A DNA stretch of 63,401 nt, from NCBI GenBank assembly GCA_013003535.1, contig JABDIY010000104.1, positions 1 through 63,401 of the forward strand, in the 5' to 3' direction. Source of the DNA: Acidimicrobiales bacterium (lineage in GTDB: Bacteria; Actinomycetota; Acidimicrobiia; Acidimicrobiales; SZUA-35). The number at the start of each line of letters is the position of its first letter. Within the stretch, counting starts at the first letter, position 1. Shown here piece after piece: positions 1 to 63,401 of this stretch. The position numbers and the translations under genes were made by a program. The notes below the pieces were generated by a model. It did no database searches. It was not told where the DNA came from and saw only the letters and a list, made by a program, of their open reading frames with translations.

Positions 1-935
1 AAGACGGACCGTTCGGCCAGCAGCGCAAACGCTTCCGGGACGAAGGACCAGAACGCCATCCCCCACAGCGCAAGGGACAAGTAGAAGACAACTGCTGATT
101 GGACCTGAGAAACCGCCAGCGCACATGCTCCTATGAGCACCAGCCAGAGGCCGGGCACCCGTCGTCGCCCGGGAAAGCGGGCCGTCGGAATGCCAGACAA
201 CGCATTGATGCTGAGCGCAATAGAGGTGGCAAATGTGCTGAGTCCCAGACGATCATCGGCAATCACCCGAACGAACACGAAGACGGCCGAGCCGGCCCCG
301 GTGGACAGAAAGAGGGCGAAGAGCACCACCTTCACGATGGGCGCACCGATCGGATTGCGCTGACCGCGGGGGCGTTCGGTCTTGGAGTCCACTTTGATCG
401 GGACCAGCAGGCAAAGGGCTGTTACGCCGGCCATCAGCAGGTACATGCCCTGCAAGCCGGTGAGGCTGGAAGCCAGGCCAACGATCGGCGTTGCAGCTGC
501 GGCCGCCAGTGGACCCATCGAGGCAACCTCGCCCCGGCGCCGCCCATCGGACGCGCTCGTTGACCACGACAACCATGTGATCAGCCCCATAGGTATTCCT
601 GCCGAGAAACGGCTCGCCGCCAGAATGGTGAAGGTGGGCGCGACCGCCGAAATCAGATTGATAGCTGTGAGTGCCGCCAGTGAGACCCGGATCAGCCGAA
701 CCGAAGGATGCATCCGTCGACCGGCCAGAAGGTTGGCCAGCATGAACGCCCCCACCTGGAGGGTGCTCAACAGGGCCGCCGAACCCCGGCTGATGCCATA
801 GTCGTCGATGGCCCCGGCGATGATGAACGGGGTGCCGGAAAAGATCGTTGCAACCGCTGCTGCCGCGGCGAGGACGCCCGGAGATGACGAGGTTCGGACG
901 GCCAACAGCGACCGTGTGGGGACAGAGGTGGCCAC
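1..935 (-). CDS. MFS transporter, 3' end outside the window
   Basis: The minus strand is open from 959 to the window edge and encodes a very hydrophobic protein of at least 311 residues. Repeated membrane segments rich in Leu, Ala, Ile and Gly alternate with short basic loops, for example a GRRMHPSVR stretch between helices 2 and 3 and an R-G-Q-R-N cytoplasmic loop, the usual MFS pattern. The GTG at 935 is the first start after a TAG at 957-959; no clear ribosome site precedes it, so the start is uncertain. The C-terminal part lies beyond base 1. Substrate cannot be inferred; drug or metabolite efflux is the generic guess. It has no evident operon partner in the window. Confidence 0.8.
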   Translation of the reverse strand, partial: MATSVPTRSLLAVRTSSSPGVLAAAAAVATIFSGTPFIIAGAIDDYGISRGSAALLSTLQVGAFMLANLLAGRRMHPSVRLIRVSLAALTAINLISAVAPTFTILAASRFSAGIPMGLITWLSWSTSASDGRRRGEVASMGPLAAAAATPIVGLASSLTGLQGMYLLMAGVTALCLLVPIKVDSKTERPRGQRNPIGAPIVKVVLFALFLSTGAGSAVFVFVRVIADDRLGLSTFATSIALSINALSGIPTARFPGRRRVPGLWLVLIGACALAVSQVQSAVVFYLSLALWGMAFWSFVPEAFALLAERSV

Positions 936-1128
936 CCCGAAACGGTAGATCCGTTCCTACCCGATCAGTGCTTCCGAGCCGGATCGGCGGGTGTGACTTT
1001 CGTATCGTTTCCGGGCCCGACCACCGACCGGTCCAGCGTTCTCGGGGCGGAACCCCACCCAGCTGGTGAACCGAAACCGAGATCGGACGACACGCCACTG
1101 GCAACCACGCCTCAGCTACTTCGGTCGG

Positions 1129-1782
1129 CTAGCCATCGCAGAAATCGTTGAATCCGTTGAGTGGTGGACGGCCGGTGAGGATCCGGTAACCGGCATCGAG
1201 TTCTGCGCAGGTGTTCTGGTAAATGCGCACGATCCCCACCGGTCGATCGATCAAGCCCCACACCAGGATTTCCGCAGCTTGCTCGGCTCCGTTCTCATGC
1301 CACGGCGCAGCATCATAGTTCCACCACTCAGTCCACCCGCGGAGGGATTTGAAGCGGGCTTTCCGATTCGGGGCCAAGTGATGTTCCAGGTACGCATGGG
1401 CGATTTCGTGCAGAACGAGATGTTCTCTGATGTGCAAATTTGGTGTCTCGCAAAGGGTGATTTGGCTCAGATCGCCGACCCGACGATGGCCACCGAGTCT
1501 CCAGTCACATCCCTTGGCGTCCAAACCAACATAGGAGATCTCGAGCTCGGGCAATTCGAGTTCGGCCCGCTGAAAAAGACCTACTGCCCAATACACCATC
1601 TCTGCGTAGGCAGGGGGAAGCTCGCTGAGTCTCACCGCTTGCTGGTCACTCGGCTGTGGAGCATTCGATGGAGTTTCGCCAAGCCTCGGCCCCGTCACGA
1701 TGGTGAGTAGCCACACCACGAGGCCAACGCCAAGGGAACCCATGGCCAGAAAGTGCTGTCGGCTGGTTGGATGTGTTCGCAC
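1129..1782 (-). CDS. Membrane-anchored HExxH metallopeptidase-like protein
   Basis: About 217 residues. An N-terminal hydrophobic segment (residues about 13-31) would anchor or export the protein. A HEIAHAYLEHH zinc-binding motif lies near residues 125-135, followed about 40 residues later by a Glu-rich helix (AEQAAEILVWG) that could supply the third metal ligand, as in gluzincin-type peptidases. Four cysteines lie in the exported part. The frame is open to 1953 but that would overlap the ribosome site of the divergent gene at 1930; GTG 1782 keeps a signal-anchor (with a weak SRQHFL export-like motif), and ATG 1743 is an alternative. The family is not recognised with certainty. It is divergent from the large regulator at 1930, so the two could share control. 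Confidence 0.6.
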   Translation of the reverse strand: MRTHPTSRQHFLAMGSLGVGLVVWLLTIVTGPRLGETPSNAPQPSDQQAVRLSELPPAYAEMVYWAVGLFQRAELELPELEISYVGLDAKGCDWRLGGHRRVGDLSQITLCETPNLHIREHLVLHEIAHAYLEHHLAPNRKARFKSLRGWTEWWNYDAAPWHENGAEQAAEILVWGLIDRPVGIVRIYQNTCAELDAGYRILTGRPPLNGFNDFCDG

Positions 1783-1929
1783 AAACCGAAACTCGGGGAC
1801 TGAACTTCCTCGGCGCTCAAGCCGGGCTGAACAGGGACTTAAGGAACTTAAGGCAGCCTTAAGTGACCGGGTTAAAGCTTGTGCATCAGACTGCGCTTGT
1901 GGTCTTCTATTCAAAGAGGAGGCACCTCG

Positions 1930-4900
1930 ATGGATTTCGGAGTCCTTGGTCAACTGCTCGTCAGCGACGGCGATCGGGAGGTGGAGATCACCTCAGGGAA
2001 ACAGCGATTGCTGCTGGCGAATCTGCTCGCACACGGGGGCGAAGTGACCTCAACCGATCTCCTTATCGAGAACATTTGGAGCGAGACTGCCAACACCCGA
2101 CACGAGCGTGCTTTATGGGTTCACATGTCAAATCTTCGATCAACGCTCCAGCCTGACCGACCATCTCGTACAGAGGGCACGGTCATCCGTACCCGCCCAC
2201 CCGGTTATGTCATCGACACCGACGAGCACGAGATCGACGCCAACCATTTCGAACAGCTCGTAACTCATGGGAGATCGCTCATGGGGACAGATCCGGAGGC
2301 GGCGTCTGCAACGCTCCGCCGAGCTTTAGGACTTTGGCGAGGTAAGGCGTTTGAAGAATTCTGCTACGAGCCTTGTGTGGAGGCAGAAATCACTCGTCTC
2401 GACGAACTACGACTGCAGGCAGTGGAGGTGAGACTCGAGGCGGACCTCGCCCGAGGGTTAGCTGCCGAGCTGATCTCGGAGCTCCGCACCCTGACGGCCC
2501 AGCACCCCCTTCGAGAGCGATTCACCGCACAGCTGATGCTGGCGACCCACCGCGCTGGCCGTCGAGCCGAATCACTCCGAGCCTATTCCGCGCTTCGGAA
2601 TCGGCTCATCGAAGAACTGGGAATTGAGCCATCCAGTGATCTAAAGCGCCTCGAGACATCGATCCTCATGGACGACCCGGAGTTGGCCGCGCCCGGCTCT
2701 GGAATGACAACTGCGAAAGGCGTGAGGCCGGGCCTTGCGGTACGTGGTTACGAGCTCCGAGAGGAACTCACCCGCGGTGCAATAGGGGTGACCTACCGAG
2801 GATTCCAACCGGCGTTGGGTCGGCAAGTGGCGATCACAATGCTCTGGAGCGAGATTGCGGATGATGCCGATTTCATCAGAGGCTCCAAGGACCGGTTTCG
2901 CCAACTGGCGGAGCTGCAGCATCCCCACCTCGTGCCGCTTCATGACTACTGGCGGGAACCGGGCGCCGCATTCTTGGTTTCCCCACTGCTCCAGGGCGGC
3001 CGACTATCCGAAAGGGTCCGAGTCGGCCCGAAACTTACCGATGCCGAGGCTGAACGGTTGATCTTTGAAGTTGCTGGGGCCCTTGCGATTACGCACCGCC
3101 ATGGGCTGGTGCATGGTCGGATCAACGCCGACAGCATTGCCTTCGACGAATCCGGCGCCAGCTATCTGGTCGATCTGCATGGCGAGTGCGCTGCACGGTC
3201 GTCAAGGCCAAGCGCCGACGGTGGGCCGAGTATCGATGGCGATATCGCAGCGTTCAAATCAGTGGTCAACGAGGCGGTCCGTAATCAGGCGCGACCGCTG
3301 GAGGGAGCGCAGGACTTGGCCAGTTCGAGTGGCCGGGTGAGCCTCGGCCGGATCGTCGACGAAGCGTTCGGATCGATCCGCCCAACTCAACCGGAGCTTG
3401 GGGCCACGAGTTCGACGCCAACAGCGAATCCCTACCGGGGCCTCACCGCGTTCAGTGCGGCGGACGCAGTGGTCTTTCATGGCCGGCGCTCCGTCACGCA
3501 GCGCCTCCTGGCCCGCTTGGCCATACCCGGTCGCAGCGGTCGCTTCGTAGCACTTGTCGGACCGAGCGGGAGCGGAAAGTCCAGCACCGTTGCCGCTGGC
3601 CTTCTCCCTGCCCTGGCAGCGGGCGGCGTACCTGACTCGGCCAAGTGGTTTGTGGCGACGATGACACCGGGGACTCGACCCTTCGAATCGCTCGAAGCGA
3701 GCCTTCTGTCCATAGCCGTCGATCCACCCGCCGACCTCCTGGAACGGCTACTGGCAGACGACCAGGGCTTGATGCGTACCCTCCATCAGATCCTGCCCGG
3801 TGATCAGTGTGAGCTCCTCCTCGTAATCGACCAGTTCGAAGAGCTGTTCACGGGCGGTGACCCCGAGGCGACGTCATCTTTTCTCGACAGTATTGCCGCA
3901 GCGATCACTGCGCCCCGCTCGCGCCTTCGCGTCGTGGCGACGCTGCGTGCCGACTTCTACGATGCACCTCTTCAACACCTTGCGCTTGGTGAACTCCTTC
4001 GTGATTGCACCGAGGTATTGCCGCCGATGTCAGCCTCCGAACTCCAAGAAGCAATTGTTGAACCAGTCAAGCCGATGGGAATCCGATACGAGTCGGTTCT
4101 CGTGACCGAGATCGTCAGTACCGTGGTGGGGAGTCCTGGTGCACTCCCCCTTCTCCAGCATGCGCTGACTGAGCTATTCGAAGCTCGCCATAACCACATT
4201 ATTGATACGGCGAGCTATTACGACATCGGAGGAGTGTTTGGGGCACTCGCAACCCGGGCGGAGAAACTCTACGCAAAGGGCGACGAGACCGAAAGGGAGG
4301 CCACCCGCCAGGTCTTCTTACGGCTCGTTACGTTCGGGGATGGCGTGGACGACACTCGCAGAAGAATCCGAATGTCCGAACTAATGGAGCTGGCCGTCCC
4401 GAACCACACGGTTTCCGAAGTTGTCCAGAGGTTCTCGGCCCACCGCCTTCTCATTCACGACCTCGACGCTGCGACGCGTGAGCCGACTGTTGAAATCGCC
4501 CACGAGGCACTTCTCACGGCGTGGACTCGCTTGACCGAGTGGATTGACGACGCCCGCGAGACCGTTCGCCATCAGCGCCATCTCCGCGCAGCAATGGTCG
4601 AGTGGGTTGGTGCAAATCGGTCTCCGGATCACCTTCTCTCGGGAGGGAGACTGGAGCGAATAGCAGCAGCCTTGACCGATCCAGCTAGCTCGAGCTCGAC
4701 CGAGCGGGAGTTCCTCGACGCCAGCCTTGCACAGGAAGCGCTCGCTCGGCAGGAAGCAGCCAATGTTGCAAGCAAGCTCGTTGAAGCACAAATCCGCGCA
4801 AGGCGCCGGCTCAGGCTCGCTGTGATCTCCGCCTCGGTGGTGCTGCTCGTCGGCGTTCTCGGGATTGCGGCCGTGCTGCAAACTCGGGCCGCGAGGGACT

Positions 4901-6612
4901 CAGAGAATCGACTCGCATCCACCCTCGCGGCCCAAAGGCTAGTAGCGGCGTCACTCTTGGAGATCGAGCGGGACACACCCCTGGCTCTGCAGCTGGCAAT
5001 AGAAGCTGCCTACCAGACCGCCCCGTACGGCCACGTGACGCCAGAAGCCGTAGATGCCCTGCACTGGGCCATCCAGGAGTCTCATCTCACCTATCCGGCC
5101 CACGAGAACACACCGGTCGCCATCCGTTCGGGACCAGCCGGACCGGCAGGTGTTTTCGCGCTTCCACTGGACGAGATCGTTCAGCTGGCGCAGTCCGCGC
5201 CGGGGGCACCATTGTCCATGGAACAATGCGATAGGTACTTCAGCGACCGATCCTGTCCCGATCGACCCCGCCGCTTCCCCGCAGGCCTAGAGATTCTCGG
5301 TGGCGATACGGCATATGGGGTTGTGAAGCCGGGGCCCGGTGCGCTCGACGGCAGCCGGGTGGAGATCTTCGGGCCGATCTTCGGCGATCAGGGCTTGGTA
5401 GCCGAGATCGACAACTTCACCGAGCGAACCGGTATTCAGGTCACGATGCCGTTCATTTCACCTGAGCCCGAACTGAGCCGTCGGCGCAACCAGAATGAAA
5501 GCCTGCCCGACCTGAACTGGTGGCCACAACCGGCGGCATTGGTAGAGCAGGATCACGACACTCTGATCGACCTCTCGGCGTACCTCGACATCGAAACGGT
5601 TACTTCAGATTTTGGGTCATCGATCCTTTCGCTGGGAACGGTCGGATCCGACGGTTCATGGCCAAGCAAAGAAGGACGGCTCTTCGGGTTACCTCTCAGA
5701 ATCGACATCAAAGGCCTTGTTTTCTATCCTAGAGCCAAGTTCGAAGCTGCGGGCTATTCAGTCCCGACGTCATGGGATGAACTGATCGCTCTTTCAGATC
5801 AGATGGTTGCCGACGGGCTCACCCCCTGGTGTTTCAGTTTCGAGACAGGTGATCTGTTCACCGGTTGGCCGGGAACCGATCTTCTCGAAACCCTCGTCGT
5901 AAGGGAGGGAGGAGCCGAGTTCTACGACGCCTGGACTCGCCACGAGATCCCGTTCAACGATCCGATCATGCTTCGAGCGGGAAAAAAGCTGGAGAAACTG
6001 CTCCTCACACCCGGCTATGCCCGCGCGGGCTCTTCAGCCATCAGTCGCCTGAACTTCGAGGAAGAGGGACTCGGCCCCCTACTGGGAGACAATCCGTCCT
6101 GTTGGCTGTACCACCAGGCCGAGTTCCTTCTTGCCTGGCTACCCGCAGGGGCGACCGTGGGGAAAGACGTAGACACCTTTCCGTTCCCACCGAAAGACGG
6201 AGATGAGGTGGACCTCCCTGCACTCGGCGGAGGATTGTTGATGTCGGTCTACGCAGACAGACCGGAGATCCGCGAGTTCGTCAAGCACGTCGCCTCTCCG
6301 AGGTGGGGTGAGTCGTGGGCAGGCTTTGAAAGCTTTCTCTCGCCCAATGGCCGATTCGACATCTCCACCTACGGTGCCGCGTCATCGCCTGAGCTCGCCG
6401 CCTTCAGACAGAACATCGGTAGGTATGCAAAGGAGGCACTTGCCGCTGACGTGTGGCGGTTTGACGCGTCGGACCTGATGCCAGCGGCAATCGGGAGTGT
6501 CGACGGCGATCAGCCCGGAGCGTTCTACCAGGGAATGCTCGACGTTGTCGATGGCAGGCGAACGATCGAAGAGGTACTCAACGACATAGAAGCGGAGTGG
6601 CAGGAACTGTGA
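1930..6612 (+). CDS. Transmembrane SARP/BTAD - pseudokinase - STAND NTPase - solute-binding receptor
   Basis: 1,560 residues; ATG 1930 follows an AGAGGAGG ribosome site by 7 bases. Residues 1-95 look like an OmpR-type winged helix and about 95-260 like a BTAD tetratricopeptide domain, the SARP/AfsR arrangement. Residues about 273-440 have a protein-kinase fold with a glycine-loop remnant, but lack the VAIK lysine (T303), the HRD aspartate (R397) and an intact DFG (DLH, 415-417). Residues about 505-900 form a STAND-type NTPase with Walker A GPSGSGKS (544-551) and Walker B LLLVIDQFEE (Asp634). One transmembrane helix spans about 958-982. Residues about 1144-1555 resemble an ABC carbohydrate-binding protein (SBP_bac_1 type), with WPSKEGRLFGLP and SWDELIALSDQM segments typical of that fold. 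Known STAND proteins usually end in WD40 or TPR repeats, so the solute-binding end is unusual. Likely a one-protein sensor and transcription regulator; ligand unknown. Confidence 0.88.
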   Translation: MDFGVLGQLLVSDGDREVEITSGKQRLLLANLLAHGGEVTSTDLLIENIWSETANTRHERALWVHMSNLRSTLQPDRPSRTEGTVIRTRPPGYVIDTDEHEIDANHFEQLVTHGRSLMGTDPEAASATLRRALGLWRGKAFEEFCYEPCVEAEITRLDELRLQAVEVRLEADLARGLAAELISELRTLTAQHPLRERFTAQLMLATHRAGRRAESLRAYSALRNRLIEELGIEPSSDLKRLETSILMDDPELAAPGSGMTTAKGVRPGLAVRGYELREELTRGAIGVTYRGFQPALGRQVAITMLWSEIADDADFIRGSKDRFRQLAELQHPHLVPLHDYWREPGAAFLVSPLLQGGRLSERVRVGPKLTDAEAERLIFEVAGALAITHRHGLVHGRINADSIAFDESGASYLVDLHGECAARSSRPSADGGPSIDGDIAAFKSVVNEAVRNQARPLEGAQDLASSSGRVSLGRIVDEAFGSIRPTQPELGATSSTPTANPYRGLTAFSAADAVVFHGRRSVTQRLLARLAIPGRSGRFVALVGPSGSGKSSTVAAGLLPALAAGGVPDSAKWFVATMTPGTRPFESLEASLLSIAVDPPADLLERLLADDQGLMRTLHQILPGDQCELLLVIDQFEELFTGGDPEATSSFLDSIAAAITAPRSRLRVVATLRADFYDAPLQHLALGELLRDCTEVLPPMSASELQEAIVEPVKPMGIRYESVLVTEIVSTVVGSPGALPLLQHALTELFEARHNHIIDTASYYDIGGVFGALATRAEKLYAKGDETEREATRQVFLRLVTFGDGVDDTRRRIRMSELMELAVPNHTVSEVVQRFSAHRLLIHDLDAATREPTVEIAHEALLTAWTRLTEWIDDARETVRHQRHLRAAMVEWVGANRSPDHLLSGGRLERIAAALTDPASSSSTEREFLDASLAQEALARQEAANVASKLVEAQIRARRRLRLAVISASVVLLVGVLGIAAVLQTRAARDSENRLASTLAAQRLVAASLLEIERDTPLALQLAIEAAYQTAPYGHVTPEAVDALHWAIQESHLTYPAHENTPVAIRSGPAGPAGVFALPLDEIVQLAQSAPGAPLSMEQCDRYFSDRSCPDRPRRFPAGLEILGGDTAYGVVKPGPGALDGSRVEIFGPIFGDQGLVAEIDNFTERTGIQVTMPFISPEPELSRRRNQNESLPDLNWWPQPAALVEQDHDTLIDLSAYLDIETVTSDFGSSILSLGTVGSDGSWPSKEGRLFGLPLRIDIKGLVFYPRAKFEAAGYSVPTSWDELIALSDQMVADGLTPWCFSFETGDLFTGWPGTDLLETLVVREGGAEFYDAWTRHEIPFNDPIMLRAGKKLEKLLLTPGYARAGSSAISRLNFEEEGLGPLLGDNPSCWLYHQAEFLLAWLPAGATVGKDVDTFPFPPKDGDEVDLPALGGGLLMSVYADRPEIREFVKHVASPRWGESWAGFESFLSPNGRFDISTYGAASSPELAAFRQNIGRYAKEALAADVWRFDASDLMPAAIGSVDGDQPGAFYQGMLDVVDGRRTIEEVLNDIEAEWQEL

Positions 6613-6671
6613 CGAATTCGAACAGCGTTTCGCTGTATCAGCTCGACACCGTTCAGCAACGGGAAAGCAGA

Positions 6672-6705
6672 AGTGATCAGCTAGGACAGTCGCCACCTGA
6701 TCACT
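6672..6705. terminator. Candidate bidirectional terminator hairpin
   Basis: AGTGATCAG at 6672-6680 and its exact reverse complement CTGATCACT at 6697-6705 form a 9-bp stem with a 16-base loop. It lies between the convergent ends of the large regulator (6612) and the ABC permease (6722). There is no long T run on either side, so Rho-independent termination is possible but not certain. Confidence 0.45.
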
Positions 6706-6721
6706 CAGGATCAGCCCGGGG

Positions 6722-7657
6722 TTAGCGTTCGTCGCGGATGTAGGGGACGCCGAGAGCGGCAGGAGCACCGATTCGGCGGCGCAAATCTCGAGTTCCCCAC
6801 ACCACCAGCACCAGCACCGTGAGCGCATAGGGCAACATCGCCAAGAACTCGGCCGGGATCTCCACGCCCTCACCCTGAAGCCAGAAGTTGGCCCGGCGCG
6901 CGAAGCCGAACAAGAATGCGCCCAACAGCACCCGCAAAGGTTTCCAGCTGGCGAATACCACCAGCGCCAAGGCGATCCAGCCGATTCCGGCGGTGGTTCC
7001 GTCCTGGCTCCACGCGGGCACCTGACCCAGCACCAGGTAGGCGCCACCCATGCCGGCGAAGGTTCCGCCCAGCATCACGTGCACATACCGGACCGCTCCC
7101 ACGGCCACTCCCATGGTGTCGGCCGTGCCAGGCGATTCGCCCACTGCCCGCAACGCCAAACCGGCCCGGGTGCGGTTGAGGTAGAACGCGATGATCAGGG
7201 CGAACACCACGGTGGCGTAGAACATGGGGTCCTGGTTGAACAGCAGCGGACCGAGCAGTGGAATGTCGGCAAGGGGGCCCCATGCGGTGGGTTTGAAATC
7301 GGTGGCCAGCGGCAGGCCTTCGATCGACTTGCCGATGAACGTGCTGAGCCCGGTTCCGAAGATCGTCAGGGCGAGTCCAGAAACGATCTGGTTGGCTCGA
7401 AGCGTCACCGACAAGAACGCATGAATCGAGGCAAATAGGGTGCCCCCCAGCGCTCCGGCGAACAGTGCCAGCCACAGCGACCCCGTGGCATCACCGATCT
7501 GAAATGCCGTCACCGCCCCCACGAGCATCATGCCCTCCACGCCCAGGTTGAGAACGCCGGCCTTCTCGCTCAGGAGCTCTCCCAACGCGGCGAGGGCTAT
7601 GGGTACTGCCGCGGCTACCGATGCGGCCAGTGTCAGTACGAATGCGGTGTCGTTCAT
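6722..7657 (-). CDS. ABC transporter permease 2, nucleoside/BMP type
   Basis: 311 residues with about eight membrane helices. The segment LSEKAGVLNLGVEGMMLVGA near the N terminus and the GGTFAGMGGAYL stretch are typical of the second permease in BMP-dependent importers (NupC/YufQ type in the BPD_transp_2 family). It belongs in the cytoplasmic membrane, where it pairs with the product of the adjacent gene. ATG 7657 overlaps the upstream gene's stop by four bases (ATGA), indicating translational coupling. It is the last gene of a four-gene operon running 11529 to 6722. The frame is open further upstream, but that portion is the neighbour read out of frame. Confidence 0.93.
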   Translation of the reverse strand: MNDTAFVLTLAASVAAAVPIALAALGELLSEKAGVLNLGVEGMMLVGAVTAFQIGDATGSLWLALFAGALGGTLFASIHAFLSVTLRANQIVSGLALTIFGTGLSTFIGKSIEGLPLATDFKPTAWGPLADIPLLGPLLFNQDPMFYATVVFALIIAFYLNRTRAGLALRAVGESPGTADTMGVAVGAVRYVHVMLGGTFAGMGGAYLVLGQVPAWSQDGTTAGIGWIALALVVFASWKPLRVLLGAFLFGFARRANFWLQGEGVEIPAEFLAMLPYALTVLVLVVWGTRDLRRRIGAPAALGVPYIRDER

Positions 7658-8778
7658 GCGGTTGCCTCGGCGATCGCATCGGCAGTCGTTACCCGGCGGG
7701 TCAGCCTCAGCCGGTTGTTGCCGAACACTTCGCCGCCGATCGCAAAGAGCAAGATCGCACCCTGCAACATCAGCGAAACCTCCACCGGAACCCGCTCCCC
7801 CGGCAGGCTCTGCAGCGCCAATCCGGCATTGCGGATGCCGCCGAGGAACGTGGCGACGAAGATGATGGCAAACGGGTTGTAGCGGGCCAAGGCCGCCACC
7901 ACGATTCCGGTGAATCCGATTCCCAGTTCCAGCCCGTTCGGATCCAGGGCAAACGCCCGACCGGCGACCTCGGTGGCGCCGGCCAGCCCACCTAGTGCAC
8001 CGGAGATCAGCAGTGCGATGATGACGGTTCGCCGCACGGGGATGCCGGCATAGGCCGCCGCATTTGGTGACGAACCCACCACGTTCATGTCGAAACCGAG
8101 TGAGGTGAACCGGATGAGCGCCCAAATTCCAATGGCGATCCCGATGGCCACGATCAACCCCCAATGGAGGCGGGTGTTCCCGAATGCCTCGAACCGTGCC
8201 TCCGGGGGGATCTTGCGGCCCTGGGGGAAGTTGGCCACTTCAGTGTCACGCCAGGCCGAGTTTGAACCGAAAATGAGATACTTCATCAGAAAGAGGCCAA
8301 TGAAGGTGAACATCAGCGTGGTGATGATTTCGCTTGTCCCCAGGTAGGCCTTGGCCAGTGCGGGCGGCAGCGCCCAAAGCGCTCCACCGATAGCGCCAGC
8401 GATCAGAACCACCGTGACGCCCAGGATCGTTGGCAGCCCTTCGCTGATCGTCAAACCCGCCCACGAACCAAAAATGGCGCCCAGGTAGAGCTGACCCTCG
8501 GCCCCGATGTTGAACAAGTTCATCCGGAACACGATGGCTGCGGCCAGCCCGGTGAGGATCAGCGGGGTCGCCAGAGTAAGGGTGTCGGTGATGCCGAACT
8601 TCGACGTGAAGCTGGCATCGAACAACGCCCGGTATACCGTGATCGGGTTGAAGCCTTCGATCGCCAGGAACGCGCCCCCCACGATCAGCGCAGCGAGCAC
8701 GGAGAGAAACGGCGTGAGGGCATTGCGCCACCACGGGAAGTCCATGCGCCGCTCGAGTCTCACGTTGAACGGGAGCAT
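7654..8778 (-). CDS. ABC transporter permease 1, nucleoside/BMP type
   Basis: 374 residues. A short basic cytoplasmic start is followed by a first membrane helix and the segment FRMNLFNIGAEGQLYLGA, which is diagnostic for the larger permease of BMP-family importers (YufP/NupB type). About eight to ten helices follow, and EFAGRAFALDP-like loops are replaced here by TEVAGRAFALDPNGLELG. ATG 8778 overlaps the stop of the ATPase gene (ATGA) and its own stop overlaps the start of the next permease, so all three membrane components are translationally coupled. Substrate by family: nucleosides or related compounds. Confidence 0.93.
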   Translation of the reverse strand: MLPFNVRLERRMDFPWWRNALTPFLSVLAALIVGGAFLAIEGFNPITVYRALFDASFTSKFGITDTLTLATPLILTGLAAAIVFRMNLFNIGAEGQLYLGAIFGSWAGLTISEGLPTILGVTVVLIAGAIGGALWALPPALAKAYLGTSEIITTLMFTFIGLFLMKYLIFGSNSAWRDTEVANFPQGRKIPPEARFEAFGNTRLHWGLIVAIGIAIGIWALIRFTSLGFDMNVVGSSPNAAAYAGIPVRRTVIIALLISGALGGLAGATEVAGRAFALDPNGLELGIGFTGIVVAALARYNPFAIIFVATFLGGIRNAGLALQSLPGERVPVEVSLMLQGAILLFAIGGEVFGNNRLRLTRRVTTADAIAEATA

Positions 8779-10325
8779 CAGCCCGCTACCTCCGCTGGAG
8801 AAGCCCCGACATCGTCATCGGCAGAAACGCCGGCCATGGCCAGTCCGATCTGTTCGATCGTGAGGTCATCGGTACGGCCTTGCAAGGCGATTTGACCCCG
8901 GTAGAGCACGGCAACGCGGTCGGCCAAGCTACGGACCTCGTCGAGGTCTTCTGAAATGATCAATACGGCGGCACCCCGTTCCCGGGCTTCGTGCAGGAGA
9001 CCACGGACGAACTCTGCCGCGCCGATATCGAGACCTCGGGTGGGGCTGGAGACGATGATGACCTGCGGTCCATCCTCGGTCCCGAGGCTTGCCAACTCCC
9101 TGGCCAGCAGCACCTTCTGGGAGTTTCCGCCCGAGAGCAAGCGGGCATGAGCTTCGGTTCCCGGCGTCTTGATCTCGTAGTCGGTGATGGCCTGACCCAC
9201 CTCGCGACGGGCCCCTTTGCGATCCACCAAAAACTTGCGTGGACGGGTGAGCAACATATTGTCGGTGAGGCTGAGACCCGGCACCAGACCGGTGCCCAAG
9301 CGGTCCTCGGGCACGAACGCCAGGCCGGCGTTCCGAGCGGCCAGCGGTCCGTGGTTGGTGACGCTGGAGCCGTTCACAGCTACGGATCCGGCATCACAGC
9401 CATCGATTCCGGCCAGCAGCCGAGCGAGCGGGCGTTGGCCGTTCCCGGCCACACCGGCAATGCCCAGAATCTCACCTCTGCGAAGGGTGATGTCTACATC
9501 ATCAACCGCATTCTGGCCGTCGATAGACAACGTGAGTCCCCGACACTCCAGCAGAACGTCAGCCTGCCCCGATTTGGCGGTGGCCCGGCGCGTCTCGGAC
9601 TCAACAGGTCGGCCGACCATGAGCTCGGCCAGATGACGTTGATCTGTATCCGCAGTTGCGACCTCCCCGGTCACGCGCCCCGCTCGCATCACCGTCACTC
9701 GGTCACTGATGCTCATCACCTCACCGAGCTTGTGACTGATGAAAACGATGGCTTTGCCGGCCGCGGTCATGGCGTTCACCGTGATGAACAACGCCTCAAC
9801 CTCTTTGGGGGTGAGCACTGCGGTTGGTTCATCCAGCAGCAGCACCTCGGCGTCTCGATAGAGCATCTTCACGATCTCGACGCGTTGACGTTGACCGACG
9901 GTCAAGTCGGCGATCCGGGCCCGAGGATCTATGGGAAGTCCGAACCGTTCGCCGATCTCGGCCACCCTGGTTTCGACCACAGACTGATCGATCAGGCGCG
10001 GTTGATCAGGGTCACCCAAAATCACGTTTTCGGCAACGGTGAAACGATCCACCAGACGGAAATGCTGGTGGACCATGCCGATCCCCTGGGCCAGGCCATC
10101 CCGCGGGCTGCGGAGAAGAGTTGGCTCGCCGTTGCGCTCAACATGGCCCTCGTCGGGCTGGTAGAGCCCACACAACATGGCAGCCAGCGTGGACTTGCCG
10201 GCACCGTTTTCCCCCAGAATCGTGTGGACCTCACCGGCGAAAACGGTGAAGTCCACGGCGTCGTTGGCCAACACACCCGGGAATCGCTTGGTCGCAGCGA
10301 CCGCGGCGATGGCCGGCGTGGTCAC
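8778..10325 (-). CDS. ABC transporter ATPase with two nucleotide-binding domains
   Basis: 515 residues with two ABC domains in one chain. The first has Walker A GENGAGKS, a Q-loop HQHFRLV, the signature LTVGQRQRVEI and Walker B LLLDEPTAVL. The second has a degenerate Walker A (GVAGNGQRPLA), signature LLSGGNSQKVLLAREL and a weak Walker B (IIVSSPTRGLD). This layout matches NupO/YufO and sugar ATPases in which the second site is impaired. GTG 10325 is chosen because it lies 35 bases after the binding-protein stop; a longer reading into that gene adds nothing conserved. It energises the two permeases encoded downstream. Confidence 0.92.
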   Translation of the reverse strand: MTTPAIAAVAATKRFPGVLANDAVDFTVFAGEVHTILGENGAGKSTLAAMLCGLYQPDEGHVERNGEPTLLRSPRDGLAQGIGMVHQHFRLVDRFTVAENVILGDPDQPRLIDQSVVETRVAEIGERFGLPIDPRARIADLTVGQRQRVEIVKMLYRDAEVLLLDEPTAVLTPKEVEALFITVNAMTAAGKAIVFISHKLGEVMSISDRVTVMRAGRVTGEVATADTDQRHLAELMVGRPVESETRRATAKSGQADVLLECRGLTLSIDGQNAVDDVDITLRRGEILGIAGVAGNGQRPLARLLAGIDGCDAGSVAVNGSSVTNHGPLAARNAGLAFVPEDRLGTGLVPGLSLTDNMLLTRPRKFLVDRKGARREVGQAITDYEIKTPGTEAHARLLSGGNSQKVLLARELASLGTEDGPQVIIVSSPTRGLDIGAAEFVRGLLHEARERGAAVLIISEDLDEVRSLADRVAVLYRGQIALQGRTDDLTIEQIGLAMAGVSADDDVGASPAEVAG

Positions 10326-10359
10326 AACCGGTCCATCGCTTCGGAGTGGAACACCGCTG

Positions 10360-11529
10360 TTAGCCAGCCGGAGAGCCGACGACGCCCTCGACGAAGTAAT
10401 CCATGCCGAGCAGCGTTCCGAGGTCGGGGGTTTCACCGGCGGCCACCATTTCGGTCCCAGACTGATCGTTCACAGGACCGGTGAAGGGAGCGAACGTTCC
10501 AGCGATGATCTCGGCCTTCACGGCTTCGATCTGGTCCCGAACATCCTGTGGCACCGTGTCGGACACTTCGGACAGGGTGACCATTCCGTCGGCCATGTTG
10601 CCGTAGTACTGATCCGAAGTCCACGAGCCTGCCCTTACGTCTTCGACGGCCTGGGTGTAGAAGGGACCCCAGTCCCAAACCGGGGCGGTGAGCCAGGCGT
10701 CGGGGGCGAAGCGGGACATGTCGTCGTTGTAGCCGAGCCAATACGCCCCAACCGCGGTAGCGGCCTCACCGGCTGAGGCGGTGTCCTGATGCTGGGCCAC
10801 TACGTCGGCGCCGCCGGAAAGCACCGCCTCTGCGGCTTCTTTCTCCACGACCGGATCAAACCAGGTGGAGGTCCAGACCACGTCAACCGTGACGTCAGGA
10901 TTCACCCGTTGGGCACCCAAGGTGAAGGCGTTGATGCCGCGCAACACCTCGGGGATAGGGAAGGCGGCGATGTAGCCGATCTTGTTGGTTTCGGTCACGG
11001 CGCCAGCGGCCATGCCGGACAGGTATCGAGCCTCTTCAGCTGCGCCGAAGTAGGTGCCCATGTTGTCGGAAGTCTTGAAGCCCGTTGCGTGTTCGAATTT
11101 CACGTCGGGGAATTTTTCCGACACTGCGAGCATCTGATCCATATAGCCGAACGACGTGCCGAAGATGATGTCGTTACCTTCTCGTGCGAGGCGTTCGAAC
11201 ACCGCTTCGGACTCGGCCCCCTCGGGGACGTTTTCCAGGAAGCTGGTCTCCACGCAGTCGCCGAGGCTGGCCTCGAGAGCTTGCCGGCCGTCATCGTGGC
11301 GCTTGGTCCAGCCGGCGTCACCGACTGGGCCGATGTAGACGAACGCCGCTTTCGTGGGCTCACCATCACAGCCCGAAGCGCCGTCATCTCCGGCCTCGGT
11401 GGTTTCACTGCTACTGCCGCAAGCTGCTGCAATCAAGGCCAGAACGGCGAGAAGAGCGGCGATTTGGCTCCACGGGCGGCGATGGGATTGCCTGCGGTGG
11501 AACGGGCGGCGGTAATCGGGTGTGGTCAT
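10360..11529 (-). CDS. BMP-family solute-binding lipoprotein
   Basis: 389 residues. ATG 11529 follows an AGAGGAGAG ribosome site. A basic N terminus and hydrophobic helix end in a lipobox at Cys37 (IAAACGSS), so the protein should be lipid-anchored outside the membrane. The mature part carries BMP-family features: AAFVYIGPVGDAGWT, the GTSFGYMDQML strand and loop, and VVAQHQDT in the ligand cleft. BMP proteins such as PnrA/Med bind purine nucleosides; here nucleoside or a related ligand is inferred. It is the first gene of the importer operon ending at 6722. Confidence 0.92.
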   Translation of the reverse strand: MTTPDYRRPFHRRQSHRRPWSQIAALLAVLALIAAACGSSSETTEAGDDGASGCDGEPTKAAFVYIGPVGDAGWTKRHDDGRQALEASLGDCVETSFLENVPEGAESEAVFERLAREGNDIIFGTSFGYMDQMLAVSEKFPDVKFEHATGFKTSDNMGTYFGAAEEARYLSGMAAGAVTETNKIGYIAAFPIPEVLRGINAFTLGAQRVNPDVTVDVVWTSTWFDPVVEKEAAEAVLSGGADVVAQHQDTASAGEAATAVGAYWLGYNDDMSRFAPDAWLTAPVWDWGPFYTQAVEDVRAGSWTSDQYYGNMADGMVTLSEVSDTVPQDVRDQIEAVKAEIIAGTFAPFTGPVNDQSGTEMVAAGETPDLGTLLGMDYFVEGVVGSPAG

Positions 11530-11673
11530 CGGTTCTCTCCTCTGTGGCGGGGCTTTGTATGTGCGCGCAGCGCCTTGAACAGTTCTCCGTTCACGCCCCT
11601 GGTGCATCAAGAATCTAACCGCGAACAGTGAGCTGTGCGAAAAGAACGAAAAGTTGAAACACACCGTTCATGC

Positions 11674-11715
11674 ACCCCGGTGTTCCCGGGCAACAACCAC
11701 CCGCACACCGGGTGA
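11674..11715 (-). terminator. Imperfect hairpin downstream of the phosphatase operon
   Basis: CACCCCGGTGT (11674-11684) can pair with ACACCGGGTG (11706-11715) with one bulged base; a shorter inner stem (CGGG/CCCG) can also form. It lies 34 bases beyond the stop at 11749 and upstream of the BMP gene at 11529. No T run follows. It overlaps the intergenic element described at 11683-11703. Confidence 0.3.
11683..11703 (-). repeat. Intergenic element, copy A
   Basis: On the plus strand this reads GTTCCCGGGC, two variable bases (AA), then CAACCACCC. A copy identical at 19 of 21 positions is at 18706-18726, and similarity extends about ten bases leftward. This copy lies between the end of the phosphatase operon and the start of the BMP operon, about 155 bases 5' of the BMP ATG. 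Confidence 0.5.
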
Positions 11716-11748
11716 TCAGCACCCCGTTCGTCACGGCGCGGGAACGGA

Positions 11749-13491
11749 TCAGGGTGTGGAGAAGGAATACTCCATTAGCGTGCGGTTGTCCCAGGTGAAC
11801 CCGGTGATCGTGGCCGTGATGCTGTCTCCGCTGTCTTCTATTTCCAGGGTGCCGTAATGCCCGCCGCCAGGCACTGTTCCCTCGCTGTATGGTCCACCTT
11901 TGATCGATCCCAGCCGATCCAGCGCGGCAGCATTGAACAGCGGGAAGCCCGGGCCGGGGGTGTCGCTGTAGTTGGTGTTGGTCCCGTCATCGACAGCCAC
12001 CATGTGCGCGTCGCCGCTCACCATGAGGAGGTTGTCGATGTTGTTGTTGGCGATGTGGTTTGCCAGCTCGGCCCGTTCCACCGCATACCCACCCCAGTGA
12101 TCGGCACCATCTTGGGCAGTGGCGATCCACGGCACCGGATTCAACCACACCACCAGTTCATGGGTCTGTGACGCAGCGAGGATCTCGTTCTTGAACCATT
12201 CCTTCTGCTCAAAACCCAACATGCTGGGGGCGTCCTCGTTCTCATCGTTGTCCAGGTTCCGGGCTGAGCGGGCGTCGGTGAGGATGTATCGAACGCGGCC
12301 TGCGGAGAACGCTTGGTACACCGCCGTCTCATCGCCGGACAGGTCATAGCTGGGGACGTATTCTCGGTAGGCAGCCATGGCCGCTCGCCGGCTGGGTGAA
12401 GACCCGTCGGCGTCATTTCCTCCATAGTCATGGTCATCCCACATGTAGGCGATGGCGGTGGATCGATACAGGGCAGACTGGGCTGGCATCGACAGCGTGA
12501 GATCCATGACCTCCTGATAGCGAACGATGTCGTTCCTGCCGTTGTCGCCGTAGTGCAGGTCGCCGGCGATCAGATACAGGAGCGGATCGGCTTGGCGGAT
12601 CGAATCGAACACGGCGCCGTTCGATCCCACGCGAGCGCACGCCCCGATCGCCACCACATAGGACACCGGTCCGGTGGGGAAGGTCCGGAACGTCCCGGCT
12701 CTTACGGTGTCCAACTCACCGTCCAGTTCAACGGCGTAGTGGTAGCGAGTGTCTGGAGCCAGCTCGGTGAGGTCGAAACCGATAACTCGCCCGGATATGT
12801 CTCGGGCGTCGAACCAGCGTGCGCTCCCAAGTCCGACGTCCTCGGAGACCGCGATTCTGGCGGTGGTGAAATCTCTACCCGGCGTGGCCCGGATTTCGGC
12901 CGAGTCAGCCGTGACGGCACCGGCCCAGATCCACTCCAATGCACTGTCTGGCAACGGTGGTTCCACCGACTCGGGGTGGGTGGGACCCCAGTAGTAGTCG
13001 TACACCAGATAGCCGGTGAAATATCCCGCGGCCGCAGCCACCAACGACACTGCCAACCCTATTCCCGCGGCGCGGGCCGAGACTTGGCTCGCTGCATAAA
13101 TGAGCCAAAGAGCCCCCGGCGCCGCCAGCGCCGCAACCACTACCACGGCATGACTCGCGACAAGTTGATTGGTTGCAAATGCGATCAAAGCAGCCGCTGC
13201 AAACGCTGCCAGAACACCACCCACCAGCTCCCAGCGAAGCGCAACCACGAATGCGACACCGAAGAAAACAGTGAAGATCGGCCGCACGCTCACGTCGAAC
13301 GCCGCACCACCCGGCTTGTAGTCCAGCCACCCAAACCGGGTGCCTAACAGACTCAGGGCGATGGCCAATGTTCCAAGGACCAGAGCAACCCAACGGATCT
13401 GAGACACCATTCGATCCGGCAGCTCGAGGAGGTGGGTCACCTCCGGGGCCGGCTGGTTCATGAGCGTCTTCGGTTCCATCGGCAACGGCAC
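11749..13491 (-). CDS. PhoD-like phosphatase with N-terminal membrane domain
   Basis: 580 residues. Residues about 30-165 contain about five membrane helices, ending near a YDYYWGPTHPE segment. From about residue 190 an N-terminal beta domain and a metallophosphatase domain follow: AGDLHYGDNG, MWDDHDYGGND and the SGDAHM motif, which match PhoD/alkaline phosphatase D metal ligands. The catalytic domain should face outside. The usual Tat signal of PhoD is absent, and membrane helices replace it. ATG 13491 is 5 bases after the PPK2 stop; ATG 13479 is an alternative. It is the last gene of the six-gene operon starting at 18606. Role by family: phosphodiester or phosphomonoester hydrolysis for phosphate scavenging. 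Confidence 0.87.
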   Translation of the reverse strand: MPLPMEPKTLMNQPAPEVTHLLELPDRMVSQIRWVALVLGTLAIALSLLGTRFGWLDYKPGGAAFDVSVRPIFTVFFGVAFVVALRWELVGGVLAAFAAAALIAFATNQLVASHAVVVVAALAAPGALWLIYAASQVSARAAGIGLAVSLVAAAAGYFTGYLVYDYYWGPTHPESVEPPLPDSALEWIWAGAVTADSAEIRATPGRDFTTARIAVSEDVGLGSARWFDARDISGRVIGFDLTELAPDTRYHYAVELDGELDTVRAGTFRTFPTGPVSYVVAIGACARVGSNGAVFDSIRQADPLLYLIAGDLHYGDNGRNDIVRYQEVMDLTLSMPAQSALYRSTAIAYMWDDHDYGGNDADGSSPSRRAAMAAYREYVPSYDLSGDETAVYQAFSAGRVRYILTDARSARNLDNDENEDAPSMLGFEQKEWFKNEILAASQTHELVVWLNPVPWIATAQDGADHWGGYAVERAELANHIANNNIDNLLMVSGDAHMVAVDDGTNTNYSDTPGPGFPLFNAAALDRLGSIKGGPYSEGTVPGGGHYGTLEIEDSGDSITATITGFTWDNRTLMEYSFSTP

Positions 13492-13496
13492 AGCTA

Positions 13497-14339
13497 CTAG
13501 TGTGGCGGCGCCAGTCGACTCCGAAGTTCCTCCAGGTCAAATGTCGGCTGAGGGTAGGTTGGGCCCATGTCATCGATGGTGGCGATAATCAGGTGCCCGA
13601 TCACCCAGTTTCGGTACCACTTGTGGTCAGCAGGAATGACATACCAGGGCGCGTAGTCGGTGCTCGTCTGACCAACGACGTGGCTATACGCGGCCTGGAA
13701 TTCGTTCCATGACTTCCGTGTCTCCAAATCTGATTCAGCGAACTTCCACCGCTTGTCGTCCCGGCGGAGTCTGCGCAAGAACCGTTCCCGCTGCTCGTCG
13801 AACGAAATGTGCAGGAGGCACTTGATGATGGTGGTTCCGCCGTTCACCAGCTCTTCCTCGAAGGCGTTGATCTCGTTCATGCGCTCGGCGATCTCAGCTT
13901 CGTCCAACGTGCCGAGCGCCTGGGGAACCAGAACGTCTTCGTAGTGGGAGCGGTCGAAGACGCCCAGTTGCCCCGGGGCTGGCAGCTCATTTCGATATCG
14001 CCAGAGGAAATGGTGATCGAGTTCCTCTTTCGTCGGTTCCTTGAACGATGCGGTCCGCACGCCCGCGGGGTTCATGGCGATCACCACGTGCTTGATTGTT
14101 CCGTTCTTCCCCGAGCAATCCAAGCCCTGCAACACCAGCAAGATTGAGCGCTCCTCCTCGGCATACAACAGCTCGTGCCGGTCGAACAAATCGTCCTGCA
14201 TTTGGCCATCCACATAGTCTTTGGCGTCAGATTTGGATTCGACGAACGGAGTGTCCGTCGTGGAGTAGCCAGCCATGTTGACAGCGCCGTCTACCGGCCG
14301 TGCCTGCAATGCCTCTCGAAGCTCGCTGATCGTTGGCAC
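13497..14339 (-). CDS. ppk2: Polyphosphate kinase 2 family protein
   Basis: 280 residues. Walker A-like GLDCSGKNG at about 72-80, Walker B-like GVFDRSHYEDVL at about 126-137, and the lid region FLRRLRRDDKRWKF identify the PPK2 family, cytosolic enzymes that phosphorylate nucleotides at the expense of polyphosphate or the reverse. Subclass (NDP- or NMP-kinase) cannot be read safely. The GTG at 14339 shares one base with the TAG of the preceding gene (TAGTG), so translation is coupled. It sits between a lipid kinase and a PhoD-like phosphatase, a context of phosphate storage and turnover. Confidence 0.93.
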   Translation of the reverse strand: MPTISELREALQARPVDGAVNMAGYSTTDTPFVESKSDAKDYVDGQMQDDLFDRHELLYAEEERSILLVLQGLDCSGKNGTIKHVVIAMNPAGVRTASFKEPTKEELDHHFLWRYRNELPAPGQLGVFDRSHYEDVLVPQALGTLDEAEIAERMNEINAFEEELVNGGTTIIKCLLHISFDEQRERFLRRLRRDDKRWKFAESDLETRKSWNEFQAAYSHVVGQTSTDYAPWYVIPADHKWYRNWVIGHLIIATIDDMGPTYPQPTFDLEELRSRLAPPH

Positions 14340-15223
14340 TAGCTAATCCCTTCATCGTTGGTGGGGCCGGGCAGTCGGATCGAAATTGCGTCGGGCAGGA
14401 CCGAGATGTCCAGCCGTCGCGTGGGGTCGCGATCCTCACCGTCCAGTTCATAAGGACGCGGCTGGCGGTGCTCCACGAGAATTTCACGACCATGAGTACG
14501 CCGAGCAAGCTCGAGCGGAAGCGGTTTGTGACGAAAGAGGCGCCACGCCACCGTGAGCCATTCGCGGATCTTGGTGGGCGACATGACCGCCACATCCAGT
14601 AGACCGTCATCAGGTTCGGCGTCGGGGAAGACGTCGATGCCTCCCGTGATCGTCCCGAAGTTGCCGACCAACACCATGGAGGTTCGCCCCTGAAACCATG
14701 ATTTCCCGTCTACCTCCACCGTGGTGTGAACCAGATCGGTGCGGAGGTTCTTGGCGCCGGAGATGACATAGGCGATCGTTCCCAACCGGGACTTCACCTT
14801 GTCGCTGGCGTCGCGGATCATGAGGGCGTCGAACCCCGAACCGGCCATGACTGCAAACGTTTCACCATTGATCTGGCCGAGGTCAATTCGTTTGCTGTCA
14901 CCACGGCCCGCACTGTTCGCAGCGTCCATACCGTCAGTAATCGACAGATTGTGGGCCAGGAGGTTCCCTGTTCCCAACGGCACGATTCCCAATGAGGTAT
15001 CAGAGTCGGTCAGCCCTTCGAGGCAGGATCGCACGGTTCCGTCGCCGCCACAGGCAATCACTACAGTTGCTCCGTTCGCCACCGCCTTCGCGGCCTGCCC
15101 AGCCCCGGGGTCCTGGGGCGAAGTCTCCACCAACTCGGTGTCGGCACCAAGAGCCGCCTTGAGCTCGTCCTCATCGGGGGCACTTCCGCTGGCGGGGTTC
15201 CAAATGGCCACCCGGTGCCTCAT
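14339..15223 (-). CDS. Diacylglycerol kinase-like lipid kinase
   Basis: 294 residues. The N-terminal domain carries the nucleotide-binding motif VIACGGDGTV and the following GIVPLGTGN, both diagnostic of the DAGK catalytic domain; the C-terminal beta domain holds GSGFDALMI and LLDVAVM. The family phosphorylates diacylglycerol or similar lipids at the membrane surface. ATG 15223 overlaps the TGA of the PAP2 gene (ATGA, 15220-15223). Kinase and phosphatase side by side could form a phosphatidate/diacylglycerol cycle; that is inference from the pairing. Confidence 0.92.
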   Translation of the reverse strand: MRHRVAIWNPASGSAPDEDELKAALGADTELVETSPQDPGAGQAAKAVANGATVVIACGGDGTVRSCLEGLTDSDTSLGIVPLGTGNLLAHNLSITDGMDAANSAGRGDSKRIDLGQINGETFAVMAGSGFDALMIRDASDKVKSRLGTIAYVISGAKNLRTDLVHTTVEVDGKSWFQGRTSMVLVGNFGTITGGIDVFPDAEPDDGLLDVAVMSPTKIREWLTVAWRLFRHKPLPLELARRTHGREILVEHRQPRPYELDGEDRDPTRRLDISVLPDAISIRLPGPTNDEGIS

Positions 15224-16038
15224 CGGACCATCTCCGGATCGAGAGTTTCGGCATGCTGGTGTAGGCGGGGTGGTTCGTCGCTCCCCAGTGCATCGTTGGG
15301 TCGGCCGAACAGTCGCACACCGATCCATACCGATACCAGACCCAGAACAATGCCGGCCGAGACATCGCTCAGGAAATGCATCCCCTGATACATGCGAGCC
15401 CAGGCCACGGTGAGGGCAACCACCACGCTCGCAGCTACCGCCAGTGCCCGAGCCCAGACTGCCTTGGTGTGCCAGAACACGATGACGGCCAACGCCGAGT
15501 AGACGGTGGCCGCCGCCACGTGACCGGACGGGAACGACGTTGCAACCGGCGACTCCAACAGTCGGTCGACATCGGGTCGTGGACGACCCACAATCGTGCT
15601 GGAGGTCGCATAAACGCTGGCTTCGAAGATAAGCGTGAACCCGACCAGCGCCGCCTCATGCCAGCGGCGCCACCGCCACAACATGACACCAGCTATGACC
15701 AGTGAGGCGGCGATCTTCACGTACGTGTCTGCCATGAAAGCACCCCAATGCGCGAGGTCGTTGTTTCTTTCGGTTCGCCCATCGGCCAGGCTCTGAGCCA
15801 ATTCGTTGTCGAACTCGGTTATCGCATTGGGAGCGAACCAGTCCGACAGGGCTAACCCGACCACGGAGTACAGCGCCACCAGGGTCACGAACGCCCCGGC
15901 GATCCACCGCCAATGCTCCCGGTGGAGTGGCCAGGTTGTCTTCAGGAACGAGAGCCCTTCGGGATGGGTACGGTCACGGTCTACAGTTCTGCGCCGAAAC
16001 CCCGTCCGGTCGGTGGTGTCAAAATACGAGTCAGTCAT
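15220..16038 (-). CDS. PAP2-family membrane phosphatase
   Basis: 272 residues with five to six membrane helices after a charged N terminus. PAP2 motifs are present: VGRPRPDVDRL (motif 1 region, RP present), SFPSGH (motif 2) and ARMYQGMHFLSDV (motif 3, with A in place of the usual S before R). The family dephosphorylates phosphatidate, undecaprenyl pyrophosphate or related lipid phosphates. It overlaps the upstream DUF1206 gene by 8 bases and the downstream lipid kinase by 4, so the gene order is coupled. Confidence 0.92.
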   Translation of the reverse strand: MTDSYFDTTDRTGFRRRTVDRDRTHPEGLSFLKTTWPLHREHWRWIAGAFVTLVALYSVVGLALSDWFAPNAITEFDNELAQSLADGRTERNNDLAHWGAFMADTYVKIAASLVIAGVMLWRWRRWHEAALVGFTLIFEASVYATSSTIVGRPRPDVDRLLESPVATSFPSGHVAAATVYSALAVIVFWHTKAVWARALAVAASVVVALTVAWARMYQGMHFLSDVSAGIVLGLVSVWIGVRLFGRPNDALGSDEPPRLHQHAETLDPEMVR

Positions 16039-16879
16039 TCCGAGGTCCCTCTAGGTCTCGGTGTCGAGCGGATACAACTGCGAAGACCCCGAAGGCGATG
16101 AACCCGAGGCCCACGAGTACGGCCAGCACAGCACCGATGGGGTTGTCGGCGAGTTGACGGATCGAGTCGTCCAGGCCGGCGGCTTCGTCAGGGTCGAACA
16201 ACCACGCCGCTCGGATCAAGAAGAAACCAACGATGCCCATGGACACGCCGCGGGCGATCCAGCCGATCGTGCCCAGACGGTCGATGAGTGTGCCTTCGAT
16301 CCCGTCGTCGCCCGAGATTTGGTCTCGGAAACTTCGGGTCCAACCCTTGTGGGCAAAGGCCAGCCCGACGGCGATTACCCCCAGCCCGGCCAGAATGACC
16401 ATGGTCCGTCCCGCGGTAACAGCCAGGACGTCCTTCACCAATCCTTCGATCATTCGATCCTCTTGTTGCCCTGATCCACTCCCCCGGTTTCGAAGAAACC
16501 CAGCGATGGTGATGAGGAGCGAGAAGTAGATTCCGGCACTGATTGCGTAACCGATCCGATCGAGCAGTGCTCGGCCCGTCCAATCGCCAGGGAGAATTAC
16601 GGTGAAGACCCGCCAGGCGGCATAGAGAAACAATCCAGTTCCGAGCGCAACCAGTAAGAGTCCACCGGCGGGCGTCCCGGCGATCGATTCAATTGCGCCG
16701 GCTTGGTTGGCTTGGCCCGAGCCTCCGCCGATGGCAATGCTTACGAACAACGCGCCGATCAAGCCGTAAACGACGCCTTTGGCTAGCCAGCCTGCCCTTC
16801 CTAACCATTCAAACTTTTCACTGGCCTCTCGAGCCGTTTGTTCCACGCTGTTTCCGTGGCGGGATTGGACCGTTGTCAT
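16031..16879 (-). CDS. DUF1206 membrane protein
   Basis: 282 residues with about six membrane helices arranged as three two-helix repeats. Each repeat starts with a conserved pattern (LGRAGWLAKGVVYGLIG, LDRIGYAISAGIYF, LGTIGWIARGVSMGIVG), the signature of DUF1206. Function is unknown. ATG 16879 overlaps the stop of the PhoD-like gene upstream (16876-16879) and the 3' end overlaps the PAP2 gene. Its place among phosphatases and lipid kinase suggests an accessory role in envelope phosphate or lipid turnover, which is only inference. Confidence 0.9.
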   Translation of the reverse strand: MTTVQSRHGNSVEQTAREASEKFEWLGRAGWLAKGVVYGLIGALFVSIAIGGGSGQANQAGAIESIAGTPAGGLLLVALGTGLFLYAAWRVFTVILPGDWTGRALLDRIGYAISAGIYFSLLITIAGFLRNRGSGSGQQEDRMIEGLVKDVLAVTAGRTMVILAGLGVIAVGLAFAHKGWTRSFRDQISGDDGIEGTLIDRLGTIGWIARGVSMGIVGFFLIRAAWLFDPDEAAGLDDSIRQLADNPIGAVLAVLVGLGFIAFGVFAVVSARHRDLEGPRND

Positions 16880-18606
16880 GATGTAGTTCCTCCGCTGAGT
16901 AGCACGTTTGCAACTTGGTGCAGTTCTGGTTCGTCGTTGTCGTTCGGCGCCGCCTGTTCGATCACGAGCTCTACTTCGTTGCCTCGAAAGTGGAGTTCGC
17001 ACATGTTGTTGGCGAAGAACGGTCCGGCGGTCATGTCGATGCCGGGTCGGGTTCTTCTGGCTCGGACCGATCGTCGAAGAAGATCGCCGATACGGGCACC
17101 GAGTGGGGTCAACGTGCTGCGCATCACTCCCCGCTCTGGTGGAATGAGTGCGTTTCGGATTGGCGAACTCACCACCTGCCAGACACGGGAATCGTTTCGA
17201 TCTTGACGGGGTAGCTGGGCGGCGTAGCTGAAGTGGATATCGCCGGAGGCGACCACGATGGACCGAAGCGGGTCGTCCTTGGAACGCAAATCGTCAACCA
17301 GGGCCACGAACTTCTGGTAGGAGTCCGAAAAGGCCGACCAGTCTTCCAGATCCAGCGCCCTCCGTAGTTTCTCGCCCCAGCGCGCCGCAGTACGACCCCA
17401 GGCACCGTCACAGACCCGCTCGTTCCACAACTGCAGGTCGTGCAGCCCGTCGGCGATGAATACCGGTACCGAAGTGGCCAGGATCAGATCGCCGTCGGCG
17501 GCCAGGGCCTCACTTCGGATCCAGTTCCACTCTTCGTCGCCCACCATCTGTCGAGCTCCGGCGTTGAGCACACGAGCGTTGCGGCAGTCGATCACCACCA
17601 CGGTGACATCACCGACGCGGCGGGTATAGGAGAACCGATACCCGCCCGGGATCGGTGTGAACTCTTCGGACGTACCAGCCCATTTCTCCAGCACTGCCGT
17701 GCCATCTTGCTCAGCCAGTAGCTGCTCCAGCAGTCCCTCTTTCCGTATCTCGGCGGGCGAGAGATTCCCCAAGTGCTGGTAGATCCAATACGACATCAGT
17801 CCGTCGATGGCATGCCGTTGCCACCAGGGCTGGGACCGAATGTCGGTGACCCACGCTTCAGAGATGTTCCAATCGTCGATCATGTCGTGATCGTCGAAGA
17901 TCATGGCGCTGGGCACGGTGGACAGGAGCCAGCGTTCATGCGGAGCCGACCAGGCTTCGTGATAAAGCCAGCAGTACTCCTCGAAACTTGCCACGATCTC
18001 GGACGGGAGGTCCGAATCCGCCCCTCGAATGCTTTCGATGCGGTCTTTTGCTCGCGGCGAAGAGTCATCGGCGTAAATCTGGTCTCCAACGAGAAGCAGC
18101 AGGTGCGGCCAACGTTCGGGAGGCTCGGAGGTCATCCTCATGGCGTGAGCCCACAACGAGTCGACGCCCCGACCTTCGTCGTCCAACGTCAGCTCCAGCG
18201 TGTACGGGGGCTCGTGAGGGGCGGCGGCCCGACACGAACCAAAGAGGACAGAGACATCGCTGCCGGGTGCAGACGTCCGGATCAGGCTCGGCGGAAAGCT
18301 GGAATCGAACTCCGGCCAGACCCTCGCATCGTCCAGGGTGACGACGTATTCGGTAGCGGACCCTGGCTCCAAACCCTCGATGACAACCAGCGCGTAATGG
18401 CGGCTGCGCACCTGGAATGTTGTGGTGGCCGACCCCAGAATCTCCACCCGACAGGGTTGTGAGGTCTCCACCCAGACGGTGGCTGAGGTGTCGTCCACGT
18501 ACCGCAGGAGCGGTCCGAGCAGCAACCGGGGCGCATGCGCTTCGTCTGCTCGGTCAACAAACTCGACGTCTGGTTGCTCCCCCTGTTGGATACCCGTCCC
18601 CTGCAT
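16876..18606 (-). CDS. PhoD-like metallophosphatase, cytosolic form
   Basis: 576 residues without a signal peptide. A beta domain (about 25-110) precedes a metallophosphatase core: VLFGSCR, LLLVGDQIYADD, AMIFDDHDMIDDWN and VVASGDIHFSYA supply the Asp, His and Asn ligands expected of PhoD relatives. The C terminus is a strand-rich tail (ELHFRGNEVELVIEQ). ATG 18606 is the first gene of the operon, running to 11749. It is clearly different from the membrane-fused paralogue at 11749, so the operon is bracketed by two PhoD-type enzymes. Substrate is unknown. Confidence 0.88.
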   Translation of the reverse strand: MQGTGIQQGEQPDVEFVDRADEAHAPRLLLGPLLRYVDDTSATVWVETSQPCRVEILGSATTTFQVRSRHYALVVIEGLEPGSATEYVVTLDDARVWPEFDSSFPPSLIRTSAPGSDVSVLFGSCRAAAPHEPPYTLELTLDDEGRGVDSLWAHAMRMTSEPPERWPHLLLLVGDQIYADDSSPRAKDRIESIRGADSDLPSEIVASFEEYCWLYHEAWSAPHERWLLSTVPSAMIFDDHDMIDDWNISEAWVTDIRSQPWWQRHAIDGLMSYWIYQHLGNLSPAEIRKEGLLEQLLAEQDGTAVLEKWAGTSEEFTPIPGGYRFSYTRRVGDVTVVVIDCRNARVLNAGARQMVGDEEWNWIRSEALAADGDLILATSVPVFIADGLHDLQLWNERVCDGAWGRTAARWGEKLRRALDLEDWSAFSDSYQKFVALVDDLRSKDDPLRSIVVASGDIHFSYAAQLPRQDRNDSRVWQVVSSPIRNALIPPERGVMRSTLTPLGARIGDLLRRSVRARRTRPGIDMTAGPFFANNMCELHFRGNEVELVIEQAAPNDNDEPELHQVANVLLSGGTTS

Positions 18607-18705
18607 TACTGTCAGCTACCCCGATTGGCAGCGCCCTAAACATCTCGACGCCGCCCTCAGCTGCGAAAACCGCCCCGAGGACGCCCAACCACAGCATCCG
18701 CGGGC

Positions 18706-18726
18706 GTTCCCGGGCGGCAACCACCC
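18706..18726 (-). repeat. Intergenic element, copy B
   Basis: Plus-strand reading is GTTCCCGGGC, two variable bases (GG), then CAACCACCC, matching the copy at 11683-11703 except at the two variable positions. This copy sits 100-120 bases 5' of the first ATG of the phosphatase operon (18606) and 65 bases beyond the stop of the 76-residue gene. Orientation relative to the downstream operon is the same in both copies. Confidence 0.5.
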
Positions 18727-18790
18727 ACCATGTGAGTGAACCGCGCCCAGTTCGTACCCAGCTTGAGCAGCGGTGCAGGTCTTGTGTTGG

Positions 18791-19021
18791 TCAGCCGGTT
18801 TCGATGAGTTGAGCGAACTGCACGCCGATGAGGTCGTTGTCGCCACCGGTGATCGTTACGTAACTCGTCTCGTCGGCCAGCTGGAGGTCGCCGTTGAACA
18901 ACGTCTTGACTTCGAACACTTGAAACCAGCCCTTTTCGGCATCAGGATTCCGATTCACGATGTCGCCCACCTGAGCGTCAACCAGGCGAACCTTTGCGGT
19001 TTTTATTATTCGTCGGTGCAT
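18791..19021 (-). CDS. Small conserved-looking protein, function unknown
   Basis: 76 residues. ATG 19021 follows a strong GAGGAGG ribosome site, which fixes the start; the longer frame upstream is not needed. The sequence begins with a basic MHRRIIKTAKVRLVD strand and continues with alternating hydrophobic residues (WFQVFEVKTLF, YVTITGGD), suggesting a small all-beta fold. No family is recognised. It is divergent from the gene at 19128, with a short hairpin in the shared upstream region. Confidence 0.65.
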   Translation of the reverse strand: MHRRIIKTAKVRLVDAQVGDIVNRNPDAEKGWFQVFEVKTLFNGDLQLADETSYVTITGGDNDLIGVQFAQLIETG

Positions 19022-19078
19022 GGGTGACCTCCTCGTCTTCCCTATCGGCGCATCAGCATCCCCCTTTAACTCCGCGCT

Positions 19079-19094
19079 GCGAACAACCGTTCGC
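19079..19094. promoter_or_regulatory. Short palindrome in a divergent control region
   Basis: GCGAAC, four bases (AACC), then GTTCGC form a perfect 6-bp dyad between the divergent genes at 19021 and 19128. It could be an operator half-pair or a chance hairpin. Confidence 0.3.
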
Positions 19095-19127
19095 CCACTG
19101 TCACACCCTCGCGTCATGCTGGTGTGT

Positions 19128-19445
19128 ATGACCTTCACCTACGTCCCCGCTATCGATCTCACCGATTCGATCTCACAACCAGAAGATTCGCCCATGTTCT
19201 CGGTCCGCCTAACGTCTGGCCGGGTGGTGGAGGTTCTGGACGCCACCACCTACGAGCCCGAGGGACCGCTCACCACCTTCTTCCGCAGCGGATCATCATC
19301 GCGGACAATAGACGTGTGGTCGGTCCGCGTAGCGAGCTTTCGCACGGCAGACATCGTGTCCATCCGGCAGGTGCAGTTCCCCACCCGCCAACACCCGTCC
19401 GCCCAGAACGTCACCGCGCCGGTACTCAGCGTCGTCGCCAGCTGA
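19128..19445 (+). CDS. Hypothetical small protein
   Basis: 105 residues from ATG 19128; ATG 19116 in the same frame is an alternative, and the frame is open back to 19020. The composition is plausible for a real protein (FSVRLTSGRVVEVLDATTYEPEG, alternating strands), but no family is recognised and the C-terminal third is low in hydrophobic residues. The ribosome site is weak. It is divergent from the 76-residue gene and convergent with msrA. Confidence 0.45.
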   Translation: MTFTYVPAIDLTDSISQPEDSPMFSVRLTSGRVVEVLDATTYEPEGPLTTFFRSGSSSRTIDVWSVRVASFRTADIVSIRQVQFPTRQHPSAQNVTAPVLSVVAS

Positions 19446-19513
19446 ATCACACCAGCCTGCGGGGCGAACTCACAGCAGCAACACCCGCTCAACGGGTGAA
19501 CCACTCCCGAGTT

Positions 19514-20152
19514 CTAGCCGTAAGCGACCTGACAGAACCCGTGGTTGCAGTAGCCGCGAGGATTCTTGGCCAGATACTGCTGGTGATATTCCTCGGCGTA
19601 ATAAAACGGGCCAAGCATGGCGATCTCCGTGGAGATCTCGCCGAACCCACCGTCAGCGAGGGACTTCTGATAGCTGTCCCGGCTAGCTTCGGCGGCAGCC
19701 AACTGCTCTGGAGAAGTGGCGTAGATCGCACTCCGGTACTGCGTTCCCACATCATTGCCCTGCCGGTTGGCTGTGGTGGCGTCGTGATTCTCCCAGAAGA
19801 TCTTGAATATCGTTTCCAGTTGCACGACGGTGGGGTCAAAGACCACCAGCACCGCTTCGGTGTGGCCGGTTTGGCCAGTGCAGGTCTCTTCATAGGTTGG
19901 ATTGGGCGTCGATCCGCCGGCGTAACCCACAGAGGTGCTGTAGACGCCGGGGGTTTCCCAGAAGAAGCGCTCGGCGCCCCAAAAACAGCCCATGGCCACC
20001 ACGATGGTTTCCATGCCCTGAGGCCAGGGACCTTGCAGCGGATTGCCGTTCACGTAGTGGCGGGCCGGGACTGCCATCGGTGTTTCCCGGCCGGGCAAAG
20101 CATCGGCAGCGGACGGAACTTGCAGGTTGGCCGGATCATTGCGGAAGAACAT
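19514..20152 (-). CDS. msrA: Peptide methionine sulfoxide reductase MsrA
   Basis: 212 residues. The catalytic motif GCFWGAE has Cys56 as nucleophile, [14 protein letters not shown] follows, and two C-terminal cysteines (202 and 207, in a GYCNHGFC tail) are the likely resolving pair. The enzyme reduces methionine-S-sulfoxide in proteins and free methionine using thioredoxin. Length and the 50-residue N-terminal extension match the longer bacterial MsrA form. ATG 20152 is the first in-frame start; it is transcribed alone or with the small gene 62 bases upstream. Confidence 0.96.
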
Positions 20153-20213
20153 GCCCCTACAACCGTGGGACGGCCGGGTTTTGTTCCCAACTTGTTCTAG
20201 CGGGAGGCCAGGC

Positions 20214-20435
20214 TCAGCGCAGGTCGATCACCAAGTCAACAAGGGCATCGATCGAGGCGTCAACCTCCATCGAGTCCAGGATGGCGAGATCAAGATCCAC
20301 CCGGCTCTGACCGGAAAGCTCGGCCACGGTGATCCGACCCTGGACGCCGGCCGCCACCTCGGAGGCGAGGTCATCGTTCCGGGATCGCAGTTGGTCAACG
20401 TAGATTCGTGCCGTCTTCAGCGAAACAGTTGGCAT
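20214..20435 (-). CDS. Small helical protein, function unknown
   Basis: 73 residues from ATG 20435; an ATG at 20486 would add 17 residues but has no ribosome site, while 20435 has a weak AGAAG. The sequence ([22 protein letters not shown], then acidic [23 protein letters not shown]) predicts two amphipathic helices. No family is recognised. It is transcribed in the same direction as msrA downstream and the UPF0182 gene is on the same strand further upstream. Confidence 0.5.
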
Positions 20436-20543
20436 TAGCTTCTTTTCGAGTAGTTGCTCCACACGGCCAAGAGTACGCCGCCCCATAAATCGGGCTGAAT
20501 GGGTCGGACGGCCCCGCGGACTAAGCCGATCAACCAGCGATTG

Positions 20544-23411
20544 CTATGTGGTTCGGCCGGTGAGTAGGCGGGTCACTTGGGCAAGGGCGGTGCGAGCGTC
20601 CTGCCGCAATCGGGCGGCATCCTCGGCGTCACCGTTGGCCTCGGACTGATCGGCGGCCTCCAGGAAATTGTCGGCGATCTCGATGAGTTCGGTCACGCTC
20701 AACCCGTCCAACCCCGGGGGCAACACAAGATCATCCGGTGGATCGGTGACCGGCGGCGTGACGGGTATGGCAGGATTTTCAGCTGTATCTGTTGTGACGG
20801 CCCGCAGCGCTGCATCCAACGAATCAGCCATGGCGACTTGATCGCCGTTCACCGCGATGACCTGGTTGAGTTGGGGAACGGCCTGCTGCCCCGCAGCCTC
20901 CACGTACAGCGGACGAACATAAACAAGAGTGTCCTCCACCAGCACCATGATCATCTCACCGAAGAGCACGCGCGAGCCGTCCTGGTTACGAAGGGTGACG
21001 TATTGCGAAATCTCGCCGTCGCGACGAATATCGCCATCTACAAGGTCCGGAGCCGACACTCGTCCAGCCGGCAAGCTGTACTGAATCAGCTGACCGTAGT
21101 TTTCCGGATCGGAACGGGCGACCAAGATGGCGGTCAGCTCTGGCCTCGTGCTCTCGGAGTTGGCACCGCTGGAGTTGACGAAGGCTCGTTGAAGCACGAA
21201 TTCGCTGGACGTTTCTCCCGGGAGTCGAGTGAGCACATACTGCGGATCCATCTCGTCGTTGACGCTCGTGCCGTTGGTCCCGGCATCTCCGGCTTCCCGG
21301 GTGGCCTTGCGAGCCACGGTCCAGCTTTGACTACCTTCGAGGAACGAAACCGGATCCGATACCTGATATGCACCCCACATATCGGTCTGGACGCTGAAAA
21401 TGTCCTGTGGATAGCGGAAGTTCTTCTGCAGGTCGGCCGGGGCTGGCTGGTCGGCAAACAGATCTGGGAACGCTGATGCGTATGCCTGGATAATCGGGTC
21501 GCCATCATCCACGATGTAGATCGTGACCGTGCCGTCATAGGCATCGACGACCGCCTTGGCGCTGTTGCGAACGTAGTTGTAGCCGTCGGCCAGGTCACGA
21601 TCCGATGACAGACTCCGCGCATTGACACCCTGGCTGTAAGGAAATTCATTGGTGGTGGTGTAGGCGTCGATCACGTATTTGATCCGACCGTCGGAGATCA
21701 CGGCGTACGGGTCACCGTCGAGGCGAAGAAACGGCGCCGAGAGTTCCACCCGCTGGACGACATCTCGATTGTAGATGACCTCGCTCCCATCCCCGACGAA
21801 CGGCGAAATGAGTGGATTGACGCTCTGGAACCTCAGGGAGAAAGCGAGTTGCCGGATGAAGGAACCAATGCCAACTCCGCCTTCGCCGGTATAACGAAAA
21901 TCTGAATCGGATCGGGAAACCGAGTTGGCGAGCACGTCGCGTTCGTTTCGCCCTTCGGCGCCAACCACGGCATATCCCCCGAAGCCCTCCCCGAAGTAGA
22001 TACGCGGTTGGGTGAGATCCACCTGCAGGTTCGGGTCGATCTCCAGCGTGGGGCCGATGCCGGAGACCAAATAGTCCGGCGTGCCGCCTGGCCCTCGCAC
22101 GTCGGCAGCGGCCAATGCAACACCGAACCCGTGGGTGAACACGACGTGCTGGTTTTCCCAACCCTGCTCGGAGCTGGCCAGGCTGAGTTCACGGACGCTG
22201 ATGACCACCGGTTCGATCTCATCGCCGACGACGTAGCGGTCGATGTCGAGATCACTGAACTGATACTCCCGTCGTTCGCCCTGGTCTTTGGCGAATGATT
22301 CCTGAGCGAGGAAAGGATCCACGAGCAGGATGTCGGTGAGGATGTCCTGGTTGGCGTCTATTTCGGCCGTGGTGATCCCGTTGGAATAGGCGAACGATCG
22401 CTGCTCCACCGTGTCCGAACCAAGCCCGTATGCAAAACGAGTGGCCGCAATATTGTCGTCGATGTACTGGGTTTCGCGGGTGGACTCGTTTGGCTCGACT
22501 GCGAAACGTTGGTATAGGGCGGGGAAGACCTGACCGACGACCACGTGAGTTACGGCCCACATCCCCAACGCAACGAGCGGCAGCCCCCACCCCCGGCGGC
22601 GAAGATTGGCGAGGAACAAGCCGGCACAGGTGATCGAAACCAGTACGAGCAGCCAGAGTGCGGGGATCTGGACTTCGACGTCGGTGGCGAGAGCACCGTC
22701 GAAGAGGCCGCGCCGGGAGTTCACGAGCTCGAATCGGTCGAGGTAGTAGCTCAGGGCTCGTAGGAGGGCCAAGACGGCCAGTAGGGCTGAGAGGTGCAGC
22801 TTCACACGGTCACTGATGCGTTCGACGGCGACCGCGCGGATCCCACCGTTGAGATAGTGGGCCAGGGCCGCGGCGAAGATGGTGAACGCGACAGCGAATG
22901 AGAACCAGTCGACCAGGAAGGTCCAGAACGGCAGCCGGAAAACGTAGAAGGATGCATCTTGGCCATGCAGTGGGTCGACCCATCCGAACTCCTGGGAGTT
23001 GGTGAACAGCAACCATTTCTCCCACTCCGACGAAACCTGGAGACCAAACATCAGCGACAGGAACAGTGAGGCCACCACTCGAACCCTGGTTCCGTGACGC
23101 CCTACGAGCTGGTGATAACGCTCGATGAGGTCCTCTTCTGGGGAGGGCGGACGTACCGGCGGTTTCAATCGGTCAGCCAGGGAAAGGTTGCCGAACAAGA
23201 TCACGAAGAACAGCGCGATGAAGACCACGGCCAGCAGGATTTGGGTGATGAGGATCTTGCCCCACGATCCTGCGAAACCGAGATGCTCGAAGAACAGATA
23301 GTCGGTGAAGAGGCTGGCGAAGCCGTTGGCGGTCAGCAATACCAAAAAGACCAGGCTGGTTATGAGAATGAGTGGAAGTCTTCGGCGGGACACTGAGGAG
23401 GTTGTTGCCAT
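20544..23411 (-). CDS. UPF0182 family membrane protein
   Basis: 955 residues from ATG 23411 (17 further codons upstream are possible). The first 310 residues hold about seven membrane helices, including the family-typical ANGFASLFTDYLFFEHLGF opening and an RALSYYLDRFELVNSRRG loop. A large extracytoplasmic domain follows (TRETQYIDDNIAATRFAYGL, QRYYSF-like segments, YFGEGFGGYAVV, then an acidic proline-rich tail DPPDDLVLPPG). This architecture and length match UPF0182 (Rv3193c-like) proteins, which are widespread in Actinobacteria and have no defined function. It is the last gene of a block including the DivIVA-like and protease genes. Confidence 0.93.
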   Translation of the reverse strand: MATTSSVSRRRLPLILITSLVFLVLLTANGFASLFTDYLFFEHLGFAGSWGKILITQILLAVVFIALFFVILFGNLSLADRLKPPVRPPSPEEDLIERYHQLVGRHGTRVRVVASLFLSLMFGLQVSSEWEKWLLFTNSQEFGWVDPLHGQDASFYVFRLPFWTFLVDWFSFAVAFTIFAAALAHYLNGGIRAVAVERISDRVKLHLSALLAVLALLRALSYYLDRFELVNSRRGLFDGALATDVEVQIPALWLLVLVSITCAGLFLANLRRRGWGLPLVALGMWAVTHVVVGQVFPALYQRFAVEPNESTRETQYIDDNIAATRFAYGLGSDTVEQRSFAYSNGITTAEIDANQDILTDILLVDPFLAQESFAKDQGERREYQFSDLDIDRYVVGDEIEPVVISVRELSLASSEQGWENQHVVFTHGFGVALAAADVRGPGGTPDYLVSGIGPTLEIDPNLQVDLTQPRIYFGEGFGGYAVVGAEGRNERDVLANSVSRSDSDFRYTGEGGVGIGSFIRQLAFSLRFQSVNPLISPFVGDGSEVIYNRDVVQRVELSAPFLRLDGDPYAVISDGRIKYVIDAYTTTNEFPYSQGVNARSLSSDRDLADGYNYVRNSAKAVVDAYDGTVTIYIVDDGDPIIQAYASAFPDLFADQPAPADLQKNFRYPQDIFSVQTDMWGAYQVSDPVSFLEGSQSWTVARKATREAGDAGTNGTSVNDEMDPQYVLTRLPGETSSEFVLQRAFVNSSGANSESTRPELTAILVARSDPENYGQLIQYSLPAGRVSAPDLVDGDIRRDGEISQYVTLRNQDGSRVLFGEMIMVLVEDTLVYVRPLYVEAAGQQAVPQLNQVIAVNGDQVAMADSLDAALRAVTTDTAENPAIPVTPPVTDPPDDLVLPPGLDGLSVTELIEIADNFLEAADQSEANGDAEDAARLRQDARTALAQVTRLLTGRTT

Positions 23412-23515
23412 TTCGCTAGACCGTAGGGCGCAGGAAGCCCGCGTGGTAAGCGGGGCGGCCAATCACGGGGTTTTTGTGACTCACCGCACAGCCGAGCGCG
23501 AGGGCGACCGGTCGA

Positions 23516-25864
23516 CTACGAGTCACCGTCGGATCCCCGCTCAACGCCGAGGTCGAACGAAGCGTTGAGGGCCGAATCGACCAGACGGTTCAATCTGTTG
23601 GTGCGGACATCCCGATAGTGGCTGCGAATGGTTTCGAGGGAGCGGTCCTCGCCGCCGTCGGAGCTCACGGCGGCATCGACAGACGCTCGAACGTCGGCCA
23701 CCAGTTTGGTGGCAGTATCGGCCACGAGGCCGTCGACCATTCCCGGCCAGATCTTGCCCCCAACGGCGTTGGCGCCGTTGTTTGCACTTGCCCGCAGCGA
23801 CGATTCGAGGGCGTCGGCAAATCGTGCGACCTGCCGATCACGGGGCGGAAGATCCTCGAGTGAGGCGTCTTTGCCGCCGCGACGGACAGCATCGAGCAGG
23901 TCGCTCTGGTCATCGGCCAGCGCCCGCTTGAGTTGCCGCTTGAGACCCGGCGCGAGGTCGGTGATGTTTTGAGCCCGCTCACCCTCTACTGCGGCGGTTG
24001 CCGACGCGGTGGGCTGCTTCTTGTCGGCTGGGCTCGGTGAGAACAACCCCCGAGCGGCGTCAACTGGTGCGGTGGCCGTAGCGGATTTGGCCCCGAGTCC
24101 GAAGAGCCCCGCCGAACGGGCCGTGGACTGCTCGTCGGCGCCAACTGCAGTGTCGAACAACCGGGCCCGTCTGTCCTCGGTGTCATCGGCTTCACTGCTC
24201 TCCTGGTCCTGGTCTGGAGCCTCGGTGCTGGCATCGACACGTTCGTTTGACGCTTCGGACTCCTCCGATTCAATCATTTCGGGCTCCGGCGCTGAATCGT
24301 CGGGGAATGAAGGCGGCGGTGGCAGGTCATCACCGTTCTGGTCTACATCGCCGTCGTGCCTCTGATCTGTGGTTTCAGCCACCTCCTCGGAAGAGTCGTG
24401 GTAGGTGCCCGTTTCGCCATCGCTCTCTGCCTCTGGAGGGGATGGTTCCTGTTCGACTTCAGATTCTGGAAGACCGGAAGGCTCCTCGTGGGCCGGTGGC
24501 TCTGCCGGGGTAAGCCGGACGACGTCGGAGTCAGGAGCGGGGTGAACGATCTCCTCGCCAGCAAGTCGACGAGCATAATCTTCGGTCTCGGGTTCCTCCC
24601 CGAGCTCAGCGAAGCTCCGTTTGCGCTCCGGTCGACTGCGGTCCAGCGAAACGATCGCCGCCGTCACTTCGGCGTCGTCATCAGCGATGGGCGTTGGTAC
24701 TCGGTCCATGGCGGCCCGAGCGTCAGGCACCGCTCGTTGAAGCTCATCGGTTGCTTCATCGAGTTCGCGCTTCACTTCGCCAAGGCTTCGCATCAGCCGA
24801 TCTCGGGCGGCGCGTGCTTGATCGATTTGTTGGCGGGCAGCCCGTCGTCGACGAACCAGATCGGTCAGGATTTTCTCCCGCACCGCTCGGGCCTCGGCCA
24901 CCATCATTCGAGCCTCGTCGCGGACTTCACGAGTTGCGAGGTCGGCCGCGGCCGATGCTTCAGCCCGGGCGATGTTGGCGGCGTTTTCCGATTCGGCCCG
25001 AACCTTGTCGGCCTCGACATTGAGCTGATCCACTCGAGCTTGAGCGGCCGTGCGCAGATCTTCGGCTTCGGCTTCGGCGTTGGCACGGAGATTCTTGACC
25101 TCTTCGTCTGTTCGACGACGCAGGGCAAGCGTCTCTTCCTCGGCCTCACGACGCATCTTGGCTGCCGCATCTTCGGCGTTGCGACGCATCGTGGTGGTTT
25201 CTTCTTCGGCCTCGGCCCGCATCGCGGCGGTGGTTTCCTCGGTCTTACGCGTCCGAGTTTCGTAGAACGACTCGGCTTCGGCGGTTCGAGATCGGAGTAT
25301 CTCTTGCGCCTGAGCGCGTGTGGTGGCGGCATACTCGTCGGCCTTGGCCCGAAGGGCTTTGGTTTCCTCATCCGCCTCGTTGCGCTGCTTGGTTACTTCG
25401 GCCTGGGTTTCCCGACGCACCCGAGCGGTGTCCTCTGCCACCGCACTACGTTTCTGCTGAATCTCCGCGTCGATCCGCTGCTCTAATTCCTTGACCTCTT
25501 TGCGCCGCCGGCTGGCCTCGGACTCTGCCTTGCGAATGATTTCGGCGGCCGCCGCCCGGGCACTCTCGATGACCTGAGTGGTCTCGGACGTGATCAGGCT
25601 GGTGACATGGATGGCATCGTCGTTCTCGGCCGACGCCGCAGCGCGTTCCAGCTGGGTGACCCGACGTCGTAGCTCATCGCGCTCGGCGGCCAACGCCTGC
25701 AAGGCCGCCTGCGAATCACCGCCTCCGGAATCGGCCCGAGTCGCTTCGGCGAGTTGCTGCAAGAAGCGGCGAACATCGTTCTGGTCATAGCCCCTTCGAG
25801 CATGCCGGAAATCGCGGTTGGCGATTGCATCGGGGTCAAGCAGGGGGTCACGGTTCGTGGCCAT
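23516..25864 (-). CDS. DivIVA-like long coiled-coil protein
   Basis: 782 residues. Residues about 12-40 (IANRDFRHARRGYDQNDVRRFLQQ) match the DivIVA/GpsB N-terminal domain that binds curved or anionic membrane. A coiled coil of about 300 residues (60-370) follows, with near-heptad repeats of E-E-E-T and A-E-A-E-x-x-R. Then comes an acidic, proline-rich linker of about 200 residues and a helical C-terminal domain of about 150 residues that begins near GERAQNITDLAPGLKRQL. The size resembles the actinobacterial polar scaffold proteins (for example Scy/FilP class), so a role at cell poles or division sites is inferred. The C-terminal domain is not recognised. Confidence 0.82.
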   Translation of the reverse strand: MATNRDPLLDPDAIANRDFRHARRGYDQNDVRRFLQQLAEATRADSGGGDSQAALQALAAERDELRRRVTQLERAAASAENDDAIHVTSLITSETTQVIESARAAAAEIIRKAESEASRRRKEVKELEQRIDAEIQQKRSAVAEDTARVRRETQAEVTKQRNEADEETKALRAKADEYAATTRAQAQEILRSRTAEAESFYETRTRKTEETTAAMRAEAEEETTTMRRNAEDAAAKMRREAEEETLALRRRTDEEVKNLRANAEAEAEDLRTAAQARVDQLNVEADKVRAESENAANIARAEASAAADLATREVRDEARMMVAEARAVREKILTDLVRRRRAARQQIDQARAARDRLMRSLGEVKRELDEATDELQRAVPDARAAMDRVPTPIADDDAEVTAAIVSLDRSRPERKRSFAELGEEPETEDYARRLAGEEIVHPAPDSDVVRLTPAEPPAHEEPSGLPESEVEQEPSPPEAESDGETGTYHDSSEEVAETTDQRHDGDVDQNGDDLPPPPSFPDDSAPEPEMIESEESEASNERVDASTEAPDQDQESSEADDTEDRRARLFDTAVGADEQSTARSAGLFGLGAKSATATAPVDAARGLFSPSPADKKQPTASATAAVEGERAQNITDLAPGLKRQLKRALADDQSDLLDAVRRGGKDASLEDLPPRDRQVARFADALESSLRASANNGANAVGGKIWPGMVDGLVADTATKLVADVRASVDAAVSSDGGEDRSLETIRSHYRDVRTNRLNRLVDSALNASFDLGVERGSDGDS

Positions 25865-25946
25865 GTGCTGATGGTAGTCGCCGGATCCAGTTCTGAACCG
25901 GCCACACCAGCATTGCCGGCCAGGAAATTGCTGCTAATTGTGACCG

Positions 25947-27176
25947 TCAGGAGGCCGGGCCGCCAGCGGCGGCGTATTCGGCCAACGCATTGACGTCGCC
26001 ACCCAGTCCCTGCAGGACTTCGAGAGCGCCAGCCAAGTCGTCGACCGGCTCCACATTCACGCTGGAACCGGCCCGATCCCGAACCCGAGCGATGGTGTCT
26101 GCGTCCAAAGCCGATGGGACGATAAAGGTGGAGATACCGGCTTTCCTGACTGCGGCGGCCTTTTGTTCCACGCCACCAACGGAGCCGACGGAACCGTCAA
26201 CTTGGATCGTGCCAGTTACGGCCACCCGTTCGCCACCGGTCAGCTCTCCGGGGGTCAGTTGGTCAAGCACCGCAAGAGTGAAGGCCAGACCAGCAGAAGG
26301 ACCACCGATATTGTCTGAGCCCAGGTTGACTGTGAAACCTACATCCAGATCGAGGTCCACACGTTCGGTCATGCTCACGCCCAGAAATGCCTTGGTGGCG
26401 TCCTCTTCACGGCTCGTCAGAACAACCGGCACGGCTTCCACGATTCCGGTTGAGTGGCGCTCCACGTCGAAGGTGATCGCGTCACCCGGAGAAAGCGCGG
26501 CAATAGCGTCAGCGAGTTGGGTTGGCGCCAGCACCGGTTCGCCGCCGACCGCCAGGATCACGTCACCACGTTCCAGAACGTCTCGGGCCGGAGTTCCTTC
26601 CACGGTTTCCAACACGAATACGCCGTCGGACACCACGGTGTCATACCCCAGCTCTTCCAGCGCCACAGCAACCGCCAAGTCTTTCGACGACGCCATTCGT
26701 TCCAGGTTGACCTCACGATTCTCTTCGGCGCTCAGATCACCGAACACCGCTGATCGATCGAGGAGTTCGGCATCATCGTCCAGCTGGTACCAGAAATATC
26801 CCCACAACGACACGTGGTCGCGCACGCGAACCGTGGTGAGATGCAGCTCGCCGACGCTGGGATACTCCTCGGTACCAACGACGGACAGAAAGGCCTCGGT
26901 GTCTCGGCTGTTACCGGGAACAAAGGCGACGTAGTCCACCCGGAACAAGAATCCCGCAGCGATTCCGGCCGCCATCAGCACCAGGATCACTCCTACGGTG
27001 ATCTTCATCAACCGTTTCTGCACCCGGGCGGGGTTGGGGGGCGGAGCTACCAACTCATCAGCTGGGAGGGCGGTCGGGACAACCGGCGGAGGGGAATCTG
27101 CCGAGGCAGCGATGGGCGCGGCGGATGGTGGTTCTTTGGGAACGTCGGGATGGGGGTTGTTCATCTCGCCATTCAT
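25947..27176 (-). CDS. PDZ and Lon-type (S16) membrane protease, YlbL family
   Basis: 409 residues. A 50-residue Pro/Ala-rich cytoplasmic start is followed by one membrane helix (about 57-78) and an extracytoplasmic region. A PDZ domain covers about 180-255. The Lon-like domain has the GGPSAGLAF motif with Ser294 and the partner Lys339 in GGVEQKA, the Ser-Lys dyad of S16 proteases. The family is universal in Actinobacteria (Rv3194c-like) and usually lies next to UPF0182 and the zinc-protease gene; here UPF0182 is nearby. It probably degrades envelope proteins. GTG/ATG choice: ATG 27176, with ATG 27164 as alternative. Confidence 0.93.
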   Translation of the reverse strand: MNGEMNNPHPDVPKEPPSAAPIAASADSPPPVVPTALPADELVAPPPNPARVQKRLMKITVGVILVLMAAGIAAGFLFRVDYVAFVPGNSRDTEAFLSVVGTEEYPSVGELHLTTVRVRDHVSLWGYFWYQLDDDAELLDRSAVFGDLSAEENREVNLERMASSKDLAVAVALEELGYDTVVSDGVFVLETVEGTPARDVLERGDVILAVGGEPVLAPTQLADAIAALSPGDAITFDVERHSTGIVEAVPVVLTSREEDATKAFLGVSMTERVDLDLDVGFTVNLGSDNIGGPSAGLAFTLAVLDQLTPGELTGGERVAVTGTIQVDGSVGSVGGVEQKAAAVRKAGISTFIVPSALDADTIARVRDRAGSSVNVEPVDDLAGALEVLQGLGGDVNALAEYAAAGGPAS

Positions 27177-27198
27177 CCTGACAACTATCGGCTAAAAC

Positions 27199-27226
27199 TT
27201 GGCGAAACGAGAGAGCGGAGTACGCT
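27199..27226 (+). promoter_or_regulatory. Candidate promoter, leaderless start
   Basis: TTGGCG (27199-27204) and TACGCT (27221-27226) are separated by 16 bases, a fair sigma-70 match. The expected transcription start falls at about 27233, on the ATG at 27234, and no ribosome site is visible, so a leaderless message is possible. Confidence 0.35.
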
Positions 27227-27233
27227 TTCTTTC

Positions 27234-27473
27234 ATGGCAGGCACTGAAGCCAAAGTAATAGACAGCGCATTTGGAGTCCCCAACCACCTGGCCGAGGCGG
27301 CCGAGGCGAAGCCGTTGGTCCCGGTCCGCAAGGTTCGAACGCCGATCTGGCAGCGCATTATCTCACTCTCGATCCTGGGCGGGATCACCGGGCTCATCGC
27401 AGTGGCGCTCGCCGTCTCGTTGATCGGACTGGCGGTCCTCACATTGATGTTGTTGGAACGGGCCATCGGTTAA
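27234..27473 (+). CDS. Small single-pass membrane protein
   Basis: 79 residues. A charged N-terminal half (about 1-38) is followed by a basic PVRKVRTPIWQR patch and one long hydrophobic segment (about 42-73, ISLSILGGITGLIAVALAV). Positive-inside logic puts the N terminus in the cytoplasm. No family is recognised. It is divergent from the PDZ/Lon protease, 57 bases apart. Confidence 0.6.
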   Translation: MAGTEAKVIDSAFGVPNHLAEAAEAKPLVPVRKVRTPIWQRIISLSILGGITGLIAVALAVSLIGLAVLTLMLLERAIG

Positions 27474-27572
27474 GTTTCACACGCTCCCGGGTCAGCGCGG
27501 GCGCGCCGAGCCGAAGGTCACACCCACGGTTTCCCTCTTCATGCGTTTCCGACGGGTCGAAACCGTCGCGAC

Positions 27573-28040
27573 CTATCGCCCGAACAGTCCTCGACGCACC
27601 CCGCTGGAGGGCACGGCATCTTCGTCGTGGTCGTCGCCATCACCGACGTCGTCGGTATCGGCGCTGTCTTCAGCATCGGTGCTGTCTTCAGCATCGACGG
27701 CGTCGGAGTCGTCGACATCATCTGAGTCGTCAGAATCATGCGCGGCTGACTCGGTGGTTTCCATAACGTCGTCGTCGTCGTTCGAATCGGCGGCCGCGAG
27801 CGTTTCGGAACCGGAGGATCCGTTGCCGCCCGAGGTGACCGCTGCACCACCGACCGAAAGTTCTACTCGGTAGTAGGGCTTGTACTCGAATGTGACTTCT
27901 TCGAGCCGGAAGATCCGAGCGTGATCTACCTCTTTGTCATTTCGGAGGCCTTCCACGTACATGACAGCGTCGTGGATGTCGTCGGTCTGGTGGTAGCCCG
28001 GCTTGCCGTCGGCTCCGCGGTAGATAACCATATGGGACAC
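27573..28040 (-). CDS. Small protein with acidic Asp/Ser-rich tail
   Basis: 155 residues. GTG 28040 is preceded by AAGGAG at 6 bases, which favours it over an upstream frame opening at 28061. Residues about 1-60 (VIYRGADGKPGYHQTDDIHDAVMYVEGLRND) look like a small alpha/beta domain of unknown family found in Actinobacteria. The remaining two thirds is almost wholly Asp, Ser, Glu and Thr, a disordered acidic tail that ends in a basic VRRGLFGR. It is divergent from the HEAT-repeat gene. Confidence 0.6.
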   Translation of the reverse strand: MSHMVIYRGADGKPGYHQTDDIHDAVMYVEGLRNDKEVDHARIFRLEEVTFEYKPYYRVELSVGGAAVTSGGNGSSGSETLAAADSNDDDDVMETTESAAHDSDDSDDVDDSDAVDAEDSTDAEDSADTDDVGDGDDHDEDAVPSSGVRRGLFGR

Positions 28041-28166
28041 GTTTTTGCTCCTTGCAGACACAGGCCCGGGTGGGTGTTGTATGGACCGCGTGTTCGGATA
28101 AAACTAGCGGGCGGGAGGCCCTTAGTCGACGTTACGGACTACCCAATCGGATATTCGACCACGGAA

Positions 28167-28907
28167 ATGAGTCCAATGGCCCAAAAAGACTTCGAAGCGT
28201 CGCCACCCGCCACCGGTGGTGCTCGGGATCTTGCCGCCGACCTGGTCACCAACGCAGCAATCGCGGTCCGGACGATCGAAAAGGGGTTGGAGTTCGCCCA
28301 GGCGGAAGCCGCTGCCAACGCAGCATTGGCCCACCGTCATCCCGACGTTCGATCGGCCGCCATATCTGCACTCGCCACGTTAGGAGTGCTCTCGTGTGAT
28401 GATCTGGAAGTCGCGGTCGGCGACGAAGCCCCAGTTGTTCGTCGTCGAGCGGTTGAGGCAACAGCAGACCTTGTTCAGCACGGTTCCACGGACTCAAGCC
28501 AAGCAGAGCGATGGGCCCGGCTGCTCATCACCAGCCTGGGGGATGAAAGCGTAGTAGCTGAGGTTGCCGCATTCGGACTGGGCGAATTCGGGCCGGCGCC
28601 CCCTCACCTTTCGCCACCAGTCCTCACCGATGCTGCCGCTGCGCTGGAAGCGATGGCCGCTGGCCACAAAGATGCGCTGTGTCGGGAGTCTGCGGTGGCT
28701 GCTCTCGGTGCTCTCCACTCGGGTCGCAGCACGGTTCTGGCAGCAATGAACGACAAAGCCACGGTCCGCCGTCGTGCGGTACTGGCGCTATCCCCGTTCG
28801 ATGGCCAAGACGTGGATGCCGCGATCAAGGCTGCTCTGAACGATCGGGACTGGCAAGTCCGGCAGGCCGCCGAAGATCAGGTGGCCGCTCGGAATGGCGA
28901 GTCCTAG
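28167..28907 (+). CDS. HEAT-repeat protein
   Basis: 246 residues. Repeating helix pairs with the pattern HPDVRSAAISALATLG, APVVRRRAVEATADL, DALCRESAVAALGAL, KATVRRRAVLALSPFD and DWQVRQAAEDQVA are HEAT/PBS-lyase-type repeats, so this is a protein-binding scaffold. ATG 28167 is used; ATG 28176 with GGA at about 10 bases is equally possible. The stop is 9 bases from the GTG of moaE, so the two may be co-transcribed. The partner is unknown. Confidence 0.8.
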   Translation: MSPMAQKDFEASPPATGGARDLAADLVTNAAIAVRTIEKGLEFAQAEAAANAALAHRHPDVRSAAISALATLGVLSCDDLEVAVGDEAPVVRRRAVEATADLVQHGSTDSSQAERWARLLITSLGDESVVAEVAAFGLGEFGPAPPHLSPPVLTDAAAALEAMAAGHKDALCRESAVAALGALHSGRSTVLAAMNDKATVRRRAVLALSPFDGQDVDAAIKAALNDRDWQVRQAAEDQVAARNGES

Positions 28908-28916
28908 CCTGAAACG

Positions 28917-29399
28917 GTGACCGCCTTATCGCTCGAAGCTCCCACCGATCCGTCGGTGAATGACTGGATTGCCCTCAGCGACACCGAACTTCCCGTGGCC
29001 GCCGCTGGCGAGTGGATCGTTCGGCCGAATTGCGGCGCCACGGTCGTTTTCACCGGCACCGCCCGAGACCATGCCGGCCACCGCACCGGGGTGTCGTTGC
29101 TGGAATACGAGGCGTACGAGGAGCAGGTGATTCCCCGCCTTCGGGCGCTGGCCACCGCTATGAGGGAAAGATGGCCTGATCTCGAGCGGATCGTCCTGAT
29201 CCACCGGATCGGGCCCGTGCCGATCACCCAGGCTGCGGTGGTGGTTGCTACCTCATCCCCGCATCGCTCTGCAGCTTTCGAGGCCGCCCGCTTCGGCATC
29301 GACACCCTCAAGTCCACCGTTCCCATTTGGAAGAAGGAAGAATGGGACGGTGGGTCCAGTTGGGGCCTCGAACCACAGCACATAACCGAGATCTCCTGA
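28917..29399 (+). CDS. moaE: Molybdopterin synthase catalytic subunit MoaE
   Basis: 160 residues from GTG 28917. Conserved features are VVFTGTARDHAGHRTG near residue 45, LEYEAYEEQ, IHRIGPVPI, and the active-site KSTVPIWKKEEW with its lysines. MoaE transfers sulfur to precursor Z together with MoaD to form molybdopterin. No moaD or other moa gene is visible in the window, so the pathway partners lie elsewhere. The extra N-terminal 25 residues (before the conserved core) is slightly longer than usual. Confidence 0.95.
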   Translation: MTALSLEAPTDPSVNDWIALSDTELPVAAAGEWIVRPNCGATVVFTGTARDHAGHRTGVSLLEYEAYEEQVIPRLRALATAMRERWPDLERIVLIHRIGPVPITQAAVVVATSSPHRSAAFEAARFGIDTLKSTVPIWKKEEWDGGSSWGLEPQHITEIS

Positions 29400-29453
29400 T
29401 CCAGCTTTCACGGATTCTCGCCGGAAGGCTACACCTTCTCCTATTCTGAGTTC

Positions 29454-30251
29454 ATGAGTTCGTCCGGTTACAAAAACATCATCCTTAGCCACAGCGAGAG
29501 TGACCGCGGCCAACAATTCACCACGCTCACGATGAACCGACCCGATCGTCGGAACGCTCTCAGCCTCGAGCACATGCTTGAATTCATCGACGCACTCCAG
29601 AGCACCGCCCGGACCGAAGCCGCAGGGATCATCATCGCCGGCAATGGTCCGGTCTTCTCTGCCGGTCACGACTTTGCAGACATGGCCGGCGCCGATCTGG
29701 GCTTCATGCGTGAACTCCTCACCACCTGTGCCGAACTCATGCAACTGATCCAGACTGTGCCTCAAGTAGTCATCGCCCGAGTGCACGGGCTCGCTACAGC
29801 CGCCGGTTGCCAATTGGTGGCGAGCGCCGATTTGGCTGTGGCTGCGGAATCTTCCGGTTTCGCCGCCCCCGGCGGGAAAGGCGGTTGGTTCTGCCACACG
29901 CCCATGGTGGCGATCGGTCGGACCGTTGGACGCAAGCAGGCACTGGAGATGTCGCTCACCGGCGACACCATCGACGCCGCTACAGCTCTCCAATGGGGGT
30001 TGATCAACCGGGTAGTTCCCGACGACGGGCTGCACGACGCCACGCAGGATCTCCTCAACCGAGCCACCCGCGGTAGCCGCTTTTCCAAGGCACTGGGCAA
30101 ACAAACCTTCAATGCCCAGATCCAACTGGAACTTCCCGCCGCCTATCGCTATGCCACCGAGGTGATGGCCGCTTCCAGCCAGACAGCCGATGCTCAAGAG
30201 GGCATGGCGTCGTTTTTGGAGAAGCGGCGACCGGAATGGCAGAACCGCTGA
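29454..30251 (+). CDS. Enoyl-CoA hydratase/isomerase family protein
   Basis: 265 residues. The crotonase fold is shown by MNRPDRRNALS, the first oxyanion-hole segment GPVFSAGHDFADM and the second, HGLATAAGCQLVASADLAVA. The presence of SAGHDF rather than FCAGAD-type residues matches the ECHDC3-like subgroup, in which the usual second catalytic Glu is not obvious. Reaction unproven; it could be a hydratase, isomerase or a non-hydratase crotonase. ATG 29454 follows a 54-base gap after moaE. Context gives no further pathway clue. Confidence 0.9.
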   Translation: MSSSGYKNIILSHSESDRGQQFTTLTMNRPDRRNALSLEHMLEFIDALQSTARTEAAGIIIAGNGPVFSAGHDFADMAGADLGFMRELLTTCAELMQLIQTVPQVVIARVHGLATAAGCQLVASADLAVAAESSGFAAPGGKGGWFCHTPMVAIGRTVGRKQALEMSLTGDTIDAATALQWGLINRVVPDDGLHDATQDLLNRATRGSRFSKALGKQTFNAQIQLELPAAYRYATEVMAASSQTADAQEGMASFLEKRRPEWQNR

Positions 30252-30289
30252 CATAAAATTGGGGCGTAAATGCAGTACCTTCGAGAGCC

Positions 30290-31741
30290 GTGGGAGCGCA
30301 TGACACACCATCGGGGGGTAGCAGCCCAGACCCCGCTGACGACTGGGATGCCAGCGCCATCGACTGGGAAACGCTCCCGCTCGACCACCCTGCCTGGGAC
30401 ATCCTCGACGACGATCTCGACATCGACCTCGATGACGACACGCCTCCTGGTATCCCGCCCGATCCTTCCCAACGCACCTGGCGCCATCCCAGCGAAATAG
30501 CTGCGGCCAATGCCCACATGGATCGAGGCAATCTCGACGACGCCAAACGCATGCATCCAACGGCGCTCGGAGCAGCATTCCGCGACACAACGGTGGTGCA
30601 CCATCCCGCCCGGAACAATCGCCTGCTGATCGGTGTGGCGGCTGGCGCACTCGTGGTGGCCGCCTTCTCAATGCAGTCTTTCGGCGGCGGGGATTCCACA
30701 GTTACCCAAACCCTGCCAGAGGTTGGTCAGCCAAACCCGGCCATAGACGTGGACCCCGGGTCGATCCTTGGTTCCGCCGTCGCCAGCTCCACGTTGCCCT
30801 CAGACGGGAACGGTACGGGTGCCCAGCAGGACAGCACCACAGACGAAACGGACGAGAGCGTCCGGGGCTATGAATCGGTGGTTCTCAACCCGGTGAAGCC
30901 ACCCCCGGCGTATGCATTCGAGGTTCTCAGCGGCGCCGACCTCTCCCTGGCCTCCACGTTGGGAACGGCCCTGCGGCTCGATGGCATGGACGCTGACCTC
31001 CTGGTCACCTCGGCAACGGCAGTCGCCGGATTGAACGTGGTCACCTTGGCGTCGTACGAACCTGGCGAAGAGCGACCAACCCTGCTGCGAGCCATGGTCG
31101 TATCAGAGGACCCCGCAACCGATGTTGCCGTTCTCCGGTTGGAACAGCCCGCTGACTCGCCGGCATTTGCACCGTTGGGGTCCGAGAGCGCCGGGACCGT
31201 CGGCACCGCTGTTCAAATTCGGGCCGGTCTCCCCCACGGAAGCTACTCAGGCAAGGTGCTCTCTACCGACGACAATGCAATCTCCACCTCGGTGCCTGTG
31301 CCGGAGGGCCACATGGGCAGTGCCCTCGTGAATTCCAGCGGTCGCTTAGTGGGATTGGTGGTGTATGACGATTCCCGTCTGGCGCACGCCATTCCTTCAG
31401 AGACCTGCCTCACCGTGGCCCGCAACTTGGCTCAATTCGGCTACCCCAGCCCCAACTGGTTGGGGATGACCGTGAAAAGCGCCGAGGGAATGGTCGAGGT
31501 GATCGCCACCGTGCCCGAGGGTCCCGCCCACCGAGCTGGAGTTCTCGTAGGTGACCGTTTGGTCGGTGCCGCGGGAATGATCATGACCGAACCCCAGCAG
31601 CTCGGTGATGCTGTAGCCGCCGCCGAGATGGGTGAACTGATCGATGTGATCATTCAGCGTAACGATGACATCGTTTCTCTCGCTGTGACTGTGGGTCAAC
31701 GACCCGCCATCGAAGATTCTGCGGACCAGGTGGACACCTAG
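30290..31741 (+). CDS. HtrA-like PDZ protein lacking catalytic residues
   Basis: 483 residues from GTG 30290. The N-terminal 110 residues are acidic and include TWRHPSEI, a motif common before the membrane helix of actinobacterial HtrA-like proteins. One membrane helix spans about 112-129. A trypsin-like domain covers about 225-375: the aspartate is kept (D278 in DVAVLRL), but the histidine position reads SAT (243) and the serine motif GNSGGP is replaced by GHMGSA (M342). A PDZ domain occupies about 385-470. A scaffold or peptide sensor in the envelope is more likely than a protease. Transcribed alone; convergent with the next gene. Confidence 0.85.
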   Translation: MGAHDTPSGGSSPDPADDWDASAIDWETLPLDHPAWDILDDDLDIDLDDDTPPGIPPDPSQRTWRHPSEIAAANAHMDRGNLDDAKRMHPTALGAAFRDTTVVHHPARNNRLLIGVAAGALVVAAFSMQSFGGGDSTVTQTLPEVGQPNPAIDVDPGSILGSAVASSTLPSDGNGTGAQQDSTTDETDESVRGYESVVLNPVKPPPAYAFEVLSGADLSLASTLGTALRLDGMDADLLVTSATAVAGLNVVTLASYEPGEERPTLLRAMVVSEDPATDVAVLRLEQPADSPAFAPLGSESAGTVGTAVQIRAGLPHGSYSGKVLSTDDNAISTSVPVPEGHMGSALVNSSGRLVGLVVYDDSRLAHAIPSETCLTVARNLAQFGYPSPNWLGMTVKSAEGMVEVIATVPEGPAHRAGVLVGDRLVGAAGMIMTEPQQLGDAVAAAEMGELIDVIIQRNDDIVSLAVTVGQRPAIEDSADQVDT

Positions 31742-31776
31742 CGCCAAACCGGAGGGTGACGGAGCTGGTTGGCTAG
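31739..31776. terminator. Weak imperfect hairpin between convergent genes
   Basis: CTAGCGCCAAACC (31739 onward) can pair imperfectly with GGTTGGCTAG (ending about 31776). It spans the end of the HtrA-like gene and the stop of the zinc-protease-like gene. Two bulges weaken it; a shared terminator is possible. Confidence 0.25.
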
Positions 31777-33050
31777 TGGTCGTCGAGACCGGAAAGATCG
31801 TCGGGGATCTCGAACGATGAACTGGCGTCGCCGTCCTCGCCGATGCCTATGCGAGCCAACCAAAGCCCCGGTGCATCCACCTCAGCTGGGGTTGGGAGAT
31901 CCAATTGGTCGGCCCAGAGCCGCTCAAGGCCGGCATCTCCGGCCCGCTCGATGATTCCGGCGATGAACGACTCGCCCCGCTCCAAGGTGGCGTCGTCGAT
32001 ATTGAGACCCAAGAGCTTCTCCATGAAGTTTTCCGGGTCGCTGGCGTTGACACGGCGAGCTCGCAATGCGTCACGGATCGCCGGGTGGCCAGTCATCAAC
32101 TTCGCACACGCAGCCATTGTGGCGTTTTCGACGAATCCGAGAACGGCCGCCACCAACGCATCCAGCTGGGGAACCAGCAGGTCATGGGTCTTGGTCCGCA
32201 TGGAGTTCAACATGGCGTTCCCGTCGGCCATCTTGGCGCTGAGCTCGGCGATCTGAGCGAGGTCGGTGATGTTGCCCAGGTCGCCCATCAAGGCATCGGG
32301 GTTTGGACGAAAAGCGGAGGCGAAGTCGAGGTAAAGCGATTCGAGGCGGTCGGCAACGTGAGGCACACTGAGCACGGAATGGGCAATGAGTTCGTGAATG
32401 AGCACGAACATCTGAACTTCTCGAAGTGGCGCGCCCGTCGCTTCGGCCACCTCTTTCATTCCAGCCGGAACCACCTGAACAACCTTTCCCGGCCGCGGGA
32501 TGGGGAGGTCATAGGAGCCGATGACGCGCTGACCGAGGTGACCCAGCATTGCCCCCGCTGAGGTGATGACCATGGTGGGAGCAAGTTGGCTGAGCATCTG
32601 CCCGAACATCTGACTCATCGGCCCCAAAATGGCGGCTTCCTCGGGGCTCAGATCATCGTCCAACGTAAGTTCGGTAGAGCCGTTCTCACTGACCGCTTCG
32701 CTGAATCGGTCGAAGAATGGCTTGTAGGCGGCAACGGCATCGGTAGTCCACGTACGGCGAGACACCGCCGCTATGGTCACGCCATCGGCGAGGGAGACGC
32801 CGGGACGTTGACGGGCGTACATGTCGGCCACACGCGCCAAATCCTCGATCGCGATGCGGTCGGCCGGCTCGACATTGGGTTCTGCACCGCTCTCCGAAGC
32901 GATCGCTACAGCGACCTTCGTTGCCTGGTCCCATGGGTCGCCCTGAGGTCCAAAGAGTCCGCCACCGCCCGCGCCAAACATCTGGCTGAGCTGGGCCAGC
33001 AGTTTTTGGAGATCAAAGTTCTCGGGATTCAGTGGATCATTACCGCTCAC
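31773..33050 (-). CDS. Zinc-dependent metalloprotease-like protein (DUF2342 type)
   Basis: 425 residues from GTG 33050. The N terminus is a Gly/Gln-rich QMFGAGGGGLFGPQG stretch, then an all-helical body resembling the DUF2342 family of actinobacterial putative zinc proteases: PGKVVQVVPAG before the metal site, the site itself at 219-224, and an ERLWAD region near the C terminus. The motif reads HELIAH, so the second histidine is one position later than in HExxH. In Actinobacteria this family often neighbours UPF0182 and YlbL genes, which occur about 5-8 kb away here. Whether it is an active peptidase is doubtful. Confidence 0.75.
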   Translation of the reverse strand: MSGNDPLNPENFDLQKLLAQLSQMFGAGGGGLFGPQGDPWDQATKVAVAIASESGAEPNVEPADRIAIEDLARVADMYARQRPGVSLADGVTIAAVSRRTWTTDAVAAYKPFFDRFSEAVSENGSTELTLDDDLSPEEAAILGPMSQMFGQMLSQLAPTMVITSAGAMLGHLGQRVIGSYDLPIPRPGKVVQVVPAGMKEVAEATGAPLREVQMFVLIHELIAHSVLSVPHVADRLESLYLDFASAFRPNPDALMGDLGNITDLAQIAELSAKMADGNAMLNSMRTKTHDLLVPQLDALVAAVLGFVENATMAACAKLMTGHPAIRDALRARRVNASDPENFMEKLLGLNIDDATLERGESFIAGIIERAGDAGLERLWADQLDLPTPAEVDAPGLWLARIGIGEDGDASSSFEIPDDLSGLDDH

Positions 33051-33067
33051 AACGGCATCGTAGAGCC

Positions 33068-34111
33068 ATGTTGAGCATCGCGGTCACCGGGTCGGCCGGC
33101 GCATTGGGCAAACGAGTGGTTCAGGAACTCCTTGGAGACCCCGATGTGTACCGCGTCGTGGCAATTGATCGCCGCCTCCAACGCGCCACAGATGACAAGA
33201 TGACCGTTACCCGAATGGCCATCTCCGAAGCATCCGAACAGGGGGCCAACGCCGACCTGGTGACCGCCTTGACCGGTTGCAACAGTGTCGTCCATGCGGC
33301 CTCCGACGAAGGTCGTGCTACGAGCCACCGACAGTCCGGTCATATGCTCGAGCGGCTACTAGATGCCGCAACCGAGGCCGGGGTCGATCACATCGTGATC
33401 ATCTCCTCGGCCATGGTCTATGGGGGTCTGCCGGACAATGCGGTACCACTGGCCGAAGATGCGCCGCTACGAGCAACAGATGACCTCGCATTCGTGGCCG
33501 CGAAGAAAGAAATGGAACGGCTGGCCACCACCTGGGCCTCCAATGGCCACCGTGCCGCCATCCTGCGGCCAACCACCACCTTGGCGGAAGGCCGGACATC
33601 GTGGATCGCCCGCACGCTCAGAATGGCCACAACCGTTCGGACCGATCGCGTAGATCCACCGGTGCAATTCGTTCACTACGAAGATCTCGCGTCGGCGGCC
33701 GCTTGCGTGGCGGTCAACCACGCCTCCGGCGCCTTCAATGTCAGCCCCGATGGGTTCATCTCTTCTGAGGGTTTCCACCAGTTGGTTGGAGGCCTGCAGC
33801 TGAGAGTCCCAGGCGACATCGCCGACATGTGGCTGCGAGCCGGGCGCCGCTTCGGCATCCGCCCCACCCCGGTAGGAATCGAACCTTATGTCCACAACCC
33901 GTGGGTGGTGGCAAACGACAAGTTGCGGTCACTTGGCTGGACGCCCCGGTTCACCAACGAGGAAGCATTCGTTGTCGGAACGCCGCCGGCCCCATGGATC
34001 ATCCCGCACAAGCGCCGCCAAGAAGTGGTGTTGGGACTGACAGCTGCCGCAGGGGTTGGCATCGTCACCGGCGCCGCCATCCTGGCCCGCCGAATCTTGC
34101 GATCCCGCTAA
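33068..34111 (+). CDS. NAD(P)-dependent epimerase/dehydratase-family protein
   Basis: 347 residues from ATG 33068, in frame with an upstream opening at 33032. The Rossmann motif TGSAGALGKRV opens the protein, and the extended-SDR catalytic Tyr lies in SSAMVYGGL with a possible Lys in FVAAKKEME, four residues on from the usual spacing. A sugar-nucleotide epimerase, dehydratase or reductase role is possible; the substrate domain is not recognised. A hydrophobic stretch near the C terminus (AAAGVGIVTGAAILARR) suggests membrane anchoring, which is unusual for the family. It is divergent from the zinc-protease-like gene by 17 bases; its stop overlaps the convergent MFS stop. Confidence 0.85.
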   Translation: MLSIAVTGSAGALGKRVVQELLGDPDVYRVVAIDRRLQRATDDKMTVTRMAISEASEQGANADLVTALTGCNSVVHAASDEGRATSHRQSGHMLERLLDAATEAGVDHIVIISSAMVYGGLPDNAVPLAEDAPLRATDDLAFVAAKKEMERLATTWASNGHRAAILRPTTTLAEGRTSWIARTLRMATTVRTDRVDPPVQFVHYEDLASAAACVAVNHASGAFNVSPDGFISSEGFHQLVGGLQLRVPGDIADMWLRAGRRFGIRPTPVGIEPYVHNPWVVANDKLRSLGWTPRFTNEEAFVVGTPPAPWIIPHKRRQEVVLGLTAAAGVGIVTGAAILARRILRSR

Positions 34112-35736
34112 AAGGGCTCGTCGTCAGGATCGGGTCGGACCGTTGGCACCTGCTGGGTATCGCTGATCTCAGGCTGCGATGGGTCTGGGCTGATCCGAAC
34201 CACTGGCATCCGGGCTGTTGGGGGACCCTGGCCCGGCAGATCGGGCTCGGCGAACAGATCATCCACCGAGAGCCGAGTGTCGTCGGGAGTAGCGGTGGGC
34301 TCGGACTGCGGTGCCGACGAGCCGTTCTTTCGGGAGCGGCGTGACGAGGCTCGCCTCTTCACCGACGCCGAGGCTCGCACGCTGGCCTTTTTGGCGTTCG
34401 TTCGCGCCACCTCGGTGTTGGGCACCGGATCCTTACCCAGCCAGTAACTCACTGCGGCAAAACCAGCGGTGATCGCGATCAGCAGGAACCCCAACCGAGC
34501 CGGGACGGGAACGACGACCGGAAGGATGGCGCCGAGAACCCAGACGAGCTGAAACCGGCTTTCGAATTTGGCGAACGTGTGGCCAAGCTCGTTCGGATTG
34601 GAATCTCTTTGCACGATGGCATCGAAACTTTGCTTGCCAACCGAACCGCCCATGGCAACGGCAAATGCGACCGCCATCGAACCCGACAGCCCTCCCGCCA
34701 ACGCGCCGAGTAACCCCACCACGCCCATGAGCCCCAGCATTCCCGCCAAGTTACGTTCTTCGGGGAATCGTTCCCGTAATTTCGGTGACACCACCGCACC
34801 GAGAAAACTGCCGAGCCCCGACGCCCCGACGACCGCACCAAAATGCCATGTTGGTGAACCGCCGACCGAAAGATCTAGCCGCGCCTGACCCAGCGCAGCC
34901 CGCACTTGATGGCCCATTTCAACGCCGGGACCCACAGGTCCCGGTTCCACGCCGCCGCGCAGGGCGAACGCCAACAGAAGTGTGAGGAAACCACCGACGC
35001 CGCGCACGTATGCCATGGCACTGGAGGCCAGCAAAATCCCGCCTCGACGCACGGCGATGGCCGGAGTTTCAGCCGTGGTTTCCGTCGGCACATCAGGGTG
35101 GACCGGCAGGGGAATCCGCAGACCCATGATCCCGCCCGCCAAGAACACGACGCCGGCAAAGGTGAGAGTCCACGGCGCGCCACCGAAGTAGAGGAATGCA
35201 ACACCAGGGATCGCCGCGACACCTGCGGAGACGGCCGAAACGATGGACAGGCGACTGTTGGCCTGGACGAGCTTGGCTCGATCCTCGATCAGGCCCGGGA
35301 CCAACGAAGACTTGGCGATGTGATGGGCCTTGCCGAGGACCAACATGGTGAACGCCAGCGGAAAGAACAGCAAGCTGTCCACCCGGCTGGCCATGAAAAT
35401 CGCCACGACGGCACGAGCAAACCCCGAACCCACGAGGATCAGGCGCGTCCCACCCTTGAGCCGTTCGACCAGGGGTCCCAGGAACTGGGCAACCACACCA
35501 AAGGGCGCAACCGTGAACAACAGATACAGCAGCACCCGCCAGCGTGCATCGTTGGGGTCGAGCGAAAAGAAAACCGAGTCGGCCAGCGCCACCGCCACCA
35601 GCGCATCGCCGGCAACGCTGGCACCGTGGGGACGGGCCAACCGGGCGAAGGGGGACACCGAAAACACTTCAGCCCCCAGCCCAGCTTTCCCGAATCGTTT
35701 GGGCGGCTGCGAAGATTTCTTGGCGGTCTCTACCAT
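34108..35736 (-). CDS. MFS transporter with long basic tail
   Basis: 542 residues. About twelve membrane helices fill residues 40-430 with an MFS-like midpoint loop. The sequence ends with a cytoplasmic tail of about 110 residues, first strongly basic (ASVKRRASSRRSRKNGSS), then acidic and Pro-rich. The tail is absent from ordinary MFS carriers, so binding to nucleic acid, membrane or a partner is possible. The last codons overlap the stop of the convergent epimerase-like gene. ATG 35736 is used; substrate is unknown. Confidence 0.85.
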   Translation of the reverse strand: MVETAKKSSQPPKRFGKAGLGAEVFSVSPFARLARPHGASVAGDALVAVALADSVFFSLDPNDARWRVLLYLLFTVAPFGVVAQFLGPLVERLKGGTRLILVGSGFARAVVAIFMASRVDSLLFFPLAFTMLVLGKAHHIAKSSLVPGLIEDRAKLVQANSRLSIVSAVSAGVAAIPGVAFLYFGGAPWTLTFAGVVFLAGGIMGLRIPLPVHPDVPTETTAETPAIAVRRGGILLASSAMAYVRGVGGFLTLLLAFALRGGVEPGPVGPGVEMGHQVRAALGQARLDLSVGGSPTWHFGAVVGASGLGSFLGAVVSPKLRERFPEERNLAGMLGLMGVVGLLGALAGGLSGSMAVAFAVAMGGSVGKQSFDAIVQRDSNPNELGHTFAKFESRFQLVWVLGAILPVVVPVPARLGFLLIAITAGFAAVSYWLGKDPVPNTEVARTNAKKASVRASASVKRRASSRRSRKNGSSAPQSEPTATPDDTRLSVDDLFAEPDLPGQGPPTARMPVVRISPDPSQPEISDTQQVPTVRPDPDDEPF

Positions 35737-35878
35737 GTTCGCCCTACGGTAGTGCGCCCCGGGGGACCACAGTGAGGAGCCCGCCGGCCAGTTTGCGTCG
35801 CCGCGACAAAGCCAACATCAATTGGCATTGCGACCTCCCAGCCAATACTGTCTCGAGGGTGCAGAGAGTGGTAGCAAG

Positions 35879-37033
35879 ATGACCGGGAGCGTTATTGCGG
35901 AAGATCTGCACAAGCGTCGATCACTGGAACTGCCGGCCCCTGCCCGCTCCGGCGTGGTTCTCGGACTCATCTACCTGTTCCTCGTTGGCGTTTCGTCACT
36001 GGAAACCGGGATCAAGATCATGGGGGCCGACACCCAGGAGCAACTCTTTTCGGCCGTCTCCAACCCGATCGCCGGCCTGTGCATCGGAATCCTCGGGACT
36101 GTGTTGGTGCAGTCTTCATCAGCCAGCACGTCAGTCATCGTGGGATTGGTGGCATCGGGCGCGTTGGGTGTTGATCAAGCAGTTCCGATGGTGATGGGTG
36201 CCAACATCGGAACCACCGTCACCAACACGCTGGTTTCGCTGGGCCACGTTCGCCAATCCAACGAATTCAAACGAGCATTCGCCGCCGCCACAGTTCATGA
36301 CTTCTTCAACGTCATGGCCGTCGTGGTGCTGTTGCCCATCGAGTTGGCCTTCGGATTGATCAGCGGCATTGCCGAGCGAGTCAGCGAACTGCTGGTCGGG
36401 TCAGCCGGGAGCGAATGGAAGAGCCCGATCAAAGCATGGGTCAAAGGCCCGGTTGGCTGGTTGGAAGATTTCTGGGGGGCGATTGGGCTGGATGGCAACT
36501 GGCAAGGAACGGCCATGGTGCTCACTGGGCTGGTCGTGATCCTGGCAGCGCTCACACTCATCACCAAGAACATGCGCAAACTGGTGGCGGACCGGGTTGA
36601 ACGGTCGGTGAACGCCATCCTGGGCAAGGGTGGCGGAGCGGTGGCACTGCTACTGGGACTGGTGATCACGATCGCCGTGCAGTCCTCCAGCATCACCACC
36701 TCGATTCTCATTCCACTATCAGCAGCAGGTGTGCTCTCGCTCCGCAACGCCTACCCGGTCACGCTCGGCGCCAACGTGGGTACAACGATCACGGCGCTGC
36801 TAGCGGCCCTGGCCGCATCTCGGCCCGAGGCACTCACCGTGGGACTCGCCCACACAACCTTCAATCTCGCTGGCATCTTGCTGCTGTACGTGCTGCCATT
36901 TGCTCGTGATGTCCCGGTCAGACTCGCTGAGGGGCTGGCCGAAATCGCTGTCGAACGTCGAGCATGGGCAGTGGCCTATGTTGTAGGCGCCTTCATCATC
37001 GTCCCGCTCATCGGCGTGACACTCCTTCGCTGA
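35879..37033 (+). CDS. Na+/phosphate cotransporter (NptA/PNaS family)
   Basis: 384 residues. ATG 35879. Two inverted repeats of the family signature are present: GTVLVQSSSASTSVIVGLV near 73-91 and IAVQSSSITTSILI near 255, each followed by GANIGTT or GANVGTT. Eight or more membrane helices. It imports inorganic phosphate with sodium. The stop is 13 bases before the PhoU-like gene at 37047, so the pair forms an operon; a PhoU-domain partner to Na+/Pi symporters is a known association. It faces the phosphate-sensing genes on the other strand. Confidence 0.93.
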   Translation: MTGSVIAEDLHKRRSLELPAPARSGVVLGLIYLFLVGVSSLETGIKIMGADTQEQLFSAVSNPIAGLCIGILGTVLVQSSSASTSVIVGLVASGALGVDQAVPMVMGANIGTTVTNTLVSLGHVRQSNEFKRAFAAATVHDFFNVMAVVVLLPIELAFGLISGIAERVSELLVGSAGSEWKSPIKAWVKGPVGWLEDFWGAIGLDGNWQGTAMVLTGLVVILAALTLITKNMRKLVADRVERSVNAILGKGGGAVALLLGLVITIAVQSSSITTSILIPLSAAGVLSLRNAYPVTLGANVGTTITALLAALAASRPEALTVGLAHTTFNLAGILLLYVLPFARDVPVRLAEGLAEIAVERRAWAVAYVVGAFIIVPLIGVTLLR

Positions 37034-37046
37034 AAGGCTGAAAACC

Positions 37047-37718
37047 ATGGTCATGTCGTTCTTCCGGAAAGGTTCCCACGGTCTGGATCACATCCAGTCC
37101 CGGGCGGCAACGATGCTGGGCGACGCCCGTCATTCGTTCGATCTCGCCAACACGGCGTTGCTCACCGGCGACACCCACGAAAGTATCGCAGATGACATCC
37201 GCGCCACCGATCACCGAATCAACCAGGCCGAACAGGACCTGAGGTCGGAGTTGGTGGTCCACGTGAGCGTGCAAGGGACCAGTGACATCGGCACGGTCCT
37301 TGGATTCATGCTCCTGCTCAAAAAGGTCGAGAGGATCGGTGATCAGGCGAAGAACATCCTGGACCTCGCCGAGTCCGGCGTATCGTTGGCCAACTCCCCC
37401 ATCATCGACAAGCTCCGAGCCCAACAGGCCGAAGTGTCCTTCCTTTTCGGTGAAGCTGGCCAACTGCTCACCGATGCCGACGAAACCCGCAGCCAACGAT
37501 TCGTGCAGCGGGTCAGCGAACTCATCACCGAATACCAGGCCCAGATCGATGCCTACATGTTCTCCGACCTGCCCGGCCGCGAAGTGGTACCGCTGGCGAT
37601 CTACTACCGCTATTTGAAGCGGATCGTTGCCAACCTGCGAGGGGTGATAGGGGTGACCCTCAACCCGCTCCCCCAGATCGATTACCTCGAAGACGGCACC
37701 GTCGACACCGACGATTGA
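37047..37718 (+). CDS. PhoU-domain (DUF47-like) protein
   Basis: 223 residues. All-helical sequence with DHIQSRAATMLGDARHSFDLAN at the start and the PhoU-type pattern VLGFMLLLKKVERIGDQAKNI around residues 90-110 (compare E/D-x-x-x-D metal-binding motif ERIGDQAKN). It has one PhoU repeat plus a helical C-terminal region, unlike canonical two-repeat PhoU at 39617. Directly downstream of the Na+/Pi symporter, so it probably controls that transporter rather than Pst; this is inference from context. Confidence 0.88.
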   Translation: MVMSFFRKGSHGLDHIQSRAATMLGDARHSFDLANTALLTGDTHESIADDIRATDHRINQAEQDLRSELVVHVSVQGTSDIGTVLGFMLLLKKVERIGDQAKNILDLAESGVSLANSPIIDKLRAQQAEVSFLFGEAGQLLTDADETRSQRFVQRVSELITEYQAQIDAYMFSDLPGREVVPLAIYYRYLKRIVANLRGVIGVTLNPLPQIDYLEDGTVDTDD

Positions 37719-37726
37719 GACCAGTA

Positions 37727-38437
37727 TTACGCGGTAGAAAACTTGTAGCCGAGACCGCGGATGGTGACGATGCGTTCGGGATTGGACGGGTCGGTCTCCA
37801 CTTTGGAGCGCAACCGCTTCACGTGAACATCGAGAGTCTTGGAATCGCCAACGTAGTCATACCCCCAGACCCGGTCGAACAGGACCTCGCGGGTCACCAC
37901 TTTGCCGGCATTCATCATCAAGATTTCCAATAGCTCGAACTCTTTGAGCGGCATGGTGACCTGGGCCCCATCCACGGTGACCTCATGTCGTTCGGCATCC
38001 AGCGTCACGCCGTTCATCGCCAGTTTTTCCTCGGACATGCCCGCCGTCCGGGTCTCCTCGGCCCGCCGCAACAATGCCCGGATACGAGCCTGAAGTTCCC
38101 GGATTCGGTACGGCTTGGTGATGTAATCATCGGCGCCGACCTCCAGGCCAACCACAACATCGACCTCGCTGGATTTGGCAGTCACCATGATGATGGGCAC
38201 CGCGCTACTGCCCCGTATATCGCGACAGACATCGACGCCGCTGATTCGAGGCAACATCAGGTCCAGGAGCACAAGATCTGGCTTTATCGCTCGAAAGCGT
38301 TCCAGCGCCTCGAAGCCGTCGTAGGCCGGGGTCACTTCGTATCCCTCCGCCTCGAGGGTGATCATGAGCGTGTCCACGAAGTCAACCTCATCGTCCACCA
38401 CCAGAATTCGTTTCGGTCGGTCAGACAACGGCCGCAT
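37727..38437 (-). CDS. OmpR-family response regulator, PhoP/RegX3-like
   Basis: 236 residues. Receiver domain 10-125 with the acidic pair D15-D16, phosphoacceptor D59 in VLLDLMLP, T in MVTAKSSEV and K at the following KPYRIREL. The C-terminal winged helix (about 140-235) contains NAGKVVTREVLFDRVWGYDYVGDSK and VHVKRLRSKVE, the OmpR/PhoB DNA-recognition pattern. Its ATG 38437 overlaps the kinase gene by 17 bases. Location beside phoU and pst identifies it as the phosphate-starvation regulator, and it should bind the PHO box at 44355-44372. Confidence 0.95.
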   Translation of the reverse strand: MRPLSDRPKRILVVDDEVDFVDTLMITLEAEGYEVTPAYDGFEALERFRAIKPDLVLLDLMLPRISGVDVCRDIRGSSAVPIIMVTAKSSEVDVVVGLEVGADDYITKPYRIRELQARIRALLRRAEETRTAGMSEEKLAMNGVTLDAERHEVTVDGAQVTMPLKEFELLEILMMNAGKVVTREVLFDRVWGYDYVGDSKTLDVHVKRLRSKVETDPSNPERIVTIRGLGYKFSTA

Positions 38438-39614
38438 TCCCTTCTGGAGAATCGGCCGATATGTCCGCCAGCGGCAGCTCGATCCTGAACGTTGTTCCTT
38501 CGCCTTCGACGGAATCGGCCGAGATCACTCCATCGTGGTTGGACACGACATGGCGAACGATGGAGAGCCCCAATCCGGTTCCGCCGGTCTGACGCCGACG
38601 GGCACCATCTACTCGATAGAAACGCTCGTAGATCCGTTCCAGCGCCGACTCCGGGATCCCGATTCCCTCGTCAGCAACCGTGATTGTGACCTTGTCGCCC
38701 TCCGCCGCAGCGTCTACCCGGACTTCGCTGCCGGATCCAGAATACTTGATCGCATTGTCCACTAAGTTCTGCACCGCAGAACGAAGTTGCCGTGCGTCGC
38801 CTCGCATCAGGATCGAAGGTGGCGTGACGTTGACCGTCACCGCAACGCCCGCAGTTGCTGCCGATTCGGACAGATTCGAGACTGCATCCCCGATGAATGA
38901 GGCGACATCAATATTGACCGCTTTTACAACAGTGCCGCTCTCGGTCCGGCTGAGTTCGAGCAGGTCCTCGATCATGTCACCCAGCCTCAGCGCAGCCTCC
39001 TGGAGACGGGTTCCCAGCTTTTTGATGACGGTGGGATCCTCACTAGCGGTCAGCGTCTCAGCCAAAACGGCGATTGCCCCCACCGGAGTACGAAGTTCGT
39101 GACTGACGTTGGCCACGAACGACCGACGGACCTCATCGAGCTGGCGCTCCTTGGTGACATCGTTGACGATCACGACCACCCCGCCTGGATCGTCGTGCTG
39201 AATGGCCAACGCTCGAACCGTCAACGCAGCCCGAGGCGGTCCATAGATGTCTACCTCTCGTTCGAACGCCGTGGAAAGTGCCGCACCGGCCTTCGTCGCC
39301 TGCAGTACTTCCGCCACCGAATCGCGTATCTCGCCGTCGATCACGGCCCGAGTAGGTCGGGTGAACCTGGGGAATTGCCCCGCCGGGTTGCGGTAGATCT
39401 CTTCCCCTTGCGATCCAAAGACCAGAACTGCCAAGTCCACGGCCTCTAGCGAGTCACTCACCACATCGGCTAATGCCGGGCTGCGTGCAGAGTCGGTCAT
39501 GCGACGCCGTTGCTCTGCCGCACTGCTCAGCGGCTCTGGTTGGCGCCGACGTATCCAGAACACAATTCCAGCACCAATGAAGAGGCCGACGACGAGCCCG
39601 ACGACGACCTCCAT
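38421..39614 (-). CDS. Sensor histidine kinase, SenX3/PhoR-like
   Basis: 397 residues. One N-terminal membrane helix (about 3-21), then a short PAS-like region (about 45-155), a HisKA domain with FVANVSHELRTP (His172) and an HATPase domain with N box LVDNAIK (284-290), G1 DEGIGIP (315-321) and G2 GGTGLGL (344-350). This arrangement, with one membrane helix and a PAS domain facing the cytoplasm, is the SenX3 form rather than PhoR with a periplasmic loop. Stop lies 2 bases before the phoU gene start direction boundary: phoU ends at 39617 on the same strand. The pair acts as phosphate sensor with PhoU and Pst by homology. Confidence 0.94.
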   Translation of the reverse strand: MEVVVGLVVGLFIGAGIVFWIRRRQPEPLSSAAEQRRRMTDSARSPALADVVSDSLEAVDLAVLVFGSQGEEIYRNPAGQFPRFTRPTRAVIDGEIRDSVAEVLQATKAGAALSTAFEREVDIYGPPRAALTVRALAIQHDDPGGVVVIVNDVTKERQLDEVRRSFVANVSHELRTPVGAIAVLAETLTASEDPTVIKKLGTRLQEAALRLGDMIEDLLELSRTESGTVVKAVNIDVASFIGDAVSNLSESAATAGVAVTVNVTPPSILMRGDARQLRSAVQNLVDNAIKYSGSGSEVRVDAAAEGDKVTITVADEGIGIPESALERIYERFYRVDGARRRQTGGTGLGLSIVRHVVSNHDGVISADSVEGEGTTFRIELPLADISADSPEGNAAVV

Positions 39615-39616
39615 TT

Positions 39617-40393
39617 CTACGCCGATTCCGACTTCGAGTCGGATGCTTGTTCTGTATTCTCCTCGGCCCCCGAAGACGTAGGGCCGATCGGGGGTATGAC
39701 AGGTGGTGACTCGACCCGGGCGGCTCCGGCATGTTCAGGCATCCAGCCGGTCACCATGTAGGTGACTCGCTGACCGATGTTCACGGCATGGTCACCGATG
39801 CGTTCGTAATAGCGGGCCACCAGCGCTAGCTGAACCGCTGCCTGAAGGTCGATGTGGCCGTCGGTGTGAGCGGCGAACACTGCCTCCACCATGTCCACGT
39901 TGAGTTCGTCCAACTTGTCGTCGATGTCGTCGAGCGCCGCCGCCAGCGATTCATCGGCATCGGCGTACGCGTCGAGCGAATACTGCAAAAGCTTCTGAGC
40001 CTCACTGGCCATGGACGACGCAACCCCGCGGATTCGGGGCGTCATCTCGCTGCCATACATTCGCCGAGCCGCCTTGGACACATTCACCATCAGGTCCGCC
40101 GACCGTTCGAGTTCGGCCACCAACTTCGAGATGGTCACCAGGTGGCGGAGTTCGCTGGCCGCCGGTGCCTGCCGAGCCATCACCAGGTACGTACGGTCCT
40201 CGATGTCCACGCTGAGGTGGTCGATTTGGTCGTCGTAGTCGATCAGGTCTTTGGCAACCTTCAGATCCCCGGTGAGCAACACTTCGGTGCCGCGCGGGAT
40301 CGTTTCAATCACCATTCCCCCCAGTCGAAGAATGTCCGCCTTCAGGTCGTCCATTTGACGGTGGTACTCGCGTCGATGCTGCATACCGTCCAT
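39617..40393 (-). CDS. phoU: Phosphate transport regulator PhoU
   Basis: 258 residues. Two PhoU repeats form the helical body: LGGMVIETIPRGTEVL and DDQIDHLSVDIED in the first, DADESLAAALDDIDDKLDELN and ALVARYYERIGDHAVNI in the second; ERIGDHA is the metal-binding signature. The C-terminal 35 residues are acidic and disordered. PhoU links Pst transport state to the histidine kinase. Two bases separate it from the kinase gene downstream and 55 bases from pstB upstream, so a transcript pstSCAB-phoU-phoR-phoP is likely. Confidence 0.95.
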   Translation of the reverse strand: MDGMQHRREYHRQMDDLKADILRLGGMVIETIPRGTEVLLTGDLKVAKDLIDYDDQIDHLSVDIEDRTYLVMARQAPAASELRHLVTISKLVAELERSADLMVNVSKAARRMYGSEMTPRIRGVASSMASEAQKLLQYSLDAYADADESLAAALDDIDDKLDELNVDMVEAVFAAHTDGHIDLQAAVQLALVARYYERIGDHAVNIGQRVTYMVTGWMPEHAGAARVESPPVIPPIGPTSSGAEENTEQASDSKSESA

Positions 40394-40448
40394 TATCCCT
40401 CAACCCCCGCGTTACGGTATTCGATGCCTCTGTTCAACATGAGCGGCA

Positions 40449-41294
40449 CTATCCGAAACGACCGGTGACGTAGTTCTCGGTCCGGATGTCTGCCGGATTG
40501 GAGAAGATCCGCTCGGTGCGGTCGTATTCCACCAAAACACCGGTGCGACGATCGTTCTCCGAATCTGCTTCCGCAGTGAAGAACGCCGTTCGGTCACTCA
40601 CGCGGGCCGCCTGTTGCATGTTGTGTGTAACGATGACGATGGTGTAGCGAGACTTGATCTCCTGCATGAGATCTTCGATCATCCCGGTGGCGATCGGGTC
40701 CAAAGCTGAGCACGGTTCGTCCATCAGGAGAACGTCGGGACTGGTAGCGATGGCCCGAGCGATGCAGAGGCGCTGCTGTTGCCCGCCAGACATGCCGAGG
40801 GCGCTTTCGTCAAGTCGGTCCTTCACTTCGTCCCACAGCGCCGCCCGGCGCAGCGACTTCTCCACGATGGCTTCGAACTCGGACTTTGGCACGCCAGCGA
40901 TCTTGGGTCCGTAGGTGATGTTGTCAAAAATGCTTTTGGGAAACGGATTGGGCTTCTGGAACACCATCCCGATGCGCCGCCGAACTTCCACCGGGTCCAC
41001 CTTGGCGTCGTAAAGATCCACACCATGGAACTTGAGGTCGCCCTCCACTCTGGCGCCCGGGATGAGATCGTTCATGCGGTTGATGGAGCGCAGCACCGTG
41101 GACTTCCCACAGCCCGACGGACCGATCATCGCGGTGATTTCGTTGTCCCGAACGTCCACGGTCACTCCGCGTACGGCCCGGAAATCTCCGTAGAACACCG
41201 AGAGGTCCTTCAACGCCAACACTGTGGGGTTGTCCGTCACCTCCGCATCGCTGGTTGCGGCTGCCACCGGGCGAGCTATTTGCAATACGTCCAT
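40449..41294 (-). CDS. pstB: Phosphate ABC transporter ATPase PstB
   Basis: 281 residues. ATG 41294 has GGAAAAGG upstream; a GTG at 41339 would add 15 residues without a ribosome site. Walker [10 protein letters not shown] (58-66), Q-loop [11 protein letters not shown], signature [14 protein letters not shown] and Walker [13 protein letters not shown] are intact, and the PstB-specific FQKPNPFP stretch settles identity. It energises the PstC-PstA channel at the inner membrane. Followed by phoU. Confidence 0.97.
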
Positions 41295-41344
41295 CGATTC
41301 GCCTTTTCCGTCGTTTCTCTCAAATTGTTCCTTGGTCACCTAAA

Positions 41345-42298
41345 TCAGCCTGCTCGCTTTGCCTCGAACCTGTTGCGCAACAGGATCGCAGCAGAATTGA
41401 GCAAAATCACAAACGCCACCAGGACCACGATTGCCGCGGCGGCGTTCTCCACTCGGAAGCCTTCCTCAGGCTGTTTGGCCCAACTGGTGATGATCGTGGG
41501 CATCGCCGCGAACTTGTCCTGAACTTGGCGAACGTCGAACCAGCCTGGCGAATTCGAGATGAACCCGGTGATCGTGCCAACCAGCAGTAGCGGTGCTGCT
41601 TCACCGGCCGCCCGGGCGATGCTGAGGAGCGTGCCGGTGAGGATGCCGGGCGCAGCATAGGGAAGGATGTGATCCTTGATGACTTCCCATTTGGTGGCGC
41701 CGACCCCGAACCCGGCTTCTCGAAGAGCACTGGGCACGGCGCGAATAGCCTCTTGCGTGGTGATAATGACCACCGGGAGCACCAACGCCGCCAGCGTGAG
41801 ACCGCCCGCCAGCGGGGAGCGTCCACCGGTGAGCGCCGAGATCCCCCAGCCGTTCACGAAGATCGCTAGTCCGAGAATTCCGTACACCACGCTGGGGACT
41901 CCAGCCAGGTTCCGGATGTTCACTTCGATGAAACTGGAGAGCCGGGTCCTCGGGGCGTACTCCTCCAGATAGATGGCCGCCGCAATACCCAATGGGAAGG
42001 CCACGATCGCTACGATCACACACAGGTAGAACGTGCCCTTCAGACCCTGGCTGATTCCGGCCCGACCGGCGTCGGGAGCGAGGGTTCCTGTGACGAAGTC
42101 GCCAAGGCGGGTGCTGAGTACAGGCCACGCATCGCTGACCACTGTGTAGAGCAACACCACCAAAACGCCTATCGAGATCGACAGCGAGAAGAGCATCACG
42201 AACTGGAACAACGCACCCTTGAGGTCGGGTTTGCGGCGAAGCGATTCGCCGATGTTGGCCGGGGTCAAACCGCCGACTGGCTTGATTGCGATAGCCAT
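41345..42298 (-). CDS. pstA: Phosphate ABC transporter permease PstA
   Basis: 317 residues with six membrane helices. The PstA features IYLEEYAPRTRLSSFIEVNIRNLAGVPSVVYGILGLAIF and the EAA-like loop ALREAGFGVGATKWEVIKDHILP are present. The start, ATG 42298, is 2 bases from the pstC stop and its stop lies about 50 bases before pstB. It forms the phosphate channel with PstC. Confidence 0.96.
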   Translation of the reverse strand: MAIAIKPVGGLTPANIGESLRRKPDLKGALFQFVMLFSLSISIGVLVVLLYTVVSDAWPVLSTRLGDFVTGTLAPDAGRAGISQGLKGTFYLCVIVAIVAFPLGIAAAIYLEEYAPRTRLSSFIEVNIRNLAGVPSVVYGILGLAIFVNGWGISALTGGRSPLAGGLTLAALVLPVVIITTQEAIRAVPSALREAGFGVGATKWEVIKDHILPYAAPGILTGTLLSIARAAGEAAPLLLVGTITGFISNSPGWFDVRQVQDKFAAMPTIITSWAKQPEEGFRVENAAAAIVVLVAFVILLNSAAILLRNRFEAKRAG

Positions 42299-42300
42299 GA

Positions 42301-43233
42301 TCAGTACTCCAGTCGGTAACGCTTGACCACGCGGTCGGCGATCACGTTGAGACAGAGCGTGATTGCAAAGAGCAGGGCACCCACGAAGAAGAGGCTGGTG
42401 AACGCCTCACCGGACCCAACGACCTCATCACTGCCTGCTGCCACCGATGCCATGGCGGCGGTCATGGTGAGACCTTGGTCAACCGGGCTCCCGGCAAAGA
42501 GTGCGGTTGCTGCGGCTCCCCCGGCGATGAAGACGACCATCGTCTCACCGATAGCTCGAGAGGTAGCGATGATGAACGCAGCGACCAAGCCCGAAACTGC
42601 TGCGGGAATGACTATTGCCACGGTGGTGGTGAGTTTGCGGGCTCCGATGCCCGCCGACGCTTCCCGGAGTGCGTTGGGCACCGCTGCCAGGGCGTCCTCA
42701 GAGATTGATGCAATGAGCGGGATGGTGAGGATTCCAACGCCGATCCCCGCCGAGATCATGTTTCCTGACGAGTTGGCATCATCGATCCAAGAACGAACCA
42801 AGGTGGGGTTGATGAACTGGAGAGCGAAAAACCCCAGCACCACAGACGGGATGCCGGCGAGAACCTCCAGAATCGGTTTCAGGATCTTGCGTACCCGCGG
42901 CGTGGCATATTCCGACATGTAGACCGCGGCGGCCATACCCAAGGGAGCGGCGACGATCATGGCGATCACCGTGACCCAAAGCGTGGCAACGATCAGCGTC
43001 TTGAGGTCGAAGACGCCCCGGCGAGGGAACCAACCCCGATCCCACAACCGGCTGAGGTCGACGTTGGTGATGAAGTTGACCGCCTCGAACAGTAAGGAGC
43101 CGATGATCAAGAGGCTGATGAGGACCGACGTGAGCGCCGCAGCAAACGCAACACCTTTGACCCATCGTTCTCGATTCCGGCGGTGGGGGGATCCCTGTAA
43201 CTCCGAGACGTCCCACTTCACAGCAGCGGTCAT
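42301..43233 (-). CDS. pstC: Phosphate ABC transporter permease PstC
   Basis: 310 residues from ATG 43233; upstream in-frame codons overlap pstS. Six membrane helices. Motifs include VYMSEYATPRVRKILKPILEVLAGIPSVVLGFFAL and the EAA-type loop ALREASAGIGARKLTTTVAIVIP. Arg in the SEYA-R region is the family's conserved residue for phosphate passage. Located 7 bases after pstS and overlapping nothing; adjacent pstA starts 2 bases after its stop. Confidence 0.96.
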   Translation of the reverse strand: MTAAVKWDVSELQGSPHRRNRERWVKGVAFAAALTSVLISLLIIGSLLFEAVNFITNVDLSRLWDRGWFPRRGVFDLKTLIVATLWVTVIAMIVAAPLGMAAAVYMSEYATPRVRKILKPILEVLAGIPSVVLGFFALQFINPTLVRSWIDDANSSGNMISAGIGVGILTIPLIASISEDALAAVPNALREASAGIGARKLTTTVAIVIPAAVSGLVAAFIIATSRAIGETMVVFIAGGAAATALFAGSPVDQGLTMTAAMASVAAGSDEVVGSGEAFTSLFFVGALLFAITLCLNVIADRVVKRYRLEY

Positions 43234-43240
43234 GCGGGGA

Positions 43241-44281
43241 TTAGCGCCCTTCCCAGGCGCTGACCGTCTCGGCCATGGCGGCGTCGTCCAGCGGCACATA
43301 CTTGGCATCAGCCACCGCAGTCTTCAGCCCGTAGTCCATGTAGAAGTCTACGAAGTCAACAAGATCAGGGTTCGCAGCAGCCTTCGCCTTGTTCACGTAG
43401 ATGAACAGATCCCGGGAGATCGGGTAGCTGTTGTCGGCAATCGTGGCCGGAGTGGGCGCAATGCATTCACCACCTTCTTCCTCGGAGATCTCGAACACCT
43501 TGATGCTGTCACCAGCCTCTTCAGCAAATGCGTAGCCCACCCAGCCGAAGCTGGAGTCGTCCGATGACACATTGTTGATGATGACGTTGTCATTGGGGGA
43601 GCTCTGATAGTCGAAGCGGGTCGTGATCTCCTGACCGCGCTCATCCAGGGTGTCCTCCAGGACGATCTCGATGAAACTGGCAAACGTTCCCGACTCCTCG
43701 CCAGGAGCGGTAATGGTGAGAGGTGCGTCCGGTAGGTCACCGGAGCCGCCTACTTCGAGGTTGAGTTCGTTGGCGTCGGACCAATTTTCGAACCCTTCCG
43801 CCTCCGGCGAAGTGAGGCTGTACATGTCAGCGAAGCTGAGACAACTGAGCGGATTGCCGGGTCCGGACATGACCGCGATGCCATCGATCCCAACCTTCAG
43901 CTCAACGAATTCCACACCGTTGGCAGCACAGTCCTCGGCCTCGGATTCCTTGATCGCCCGGGAGGCATCGGAGATGTCGGTCTCACCGGCGCAGAACTTC
44001 TGGAAGCCATCCCCGGTCCCAGGGCCTTCCACCGCGGTATTGACCTCGGGTCGATCTGCCGTGAATGCATCCGCCACCCGGACCGAGATTGGTTCCACGG
44101 TGGAGGAGCCCGAGATGAAGATGTCTCCACCACCGGAGGAACCACCATCCGCGGCCGAACCGTCTGCCGACGCCGATTCATCGGTCGATCCATCGGACGC
44201 TGAGGTATCAGCGTCACTCCCGCAGGCTGCTGCCACCAGCGCCAGGGCGAACAGCAGTGTGAAAAAGGAACGTAGTTTCAT
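43241..44281 (-). CDS. pstS: Phosphate-binding lipoprotein PstS
   Basis: 346 residues. The ATG at 44281 has a GGAGAGA ribosome site. Signal peptide with lipobox AAAC at Cys20, then an acidic Ser/Gly/Asp linker (about 25-50). The binding domain starts with FISGSSTVEPIS, whose Ser/Thr contacts phosphate, and has AGETDISDASRAIKESE and GEESGTFASFIE in the cleft. It delivers phosphate to PstC-PstA. A PHO box lies 74 bases upstream of the start. Confidence 0.97.
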   Translation of the reverse strand: MKLRSFFTLLFALALVAAACGSDADTSASDGSTDESASADGSAADGGSSGGGDIFISGSSTVEPISVRVADAFTADRPEVNTAVEGPGTGDGFQKFCAGETDISDASRAIKESEAEDCAANGVEFVELKVGIDGIAVMSGPGNPLSCLSFADMYSLTSPEAEGFENWSDANELNLEVGGSGDLPDAPLTITAPGEESGTFASFIEIVLEDTLDERGQEITTRFDYQSSPNDNVIINNVSSDDSSFGWVGYAFAEEAGDSIKVFEISEEEGGECIAPTPATIADNSYPISRDLFIYVNKAKAAANPDLVDFVDFYMDYGLKTAVADAKYVPLDDAAMAETVSAWEGR

Positions 44282-44354
44282 AAGGGTCTCTCCAGGGATG
44301 GGTTCCGTTGAATCAAAACGGTAAGCAGGTCAAATGACCGCGCACCCTCCTGGA

Positions 44355-44372
44355 CGTGAACGAAAGGTAAAC
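44355..44372 (-). promoter_or_regulatory. PHO box upstream of pstS
   Basis: On the minus strand the order is GTTTACC (44372-44366), TTTC, GTTCACG (44361-44355). These two 7-base units repeat with an 11-base period, as in the actinobacterial PHO box (GTTCACC-N4-GTTCACC) bound by PhoP/RegX3-type regulators. It lies 74 bases 5' of the pstS start codon, a suitable promoter position. Confidence 0.75.
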
Positions 44373-44447
44373 ACCTGGCGCTCCCCTGACCTCGATGTTG
44401 TGCACTAGATCTAGCGGCGAGGCGGCTGAGACTGCGCCACGGCCCGG

Positions 44448-45569
44448 CTAGCGATTCGTCCAGCGGGCTACAGACTCGGCTTGTTCAGCCGCCGACAAGA
44501 CCACATACTCTGCAGCGGCCACTGCGTCTCGGAGGGCCACGTTGAGGTAGTAGTACACGAAGTCGGCGACGATTGGGTCTTCGCTGGCACCATCTACATA
44601 GAGGTAGAGGTCACGCGACAACGGGTAAAGGCCGGCCACCACAGCGGCATCGTTGGGGATCACACACCCGGCCCCGTCTGAGACACCGAGCATTCGAACC
44701 GCCGTGGAGCTTCGCGAGGCAAATGACGAACCAACGATCCCCACCGCGGCCGGGTCCGTGGCAACGGCGTCCACCAATTGGGCGTTGGAATCGAGGCTGC
44801 GGTTGTCGACTCGGAAGAATTTCCCAACGCCGCGAGACAAGGCAATCGGCTCGATCACCTCATCGGCGAACAGTCCTGCGGTGCCGGAGGTTGGGCCTGG
44901 TGCCACCAGCGCAACGTCCCCAGTACCCCATGCGGTAGTAGAACCCAACTCGGCGGCCAGTGTTCCCACTGCTTCGAGGGTGGTGAGCCCTGTGGACTCT
45001 GGTCCGGCCAGCGCATACAGATCTGTGTAGGTGAGGCATTGGAGCGCCGATGCGTTGTGGACCACGATGGCGATCCCGTCACGCGCCAAACGCAGCTCGA
45101 TCGGTTGGACCCCGCTGGAGAGGCACGACGCACTCTCGGATCCGTTGATCGGCCGAGACGCACCCACGATGCTGATTGACGGATCGTTACAGAGATCATC
45201 GAATCCTGCTCCGGTGCCGGTTCCGGCCATCGTGATCAAAACATCGGGTTGTCGCTCGCGATACCCCTCAATCACCGCGGCAGTGATCGGCTCCACAGTG
45301 TTGGAACCCGTAACAACCAGCGAACCGTTCAGCTCGGGCGGGGTCTCCGTGGTGGTGGTTTCCTCAGCCGGTTCAGGTTCGGGTTCGGGCTCGGGGTCGG
45401 GCACTGTTGTGGTCCCTAGGACCGATGCTCCATTCTCGGTTTCGGCGCCGCCAACCTGATCACCGGCTCCGGTGCACGCGGCCGCCAGAAACGCCAATAC
45501 CAGCGCGCCATAGACAAATCGGCCGCCGAAAACGGACCGCCGGGAATGCGGAGACGGGCGAGAACTCAC
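44448..45569 (-). CDS. Second PstS-like phosphate-binding lipoprotein
   Basis: 373 residues from GTG 45569, overlapping the Nudix TGA (GTGA). Lipobox at Cys32 (AAACTGAG). A stalk of about 50 residues contains a Pro-Glu repeat (PEPEPEPEPAEE) and Thr run. The binding domain opens with VVTGSNTVEPIT and has GASRPINGSES and APGPTSGTAGLF, the family pattern, with 25% or so resemblance to the PstS at 43241 judged by eye. It is the last gene after PPK1 and Nudix, not part of the pstSCAB unit. It could be a high-affinity variant or a phosphate sensor. Confidence 0.88.
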   Translation of the reverse strand: MSSRPSPHSRRSVFGGRFVYGALVLAFLAAACTGAGDQVGGAETENGASVLGTTTVPDPEPEPEPEPAEETTTTETPPELNGSLVVTGSNTVEPITAAVIEGYRERQPDVLITMAGTGTGAGFDDLCNDPSISIVGASRPINGSESASCLSSGVQPIELRLARDGIAIVVHNASALQCLTYTDLYALAGPESTGLTTLEAVGTLAAELGSTTAWGTGDVALVAPGPTSGTAGLFADEVIEPIALSRGVGKFFRVDNRSLDSNAQLVDAVATDPAAVGIVGSSFASRSSTAVRMLGVSDGAGCVIPNDAAVVAGLYPLSRDLYLYVDGASEDPIVADFVYYYLNVALRDAVAAAEYVVLSAAEQAESVARWTNR

Positions 45570-45961
45570 ACTAGAGAGTCAAGCAGACTCTGATCATGGG
45601 AATAGGACAAGACGCCTTTTGCCTCTGGGACCGAGAGCCAGCGCAACTCGTCGACCTCATCGTTCACTACGAATTGACCACCGGCGAGTTCCATGGACCA
45701 ATAGCGGACCACCTTGTTGCGCCCCTTGTGATCCAGGTAATTGACGGTGGGGAGCGCGCCGCGGATAGTGCCGCGCAGGCCGGTTTCTTCTTCGACTTCC
45801 CGAACCGCGCAGGTGAGATCATCTTCCCCGGGGTCGCGTTTGCCTTTGGGGTGGGACCAGTCGTCATACCGGTTGCGATGGATCACGGCAACCTCTTGGC
45901 CTCCGGACGGACTGCGTCGCCACAGCACGCAGCCGGCGGCGTACACCGTGTTGTCTCTCAC
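45566..45961 (-). CDS. Stand-alone Nudix hydrolase (MutT1-like)
   Basis: 131 residues. GTG 45961 overlaps the PPK1 TGA (GTGA), and its own stop overlaps the next GTG. The Nudix box (residues 40-62) is intact: G, five residues, E, then REVEEETGL. Residues WSHPKGKRDPGE match the MutT1-type. In mycobacteria ppk1 adjoins mutT1, which carries an extra C-terminal histidine-phosphatase domain; here that domain is missing. It may remove Ap4A, 8-oxo-GTP or diphosphoinositol-type compounds; substrate not established. Confidence 0.88.
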   Translation of the reverse strand: MRDNTVYAAGCVLWRRSPSGGQEVAVIHRNRYDDWSHPKGKRDPGEDDLTCAVREVEEETGLRGTIRGALPTVNYLDHKGRNKVVRYWSMELAGGQFVVNDEVDELRWLSVPEAKGVLSYSHDQSLLDSLV

Positions 45962-48096
45962 TGGGCGACCCGACCAGCGTGCAGGCCAAAGGAGGGCCGA
46001 AGTCCTTTTGTGGACGCCGCCACCGACGCAGCCGCTTCCGCCTCGAGCTGGTCGTGAAGGCTGATTCCCGTTGTGGTAGTCACCGGCACTCGCCGGGTAT
46101 AAGAACCGTCGGCGTGAAGGATCCAAGACAGCAGTTCATCCCGCAGGTTGGCGTCGAGCACGTGGGTGAGCTGGTCCCGCAGTTCGGGCGAGGAGATACG
46201 GACCAGAGCCTCCACCCGACGGTCCAAGTTGCGGGGCATCAGATCAGCGGAACCGATCAGGATCTCGGGTTCCCCCTCCCCTCGGCCGTTGCCAAACCAA
46301 TAGACCCGCGAATGCTCCAGGTACCGACCCACGATCGATTTCACCCGAATATTCTCCGATAAACCAGGAACACCGGGTCGGAGGCAGCTGATCCCTCGGA
46401 CGATCAAATCGATCTGCACCCCGGCCCGGCTGGCGTCGTAGAGCTGATCGATGATTCGGGACGCCACCAGGCTGTTCATCTTCATGATGATCCGTCCCTT
46501 CGGCCCCAACGACTTCTCCCGGGCGATCAGTTCGCCAATCCCGGTGCGGGCCGTTCCCGGCGCCACCAGAAGCCGCTTGTAACCCACGCCCCGCCCATAC
46601 CCGGTGAGGAAGTTGAACAACGCAGTGACGTCGTCACCGACGGCCGGCTCAGACGTGATCAGGCCGAAATCTTCGTAGAAACGTGCCGTCTTGGGGTTGT
46701 AGTTGCCCGTCCCAACATGGCAGTAGCGACGCAGCCCCTCCTTCTCCTGGCGAACCACCAAGGTGGTCTTACAGTGAATTTTCAAACCGACGAGGCCATA
46801 CACAACATGGACCCCCGCCTCCTCCAACCGCCGAGCCCATCGGATGTTGGCACTTTCGTCAAATCTGGCCTTCAGCTCAACCAGGGCCGCCACCTGTTTC
46901 CCGGCCTCGGCAGCCCGTATCAGTGCGTCGATGATGGGCGAGTCGCCGGAGGTTCGGTAGAGCGTGAGCTTGATGGCCACCACTTTGGGGTCGCGCGCCG
47001 CCACCCGAACGAATTCACTCACCGAGCTACTGAAACTTATGTAGGGGTGGTGGACCAGAATGTCTCGCTCGCGAATTCTCCGGAAGAACTCGGCGGTTGT
47101 CTCGATGTTCGCCAACTGCGGATGCTGCACCCCCGGAAACACTTCCTGAACGAGGTCAGGGCGAGACGACCCTGCGAACTGGAAGAACCCGGTGCTGTCT
47201 ACGAACCCGCCCACCGTGAAGACATCTTCGGGATCAAGATCCAATTCCCGCAGCAGAACTTCCAGCGCCGCGTCCGGCATGTCGTCGTGGAGCTCCAGCC
47301 GGATCGCCCGACCGAAGCGTCGCCGCCGCAACTCCATCTCCACCGCTTCCAGGAGGTCATCGGCTTCCTCGTCGTCCAGGGTGAGGTCGGCGTTACGGGT
47401 CACCCGGAACGGCCAAGCGCCAACAACCTCCATTCCCATGAACAGCTGATCGAGGTTGGCTGTGATGACCTCTTCCAGCGCCACATAGCGTCCAGAAGGT
47501 AGCTCGATGAACCGGTCCAGCGAGGGGGGGACTTTGATTCGAGCGAAGTGGGTCTCATCCTCAACTTCGTCGCGCACGATGACCGCCAGGTTCAGCGAGA
47601 GGTTGGAGATGTAGGGGAAGGGATGGCCCGGGTCTACCGCCAGTGGGGTGAGGATGGCGAAGATCCGTTCATCGAACAGCTGAGTGGCGGCCTTGAGGTC
47701 GAACTCGTCGAGTTCGGCATAATGGACGATTTCCACACCTTCGGCGGCGAGGGTCGGGCGCAGGTCCATCTCAAATACCTGCCCGAGACGGACCATGTGG
47801 CCTGAGACGATCGTGCGGATTTCTTCAAGCTGCATCAGCGGCGTGAGCCCGTCTGGCGGAGCCTTCACGATGCCAGCTGCCACCTGGTCCTTCAGACCGG
47901 CTACCCGAACCATGTAGAACTCGTCGAGGTTGTTGGCGAAGATTGCGCAGAACTTCAAGCGCTCGATCAGAGGCAAACGCGGATCCTCGGCCTGGGCCAG
48001 CACACGATCGTTGAATGCCAGCCAGCTGATCTCCCGATTGGTGAACCGTTCGGGCAGAGAGGCGATCTCCGGAGCAATGGTTTCGTTCGCCGTCAT
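45958..48096 (-). CDS. ppk1: Polyphosphate kinase PPK1
   Basis: 712 residues. All PPK1 domains are in order: N-terminal helical (NREISWLAFNDRVLAQAED), head (VKDQVAAGIVKAPPDG region), C1 with PYISFSSSVSEFVR and GLKIHCKTTLVVRQE (phospho-accepting histidine region), and C2 with YDASRAGVQIDLIVRGISCLRPG and the late RMEALVRI-type helix. It makes polyphosphate from ATP. ATG 48096 overlaps the upstream stop by 4 bases and its own end overlaps the Nudix start. With PPK2 at 13497 the organism has both kinases. Confidence 0.97.
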   Translation of the reverse strand: MTANETIAPEIASLPERFTNREISWLAFNDRVLAQAEDPRLPLIERLKFCAIFANNLDEFYMVRVAGLKDQVAAGIVKAPPDGLTPLMQLEEIRTIVSGHMVRLGQVFEMDLRPTLAAEGVEIVHYAELDEFDLKAATQLFDERIFAILTPLAVDPGHPFPYISNLSLNLAVIVRDEVEDETHFARIKVPPSLDRFIELPSGRYVALEEVITANLDQLFMGMEVVGAWPFRVTRNADLTLDDEEADDLLEAVEMELRRRRFGRAIRLELHDDMPDAALEVLLRELDLDPEDVFTVGGFVDSTGFFQFAGSSRPDLVQEVFPGVQHPQLANIETTAEFFRRIRERDILVHHPYISFSSSVSEFVRVAARDPKVVAIKLTLYRTSGDSPIIDALIRAAEAGKQVAALVELKARFDESANIRWARRLEEAGVHVVYGLVGLKIHCKTTLVVRQEKEGLRRYCHVGTGNYNPKTARFYEDFGLITSEPAVGDDVTALFNFLTGYGRGVGYKRLLVAPGTARTGIGELIAREKSLGPKGRIIMKMNSLVASRIIDQLYDASRAGVQIDLIVRGISCLRPGVPGLSENIRVKSIVGRYLEHSRVYWFGNGRGEGEPEILIGSADLMPRNLDRRVEALVRISSPELRDQLTHVLDANLRDELLSWILHADGSYTRRVPVTTTTGISLHDQLEAEAAASVAASTKGLRPSFGLHAGRVAQ

Positions 48097-48803
48097 GGGG
48101 TCAACCGTACCTCTCGCTGGAGTGCTGCGGCGACGGCGGCGTCGGCATGCAAGCGGGTGGTGGGAAAGTAAGGAACGGCAAGATCGCTAGGGGTCACAAG
48201 AAGTTCGATCTCGGTGCAGCCGGCGATGATTCCCTCCGCGCCCCGAGCAACCAACCGATCGATCGCTGCCACATAGGCAGCCTTGGACTCATCGGTCACC
48301 ACGCCCCGCACCAGTTCGCCATAGATCACATCGTGAATCATGGTTCGGTCGGGTTCGTTGGGCACAACTACAGCGAGCCCGTGCGATTCCAGCCGTCCTC
48401 GATAAAAGTCCTTCTCCATGGTGTATCGGGTGCCCAGCAGACCAACCGTGCGCAGCTTGGCCTTCTGTACTGCTGCGGCAGTGGTGTCCCCCAAATGAAG
48501 AAACGGCACCTCGATTGCGGCTTCGATCCGATCGGCCACAATGTGCATGGTGTTGGTGCACAACACCATCAATTCGGCGCCGGCCGCAACGAGCAACCGG
48601 GCGTCCTTGGCCAGCATGGCACCGACCTCGTCCCACGCACCTCTTTGTTGGAGGGCCTCAATGTCGGCGAAGTTGTAGCTGCGCACGATCAGATCGGCCG
48701 ACGCCCCGCCTCCCAGTTGCGCCCGAATCCCTTGGTTGATCATGCGCTCGTATTCCACAGAGCTTTCCCAACTCATGCCGCCCAATAGCCCGATCGTCTT
48801 CAT
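48093..48803 (-). CDS. Aspartate/glutamate racemase family protein
   Basis: 236 residues. Both catalytic cysteines are present: Cys82 in LCTNTMH and Cys196 in IAGCTEIE, the two-base racemase mechanism. N-terminal GLLGGMSWESS matches the aspartate racemase branch. The start ATG 48803 lies in a 21-bp tandem repeat. The stop overlaps ppk1 (ATGA), so it leads the operon racemase-ppk1-Nudix-pstS2. A connection to polyphosphate is not obvious; D-aspartate or another small acid product is inferred. Confidence 0.92.
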   Translation of the reverse strand: MKTIGLLGGMSWESSVEYERMINQGIRAQLGGGASADLIVRSYNFADIEALQQRGAWDEVGAMLAKDARLLVAAGAELMVLCTNTMHIVADRIEAAIEVPFLHLGDTTAAAVQKAKLRTVGLLGTRYTMEKDFYRGRLESHGLAVVVPNEPDRTMIHDVIYGELVRGVVTDESKAAYVAAIDRLVARGAEGIIAGCTEIELLVTPSDLAVPYFPTTRLHADAAVAAALQREVRLTP

Positions 48804-48842
48804 CTAGACCCCACTGCTATACATCTAGACCCCACTGCTATA
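48801..48842. repeat. 21-bp direct tandem repeat spanning a start codon
   Basis: Bases 48801-48821 and 48822-48842 are identical 21-bp units. The first contains the racemase ATG (complement of 48801-48803), the second contains the GFA stop (TAG, complement of 48838-48840). Between the units the racemase frame has an in-frame TAG, so no fusion is made. A recent tandem duplication. Confidence 0.85.
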
Positions 48843-49278
48843 CATCGCTGCCGGAGGCACCAGACTCGTACGGATGTTGCGTCAGGGACGAATCGAGGCG
48901 GTGGTAGTCGGCGGCCTCCGCCGTCCACCAGGCCGCCACAGTGGTGAGCCCACTGGGTTGATCGAGCGATCCGGCGCAGATAGAGATCCAGTCGGGGACC
49001 CCGTCGGCCTTCCAGAACAGAGTGCTACCGCACGTGCCGCAGAACCCGTAGAAGACACCGGGCGCTGGCTCATACCACCGCAGCGTCTCTTCGGCGTCGA
49101 GGACCAATGCCTCCATCGGGCACCCCGAGGACGCCATGAAATGCCCGGTGATCCGTCGGCATCTCTGGCAGTGGCAGTTGAGCACCGGCCTGAGCTCGGC
49201 CTCGGTTCGATAGCGCACGCCACCGCAGTCACATCGTCCGGATCCGGCCATCTCGAGATTCTGCCAGAAACCACCCAT
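48838..49278 (-). CDS. GFA/CENP-V-family zinc protein
   Basis: 146 residues from ATG 49278; ATG 49251 is an equal choice (Met10) and starts closer to the conserved core. Cysteine pairs CDCGG, CHCQRC and CGTCGS bind two zinc ions in the glutathione-dependent formaldehyde-activating family fold. Actinobacteria often lack glutathione, so another thiol may be the partner or the role may be unrelated. It precedes the racemase gene by 35 bases on the same strand. An unusual 16-bp hairpin lies just upstream. Confidence 0.88.
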   Translation of the reverse strand: MGGFWQNLEMAGSGRCDCGGVRYRTEAELRPVLNCHCQRCRRITGHFMASSGCPMEALVLDAEETLRWYEPAPGVFYGFCGTCGSTLFWKADGVPDWISICAGSLDQPSGLTTVAAWWTAEAADYHRLDSSLTQHPYESGASGSDV

Positions 49279-49300
49279 TCAAACCCCCCACCCTCAAATT

Positions 49301-49337
49301 CCTGTTGATAGCCACATTCCTTGTGGCTATCAACAGG
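49301..49337 (-). terminator. Perfect 16-bp hairpin after the inositol-phosphate synthase gene
   Basis: CCTGTTGATAGCCACA (49301-49316), loop TTCCT, then TGTGGCTATCAACAGG (49322-49337) form a perfect 16-bp stem. On the minus strand it lies 115 bases beyond the 49452 stop and is followed by AATTTGAGGG, a weak T-rich tail. It could terminate the synthase transcript or affect the GFA leader, whose ATG is only 23 bases further on. Confidence 0.7.
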
Positions 49338-49451
49338 GGATTTGACCCGATTGTGGTTGTGAGCAGGAATTTTGCGGAGGCCACGGCCCCCGGAGGGACA
49401 GCAAACATTCAGCCAGCTGCCATCGCGCGGCAGGCCCCCGGCCGGAACAGC
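49338..49451. other. Intergenic stretch without visible gene
   Basis: Between the 16-bp hairpin and the synthase stop there is only GC-rich sequence with short A/G runs and no ribosome site or plausible reading frame. Nothing further could be assigned. Confidence 0.4.
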
Positions 49452-50726
49452 TTAGCTCGCAACCAACTCGCGGAGCTTGTCGTGCAGCAGGCGCTCCTGC
49501 ACGAAGAGGTCGTGTTCCACCCGATCGCCCCTGAACTGCGGGGCCTTGAAGTAAAAGCTGAGCCAGTCCTGGATGCCGCTCTGGCCCTTTTGGGCGGCAA
49601 GATCCATGAACAGGGCGAGGTCGAGGACCAACGGTGCGGCCAGGATTGAATCGCGGCAGAGGAAGTCCACCTTTATCTGCATCTCGTAGCCAAGCCAGCC
49701 GAAGATGTCGATGGCGTCCCAGCCCTCTTTGTTGTCACCGCGGGGCGGGTAGTAGTTGATGCGGACCACGTGATCGATGTTGCCGTAGAGCTCGGGATTG
49801 TTCTCAGGCTCGAAAATCGTTCCGAGGACACCCAGCTTGCTGGCCTCCTTGGTCTTGAAGTTCTCGGGTGCGTCCAGAACTTGGCCGTCCCGGTTGCCGA
49901 GGATGTTGGTGCTGTACCAGCCGCGCAGGCCGAGCATGCGGGACTTGAGTCCCGGTGCAATGAGGGTCTTCATCAAGGTTTGACCGGTCTTGAAATCTTT
50001 GCCGCAGATCGGGACAGAAAGTTTGTTTGCCAGCTCGATCATGGCTGGAACATCGACGCTGAGGTTGGGGGCACCGTTGGCATAGGGCACGTGACTTTGG
50101 AGCGCGGCGTAGGCGTAGATCTGGCTCGGGGCGATGTTGTCGTCGTTGTCCTTCAGGCCCTGCTCGAACGCTTCGAGACTCATGTGGACATCGCTCGGTT
50201 CCTGATAGGCCTCGGTGGAACCGCACCACACCATCACCAGACGATCGCATTCCTGTTCGGTGCGGAAGCGTTCGATGTCATCCATCAGAGCCAGCGCCTG
50301 GTCCCACTTGCTGGGCAGATCCTTGACCCGAACGCCCTCGAGTCGCGACACCCACTTTTGATCGAACACTGCATCCATGGCCACGACTCCCTCCAATTCG
50401 GCGGAGATCGCGGCGAGGTCGGGGCCAGTCAAGACGTTGGCCACTTCAGCCGCCTCCAAGGCGTTGGCTGAAATAGGGTCCCAACCACCAAACACGAGGT
50501 CGTCGAGCTGAGCGATCGGCGCGAAATCCTTGATGAGCGGTTTGGCCGAGCCAAGATTCCCAGGGTCGGTTTGGATGCGCCCCATCTGGGAGATGGAGCC
50601 AATCGGTGCCACGGTGCCGTTGCGGGCGGCCATGACGCCGGCGATGACGGTGGAGGCCACGGCGCCAAGGCCGGGCATGAGAATGCCAAGGCGGCCATTC
50701 GAGGGGAGCGAAGAGTCTGAAGTCAT
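49452..50726 (-). CDS. ino1: Inositol-3-phosphate synthase
   Basis: 424 residues from ATG 50726; an in-frame opening at 50756 would lack a start signal. The N-terminal Rossmann GLGAVASTVIAG, the MVWCGSTEAYQEP stretch, and the NAD/active-site segments ICGKDFKTGQTLMKT and RGWYSTNILGNRDG are conserved in myo-inositol-1-phosphate synthases. The enzyme makes inositol 3-phosphate from glucose 6-phosphate for phosphatidylinositol and mycothiol-type compounds. Transcription is divergent from a LysR regulator with a 9-bp dyad in the 76-bp gap. Confidence 0.96.
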   Translation of the reverse strand: MTSDSSLPSNGRLGILMPGLGAVASTVIAGVMAARNGTVAPIGSISQMGRIQTDPGNLGSAKPLIKDFAPIAQLDDLVFGGWDPISANALEAAEVANVLTGPDLAAISAELEGVVAMDAVFDQKWVSRLEGVRVKDLPSKWDQALALMDDIERFRTEQECDRLVMVWCGSTEAYQEPSDVHMSLEAFEQGLKDNDDNIAPSQIYAYAALQSHVPYANGAPNLSVDVPAMIELANKLSVPICGKDFKTGQTLMKTLIAPGLKSRMLGLRGWYSTNILGNRDGQVLDAPENFKTKEASKLGVLGTIFEPENNPELYGNIDHVVRINYYPPRGDNKEGWDAIDIFGWLGYEMQIKVDFLCRDSILAAPLVLDLALFMDLAAQKGQSGIQDWLSFYFKAPQFRGDRVEHDLFVQERLLHDKLRELVAS

Positions 50727-50766
50727 ACTGACACAGTAGAGAATCTGAACCATCAAATGTGTCAGT
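50727..50766. promoter_or_regulatory. Divergent promoter region with 9-bp dyad
   Basis: ACTGACACA (50727-50735) and TGTGTCAGT (50758-50766) are exact inverted repeats 22 bases apart; a shorter GAGAAT/ATTCTC pair (50739-50744 and 50773-50778) encloses a further site. TAAGAT at 50767-50772 is a likely -10 for the plus-strand gene, with CTGAAC (50745-50750) as a weak -35. A good operator for the adjacent LysR protein. Confidence 0.6.
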
Positions 50767-50801
50767 TAAGATATTCTCATCAATTTGTCGAAGGGATGAA
50801 C

Positions 50802-51686
50802 ATGCGGTCGCTCCCCCAGCTCTCTATCCAACAGCTCTGCTATCTCGTTGCTGTTTCCGATCAGCCAACCTGGGCTGCTGCTGCTGCGGATCTTCATGTC
50901 ACACCTTCTGCCCTTTCCCAAGGTGTAGCCGAGCTGGAGCGCCGCTTGGGCATCGAACTGTTCGTTCGAGACGGACGGCGGCGACTGCCTCGGCCTGAAG
51001 CGTCTCCCGTGTTCGACTACGCCCGTTCGGTTGTGGTGCAGACCGAGGACCTTGTCAACTGGACCAGAACTCGGCTGGCGGGGCGATCCGGGCGGCTTCG
51101 AGTGGGAATGATCGACGTTGCGGCGATCCACCACTTTCCCGACCAGTTGCGTCGTTTCACGAGTGAACGGGTCGACCTTTCGCTGGAACTCTCGGTAGCC
51201 CCGTCGTCGGATCTCGTGCGACGCGTCACTGATGGCGACCTCGATATTGCCATCGTAGTGGCAACACCAACGCCCCTCCCGGGCCTCGATGCCGTCCCGT
51301 TGATTTCTGAACCCCTCGCCATCTACCGACCGCCCGGTCCCAAACCCCCGGGCGGACCGGCGGCCTGGGGTCCCTGGATCGCATTCCCGCCCGAATCTCA
51401 TTCTCGCTCGCTGATCGCATCATCACTGGCCGATCTGGGCTCGAATTATGTGGTGATCGCGGAGTCGCATCAACCCGAAGTGATGCTGCAAATGGTCCGG
51501 CTGGGTATGGGCTGGACCGTCCTCCCAGTGAGCCAGGCCGAGCGCGGCCCCGAGCCTCTGACCCGGGCGAGGAAACGTCCGCTCCTCGAACGGCAACTCA
51601 TCGCCGTGCAAAGAACCGATCGGCTGGACCATCCAGCCGCCGACGCCCTACGTGACATGCTCTCTCTGGTCTCCACGCCTCACTAG
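50802..51686 (+). CDS. LysR-type transcription regulator
   Basis: 294 residues. ATG 50802 has GAAGGG six bases upstream, better than ATG 50796. The winged helix (about 4-62) includes QQLCYLVAVSDQPTWAAAAADLHVTPSALSQGVAELERRLGIELFVRD cut here only as a description of the typical LysR helix-turn-helix with A-A-A-D-L and SALSQ. The effector domain (about 90-290) has two lobes with LRVGMIDVAAIHHFPDQL. It likely controls ino1, from which it is divergent, and itself. Confidence 0.9.
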   Translation: MRSLPQLSIQQLCYLVAVSDQPTWAAAAADLHVTPSALSQGVAELERRLGIELFVRDGRRRLPRPEASPVFDYARSVVVQTEDLVNWTRTRLAGRSGRLRVGMIDVAAIHHFPDQLRRFTSERVDLSLELSVAPSSDLVRRVTDGDLDIAIVVATPTPLPGLDAVPLISEPLAIYRPPGPKPPGGPAAWGPWIAFPPESHSRSLIASSLADLGSNYVVIAESHQPEVMLQMVRLGMGWTVLPVSQAERGPEPLTRARKRPLLERQLIAVQRTDRLDHPAADALRDMLSLVSTPH

Positions 51687-51748
51687 GACCCACCAGGCGG
51701 CAAAACAATCTGCCAGGAGTTTCTGCTGACATCGCATTCGGCAGTTAG

Positions 51749-52687
51749 CTACAAGAACTGGTCCGCGGCCAGGATCGCTGCCCCCACCACACCAGCGTCG
51801 TCGATACGTTCGGCCAGTTTGAGCTCGCACACGCTGGAGCCGAAACCGCCAAAGGCTGTGGACTCGGAGATCTGTTGGAGGAAGTCTTTGCCCAAACGAT
51901 CCACCACACCCCCGCCCATTACCACCAGAGGAAGGTCGAGAAGGGTTGCCATTGAGCCGATTCCGATAGCCAGGGCCTCAACGGCATCGGCAATCAGGTC
52001 CTCGGTCACCGAATCTCCGCTGGCCAACGCCTTGGCGATATGACTGGACTTGATGCGGCCATTCTGGGCCAACCTCACCAACTCATTCTCGGTTCCAGCG
52101 GCGTGCAACCGGCGAGCCTCCCGCTCCAAACCGGCCCGGCCGGCGTAGGCCTCCAGATGGCCCCGCTCGCCGCACCCGCAGACGCGACCGCCGGTATGGG
52201 TGGTGACGTGGCCGATCTCTCCGGCCATTCCTCGAGCGCCTGCCACCAGTCGATTGTTGATGATCAGTCCGCCGCCAACACCGGTCCCCACAAAGACTCC
52301 CGCCATCGCGGTGGTGCCTTGCCCGGCACCGACCCTGTGCTCGGCCAGGGTGCCAACGTTGACATCGTTGCCGACCGCGACCGGTCGGTCGAGTCGTTTG
52401 CTCAGTGTTGCCGCCACATCAACGGGCGAGTCCCAACCGTTGATGTTGGGACAGCGGGTGACGATGCCATCGGCAGTCACCAGGCCGGGCACGCCTATGC
52501 CGATTGCGGGCGACGTGCGATCCGGGTCCAGTTCTTCGATGACCTCCGCCACCGCTTCCAGCACGTCGCTGGGACCAGTAGACGGGGTAGGGCGCTTTAC
52601 GCGTTTCTCAGACCAGCCCGTTTCGGGATTCACGAAACGAGCGAGGATCTTGGTCCCGCCGAGGTCAACTCCAACCAGATCAGACAC
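51749..52687 (-). CDS. ROK-family sugar kinase (glucokinase-like)
   Basis: 312 residues from GTG 52687. The ATP motif VGVDLGGTKILAR begins the protein, VGNDVNVGTLAEHR and FVGTGVGGGLI belong to the substrate site, and the metal-binding ROK signature reads CGCGERGHLEAY with His where the third cysteine usually stands. The family phosphorylates glucose or other hexoses using ATP or polyphosphate; a polyphosphate-using form would fit the PPK context but nothing in the sequence proves it. It is convergent with the LysR gene, 62 bases apart. Confidence 0.9.
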   Translation of the reverse strand: MSDLVGVDLGGTKILARFVNPETGWSEKRVKRPTPSTGPSDVLEAVAEVIEELDPDRTSPAIGIGVPGLVTADGIVTRCPNINGWDSPVDVAATLSKRLDRPVAVGNDVNVGTLAEHRVGAGQGTTAMAGVFVGTGVGGGLIINNRLVAGARGMAGEIGHVTTHTGGRVCGCGERGHLEAYAGRAGLEREARRLHAAGTENELVRLAQNGRIKSSHIAKALASGDSVTEDLIADAVEALAIGIGSMATLLDLPLVVMGGGVVDRLGKDFLQQISESTAFGGFGSSVCELKLAERIDDAGVVGAAILAADQFL

Positions 52688-52712
52688 AGCTATTCACTTT
52701 CGAGAGGACGGA

Positions 52713-53030
52713 CTAGTTGCGGGGACGGCGAGGGTCTTCCGAGGGGGGCCGGCCGGCACCGGCCTCCTCAACAACATCGCCCAGATCCCAGTCGAGCTTG
52801 ATCAACTCTCGCTCGGCGTCTCGGTTGACCCGCATCTTGTTTCGATTGAACTGGGGGTCGTGACGAGGGATGAGCAGGAGGCGAGCGTTCACGCGGCTGC
52901 GGAATGATTCGATGAGAGCGGGGTCGCCATAGTTGGCGCGGAGATCCCAGTGGGGAGCTACCGGGCCCAAATACGTGATGACCGCATAGGCCACCGGCTC
53001 AGAAATCTCCACAACGCCGACGTCTGTCAT
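52713..53030 (-). CDS. Conserved-looking hypothetical protein
   Basis: 105 residues. The body (EPVAYAVITYLGPVAPHW, IPRHDPQFNRNKMRVNRDAEREL) is a mix of strand and helix and ends in a basic, proline-rich tail. No family is recognised. It is upstream of the ROK gene on the same strand with 25 bases between, so the two probably form a transcript. ATG 53030 is the only start with reasonable composition. Confidence 0.6.
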   Translation of the reverse strand: MTDVGVVEISEPVAYAVITYLGPVAPHWDLRANYGDPALIESFRSRVNARLLLIPRHDPQFNRNKMRVNRDAERELIKLDWDLGDVVEEAGAGRPPSEDPRRPRN

Positions 53031-53084
53031 ACGCCCAGCCTAGCGACCCCTGGAAGAGGTCGAGCGGCGCAGACATCGCCGTTA

Positions 53085-53112
53085 TTAGGTGTTTTTGGTG
53101 GAAATCACCTAA
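53085..53112. promoter_or_regulatory. Operator-like dyad and -10 upstream of whiB
   Basis: TTAGGTG (53085-53091) and CACCTAA (53106-53112) form a perfect 7-bp dyad with a 14-base spacer. TAAGAT at 53110-53115 overlaps its right arm and is a good -10, so a bound repressor would block the promoter. It is 50 bases from the whiB start codon. Confidence 0.5.
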
Positions 53113-53162
53113 GATGGGTAGGGAGTTGGAACCATCTCAACCTCTGGAGCGTCTGTAACACC

Positions 53163-53450
53163 ATGGAAAACAACTGGATGGCAACCGGCAACTGCAACAA
53201 TCACCCGCCCTCGGTGTTCTTCCCGAGCGACGGTGTGGGCGTTGAAGCTGCCAAGAAGATCTGCGCTTCCTGCCCAGTCAAGGATCCCTGCCTCGAACAC
53301 GCTCTCAATATGCGCATCGACCATGGTGTATGGGGTGGAGCCTCCGAACGCCAGCGGCGTCGCATTCTCAAGAGTCGTCGCGTCGCGGCCCGTGCCGCCC
53401 GTGCCGCCGCCGAGTCGCATGCCGAGACACCCGTAGAGATCCGGCTCTAA
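53163..53450 (+). CDS. WhiB-family iron-sulfur regulator
   Basis: 95 residues. Four cysteines at 11, 34, 37 and 43 (C-x22-C-x2-C-x5-C) ligate an iron-sulfur cluster, and GVWGGASERQRRRI is the WhiB glycine-rich turn. The C-terminal AT-hook-like basic helix RRVAARAARAAAES should contact DNA. Which subclass is uncertain. ATG 53163 follows weak sequence CACC, so the message may have a short leader; the palindrome and -10 lie upstream. Convergent with the small gene at 53521. Confidence 0.95.
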   Translation: MENNWMATGNCNNHPPSVFFPSDGVGVEAAKKICASCPVKDPCLEHALNMRIDHGVWGGASERQRRRILKSRRVAARAARAAAESHAETPVEIRL

Positions 53451-53468
53451 ACAGCCGCCATCTAAGAA

Positions 53469-53511
53469 CTGCAGTCAATCGTTACCGCTGAACGGGCGTC
53501 AGTGACTGCAG
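53469..53511. terminator. Hairpin between convergent genes
   Basis: CTGCAGTCA (53469-53477) pairs exactly with TGACTGCAG (53503-53511). The 25-base interior can form a further small CCG/CGG stem. It lies between the ends of whiB (53450) and the small gene (53521), so it can serve both strands. Confidence 0.55.
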
Positions 53512-53520
53512 AACACTTGT

Positions 53521-53757
53521 CTAGTCCGCGTCGTGTTCCACGATGGGGAACGAGAATGGGTTTTCGACCTCGAGAGTAAAGGGGGCGGCGATCTGAGGCC
53601 CGTTGGCGGCCAGGGTTTCCAGAAAGCCGGCCGGTGGTTCCACGGGCGGCAAACTTGCCAAAAGCATCGAGATTTGGGCTTCCCACGGTTCTTCCGAACC
53701 GCCCGACCAATCGATATTGAGCCCCGGTCGGGGCCCTAATACCTCATCACTAGGCAT
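53521..53757 (-). CDS. Small protein coupled to an ECF sigma factor
   Basis: 78 residues. ATG 53757 overlaps the sigma factor's stop by 8 bases. The LPPVEPPAGFLETL segment resembles the linker that follows the zinc-finger domain in actinobacterial anti-sigma factors, but no HxxxCxxC motif is present and no membrane helix is visible. Gene order (sigma, then small protein) suggests an anti-sigma or regulatory partner, which is inference. No other family is recognised. Confidence 0.6.
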   Translation of the reverse strand: MPSDEVLGPRPGLNIDWSGGSEEPWEAQISMLLASLPPVEPPAGFLETLAANGPQIAAPFTLEVENPFSFPIVEHDAD

Positions 53758-54271
53758 CGACTTCCTCCAGTGCTAGTGCCGCTCGGAGAGCGGCTCGACC
53801 TCGATGAATCCGACTTCGCACAGTCCCCAGGGGAATGTCGAGCGCGTCAGAAATCTCCTCGTAGGTGAACCCCACCACATCTTTCAGAACCACCGGGACC
53901 CGGTAGTCCGTGCTCAGGCCATTGAGGAGATGCTGGAGGTGCTCGGGGAGTTCGTTTTGGGCAGATTCGATGTCTGCTCCCGGTGAGCCGACCAAGACCC
54001 GGTCGGGATCGTCGGGCAATGCCACGGTGGGACGGCGATTCTGTTTACGGACCCGATCCAGGAAGGCATTGGTGGTGATCCTGCTCAGCCATCCCTCGAT
54101 ATTGCCGGGCTGATAATTGGCCAGTCCCCGCTGCACACGAAGGAGGACATCTTGAACCACATCTTGGGCGTCGTGGTGGTTACCGGTGAGGCGGTAGGCC
54201 AGCCCGTACAGAAACCGTCCGTGGTCTTTCGCGACTTCTTCCCAGGAAGGGATTGCGGTGACTTCAGACAG
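53750..54271 (-). CDS. ECF-type sigma factor, non-canonical start
   Basis: About 173 residues. Region 2 is recognised from [29 protein letters not shown] and [18 protein letters not shown], region 4 from [52 protein letters not shown]. The frame is open only to 54301 (TAG at 54302-54304) and holds no ATG, GTG or TTG before region 2; the first GTG (54160) would delete it. CTG 54271 with GGAG ten bases upstream, or CTG 54280, is therefore the likely start. It overlaps tatA by eight bases, so translation may be coupled. Confidence 0.85.
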
Positions 54272-54431
54272 CTTTATCAGACTCCGACTCAGATCCGGCT
54301 TCTAGGCCTTCCTTGAATTCTTTTTGGGCTCGACCAAGATTCTTGGCGAGCTGGGGGATCTTGGCGCCGCCGAATAACAGCAGTACTACAGCCAGGATGA
54401 TGATGAGTTCCCAACCACCGGGGGTTTTCAT
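54264..54431 (-). CDS. tatA: Sec-independent translocase protein TatA
   Basis: 55 residues. ATG 54431 is preceded by AAGGAG. One membrane helix (residues 7-22, [16 protein letters not shown]) leads into the [23 protein letters not shown] hinge and amphipathic helix typical of TatA/E. The C-terminal tail is short and acidic. TatA builds the twin-arginine protein-export pore; no tatB or tatC is in the window. It overlaps the sigma factor downstream, so both lie in one transcript. Confidence 0.92.
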
Positions 54432-54549
54432 GCGAGCAGGCTCCTTAGAGAGGTGTGGTCGCATTGTACACCCCGGCGGGCGACCGCCACAGGTCGGCAG
54501 CCCGTGACCGTTGCCCGCACAGGGCCTCAAGCCCTCGAAAAACGCCGTT

Positions 54550-54837
54550 CTAGGCGGATTCGCCAGCGAGGGCGATCACCCGTGCGGCGCGTTCTTGGGC
54601 CCGCTGGCGGCGGATCCGGCGCCGTTCCCGCTCGCTCATTCCGCCCCAGATGCCAAACTTCTCGCCGTTGGCGAGGGCGTATTCGAGGCAGTCATCCCGT
54701 ACAACGCAACCCCGGCAGACCTCTTTAGCCTCCCGTGTGGATGCACCTCGTTCGGGAAAGAACAGGTCAGGGTCGACACCGAGGCAGTTTGCGGATGTCT
54801 GCCAGGACGTGTCGATCATGATTTGTTTGCGAGCCAT
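54550..54837 (-). CDS. WhiB-family iron-sulfur regulator (WhiB1-like)
   Basis: 95 residues. Cysteines 18, 41, 44 and 50 are the Fe-S ligands, with a [10 protein letters not shown] stretch after the first, as in WhiB1/WhiB-type proteins, and [14 protein letters not shown] as glycine turn. The C-terminal basic helix holds [14 protein letters not shown] 54837 has AAAGGA about nine bases upstream. A sigma-70-like promoter at 55003-55031 gives a leader of about 160 bases. Downstream on the same strand lies tatA at 119 bases. Confidence 0.95.
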
Positions 54838-55002
54838 ATTCCGGTTTCCTTTTTCGCCCTAGATGTTTTGACGGCGGGTTGATTTCGGTCATGGAACAAA
54901 CGGCAGAGAGCGCCAGGTGTGCATACGCGAGGGAAAGACGAGCATCAATCCCCCACCAGGCACGAGTGAGGCGCTACGCTCACTGTTGCTTGCTCCGGTG
55001 TA

Positions 55003-55031
55003 ATTACAACACTGTCATCCTGTGTTGGCAA
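55003..55031 (-). promoter_or_regulatory. Sigma-70-type promoter for whiB
   Basis: On the minus strand -35 TTGCCA (complement of 55026-55031) and -10 TGTAAT (complement of 55003-55008) are 17 bases apart, a close match to consensus. The expected start at about 54996 leaves a leader near 160 bases before the whiB ATG, long enough for RNA-level control. Confidence 0.7.
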
Positions 55032-55147
55032 CCCCGCAACACCCTTAATTTCAACCTTTTGTGATTATTTTCAGATTCCAGACCCCAAATCGCGACCGAC
55101 CGCGCATCTGCTACCACAAGGAGTAGTTGCGCCGGCCACTCGCTCGC

Positions 55148-55181
55148 GGGCCAGATCCTGTGCCGCGGTGGTGTCTGGCCC
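55148..55181 (-). terminator. 8-bp hairpin beyond the VWA gene
   Basis: GGGCCAGA (55148-55155) and TCTGGCCC (55174-55181) form a perfect 8-bp stem with an 18-base loop. The VWA gene ends 58 bases away on the minus strand. No T run follows on that strand, so termination is plausible but unproven. Confidence 0.45.
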
Positions 55182-55238
55182 TGTAATTTGGCCGCTCACC
55201 AACGATCGAGGCTGGATTTTGCCCGGTTACGGGTGTAC

Positions 55239-57254
55239 TTACAGCCGTAAATTCTTGCCCTTGAGGAAGTCCTGCAGAATGTAGGAGCCCAAGTTGTAGG
55301 GGTTGGTATGCAACACCCGGCCCTTGTTGATGTGGGCCATGGTGTTCACGAAATTCACCATTGCCGGCGAATCACCCAACATGAACGTGTTGATCCTTAT
55401 CCCCGATTTGGTGCACCGCACCACTTCTTTGAGCGCCGCCCGTTCGGGAACCTCTGTATAGGGGTAGGTGAAATGCGACTGACCGGTTTCGTCGGTGTAC
55501 GCAGTCGGTTCGCCATCGGTCACGCACAGGATCTGCTTGGTGCCAGATTGAGCGGCCAACATTCGCCGAGCCAAGAACAACGCATACGCCAGGTTTGTAC
55601 CTTGAGAATGGGGGGACTCAAGGGTGGGGAGAAGACGACCAGGTACCTCTCGGGCGGCGTAGTTGAAGGCCACCAACCCGAAGTAATCCTTTGGGAATTG
55701 GCCTGTGATGAGGCTCTGAAGCGCCAGCGCCACCTTCTTCGCCGGCACGAAGCGACCTTCCCACACCATGGAGTAACTGATGTCCAACAACAGCACTGTG
55801 GAGCTGGCAACCGACTGTTCGGTCTGCTCGATCTCGAAATCGCTGGGCTTGAGCTTCACCGGCGAACCACCGCCGCCACGACGCACCGCATTCCCGATGG
55901 TTTTCTCAATGTGAAGGTTGAACGGATCGCCATACTCATATGGCTTGGTCTGGAAGCTGCGCTCGTGGCCGATGCCAACATGATCGACGTCGTGCCCGCC
56001 GAGCATCCCGGAATCCAAATCGGAGAAGATCTCCTTCAGGGCTTTCTGGCCAAGCTTGCGAACGCCGCGCGCAGTGAGTTCCATGCGTCCACCCTCGGTA
56101 TGAATCAGCCCGGCATCCTCCAGATCTCGGGTCATTCCGGCCATCCGCTCCATCGAGTCTGCCGCAGCATCACCCAGCAGCTCACGGAGACCTTTCATGT
56201 CCAACTCAGAGAGTTGGCGGGGATCGTTCATCCCGCTCATGAAGTCCTGGAGCCGTTGTGCCGCCCCCATCTGGCGCATCGTATTTTGGGCCTCGCCAAA
56301 GCCCACTGGCATGCTGCCCGTCATCTGATAGCCCTCGCCCCAGCCAGCATCGGGCATGGCGCTTTGAAGGTTCTGGCTGAGGCGACGCATCTCGTCGGTC
56401 AGTCCCATGTCTTGGAGTAGGTTCTCCATCATCTGGCGCAGCTGGTCCTGCTGTTCGGGCGTCATGGAGTTGAACATGGCCTCCGCAGCCGCCATCTGCT
56501 GGGCCAGCTGTTCCAACAGTTCATCCAACGTTTCAGGATTGCCGGGGAAGAAGTCGCCAAACTCGTCCATGAACGCTTTGAAGTCCGGCTCGATCCCCAT
56601 CTCCCGCTGTTCGAGCATGTCGTTCAGCGCGTTCATCATGGCCTTCTGACGCGCCAGGTCTTCGGGCGACATGTTTTGGATGGACTCTGACGTCTGATCA
56701 AAAGCGTTGTTGACCATCTCCTGTCGCAGCTTGTTCAGCAGGTCTTCGAACTGCTGTTGAGCTTCGTTGCTTTCGAATTCGTAGTTCTGTAGGCCTTGGA
56801 CCCGGTTGGCGAGATCATCGGGCAACATGTCCAGCTGGAGCTGCTTGGCCGAGGTGGCCTCCTTGGCCAGGTCGGCGTTGCGCCGATCGAGCCCGGTGCT
56901 GGCGGGATCGTGGATCTGCATGTCGGCCAGCAGCTGCCGATCCTCCAGACCCTGCTGCTCCCGCTCCACGATCTGGTCCAACGCCTCAGCGATCTCGGCA
57001 TACACCCCACCGAGATCACCGGATTCCAGCAGCTCCTGCCGCTTGGCCTCCAGTTCCTCCAGGATCTCCTGGAGCCCCATGATGCGCTCGCCGTTCCGGT
57101 CTTCCAACCCTTGTTCCATCATGCGCTGCAATGCGGACAGGGGATCACCGTTGAAGGCCAGTTGATCGGTCATCTCCCCGAGAAGGTCGAGCGCATCGAG
57201 GTCGAAGCCACTTTGGGAGCCGTCCCACCGTGAGTACCGAAATCGGTGCGCCAT
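55239..57254 (-). CDS. Von Willebrand factor A domain protein
   Basis: 671 residues from ATG 57254. The N-terminal half is helical and Gln/Glu/Met-rich (for example MEQREMGIEPDFKAFMDEFG and QQMAAAEAMFNSMTPEQQDQLRQMM cut short as description), with glycine-poor coiled segments. The VWA domain lies in the last 230 residues: LLLDISYSM is the MIDAS DxSxS motif, GTNLAYALFLA the Thr ligand and CVTDGEPTAY the Asp ligand. Such proteins act with MoxR-type AAA ATPases in metal insertion or protein remodelling; the partner is the divergent gene at 57377. Confidence 0.9.
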   Translation of the reverse strand: MAHRFRYSRWDGSQSGFDLDALDLLGEMTDQLAFNGDPLSALQRMMEQGLEDRNGERIMGLQEILEELEAKRQELLESGDLGGVYAEIAEALDQIVEREQQGLEDRQLLADMQIHDPASTGLDRRNADLAKEATSAKQLQLDMLPDDLANRVQGLQNYEFESNEAQQQFEDLLNKLRQEMVNNAFDQTSESIQNMSPEDLARQKAMMNALNDMLEQREMGIEPDFKAFMDEFGDFFPGNPETLDELLEQLAQQMAAAEAMFNSMTPEQQDQLRQMMENLLQDMGLTDEMRRLSQNLQSAMPDAGWGEGYQMTGSMPVGFGEAQNTMRQMGAAQRLQDFMSGMNDPRQLSELDMKGLRELLGDAAADSMERMAGMTRDLEDAGLIHTEGGRMELTARGVRKLGQKALKEIFSDLDSGMLGGHDVDHVGIGHERSFQTKPYEYGDPFNLHIEKTIGNAVRRGGGGSPVKLKPSDFEIEQTEQSVASSTVLLLDISYSMVWEGRFVPAKKVALALQSLITGQFPKDYFGLVAFNYAAREVPGRLLPTLESPHSQGTNLAYALFLARRMLAAQSGTKQILCVTDGEPTAYTDETGQSHFTYPYTEVPERAALKEVVRCTKSGIRINTFMLGDSPAMVNFVNTMAHINKGRVLHTNPYNLGSYILQDFLKGKNLRL

Positions 57255-57376
57255 GGGCCCAGCGTAATGCCAGCGATCGTCCAGCGGAGAGTCGGCCGAG
57301 CTCAGCGGTTTCGGTCCATCAATGGCTGGCGGCCGACTCCTCATAACCAGACACACGGCGTTATGGTCAGGGCCAT

Positions 57377-58810
57377 ATGGCATCGCATCCATGGCTGGCG
57401 GACCCCGAACCCACGATCAAGACCCTGGGAGAACTACGCGAGAGCGGTTGGGTGAGCCGGCCGGTCAAGGACGAAATCCGCGAACACACGCTGGAAAAAA
57501 TCACATCCGGTGAGATCATGTTCCCAGGTGTTCAGGGCTACGACGACACGGTGATACCGCAACTGCAACACGCCCTGCTGGCCAAACATGACATGGTGCT
57601 GCTGGGCGAGCGAGGCCAGGCCAAGACCCGGATCATCCGGTCCCTCACCGGTCTCATGGATCCATGGATGCCGATCATCGCCGGCTCAGAGATCAACGAC
57701 GATCCCTACAGCCCGGTGTCCCGGTATGCGCGGGACCTCGTGGCTGCCGAAGGTGACGCCACTGCGATCACTTGGGTTCCTGCCGCCGATCGTTACGGGG
57801 AGAAGCTCGCCACCCCCGATACTTCCATCGCCGACCTCATCGGCGAGGTGGACCCCATCAAGGTGGCCGAGGGCCGGTACCTTTCCGACGAACTCACCCT
57901 GCACTACGGATTGGTGCCTCGCACCAACCGCGGGGTCTTCGCCATCAACGAACTTCCCGACCTGGCCGAACGGATTCAGGTGGGTTTGCTGAACGTGCTC
58001 GAGGAACGAGACGTTCAGGTTCGTGGCTACAAGGTCCGGCTCCCGCTCGATGTCATGCTTGTCGCCAGCGCGAACCCGGAGGACTACACCAACCGCGGCC
58101 GAATGATCACCCCGTTGAAAGACCGCTTCGGCGCTCAAATCCGCACGCACTACCCCTACGACATGGACATCGAAGCCAATGTCGCCCACCAGGAAGCCTT
58201 CATTCCGAACAACGGTCTACCGGTTCGAATCCCGGAGTTCATGACGAGCATCATCGTACGGTTCACCCATCTGGCTCGCCGTAGCGGCCAGGTGAACCAA
58301 CGATCCGGCGTCTCGGTCCGAATGAGCACGACCAACTTGGAGACACTGGCCGCCGCCGCCACGGCCCGATCGCTCCGGCTGGGAGAGACAATCGTCGTTC
58401 CACGAATCTGCGATCTCGACGCCATCTTTCCCTCCAGCGCAGGCAAGATCGAGATCGAATCGCTCGATGAGGGGCGAGACGAAGAGATTCTCGACCTTCT
58501 ACTTTCGGCGGCGATCGTGGAAGAGTTCCGGGCGCACATCGATGGTGCTTTGATTCATCAAATCACTGCATCGTTCGAGGAAGACGATTCGGTGGTGAGC
58601 ACCGGCGACGATATTGTCGCCGCCGAGTACACATCGATCCTCAACTCGAAGCCCGCTCTGGCTGCAGCTGTGGCCGCGGTGATCGGTGACGAGACCGCTC
58701 CCGAAATGACCGCCAGCGCGGTGGAACTGGTGCTGGAAGGCATGCATCTCACAAAGCGATTGAACAAAGACGCCGTGGGCGGGCGCTCCAGTTTTCGGGC
58801 TCGCTACTAA
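57377..58810 (+). CDS. MoxR-type AAA ATPase
   Basis: 477 residues. Walker A LLGERGQAKTR (near 76), Walker B GVFAINELPDLAER and sensor LVASANPEDYTNRGR mark the MoxR/magnesium-chelatase I class. The insert between Walker A and B (about 95-160) is longer than in standard MoxR. The C-terminal region (DAIFPSSAGKIEIES, DEEILDLLLSAAI) is a helical lid. It is divergent from the VWA gene by 122 bases. The pair is a common genome arrangement and probably works as a two-part chaperone for a metal-dependent or membrane target. Its stop overlaps the convergent gene's stop by four bases. Confidence 0.92.
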   Translation: MASHPWLADPEPTIKTLGELRESGWVSRPVKDEIREHTLEKITSGEIMFPGVQGYDDTVIPQLQHALLAKHDMVLLGERGQAKTRIIRSLTGLMDPWMPIIAGSEINDDPYSPVSRYARDLVAAEGDATAITWVPAADRYGEKLATPDTSIADLIGEVDPIKVAEGRYLSDELTLHYGLVPRTNRGVFAINELPDLAERIQVGLLNVLEERDVQVRGYKVRLPLDVMLVASANPEDYTNRGRMITPLKDRFGAQIRTHYPYDMDIEANVAHQEAFIPNNGLPVRIPEFMTSIIVRFTHLARRSGQVNQRSGVSVRMSTTNLETLAAAATARSLRLGETIVVPRICDLDAIFPSSAGKIEIESLDEGRDEEILDLLLSAAIVEEFRAHIDGALIHQITASFEEDDSVVSTGDDIVAAEYTSILNSKPALAAAVAAVIGDETAPEMTASAVELVLEGMHLTKRLNKDAVGGRSSFRARY

Positions 58811-59562
58811 ACCCGCTCGCCGGCGGCCATATCCTCATGGTCCCGGCCTCGGGGAATCAAACGATGAACGGACCCACCCCGCATCCCGATCGTCATGATG
58901 AAGAAGACCGCGATCAGCAAGGTCGCTCCGCCTCGGAAGAGGATCGTCTCCGACAACGTGGTCCACTGCCGCTCGGCAAGAGTCAGGGCCAGTGCGGGTA
59001 TCTGCAATGCGGCAGCAGCAAAGGCGAGGGCGGCGAACCAGCGCGGCATCTTCGGGTCGAGGAGGCTGGCTACGCCCACTGCCGCGGGAACGGCGAACCA
59101 GAACGAGCTCACCCAAGTGGTCAGCGTGGCCGCGTGAAATCGGAGGAGGAGATCCACCGACGTGGTTGTCGCCTCCGATCCACCACCTGCCGCCGCCGTG
59201 TCCTGGAAGAAGAAGAAAGTCATCGTGTCGGTGCCGAGGAGATGGATCGCACCAACCGCCATCCCGAGGGTGCAGATCAACGCAGCCAGACGCCCGATCG
59301 CTCGAGCTTCGGGAGCGGAAAGGTTGCGGGCCCACGTATCGATCACCAACGGGAAGACGAACAGAACTGCAACCGCGGCAAAGTGAATCGCCACCCAAAA
59401 GGCGCTGACGTGATCCAGGAACTGCTCACCGTCGCTATAAAGATCGGTGGTACCGAACGGGTGAATGACCAGGATGATGGTCAAAGCGATGGTGAATGCC
59501 AAGCCCACTCGACCTACGAAGCGAAGGGTGGCCTCGTCATCCGGCCTCAAGGTGTCATGCAT
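58807..59562 (-). CDS. Multi-pass membrane protein, function unknown
   Basis: 251 residues. ATG 59562 has AAGGAGG eight bases upstream. Six to seven membrane helices: VGLAFTIALTIILVI, FWVAIHFAAVAVLFVF, AALICTLGMAVGAIHLLG, FFFFQDT loop, WVSSFWFAVPAAVGVASLL, ALAFAAAALQIPALALTLA and a terminal helix before a basic MRGGSVHRLIPRGR tail. No recognised family; a conserved-looking HPFG near the first loop and a H in helix 2 may be functional. It is convergent with the MoxR gene and divergent from the GH2-like gene. Confidence 0.8.
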   Translation of the reverse strand: MHDTLRPDDEATLRFVGRVGLAFTIALTIILVIHPFGTTDLYSDGEQFLDHVSAFWVAIHFAAVAVLFVFPLVIDTWARNLSAPEARAIGRLAALICTLGMAVGAIHLLGTDTMTFFFFQDTAAAGGGSEATTTSVDLLLRFHAATLTTWVSSFWFAVPAAVGVASLLDPKMPRWFAALAFAAAALQIPALALTLAERQWTTLSETILFRGGATLLIAVFFIMTIGMRGGSVHRLIPRGRDHEDMAAGERV

Positions 59563-59674
59563 CGTGTTGTTCCTCCTTTTGGATATTTTCGCACTTGAGG
59601 TCACGACGGTCAACGAAGAAGGTGGACTCAGAGGACTCATGGCCCTACCGAGCGTTGGCGTGTAGCGTGTTGGG

Positions 59675-61828
59675 ATGGACCTGTCGGGGGTGTGGCGCGT
59701 CGCCAAGCTCGACGGTGATCTTGAAAAGACCGGGGCGGACCCAGAGCTGGACGACACCGGCTGGGCCGAACTCGAGGTGCCGGGCCACTGGGCCAGCCAC
59801 CCAACCTTCCAACTCAATCGTGACGCGCTGCTTCATCGAAAACGTTTTACCGCCGAAGCGACTCCGGAACACAAACGAGACTGGCTCGTTCTTGACGGGA
59901 TACTGGAGCAGGGTGATGTGTGGCTGGACGGTCGATTCGTCGGTACCACCAGCGGCTACTTCGTGAGCCACCGGTTCGAGGTCACCGCAGCGCTCCGCGC
60001 TCGAGCCGATCATCTGCTCGCGATCGACGTTGCCTGCCCACCCGCCGGTGAGGGCCCAAAACAATCGCTCACCGGTTCGCTCCAGTCGGGACCGCTGGCC
60101 CCTCCCCTTTCACCCGGGGGCATCTGGCGACCGGTTCGGGTTGCCCAGACCGGCCCCATCGCCATCATGCACAGCAGGGTGCTGTGTATCGCTGCCAACG
60201 CTACAACGGCGAAACTGCTGGTTCGTACAGTTCTGGATGCCCAAGAAGCCGCCGATGTTCGGATCGACACAAGTGTCATGGCCCCCGACGGCCAGTCCTC
60301 GGGCAGCCAGTCCGAACTCCACACGCTTTCTCACGGCGAAAACCGGTTGGAGTGGGTGATCACCATCGAACACCCGCAGCTGTGGTGGCCGTGGGCGCTC
60401 GGTGACCAACCGCTCTACGACGTTACCGTTGCGGTTCGCACCGATGACGACGACGTATCGGACCGCCGGTTTTGGCGGACCGGTTTGCGCTCGGTCACAG
60501 TGAAAGACCTGGCCTGGACGGTCAACGGGACGCGCCTGTTCGTGAAGGGTGCCAGCCTGGGCCCGCAGTCGGCCACATTGGCCAACGAAGAAGCCCGCTT
60601 GATCGCACACGATGTGGATGCCGCCAAGGAAGCGGGCCTCGATCTCCTGCGAGTCCACGGACACATCGCCCGGCCTGAGCTTTATGAACGGGCTGACGAA
60701 GTGGGAATGCTGTTGTGGCAGGACCTTCCGTTGGTGGGAACCTACAGCACCTCCACTCGACGGCGAGCTCGAACCGTGGCCCGTGAAGCCGTGGATCTTC
60801 TGGGGGCCCACCCTTCGGTGTCGCTTTGGTGCACCCACGAAGAACCCAATGGTGCTGCCGTGCCGAGTAACGAAGGGCCCGCCGAACCTCTCAGCCAGTT
60901 CGCCAAACGATTGAGCCGTCATGCGCTCCCGTCATGGAACCGATCGGTTCTGGGCCCAACGCTGCGACGTGAACTTCGCACGTCCGACCCCTCTCGTTCA
61001 GTCATCATGAGGTCCGGCACCGTGCCCGGGCTCACCAGCTCCACCGCATCAGACCCGCACCTGTGGTTGGGATGGCATACCGGTCGACACGAAGATCTCG
61101 CTCCGCTACTGCGCCGGTGGCCCCGTCTGGGCCGGTTCCTCGGCGGGTTCGGGGCCCAATCCATGCGGATCCGAGACTGGCCCACAACGGCGCCGTCGTT
61201 CGCCACCGCCGAGGTTGCCTCATTCCGTCGTTACCTTCCCCGCTCGGCCTACGCCGACGGTGCCGCCTGGGCTCGCGCCAGCCGGGCCTATCAGGCCGAC
61301 CTGCTTCGTTCGCAGATCGAGACGATCCGGCGGCTCAAATACCAGCCGGCCCAGGGGTTCTGCCTCATGGCCCTGGTGGACGCTGAACCCGAGGGTGGCT
61401 TCGGGATCCTCAGCAGCGACCGCAGCCCCAAGCCGGCCTACCGAAGCGTCACCGATTCCTGCCGGCCGGTGATCGTGACCGCCGACCCGCTCCCGTCGCT
61501 GGTCACGCCGGGCCGGTTGATGGAGATCCACGTCCATGCGGTGAACGATCTTCACAGGAAACTCGCCAATGCCAGGGTGACGGCCACCGCCACAATCGGC
61601 GAGTGGTTCCACCGGCAGACCTGGCAAGGGGATCTGACCGAGGATTCTGTGGAGTTGATCGGCACCTTCCGTTTTACGATTCCGGCGATCCACGATGTGC
61701 TAGCGCTCACGATCGAACTCCAGTCCGACGAAACGAGCGATGAACCGGTAGTGGTGGCATCCAACCGCTACCAGAGTGTCGTGATCCCCCCTGCGGAGGA
61801 CACCGCAACCCCCCGGGTTCGGATCTAG
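59675..61828 (+). CDS. GH2-like (beta-mannosidase-type) protein lacking the nucleophile
   Basis: 717 residues. The N-terminal sugar-binding domain (GVWRVAKLDGDLEKTG, VWLDGRFVGTTSGYF), immunoglobulin-like domain and barrel (LWWPWALGDQPLYDV, LRVHGHIARPELYERADEVGMLLWQDLPL) match family 2 glycosidases. The acid/base position keeps Glu390 (WCTHEE, compared with WCGNNE). The nucleophile motif, normally S-E-F-G, reads FLGGFGAQS, so Gly491 replaces Glu. Hydrolysis by the usual mechanism is therefore unlikely. No signal peptide; cytosolic. ATG 59675 follows a weak GTTGGGA site. Upstream is the divergent membrane gene. Confidence 0.88.
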   Translation: MDLSGVWRVAKLDGDLEKTGADPELDDTGWAELEVPGHWASHPTFQLNRDALLHRKRFTAEATPEHKRDWLVLDGILEQGDVWLDGRFVGTTSGYFVSHRFEVTAALRARADHLLAIDVACPPAGEGPKQSLTGSLQSGPLAPPLSPGGIWRPVRVAQTGPIAIMHSRVLCIAANATTAKLLVRTVLDAQEAADVRIDTSVMAPDGQSSGSQSELHTLSHGENRLEWVITIEHPQLWWPWALGDQPLYDVTVAVRTDDDDVSDRRFWRTGLRSVTVKDLAWTVNGTRLFVKGASLGPQSATLANEEARLIAHDVDAAKEAGLDLLRVHGHIARPELYERADEVGMLLWQDLPLVGTYSTSTRRRARTVAREAVDLLGAHPSVSLWCTHEEPNGAAVPSNEGPAEPLSQFAKRLSRHALPSWNRSVLGPTLRRELRTSDPSRSVIMRSGTVPGLTSSTASDPHLWLGWHTGRHEDLAPLLRRWPRLGRFLGGFGAQSMRIRDWPTTAPSFATAEVASFRRYLPRSAYADGAAWARASRAYQADLLRSQIETIRRLKYQPAQGFCLMALVDAEPEGGFGILSSDRSPKPAYRSVTDSCRPVIVTADPLPSLVTPGRLMEIHVHAVNDLHRKLANARVTATATIGEWFHRQTWQGDLTEDSVELIGTFRFTIPAIHDVLALTIELQSDETSDEPVVVASNRYQSVVIPPAEDTATPRVRI

Positions 61829-61885
61829 CCAGTCCATCAGGCGGTGCATTAACTGGTCGCAGGGTTTCCGGCGCTACGTTCATGT

Positions 61886-62758
61886 GTGGAAACATTGTCT
61901 TCGGCACCGCAACCAGCGCTGCCCACCTTGGAGATCGACGCCGTGGCTGCACCAACCACTTCCCGTCAAACGGGACCGCAGAAAATAACCAAGAAGGGGA
62001 AAGAGCTCCCATTCCCGCTGAACCTGTATCAGACGGCGGTCGGCAAGAAATGGGTCATGGCGGTCACGGGGATCGCCCTCATCGGGTTCGTGTTGGGGCA
62101 CATGTTCGGGAACCTGAAGATCTACATCGGCCCGGTGGCCGAGAACGGCGTCTGGGAGTACGACCTCGACGTTTACGCCGAATTCCTGCGGGAGCTGCTG
62201 GTACCACTGTTCCCTCGCACATGGTTCCTGTGGCTGCTCCGCTTCGGTCTGATCGGAGCATTTGGGCTTCACATTCATGCGGCCTACTCGCTCACCCTTC
62301 TCAACCAGAAGGCCAACCAGGAGTACAAGTCAAAGCGGGAGTGGCAAGCCGCCAATTGGGCCAGCCGAACCACCCGCTACACCGGCACCGTGATTCTGGC
62401 CTACCTGATCTTCCATTTGGCGGACCTCACTTGGGGCCTTCTCAGCAGTGACTGGGAACGGGGCCATGTGCAGGCCAACGTGGTGAATTCGCTCAGCAAC
62501 CCGGTGGTGGCGCTTATCTACATCGTCGCCAACATCGCATTGGCGGTGCACTTGTTCCACGGCGTGCGCAGTATGTTCCAAACGCTCGGGCTCAACAACC
62601 CCCGCTTCGAGCTCATCCGCCGGGCGCTGCAATACGGCATCGCCGGCATCATTCTGATCGGCAACCTCTCGTTCCCCATCGCCGTGATGACCGGCTTGGT
62701 CGACGCCGATGATTCCCGTATAGGCACCCCCGCACTAGAAAGCGCCGAAGGCAGCTAG
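61886..62758 (+). CDS. sdhC: Succinate dehydrogenase cytochrome b subunit SdhC
   Basis: 290 residues from GTG 61886. After a 40-residue basic N terminus come five membrane helices, the B. subtilis-type (single-subunit) layout. Heme-ligand histidines are seen in VLGHMFGNLKIY, LHIHAAYSLTL, IFHLADLTWG and VHLFHGVRSMF. It anchors SdhA/SdhB to the membrane and passes electrons to quinone. The stop lies 27 bases before the flavoprotein gene at 62786. ATG 61882 belongs to another frame. Confidence 0.93.
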   Translation: METLSSAPQPALPTLEIDAVAAPTTSRQTGPQKITKKGKELPFPLNLYQTAVGKKWVMAVTGIALIGFVLGHMFGNLKIYIGPVAENGVWEYDLDVYAEFLRELLVPLFPRTWFLWLLRFGLIGAFGLHIHAAYSLTLLNQKANQEYKSKREWQAANWASRTTRYTGTVILAYLIFHLADLTWGLLSSDWERGHVQANVVNSLSNPVVALIYIVANIALAVHLFHGVRSMFQTLGLNNPRFELIRRALQYGIAGIILIGNLSFPIAVMTGLVDADDSRIGTPALESAEGS

Positions 62759-62785
62759 ACGCTGTCCAACCAAGGAGCCCCCACG

Positions 62786-63401
62786 ATGCTTCCCGATTCC
62801 AAGATCCCCGAAGGTCCCATCGAAGACCGGTGGGACAACCACAAGTTCAATATGAAACTGGTGAACCCCGCCAACAAGCGGAAGTTCAAGGTGATCATTG
62901 TCGGCACCGGTTTGGCAGGCGCATCGGCCGCCGCCACGATGGGCGAACTGGGCTACAACGTTGAAGCCTTCACCTTCCACGACACTCCCCGGCGGGCGCA
63001 TTCCATCGCCGCCCAGGGTGGTATCAACGCCGCCAAGAACTATCAGAACGACGGCGACAGCATCTATCGACTCTTCTATGACACCGTAAAAGGTGGCGAC
63101 TTTCGCAGCAGAGAATCCAACGTCTACCGACTGGCCCAGGTAAGCGTTGACATCATCGATCAATGCGCCGCCCAAGGCGTCCCTTTCGCTCGGGAGTACA
63201 GCGGTCTTCTCAGCAACCGTTCCTTCGGTGGCGCGCAGGTGAGCCGTACGTTCTACGCCCGAGGCCAAACCGGCCAGCAGCTGCTCCTGGGGGCCTACCA
63301 GGCCCTCATGCGCCAGGTCCACACCGGCAAAGTGACGCTGCACACCCGTATGGAGATGCTGGATCTGGTGAAGAACGCCGAAGGGGAAGCTGTCGGAATC
63401 A
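62786..63401 (+). CDS. sdhA: Succinate dehydrogenase flavoprotein subunit SdhA, start only
   Basis: At least 205 residues; the gene continues beyond the window. ATG 62786 follows AAGGAG by eight bases. The FAD-binding [16 protein letters not shown] fingerprint, the His that binds FAD in [19 protein letters not shown], and [19 protein letters not shown] identify the flavoprotein. It oxidises succinate to fumarate and joins SdhB and SdhC in complex II. It lies 27 bases after sdhC; sdhB is expected further right. Confidence 0.95.

Follow-up and report, generated by a model that had tools for sequence, protein, structure and literature searches.

The window, i.e. the whole stretch of 63,401 nucleotides analyzed here, encodes a receptor that joins a SARP-type regulator, a degenerate kinase, an nSTAND1 NTPase, a single transmembrane (TM) helix, a tail motif, and a solute-binding protein (SBP) domain in one chain. 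From its architecture, its recurrence, and its conserved surroundings, all established by computation, the receptor is probably a membrane-tethered one-component activator, in which an outside solute would act on the STAND switch and the SARP would activate both the receptor's own gene and a neighboring zincin-like gene. More tentatively, it may represent a new class of transmembrane STAND receptors in Actinomycetota, whose far-side sensor was swapped from WD40 to SBP_bac_1 or Bmp and whose kinase-containing SBP_bac_1 branch would form a private, single-operator circuit switching on the receptor together with an exported zincin-like protein. No published SARP-STAND-SBP receptor was recognized in open-licence PMC full text. 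The features of the locus are as follows.

1129..1782, minus strand: divergent linked gene; N-terminal hydrophobic segment and zincin-like domain containing HExxH and, further downstream, a Glu
1783..1929, no strand: divergent intergenic region between linked gene and receptor gene, assuming 1782 as the start of the former
1838..1864, no strand: operator-like repeats (CTTAAGG 1838-1844, CTTAAGG 1847-1853, CTTAAGT 1858-1864)
1930..6612, plus strand: receptor gene, 1560 aa, SARP-pseudokinase-nSTAND1-TM-tail-SBP (Pfam, hydropathy, homologues)
1993..2211, plus strand: OmpR-type wHTH, residues 22-94 (Pfam PF00486 Trans_reg_C, 2e-9, 37.7 bits, cut-off 26.2)
2233..2667, plus strand: BTAD, residues 102-246 (Pfam PF03704, 1e-40, 140 bits, cut-off 22.1)
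2749..3174, plus strand: degenerate protein kinase domain, residues 274-415 (Pfam PF00069 Pkinase, 5e-9; motif table)
3430..4626, plus strand: nSTAND1 NTPase, residues 501-899 (Pfam PF20703, 5e-110, 369 bits, cut-off 27.1)
4822..4878, plus strand: single TM helix, residues 965-983 (mean hydropathy 2.76)
4885..5079, plus strand: post-TM helical stalk, residues 986-1050 (three helices in the model; alignments with own-genome paralogues reach 1026-1041)
5107..5265, plus strand: WD40-type C-terminal tail relic, residues ~1060-1112 (reciprocal profile test; invariant columns)
5341..6609, plus strand: ABC-type solute-binding domain, residues ~1138-1560 (Pfam PF01547, model, fold search)

Architecture of the receptor

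The frame at 1930-6612 (+) is uninterrupted across all 1560 residues and every Pfam domain match exceeds its curated cut-off, which bears out the five-module protein of the original prediction; BTAD, Pkinase, nSTAND1, and SBP_bac_1 were all matched. An OmpR-type DNA-binding domain followed by BTAD (Pfam) places the N-terminal part in the SARP family, and the best PDB matches by sequence for the wHTH region were AfsR and EmbR. Both nucleotide-binding motifs of nSTAND1 are intact (Walker A 544-552, Walker B 629-640; motif table). The membrane helix, claimed at about 958-982, was recovered at 965-983, with AQIRARRRLRLA on its N side and QTRAARDSENRL on its C side, and a helix with a hydropathy of at least 2.1 is present at the equivalent place in all 13 aligned SBP-type receptors. 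C-terminal to this helix, Pfam reported neither TPR nor other repeats in the window protein, and no caspase domain was reported in the receptor.

The kinase had been called dead. This applies to the window copy, where the Pkinase match spans only model positions 1-141 of 263 and where the residue set of an active Hanks-type kinase (VAIK Lys, HRD Asp, DFG Asp) is incomplete: Lys is replaced by T303 and the HRD Asp by R397, while the DFG Asp is retained (D415). It does not apply to the group, since four of nine visible kinase domains (window included) keep all three residues and three SBP-type relatives have no kinase domain. In the window copy, the domain may serve as a structural or regulatory spacer.

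The far half of the protein belongs to the ABC solute-binding domains by both family profile and fold. SBP_bac_1 (PF01547) matched residues 1155-1459 (1.5e-11, 45.3 bits, cut-off 26), the AlphaFold model of residues 985-1560 adopted an SBP fold with a pLDDT of 90.2, and the best PDB matches of the ectodomain by Foldseek were AcbH, a Thermus glucose/galactose-binding protein, and ppGBP (E 1e-16 to 1e-15). Of the proposed sugar or solute binding, the SBP identity thus held up, and the sugar part can be read from family and fold only, which make a carbohydrate the most likely ligand class. CUT1 carbohydrate-binding proteins (AcbH, glucose/galactose-binding) share the fold and the sequence family of this ectodomain, but they are parts of transporters, whereas the SBP of the window is fused behind an internal TM helix rather than its own signal peptide or lipobox. 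Its gene neighbors are the zincin-like gene and a Bmp-type transporter, not an SBP transporter operon; no CUT1 permease was found among the neighbors tested, the transporter downstream in the window being of the Bmp type.

Of ten stand-alone SBP relatives inspected, seven are lipoprotein-like, and a MalF/MalG-type permease adjoins the SBP at 14 of 16 loci. Because of these relatives, and because the N side of the helix is the more positive one in 12 of 13 SBP receptors (with one tie), the SBP domain is likely located outside the cell. The PQP motif, common in the stand-alone relatives, is gone from the fused SBP domains of G012, G030, and L138, so that ligand binding may have changed or disappeared in these three.

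Recurrence of the receptor and exchange of its ectodomain

The complete SARP-STAND-TM-SBP order was found in 11 homologues, eight with and three without the kinase, and one of the kinase-less receptors (L211, G802) sits on a genome of one contig. A twelfth homologue is interrupted by its contig, and G203 was excluded from the SBP count because its contig stops before the ectodomain. These numbers may be too low, as the order scan took two candidates per genome and later scans up to five. The search for a recurring order, suggested with the original prediction, thus succeeded in other genomes, and the two halves are not always separate genes. An assembly join or frameshift within 1930-6612 was ruled out by the open frame and by the same arrangement in other assemblies. 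An apparent fusion in G040 (L061) was rejected, since its N-terminal 600 residues resemble a chance open frame before a lipoprotein SBP; L213-L218, long frames with an SBP match only, were not counted as fusions either.

As had been proposed, the SBP takes the place of the sensing repeats usual in STAND proteins: related receptors carry propeller matches there. In three paralogues from the same genome, beta-propeller matches follow the same kind of helix, two of the three falling below curated cut-offs. Such SARP-kinase-nSTAND1-TM-propeller receptors follow the same order, with the N-terminal half and the TM helix in common and the tail motif recurring in several of them, but have blades where the window receptor has the SBP. 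Bmp, a second binding-protein family, occupies the ectodomain place in three kinase-less related receptors, a hint that ligand binding is the property being recruited.

Between the TM helix and the SBP, the SBP-type receptors retain a relic of a WD40 C-terminal tail, in which Cys1100 and Cys1109 are invariant (13 of 13 SBP receptors). With a WD40-tail profile, 12 of the 13 exceeded all 260 shuffles; the window tail itself failed this test at 1.5 bits. In the reverse test, 6 of 16 non-SBP receptors cleared (6.9 to 33 bits, compared with 1.6 for the best of 320 shuffles), and three more barely scored. Judged from these sequences, the ectodomain is exchanged between SBP and WD40, as the C-terminal tail of the propeller persists in the SBP type; how often and in which direction is not fixed by the STAND tree. 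Superstructure-forming C-terminal repeats, the sensor expected of nSTAND1 members, are thus represented in the group by the tail relic only. The relic, the divergent zincin-like gene, and the shared operator-like repeats had not been part of the original prediction.

In the larger STAND tree, the SBP receptors fall within one wider clade (94/68), together with kinase-less relatives and four non-SBP receptors, of which one is cut and three have weak propeller matches. A single origin of the SBP receptors in one family-level group, as read from a smaller STAND tree restricted to sequences covering >75% of the domain (hence G203 is absent from it), was dropped, since they also occur outside the order and the class.

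The linked gene and the shared promoter

Divergent from the receptor lies a gene whose start was set at GTG 1782 (alternatively, ATG 1743). It adjoins 8 of the 9 kinase-containing SBP receptors that are uncut by a contig end; the L138 receptor has no zincin-like gene adjacent, yet the repeats are present. The three kinase-less SBP receptors have neither the gene nor the repeats (0 of 3; for L207, the upstream side is cut, leaving only 182 bp). HExxH and the downstream Glu are invariant in all 15 aligned linked proteins and were also present in 5 of 5 more. The alignment (A5) comprised 14 of 19 hits plus one from L107; it omits (i) G031 and G000:C92 (stop inside match), (ii) the first tandem copy in G004:C294, (iii) the G004:C358 fragment, and (iv) the weak G015 hit. 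The linked protein of the window had no Pfam, NCBIfam, or PADLOC match and no PDB match by sequence. Its model (pLDDT 77) found zincins as best fold matches at modest scores (Foldseek E 4e-3; VIA Z up to 9.4), and the fold list covered several zincin families, including M1 aminopeptidases and anthrax lethal factor, at modest Z. On this model, we take the protein to resemble zincins at clan level only; its export is predicted.

Within the shared intergenic region, CTTAAG-N5-CTTAAG occurs at 1847-1863, and 1847-1864 reads CTTAAGG-CAGC-CTTAAGT with an 11-bp period. SARP-LAL operators are described as two heptamers with a 4-nt spacer (PMC5930380), a spacing that the CTTAAG repeats share; their half-site is self-complementary. 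The repeats precede the SBP receptors of the window, G012, G030, and L138, as well as the truncated G203 receptor and the G012 zincin-like gene. All five additional kinase-containing loci, which were retrieved through protein similarity with no use of the motif and belong to two genera only, also had them. The exact CTTAAGN5CTTAAG occurred seven times among 18 genomes, every time at this module; seven of the genomes were already known to carry the site, so that the scan adds its absence elsewhere in these and from the other 11. With a leave-one-out matrix, the window site ranked first of 126,768 positions (score 19.2), ahead of 11.0 in the same promoter and 10.9 elsewhere.

In a loose scan that allowed up to 3 mismatches, the sites were not singled out: other places tied in G030 and G203, more than a dozen scored above the G012 receptor site, and the reversed control pattern outnumbered the motif in each of the five genomes. 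Shuffling single promoters gave a weak result for most loci. A 2-mismatch site elsewhere in the same genome (L178), near a CBS-domain-like frame, was taken as chance. A search upstream of the receptor gave no sigma-70-type consensus promoter. The CTTAAG pair was absent from the promoters examined of the propeller receptors, and a paralogue in the genome of the window has its own perfect heptamer-4-heptamer repeat, which occurs in exact form just once in that genome.

Proposed mechanism, alternatives, and significance

In the activator model that we favor, the C-terminal domain would bind a small molecule, most likely a carbohydrate, outside the cell, and its closure, driven by the ligand, would reach nSTAND1 in the cytoplasm by way of the tail, the stalk, and the single helix. 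NTP-dependent opening of nSTAND1 would then free or cluster the SARP heads, whose dimers would occupy the CTTAAG repeats, spaced by 11 bp, in the divergent promoter and switch on the receptor gene as well as the zincin-like gene; the locus would form a small autoregulatory module of local reach. Added support for this signaling mechanism, which we infer, comes from the linked gene and from the operator-like repeats. A point against it is that classical STAND autoinhibition is described as a contact between sensor and NOD (PMC6468293), and an intervening membrane would preclude such contact. If the circuit is indeed private, the zincin-like protein could release the solute or peptide sensed by the receptor in feed-forward foraging, or could instead trim the receptor and end the signal.

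Several known systems resemble parts of this receptor. ToxR and CadC combine a cytoplasmic wHTH, one TM helix, and an extracytoplasmic sensor, as the window receptor does with its wHTH, its one helix by hydropathy, and its predicted outside sensor, but are not known to have an NTPase switch or BTAD and differ in sensor fold. MalT is a soluble protein that keeps its sensor and NTPase together on one side of the membrane and has a LuxR-type DNA-binding domain. Its STAND NTPase gates that domain, with maltotriose as the inducer (PMC6468293, PMC10936776). AfsR of Streptomyces coelicolor shares the wHTH and BTAD head followed by a STAND-type NTPase; its SARP is reported to be inhibited by NOD and TPR and relieved by ATP, and the domain map in that source shows a TPR sensor, marked as tentative, but no membrane helix (PMC10936776). 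The window receptor adds a kinase domain, nSTAND1, the TM helix, and the SBP ectodomain, has no C-terminal TPR, and reached 156.6 bits with the AfsR equivalog NF053617 (NCBIfam) against a cut-off of 1430. For actinobacterial GlnH-GlnX-PknG, a solute-binding protein is proposed as the cross-membrane sensor for a cytoplasmic signaling protein (PMC6069109), but there the parts are three separate proteins, with a kinase output and amino acid ligands.

Other readings concern the ectodomain and the operator. The SBP-like domain might be a protein-interaction ectodomain that binds no small solute and instead detects a peptide, a fragment of the cell wall, or the zincin-like protein. Its position in place of propellers in otherwise similar receptors, the motif erosion in part of the SBP group, and the frequent zincin-like neighbor are consistent with this, but the high-confidence SBP fold with sugar binders as best matches, and Bmp at the same place in three related receptors, make it unlikely. 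We consider it about equally doubtful that the repeats serve another dimeric regulator and that the receptor's targets lie elsewhere. The self-complementary half-site could suit such a binder and the repeats are absent at kinase-less SBP receptors; against this, the exact site is confined to the module in 18 genomes, its spacing fits SARP operators as described (PMC5930380, PMC10936776), and the paralogue has a perfect repeat of its own.

Two further explanations seem very improbable. Transport flux rather than free ligand could be read if the SBP docked on the cell's ABC permeases, for which MalT with MalK is a precedent; the stand-alone relatives do lie mostly beside MalF/MalG-type permeases, but the downstream transporter of the window is Bmp type, not CUT1. 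Equally far-fetched appears a conflict or defence module, in which STAND sensor, degenerate kinase, and peptidase-like neighbor would form a phage or competitor alarm with solute sensing as a secondary role. In one conflict system, the variable C-terminal parts of caspase proteins are described as including STAND NTPases, and other caspase proteins as carrying an extracellular PBP domain together with TM helices (PMC7159879). PADLOC kinase models also match the window protein (PD-T4-6 best, E 2e-24). Yet PD-T4-6 and the other kinase models lie within 259-423 and mad3 at 534-560, so that only the kinase domain and a brief P-loop segment are matched, and the linked gene drew no PADLOC match; Pfam found no caspase domain, the protein has a transcription activator as its head, and the operator-like site lies at the locus itself. 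An EACC1 gene with a caspase-fused second gene, which defines Conflict System 4 in the same source (PMC7159879), was not what the window locus contains.

STAND switches are understood as machines in which the sensor touches the NTPase directly. With the sensor predicted across the membrane, the same switch would need to be driven via one helix, as our activator model supposes. Which ligand the large SARP-STAND regulators sense is described as an open question even for AfsR (PMC10936776). Here, a sensor from a ligand-binding family, a predicted operator, and a predicted adjacent target make the sensing question directly testable, and the replacement of WD40 by two families of binding proteins points to how bacteria may re-aim a receptor.

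Module order and recurrence of the receptor

The plus-strand frame at 1930-6612 is unbroken over 1560 residues and encodes, with every Pfam match over the curated cut-off, an OmpR-type winged helix, BTAD, a partial kinase, nSTAND1 and SBP_bac_1, in this order, with a lone hydrophobic helix at residues 965-983. These features bear out the original prediction of five modules on one chain. An AlphaFold model of residues 985-1560, built on a 20-sequence alignment (pLDDT 90.2, pTM 0.75), displayed a stalk of helices followed by a short hairpin and the SBP; its closest PDB folds (Foldseek) were AcbH and glucose-/galactose-binding proteins (E 1e-16 to 1e-15), so that structure prediction agreed on an SBP fold. 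AcbH and other sugar binders also ranked first in a sequence search with an SBP-alignment profile. The kinase had been called dead. This holds for the window copy, where T303 replaces the VAIK lysine and R397 the HRD aspartate, but four of the nine visible kinase domains (L020, L138, L205 and the G012 receptor locus, L049) retain Lys, HRD Asp and DFG Asp, and at least one is gone in the other five (window, L206, L208, L209, L210). Walker A and B were intact in all aligned proteins where visible (L135 starts past Walker A).

Among 99 genomes, the receptor's own included, full-length matches were found in two others (G030, 45% identity; G012, 42%). A search of named genomes for the region comprising the post-TM part and the SBP returned four loci. 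Two were records already found; the third, L138, lies in an uncultured Ilumatobacter MAG and groups in a first STAND tree with G030, a member of the window's family, which makes Ilumatobacteraceae the likely family; the fourth, L135 (MAG Ww501), is 54% identical, with the SARP and kinase removed from view by a contig end. Wider sampling (247 genomes from the class, 246 from the phylum, both sets including the own genome, with at most five candidates scored in any one genome) yielded eight further SBP-type receptors: five with a kinase, from two genera, neither in the window's order (L205 and L206; L208, L209 and L210), and three without, one inside the class (L207) and two outside it (L211, in a single-contig genome, and L212). 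The tally is thus the window, 11 complete homologues and one cut homologue. The module order recurs in all 11 complete homologues, eight with and three without the kinase, and the original observation was right, and understated.

Ectodomain exchange and predicted side of the membrane

Own-genome paralogues and many homologues share the N-terminal half and TM, followed by beta-propeller matches. In C95 and C157, the nearest of the own paralogues, these matches are weak and under curated cut-offs; paralogue C92 is cut at its C-terminus. A C-terminal motif of several propeller-type receptors (e.g. LPLDPAELAELARSRVQRGFTTEEC...C) reappears in SBP-type receptors, where it lies between the stalk and the SBP. 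Of 16 receptors that have no SBP, six were matched at their very C-terminal ends by the SBP-type segment profile, with scores from 6.9 to 33 bits and a best i-E of 5e-10, against a maximum of 1.6 bits among 320 shuffles. With the reverse (WD40-tail) profile, 12 of 13 SBP-type receptors beat all 260 shuffles; the window's own tail segment scored 1.5 bits, not significant alone. Because the profiles match in both directions, the SBP type is, as judged from sequence, one that lost the propeller blades but kept their tail.

A second binding-protein family, Bmp/PnrA, occupies the same place in three kinase-less SARP-nSTAND1-TM receptors (E 1e-34 to 2e-39), and the G012 receptor carries an additional domain:

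L219:2787-4658, Bmp-type kinase-less receptor
L220:3160-5091, Bmp-type kinase-less receptor
L221:5257-6861, Bmp-type kinase-less receptor
L049:9525-10304, extra C-terminal domain of the G012 receptor (260 residues, terminal)

The extra domain had no Pfam match and shares 47% identity, across 236 residues, with the C-terminus of L219. In the STAND tree (54 rows), the ten kinase-branch SBP_bac_1 receptors and four others formed a clade of 14 (support 100/97). The kinase-less SBP_bac_1 receptors fell into an adjoining nine-member clade, whose other six rows likewise showed no kinase; ectodomains were read in two of these six, both Bmp. The window itself holds, convergent with the receptor, a minus-strand Bmp-type ABC transporter cluster (6722-11664; two permeases, ATPase, Bmp-family binding protein). 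Three consecutive genes, also on the minus strand, occupy 11749-15328: a PhoD-like phosphatase, a PPK2 polyphosphate kinase and one resembling a diacylglycerol kinase.

Seven of ten distinct stand-alone SBP relatives have, by eye, a hydrophobic stretch followed by a lipoprotein-type cysteine; L010 lacks this, the signal region of L039 is out of view and L092 is a fragment. A MalF/MalG-type permease motif adjoins the SBP in 14 of 16 loci scanned for neighbours, the exceptions being L155 and L063. Positive charge is biased towards the N-side of the TM in 12 of 13 receptors (one tie), and Cys1100, Cys1109, Cys1301 and Cys1391 are invariant in all 13 SBP-type receptors. Lipoprotein-like relatives, permease neighbours, charge bias and cysteines point to, without proving, an SBP outside. 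The own-genome relative L063 (L063:266-2119) lies in a frame of 618 residues that contains two hydrophobic stretches; the permease motif was not found on its short contig.

Linked zincin-like gene and operator-like repeats

Genes and sites associated with the module are:

1129-1782, minus strand, linked gene (N-terminal hydrophobic segment; domain with invariant HExxH and downstream Glu)
L088:5304-6989, unlinked zincin-like copy behind a SnoaL-like stretch (SnoaL match under curated cut-off)
L092:262-2184, unlinked zincin-like copy behind a SnoaL-like stretch
1838, 1847 and 1858, operator-like repeats CTTAAGG, CTTAAGG and CTTAAGT in the divergent promoter
G000:C157:17581-17598, perfect pair TTGCAAG-TCGG-TTGCAAG of an own-genome propeller-type paralogue (exact once in that genome)

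The linked protein is predicted to be exported because of its hydrophobic segment. Nothing matched in Pfam; its model (pLDDT 77) resembled zincin metallopeptidases (best Foldseek E 4e-3), with VIA Z up to 9.4, mostly to M1 aminopeptidases. A Z of such size can reflect only a common arrangement; the HExxH in both nevertheless fits zincin likeness. The gene adjoins the receptor in eight of nine uncut kinase-containing SBP loci (window, G012, G030, L205, L206, L208, L209, L210), L138 being the sole one without it. Upstream of the L138 receptor, a frame at L138:4052-4663 combines RPAYLIIQDEIDKALAER-type repeats with a hydrophobic segment and is preceded, at about 60 bp, by a weaker operator-like site (12.5). 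A zincin-like gene also adjoins the truncated G203 receptor, whose type is not visible, and 3 of 18 other SARP-kinase-STAND receptors (G000:C92, G089:C192, G021:C13); 11 of these 18, among them one of the three just named, have an ectodomain read as propeller-like, and the flanking sequence is short at several. The relatives scan gave 19 hits in 13 of 99 genomes, six adjoining a receptor. None was seen beside the three kinase-less SBP receptors (the upstream side of L207 is cut). The unlinked L088 copy has a lipobox-like signal.

Pairs spaced by 11 bp, similar to the window repeats, precede the G012, G030, L138 and G203 receptors and the G012 linked gene. SARP-LAL regulators are described as binding two heptamers with a 4-nt spacer (PMC5930380), and the SARP rule is given as repeats spaced 11 or 22 bp (PMC10936776). 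The pattern YTTAWGKNNNNNYTAAGT gave seven matches (six sites) across five genomes, every one at these promoters, and zero when reversed; since it was derived from these very sites, this shows specificity, not discovery. In a leave-one-out matrix the window site topped 126,768 positions. With up to three mismatches the sites were no longer distinct: ties with other places arose in G030 and G203, over a dozen others outranked the receptor site of G012, and the reversed control had more matches than the motif.

CTTAAG-N5-CTTAAG also occurs in the divergent promoter of all five later loci (two genera), which were chosen by protein similarity and lend the predicted operator independent support. In 18 genomes, seven of them known beforehand to carry it, the exact CTTAAGN5CTTAAG occurs seven times, once in each of those seven, always at the receptor/zincin-like module. 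It is absent elsewhere in the seven and from the other 11, which include G030, G203 and the genome of L138, whose sites have diverged; nine one-mismatch matches lie away from the module. CTTAAG is palindromic, so the site could equally be read by some other regulator acting as a symmetric dimer.

Proposed mechanism

The receptor is built like large SARPs and membrane one-component regulators. It is neither an AfsR, since the equivalog cut-off was missed and TPR not found, nor a member of the classical STAND class, which has a repeat sensor. In AfsR, the SARP is reported to be restrained by NOD and TPR, with ATP lifting the restraint (PMC10936776); by analogy, the nSTAND1 part should restrain the SARP head. 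The sensor of soluble STANDs is described as touching the NTPase directly (PMC6468293), which would be impossible with a sensor across the membrane; this predicted placement is the new element. Closure of the SBP on its ligand would instead have to act through tail, stalk and helix, perhaps via altered clustering. Since SARPs are reported to bind DNA as side-by-side dimers (PMC10936776), ligand-induced receptor pairing would be a simple route. The zincin-like protein, if exported, would occupy the sensor's compartment, where it could free the ligand, cleave the receptor or target something else; its role in the circuit is a guess. The original interpretation, a predicted solute-driven membrane activator, has gained independent support and is plausible, its functional steps being predicted only. 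An operator-like site close at hand and a divergent neighbour both favour a small private regulon, which the receptor would be predicted to control.
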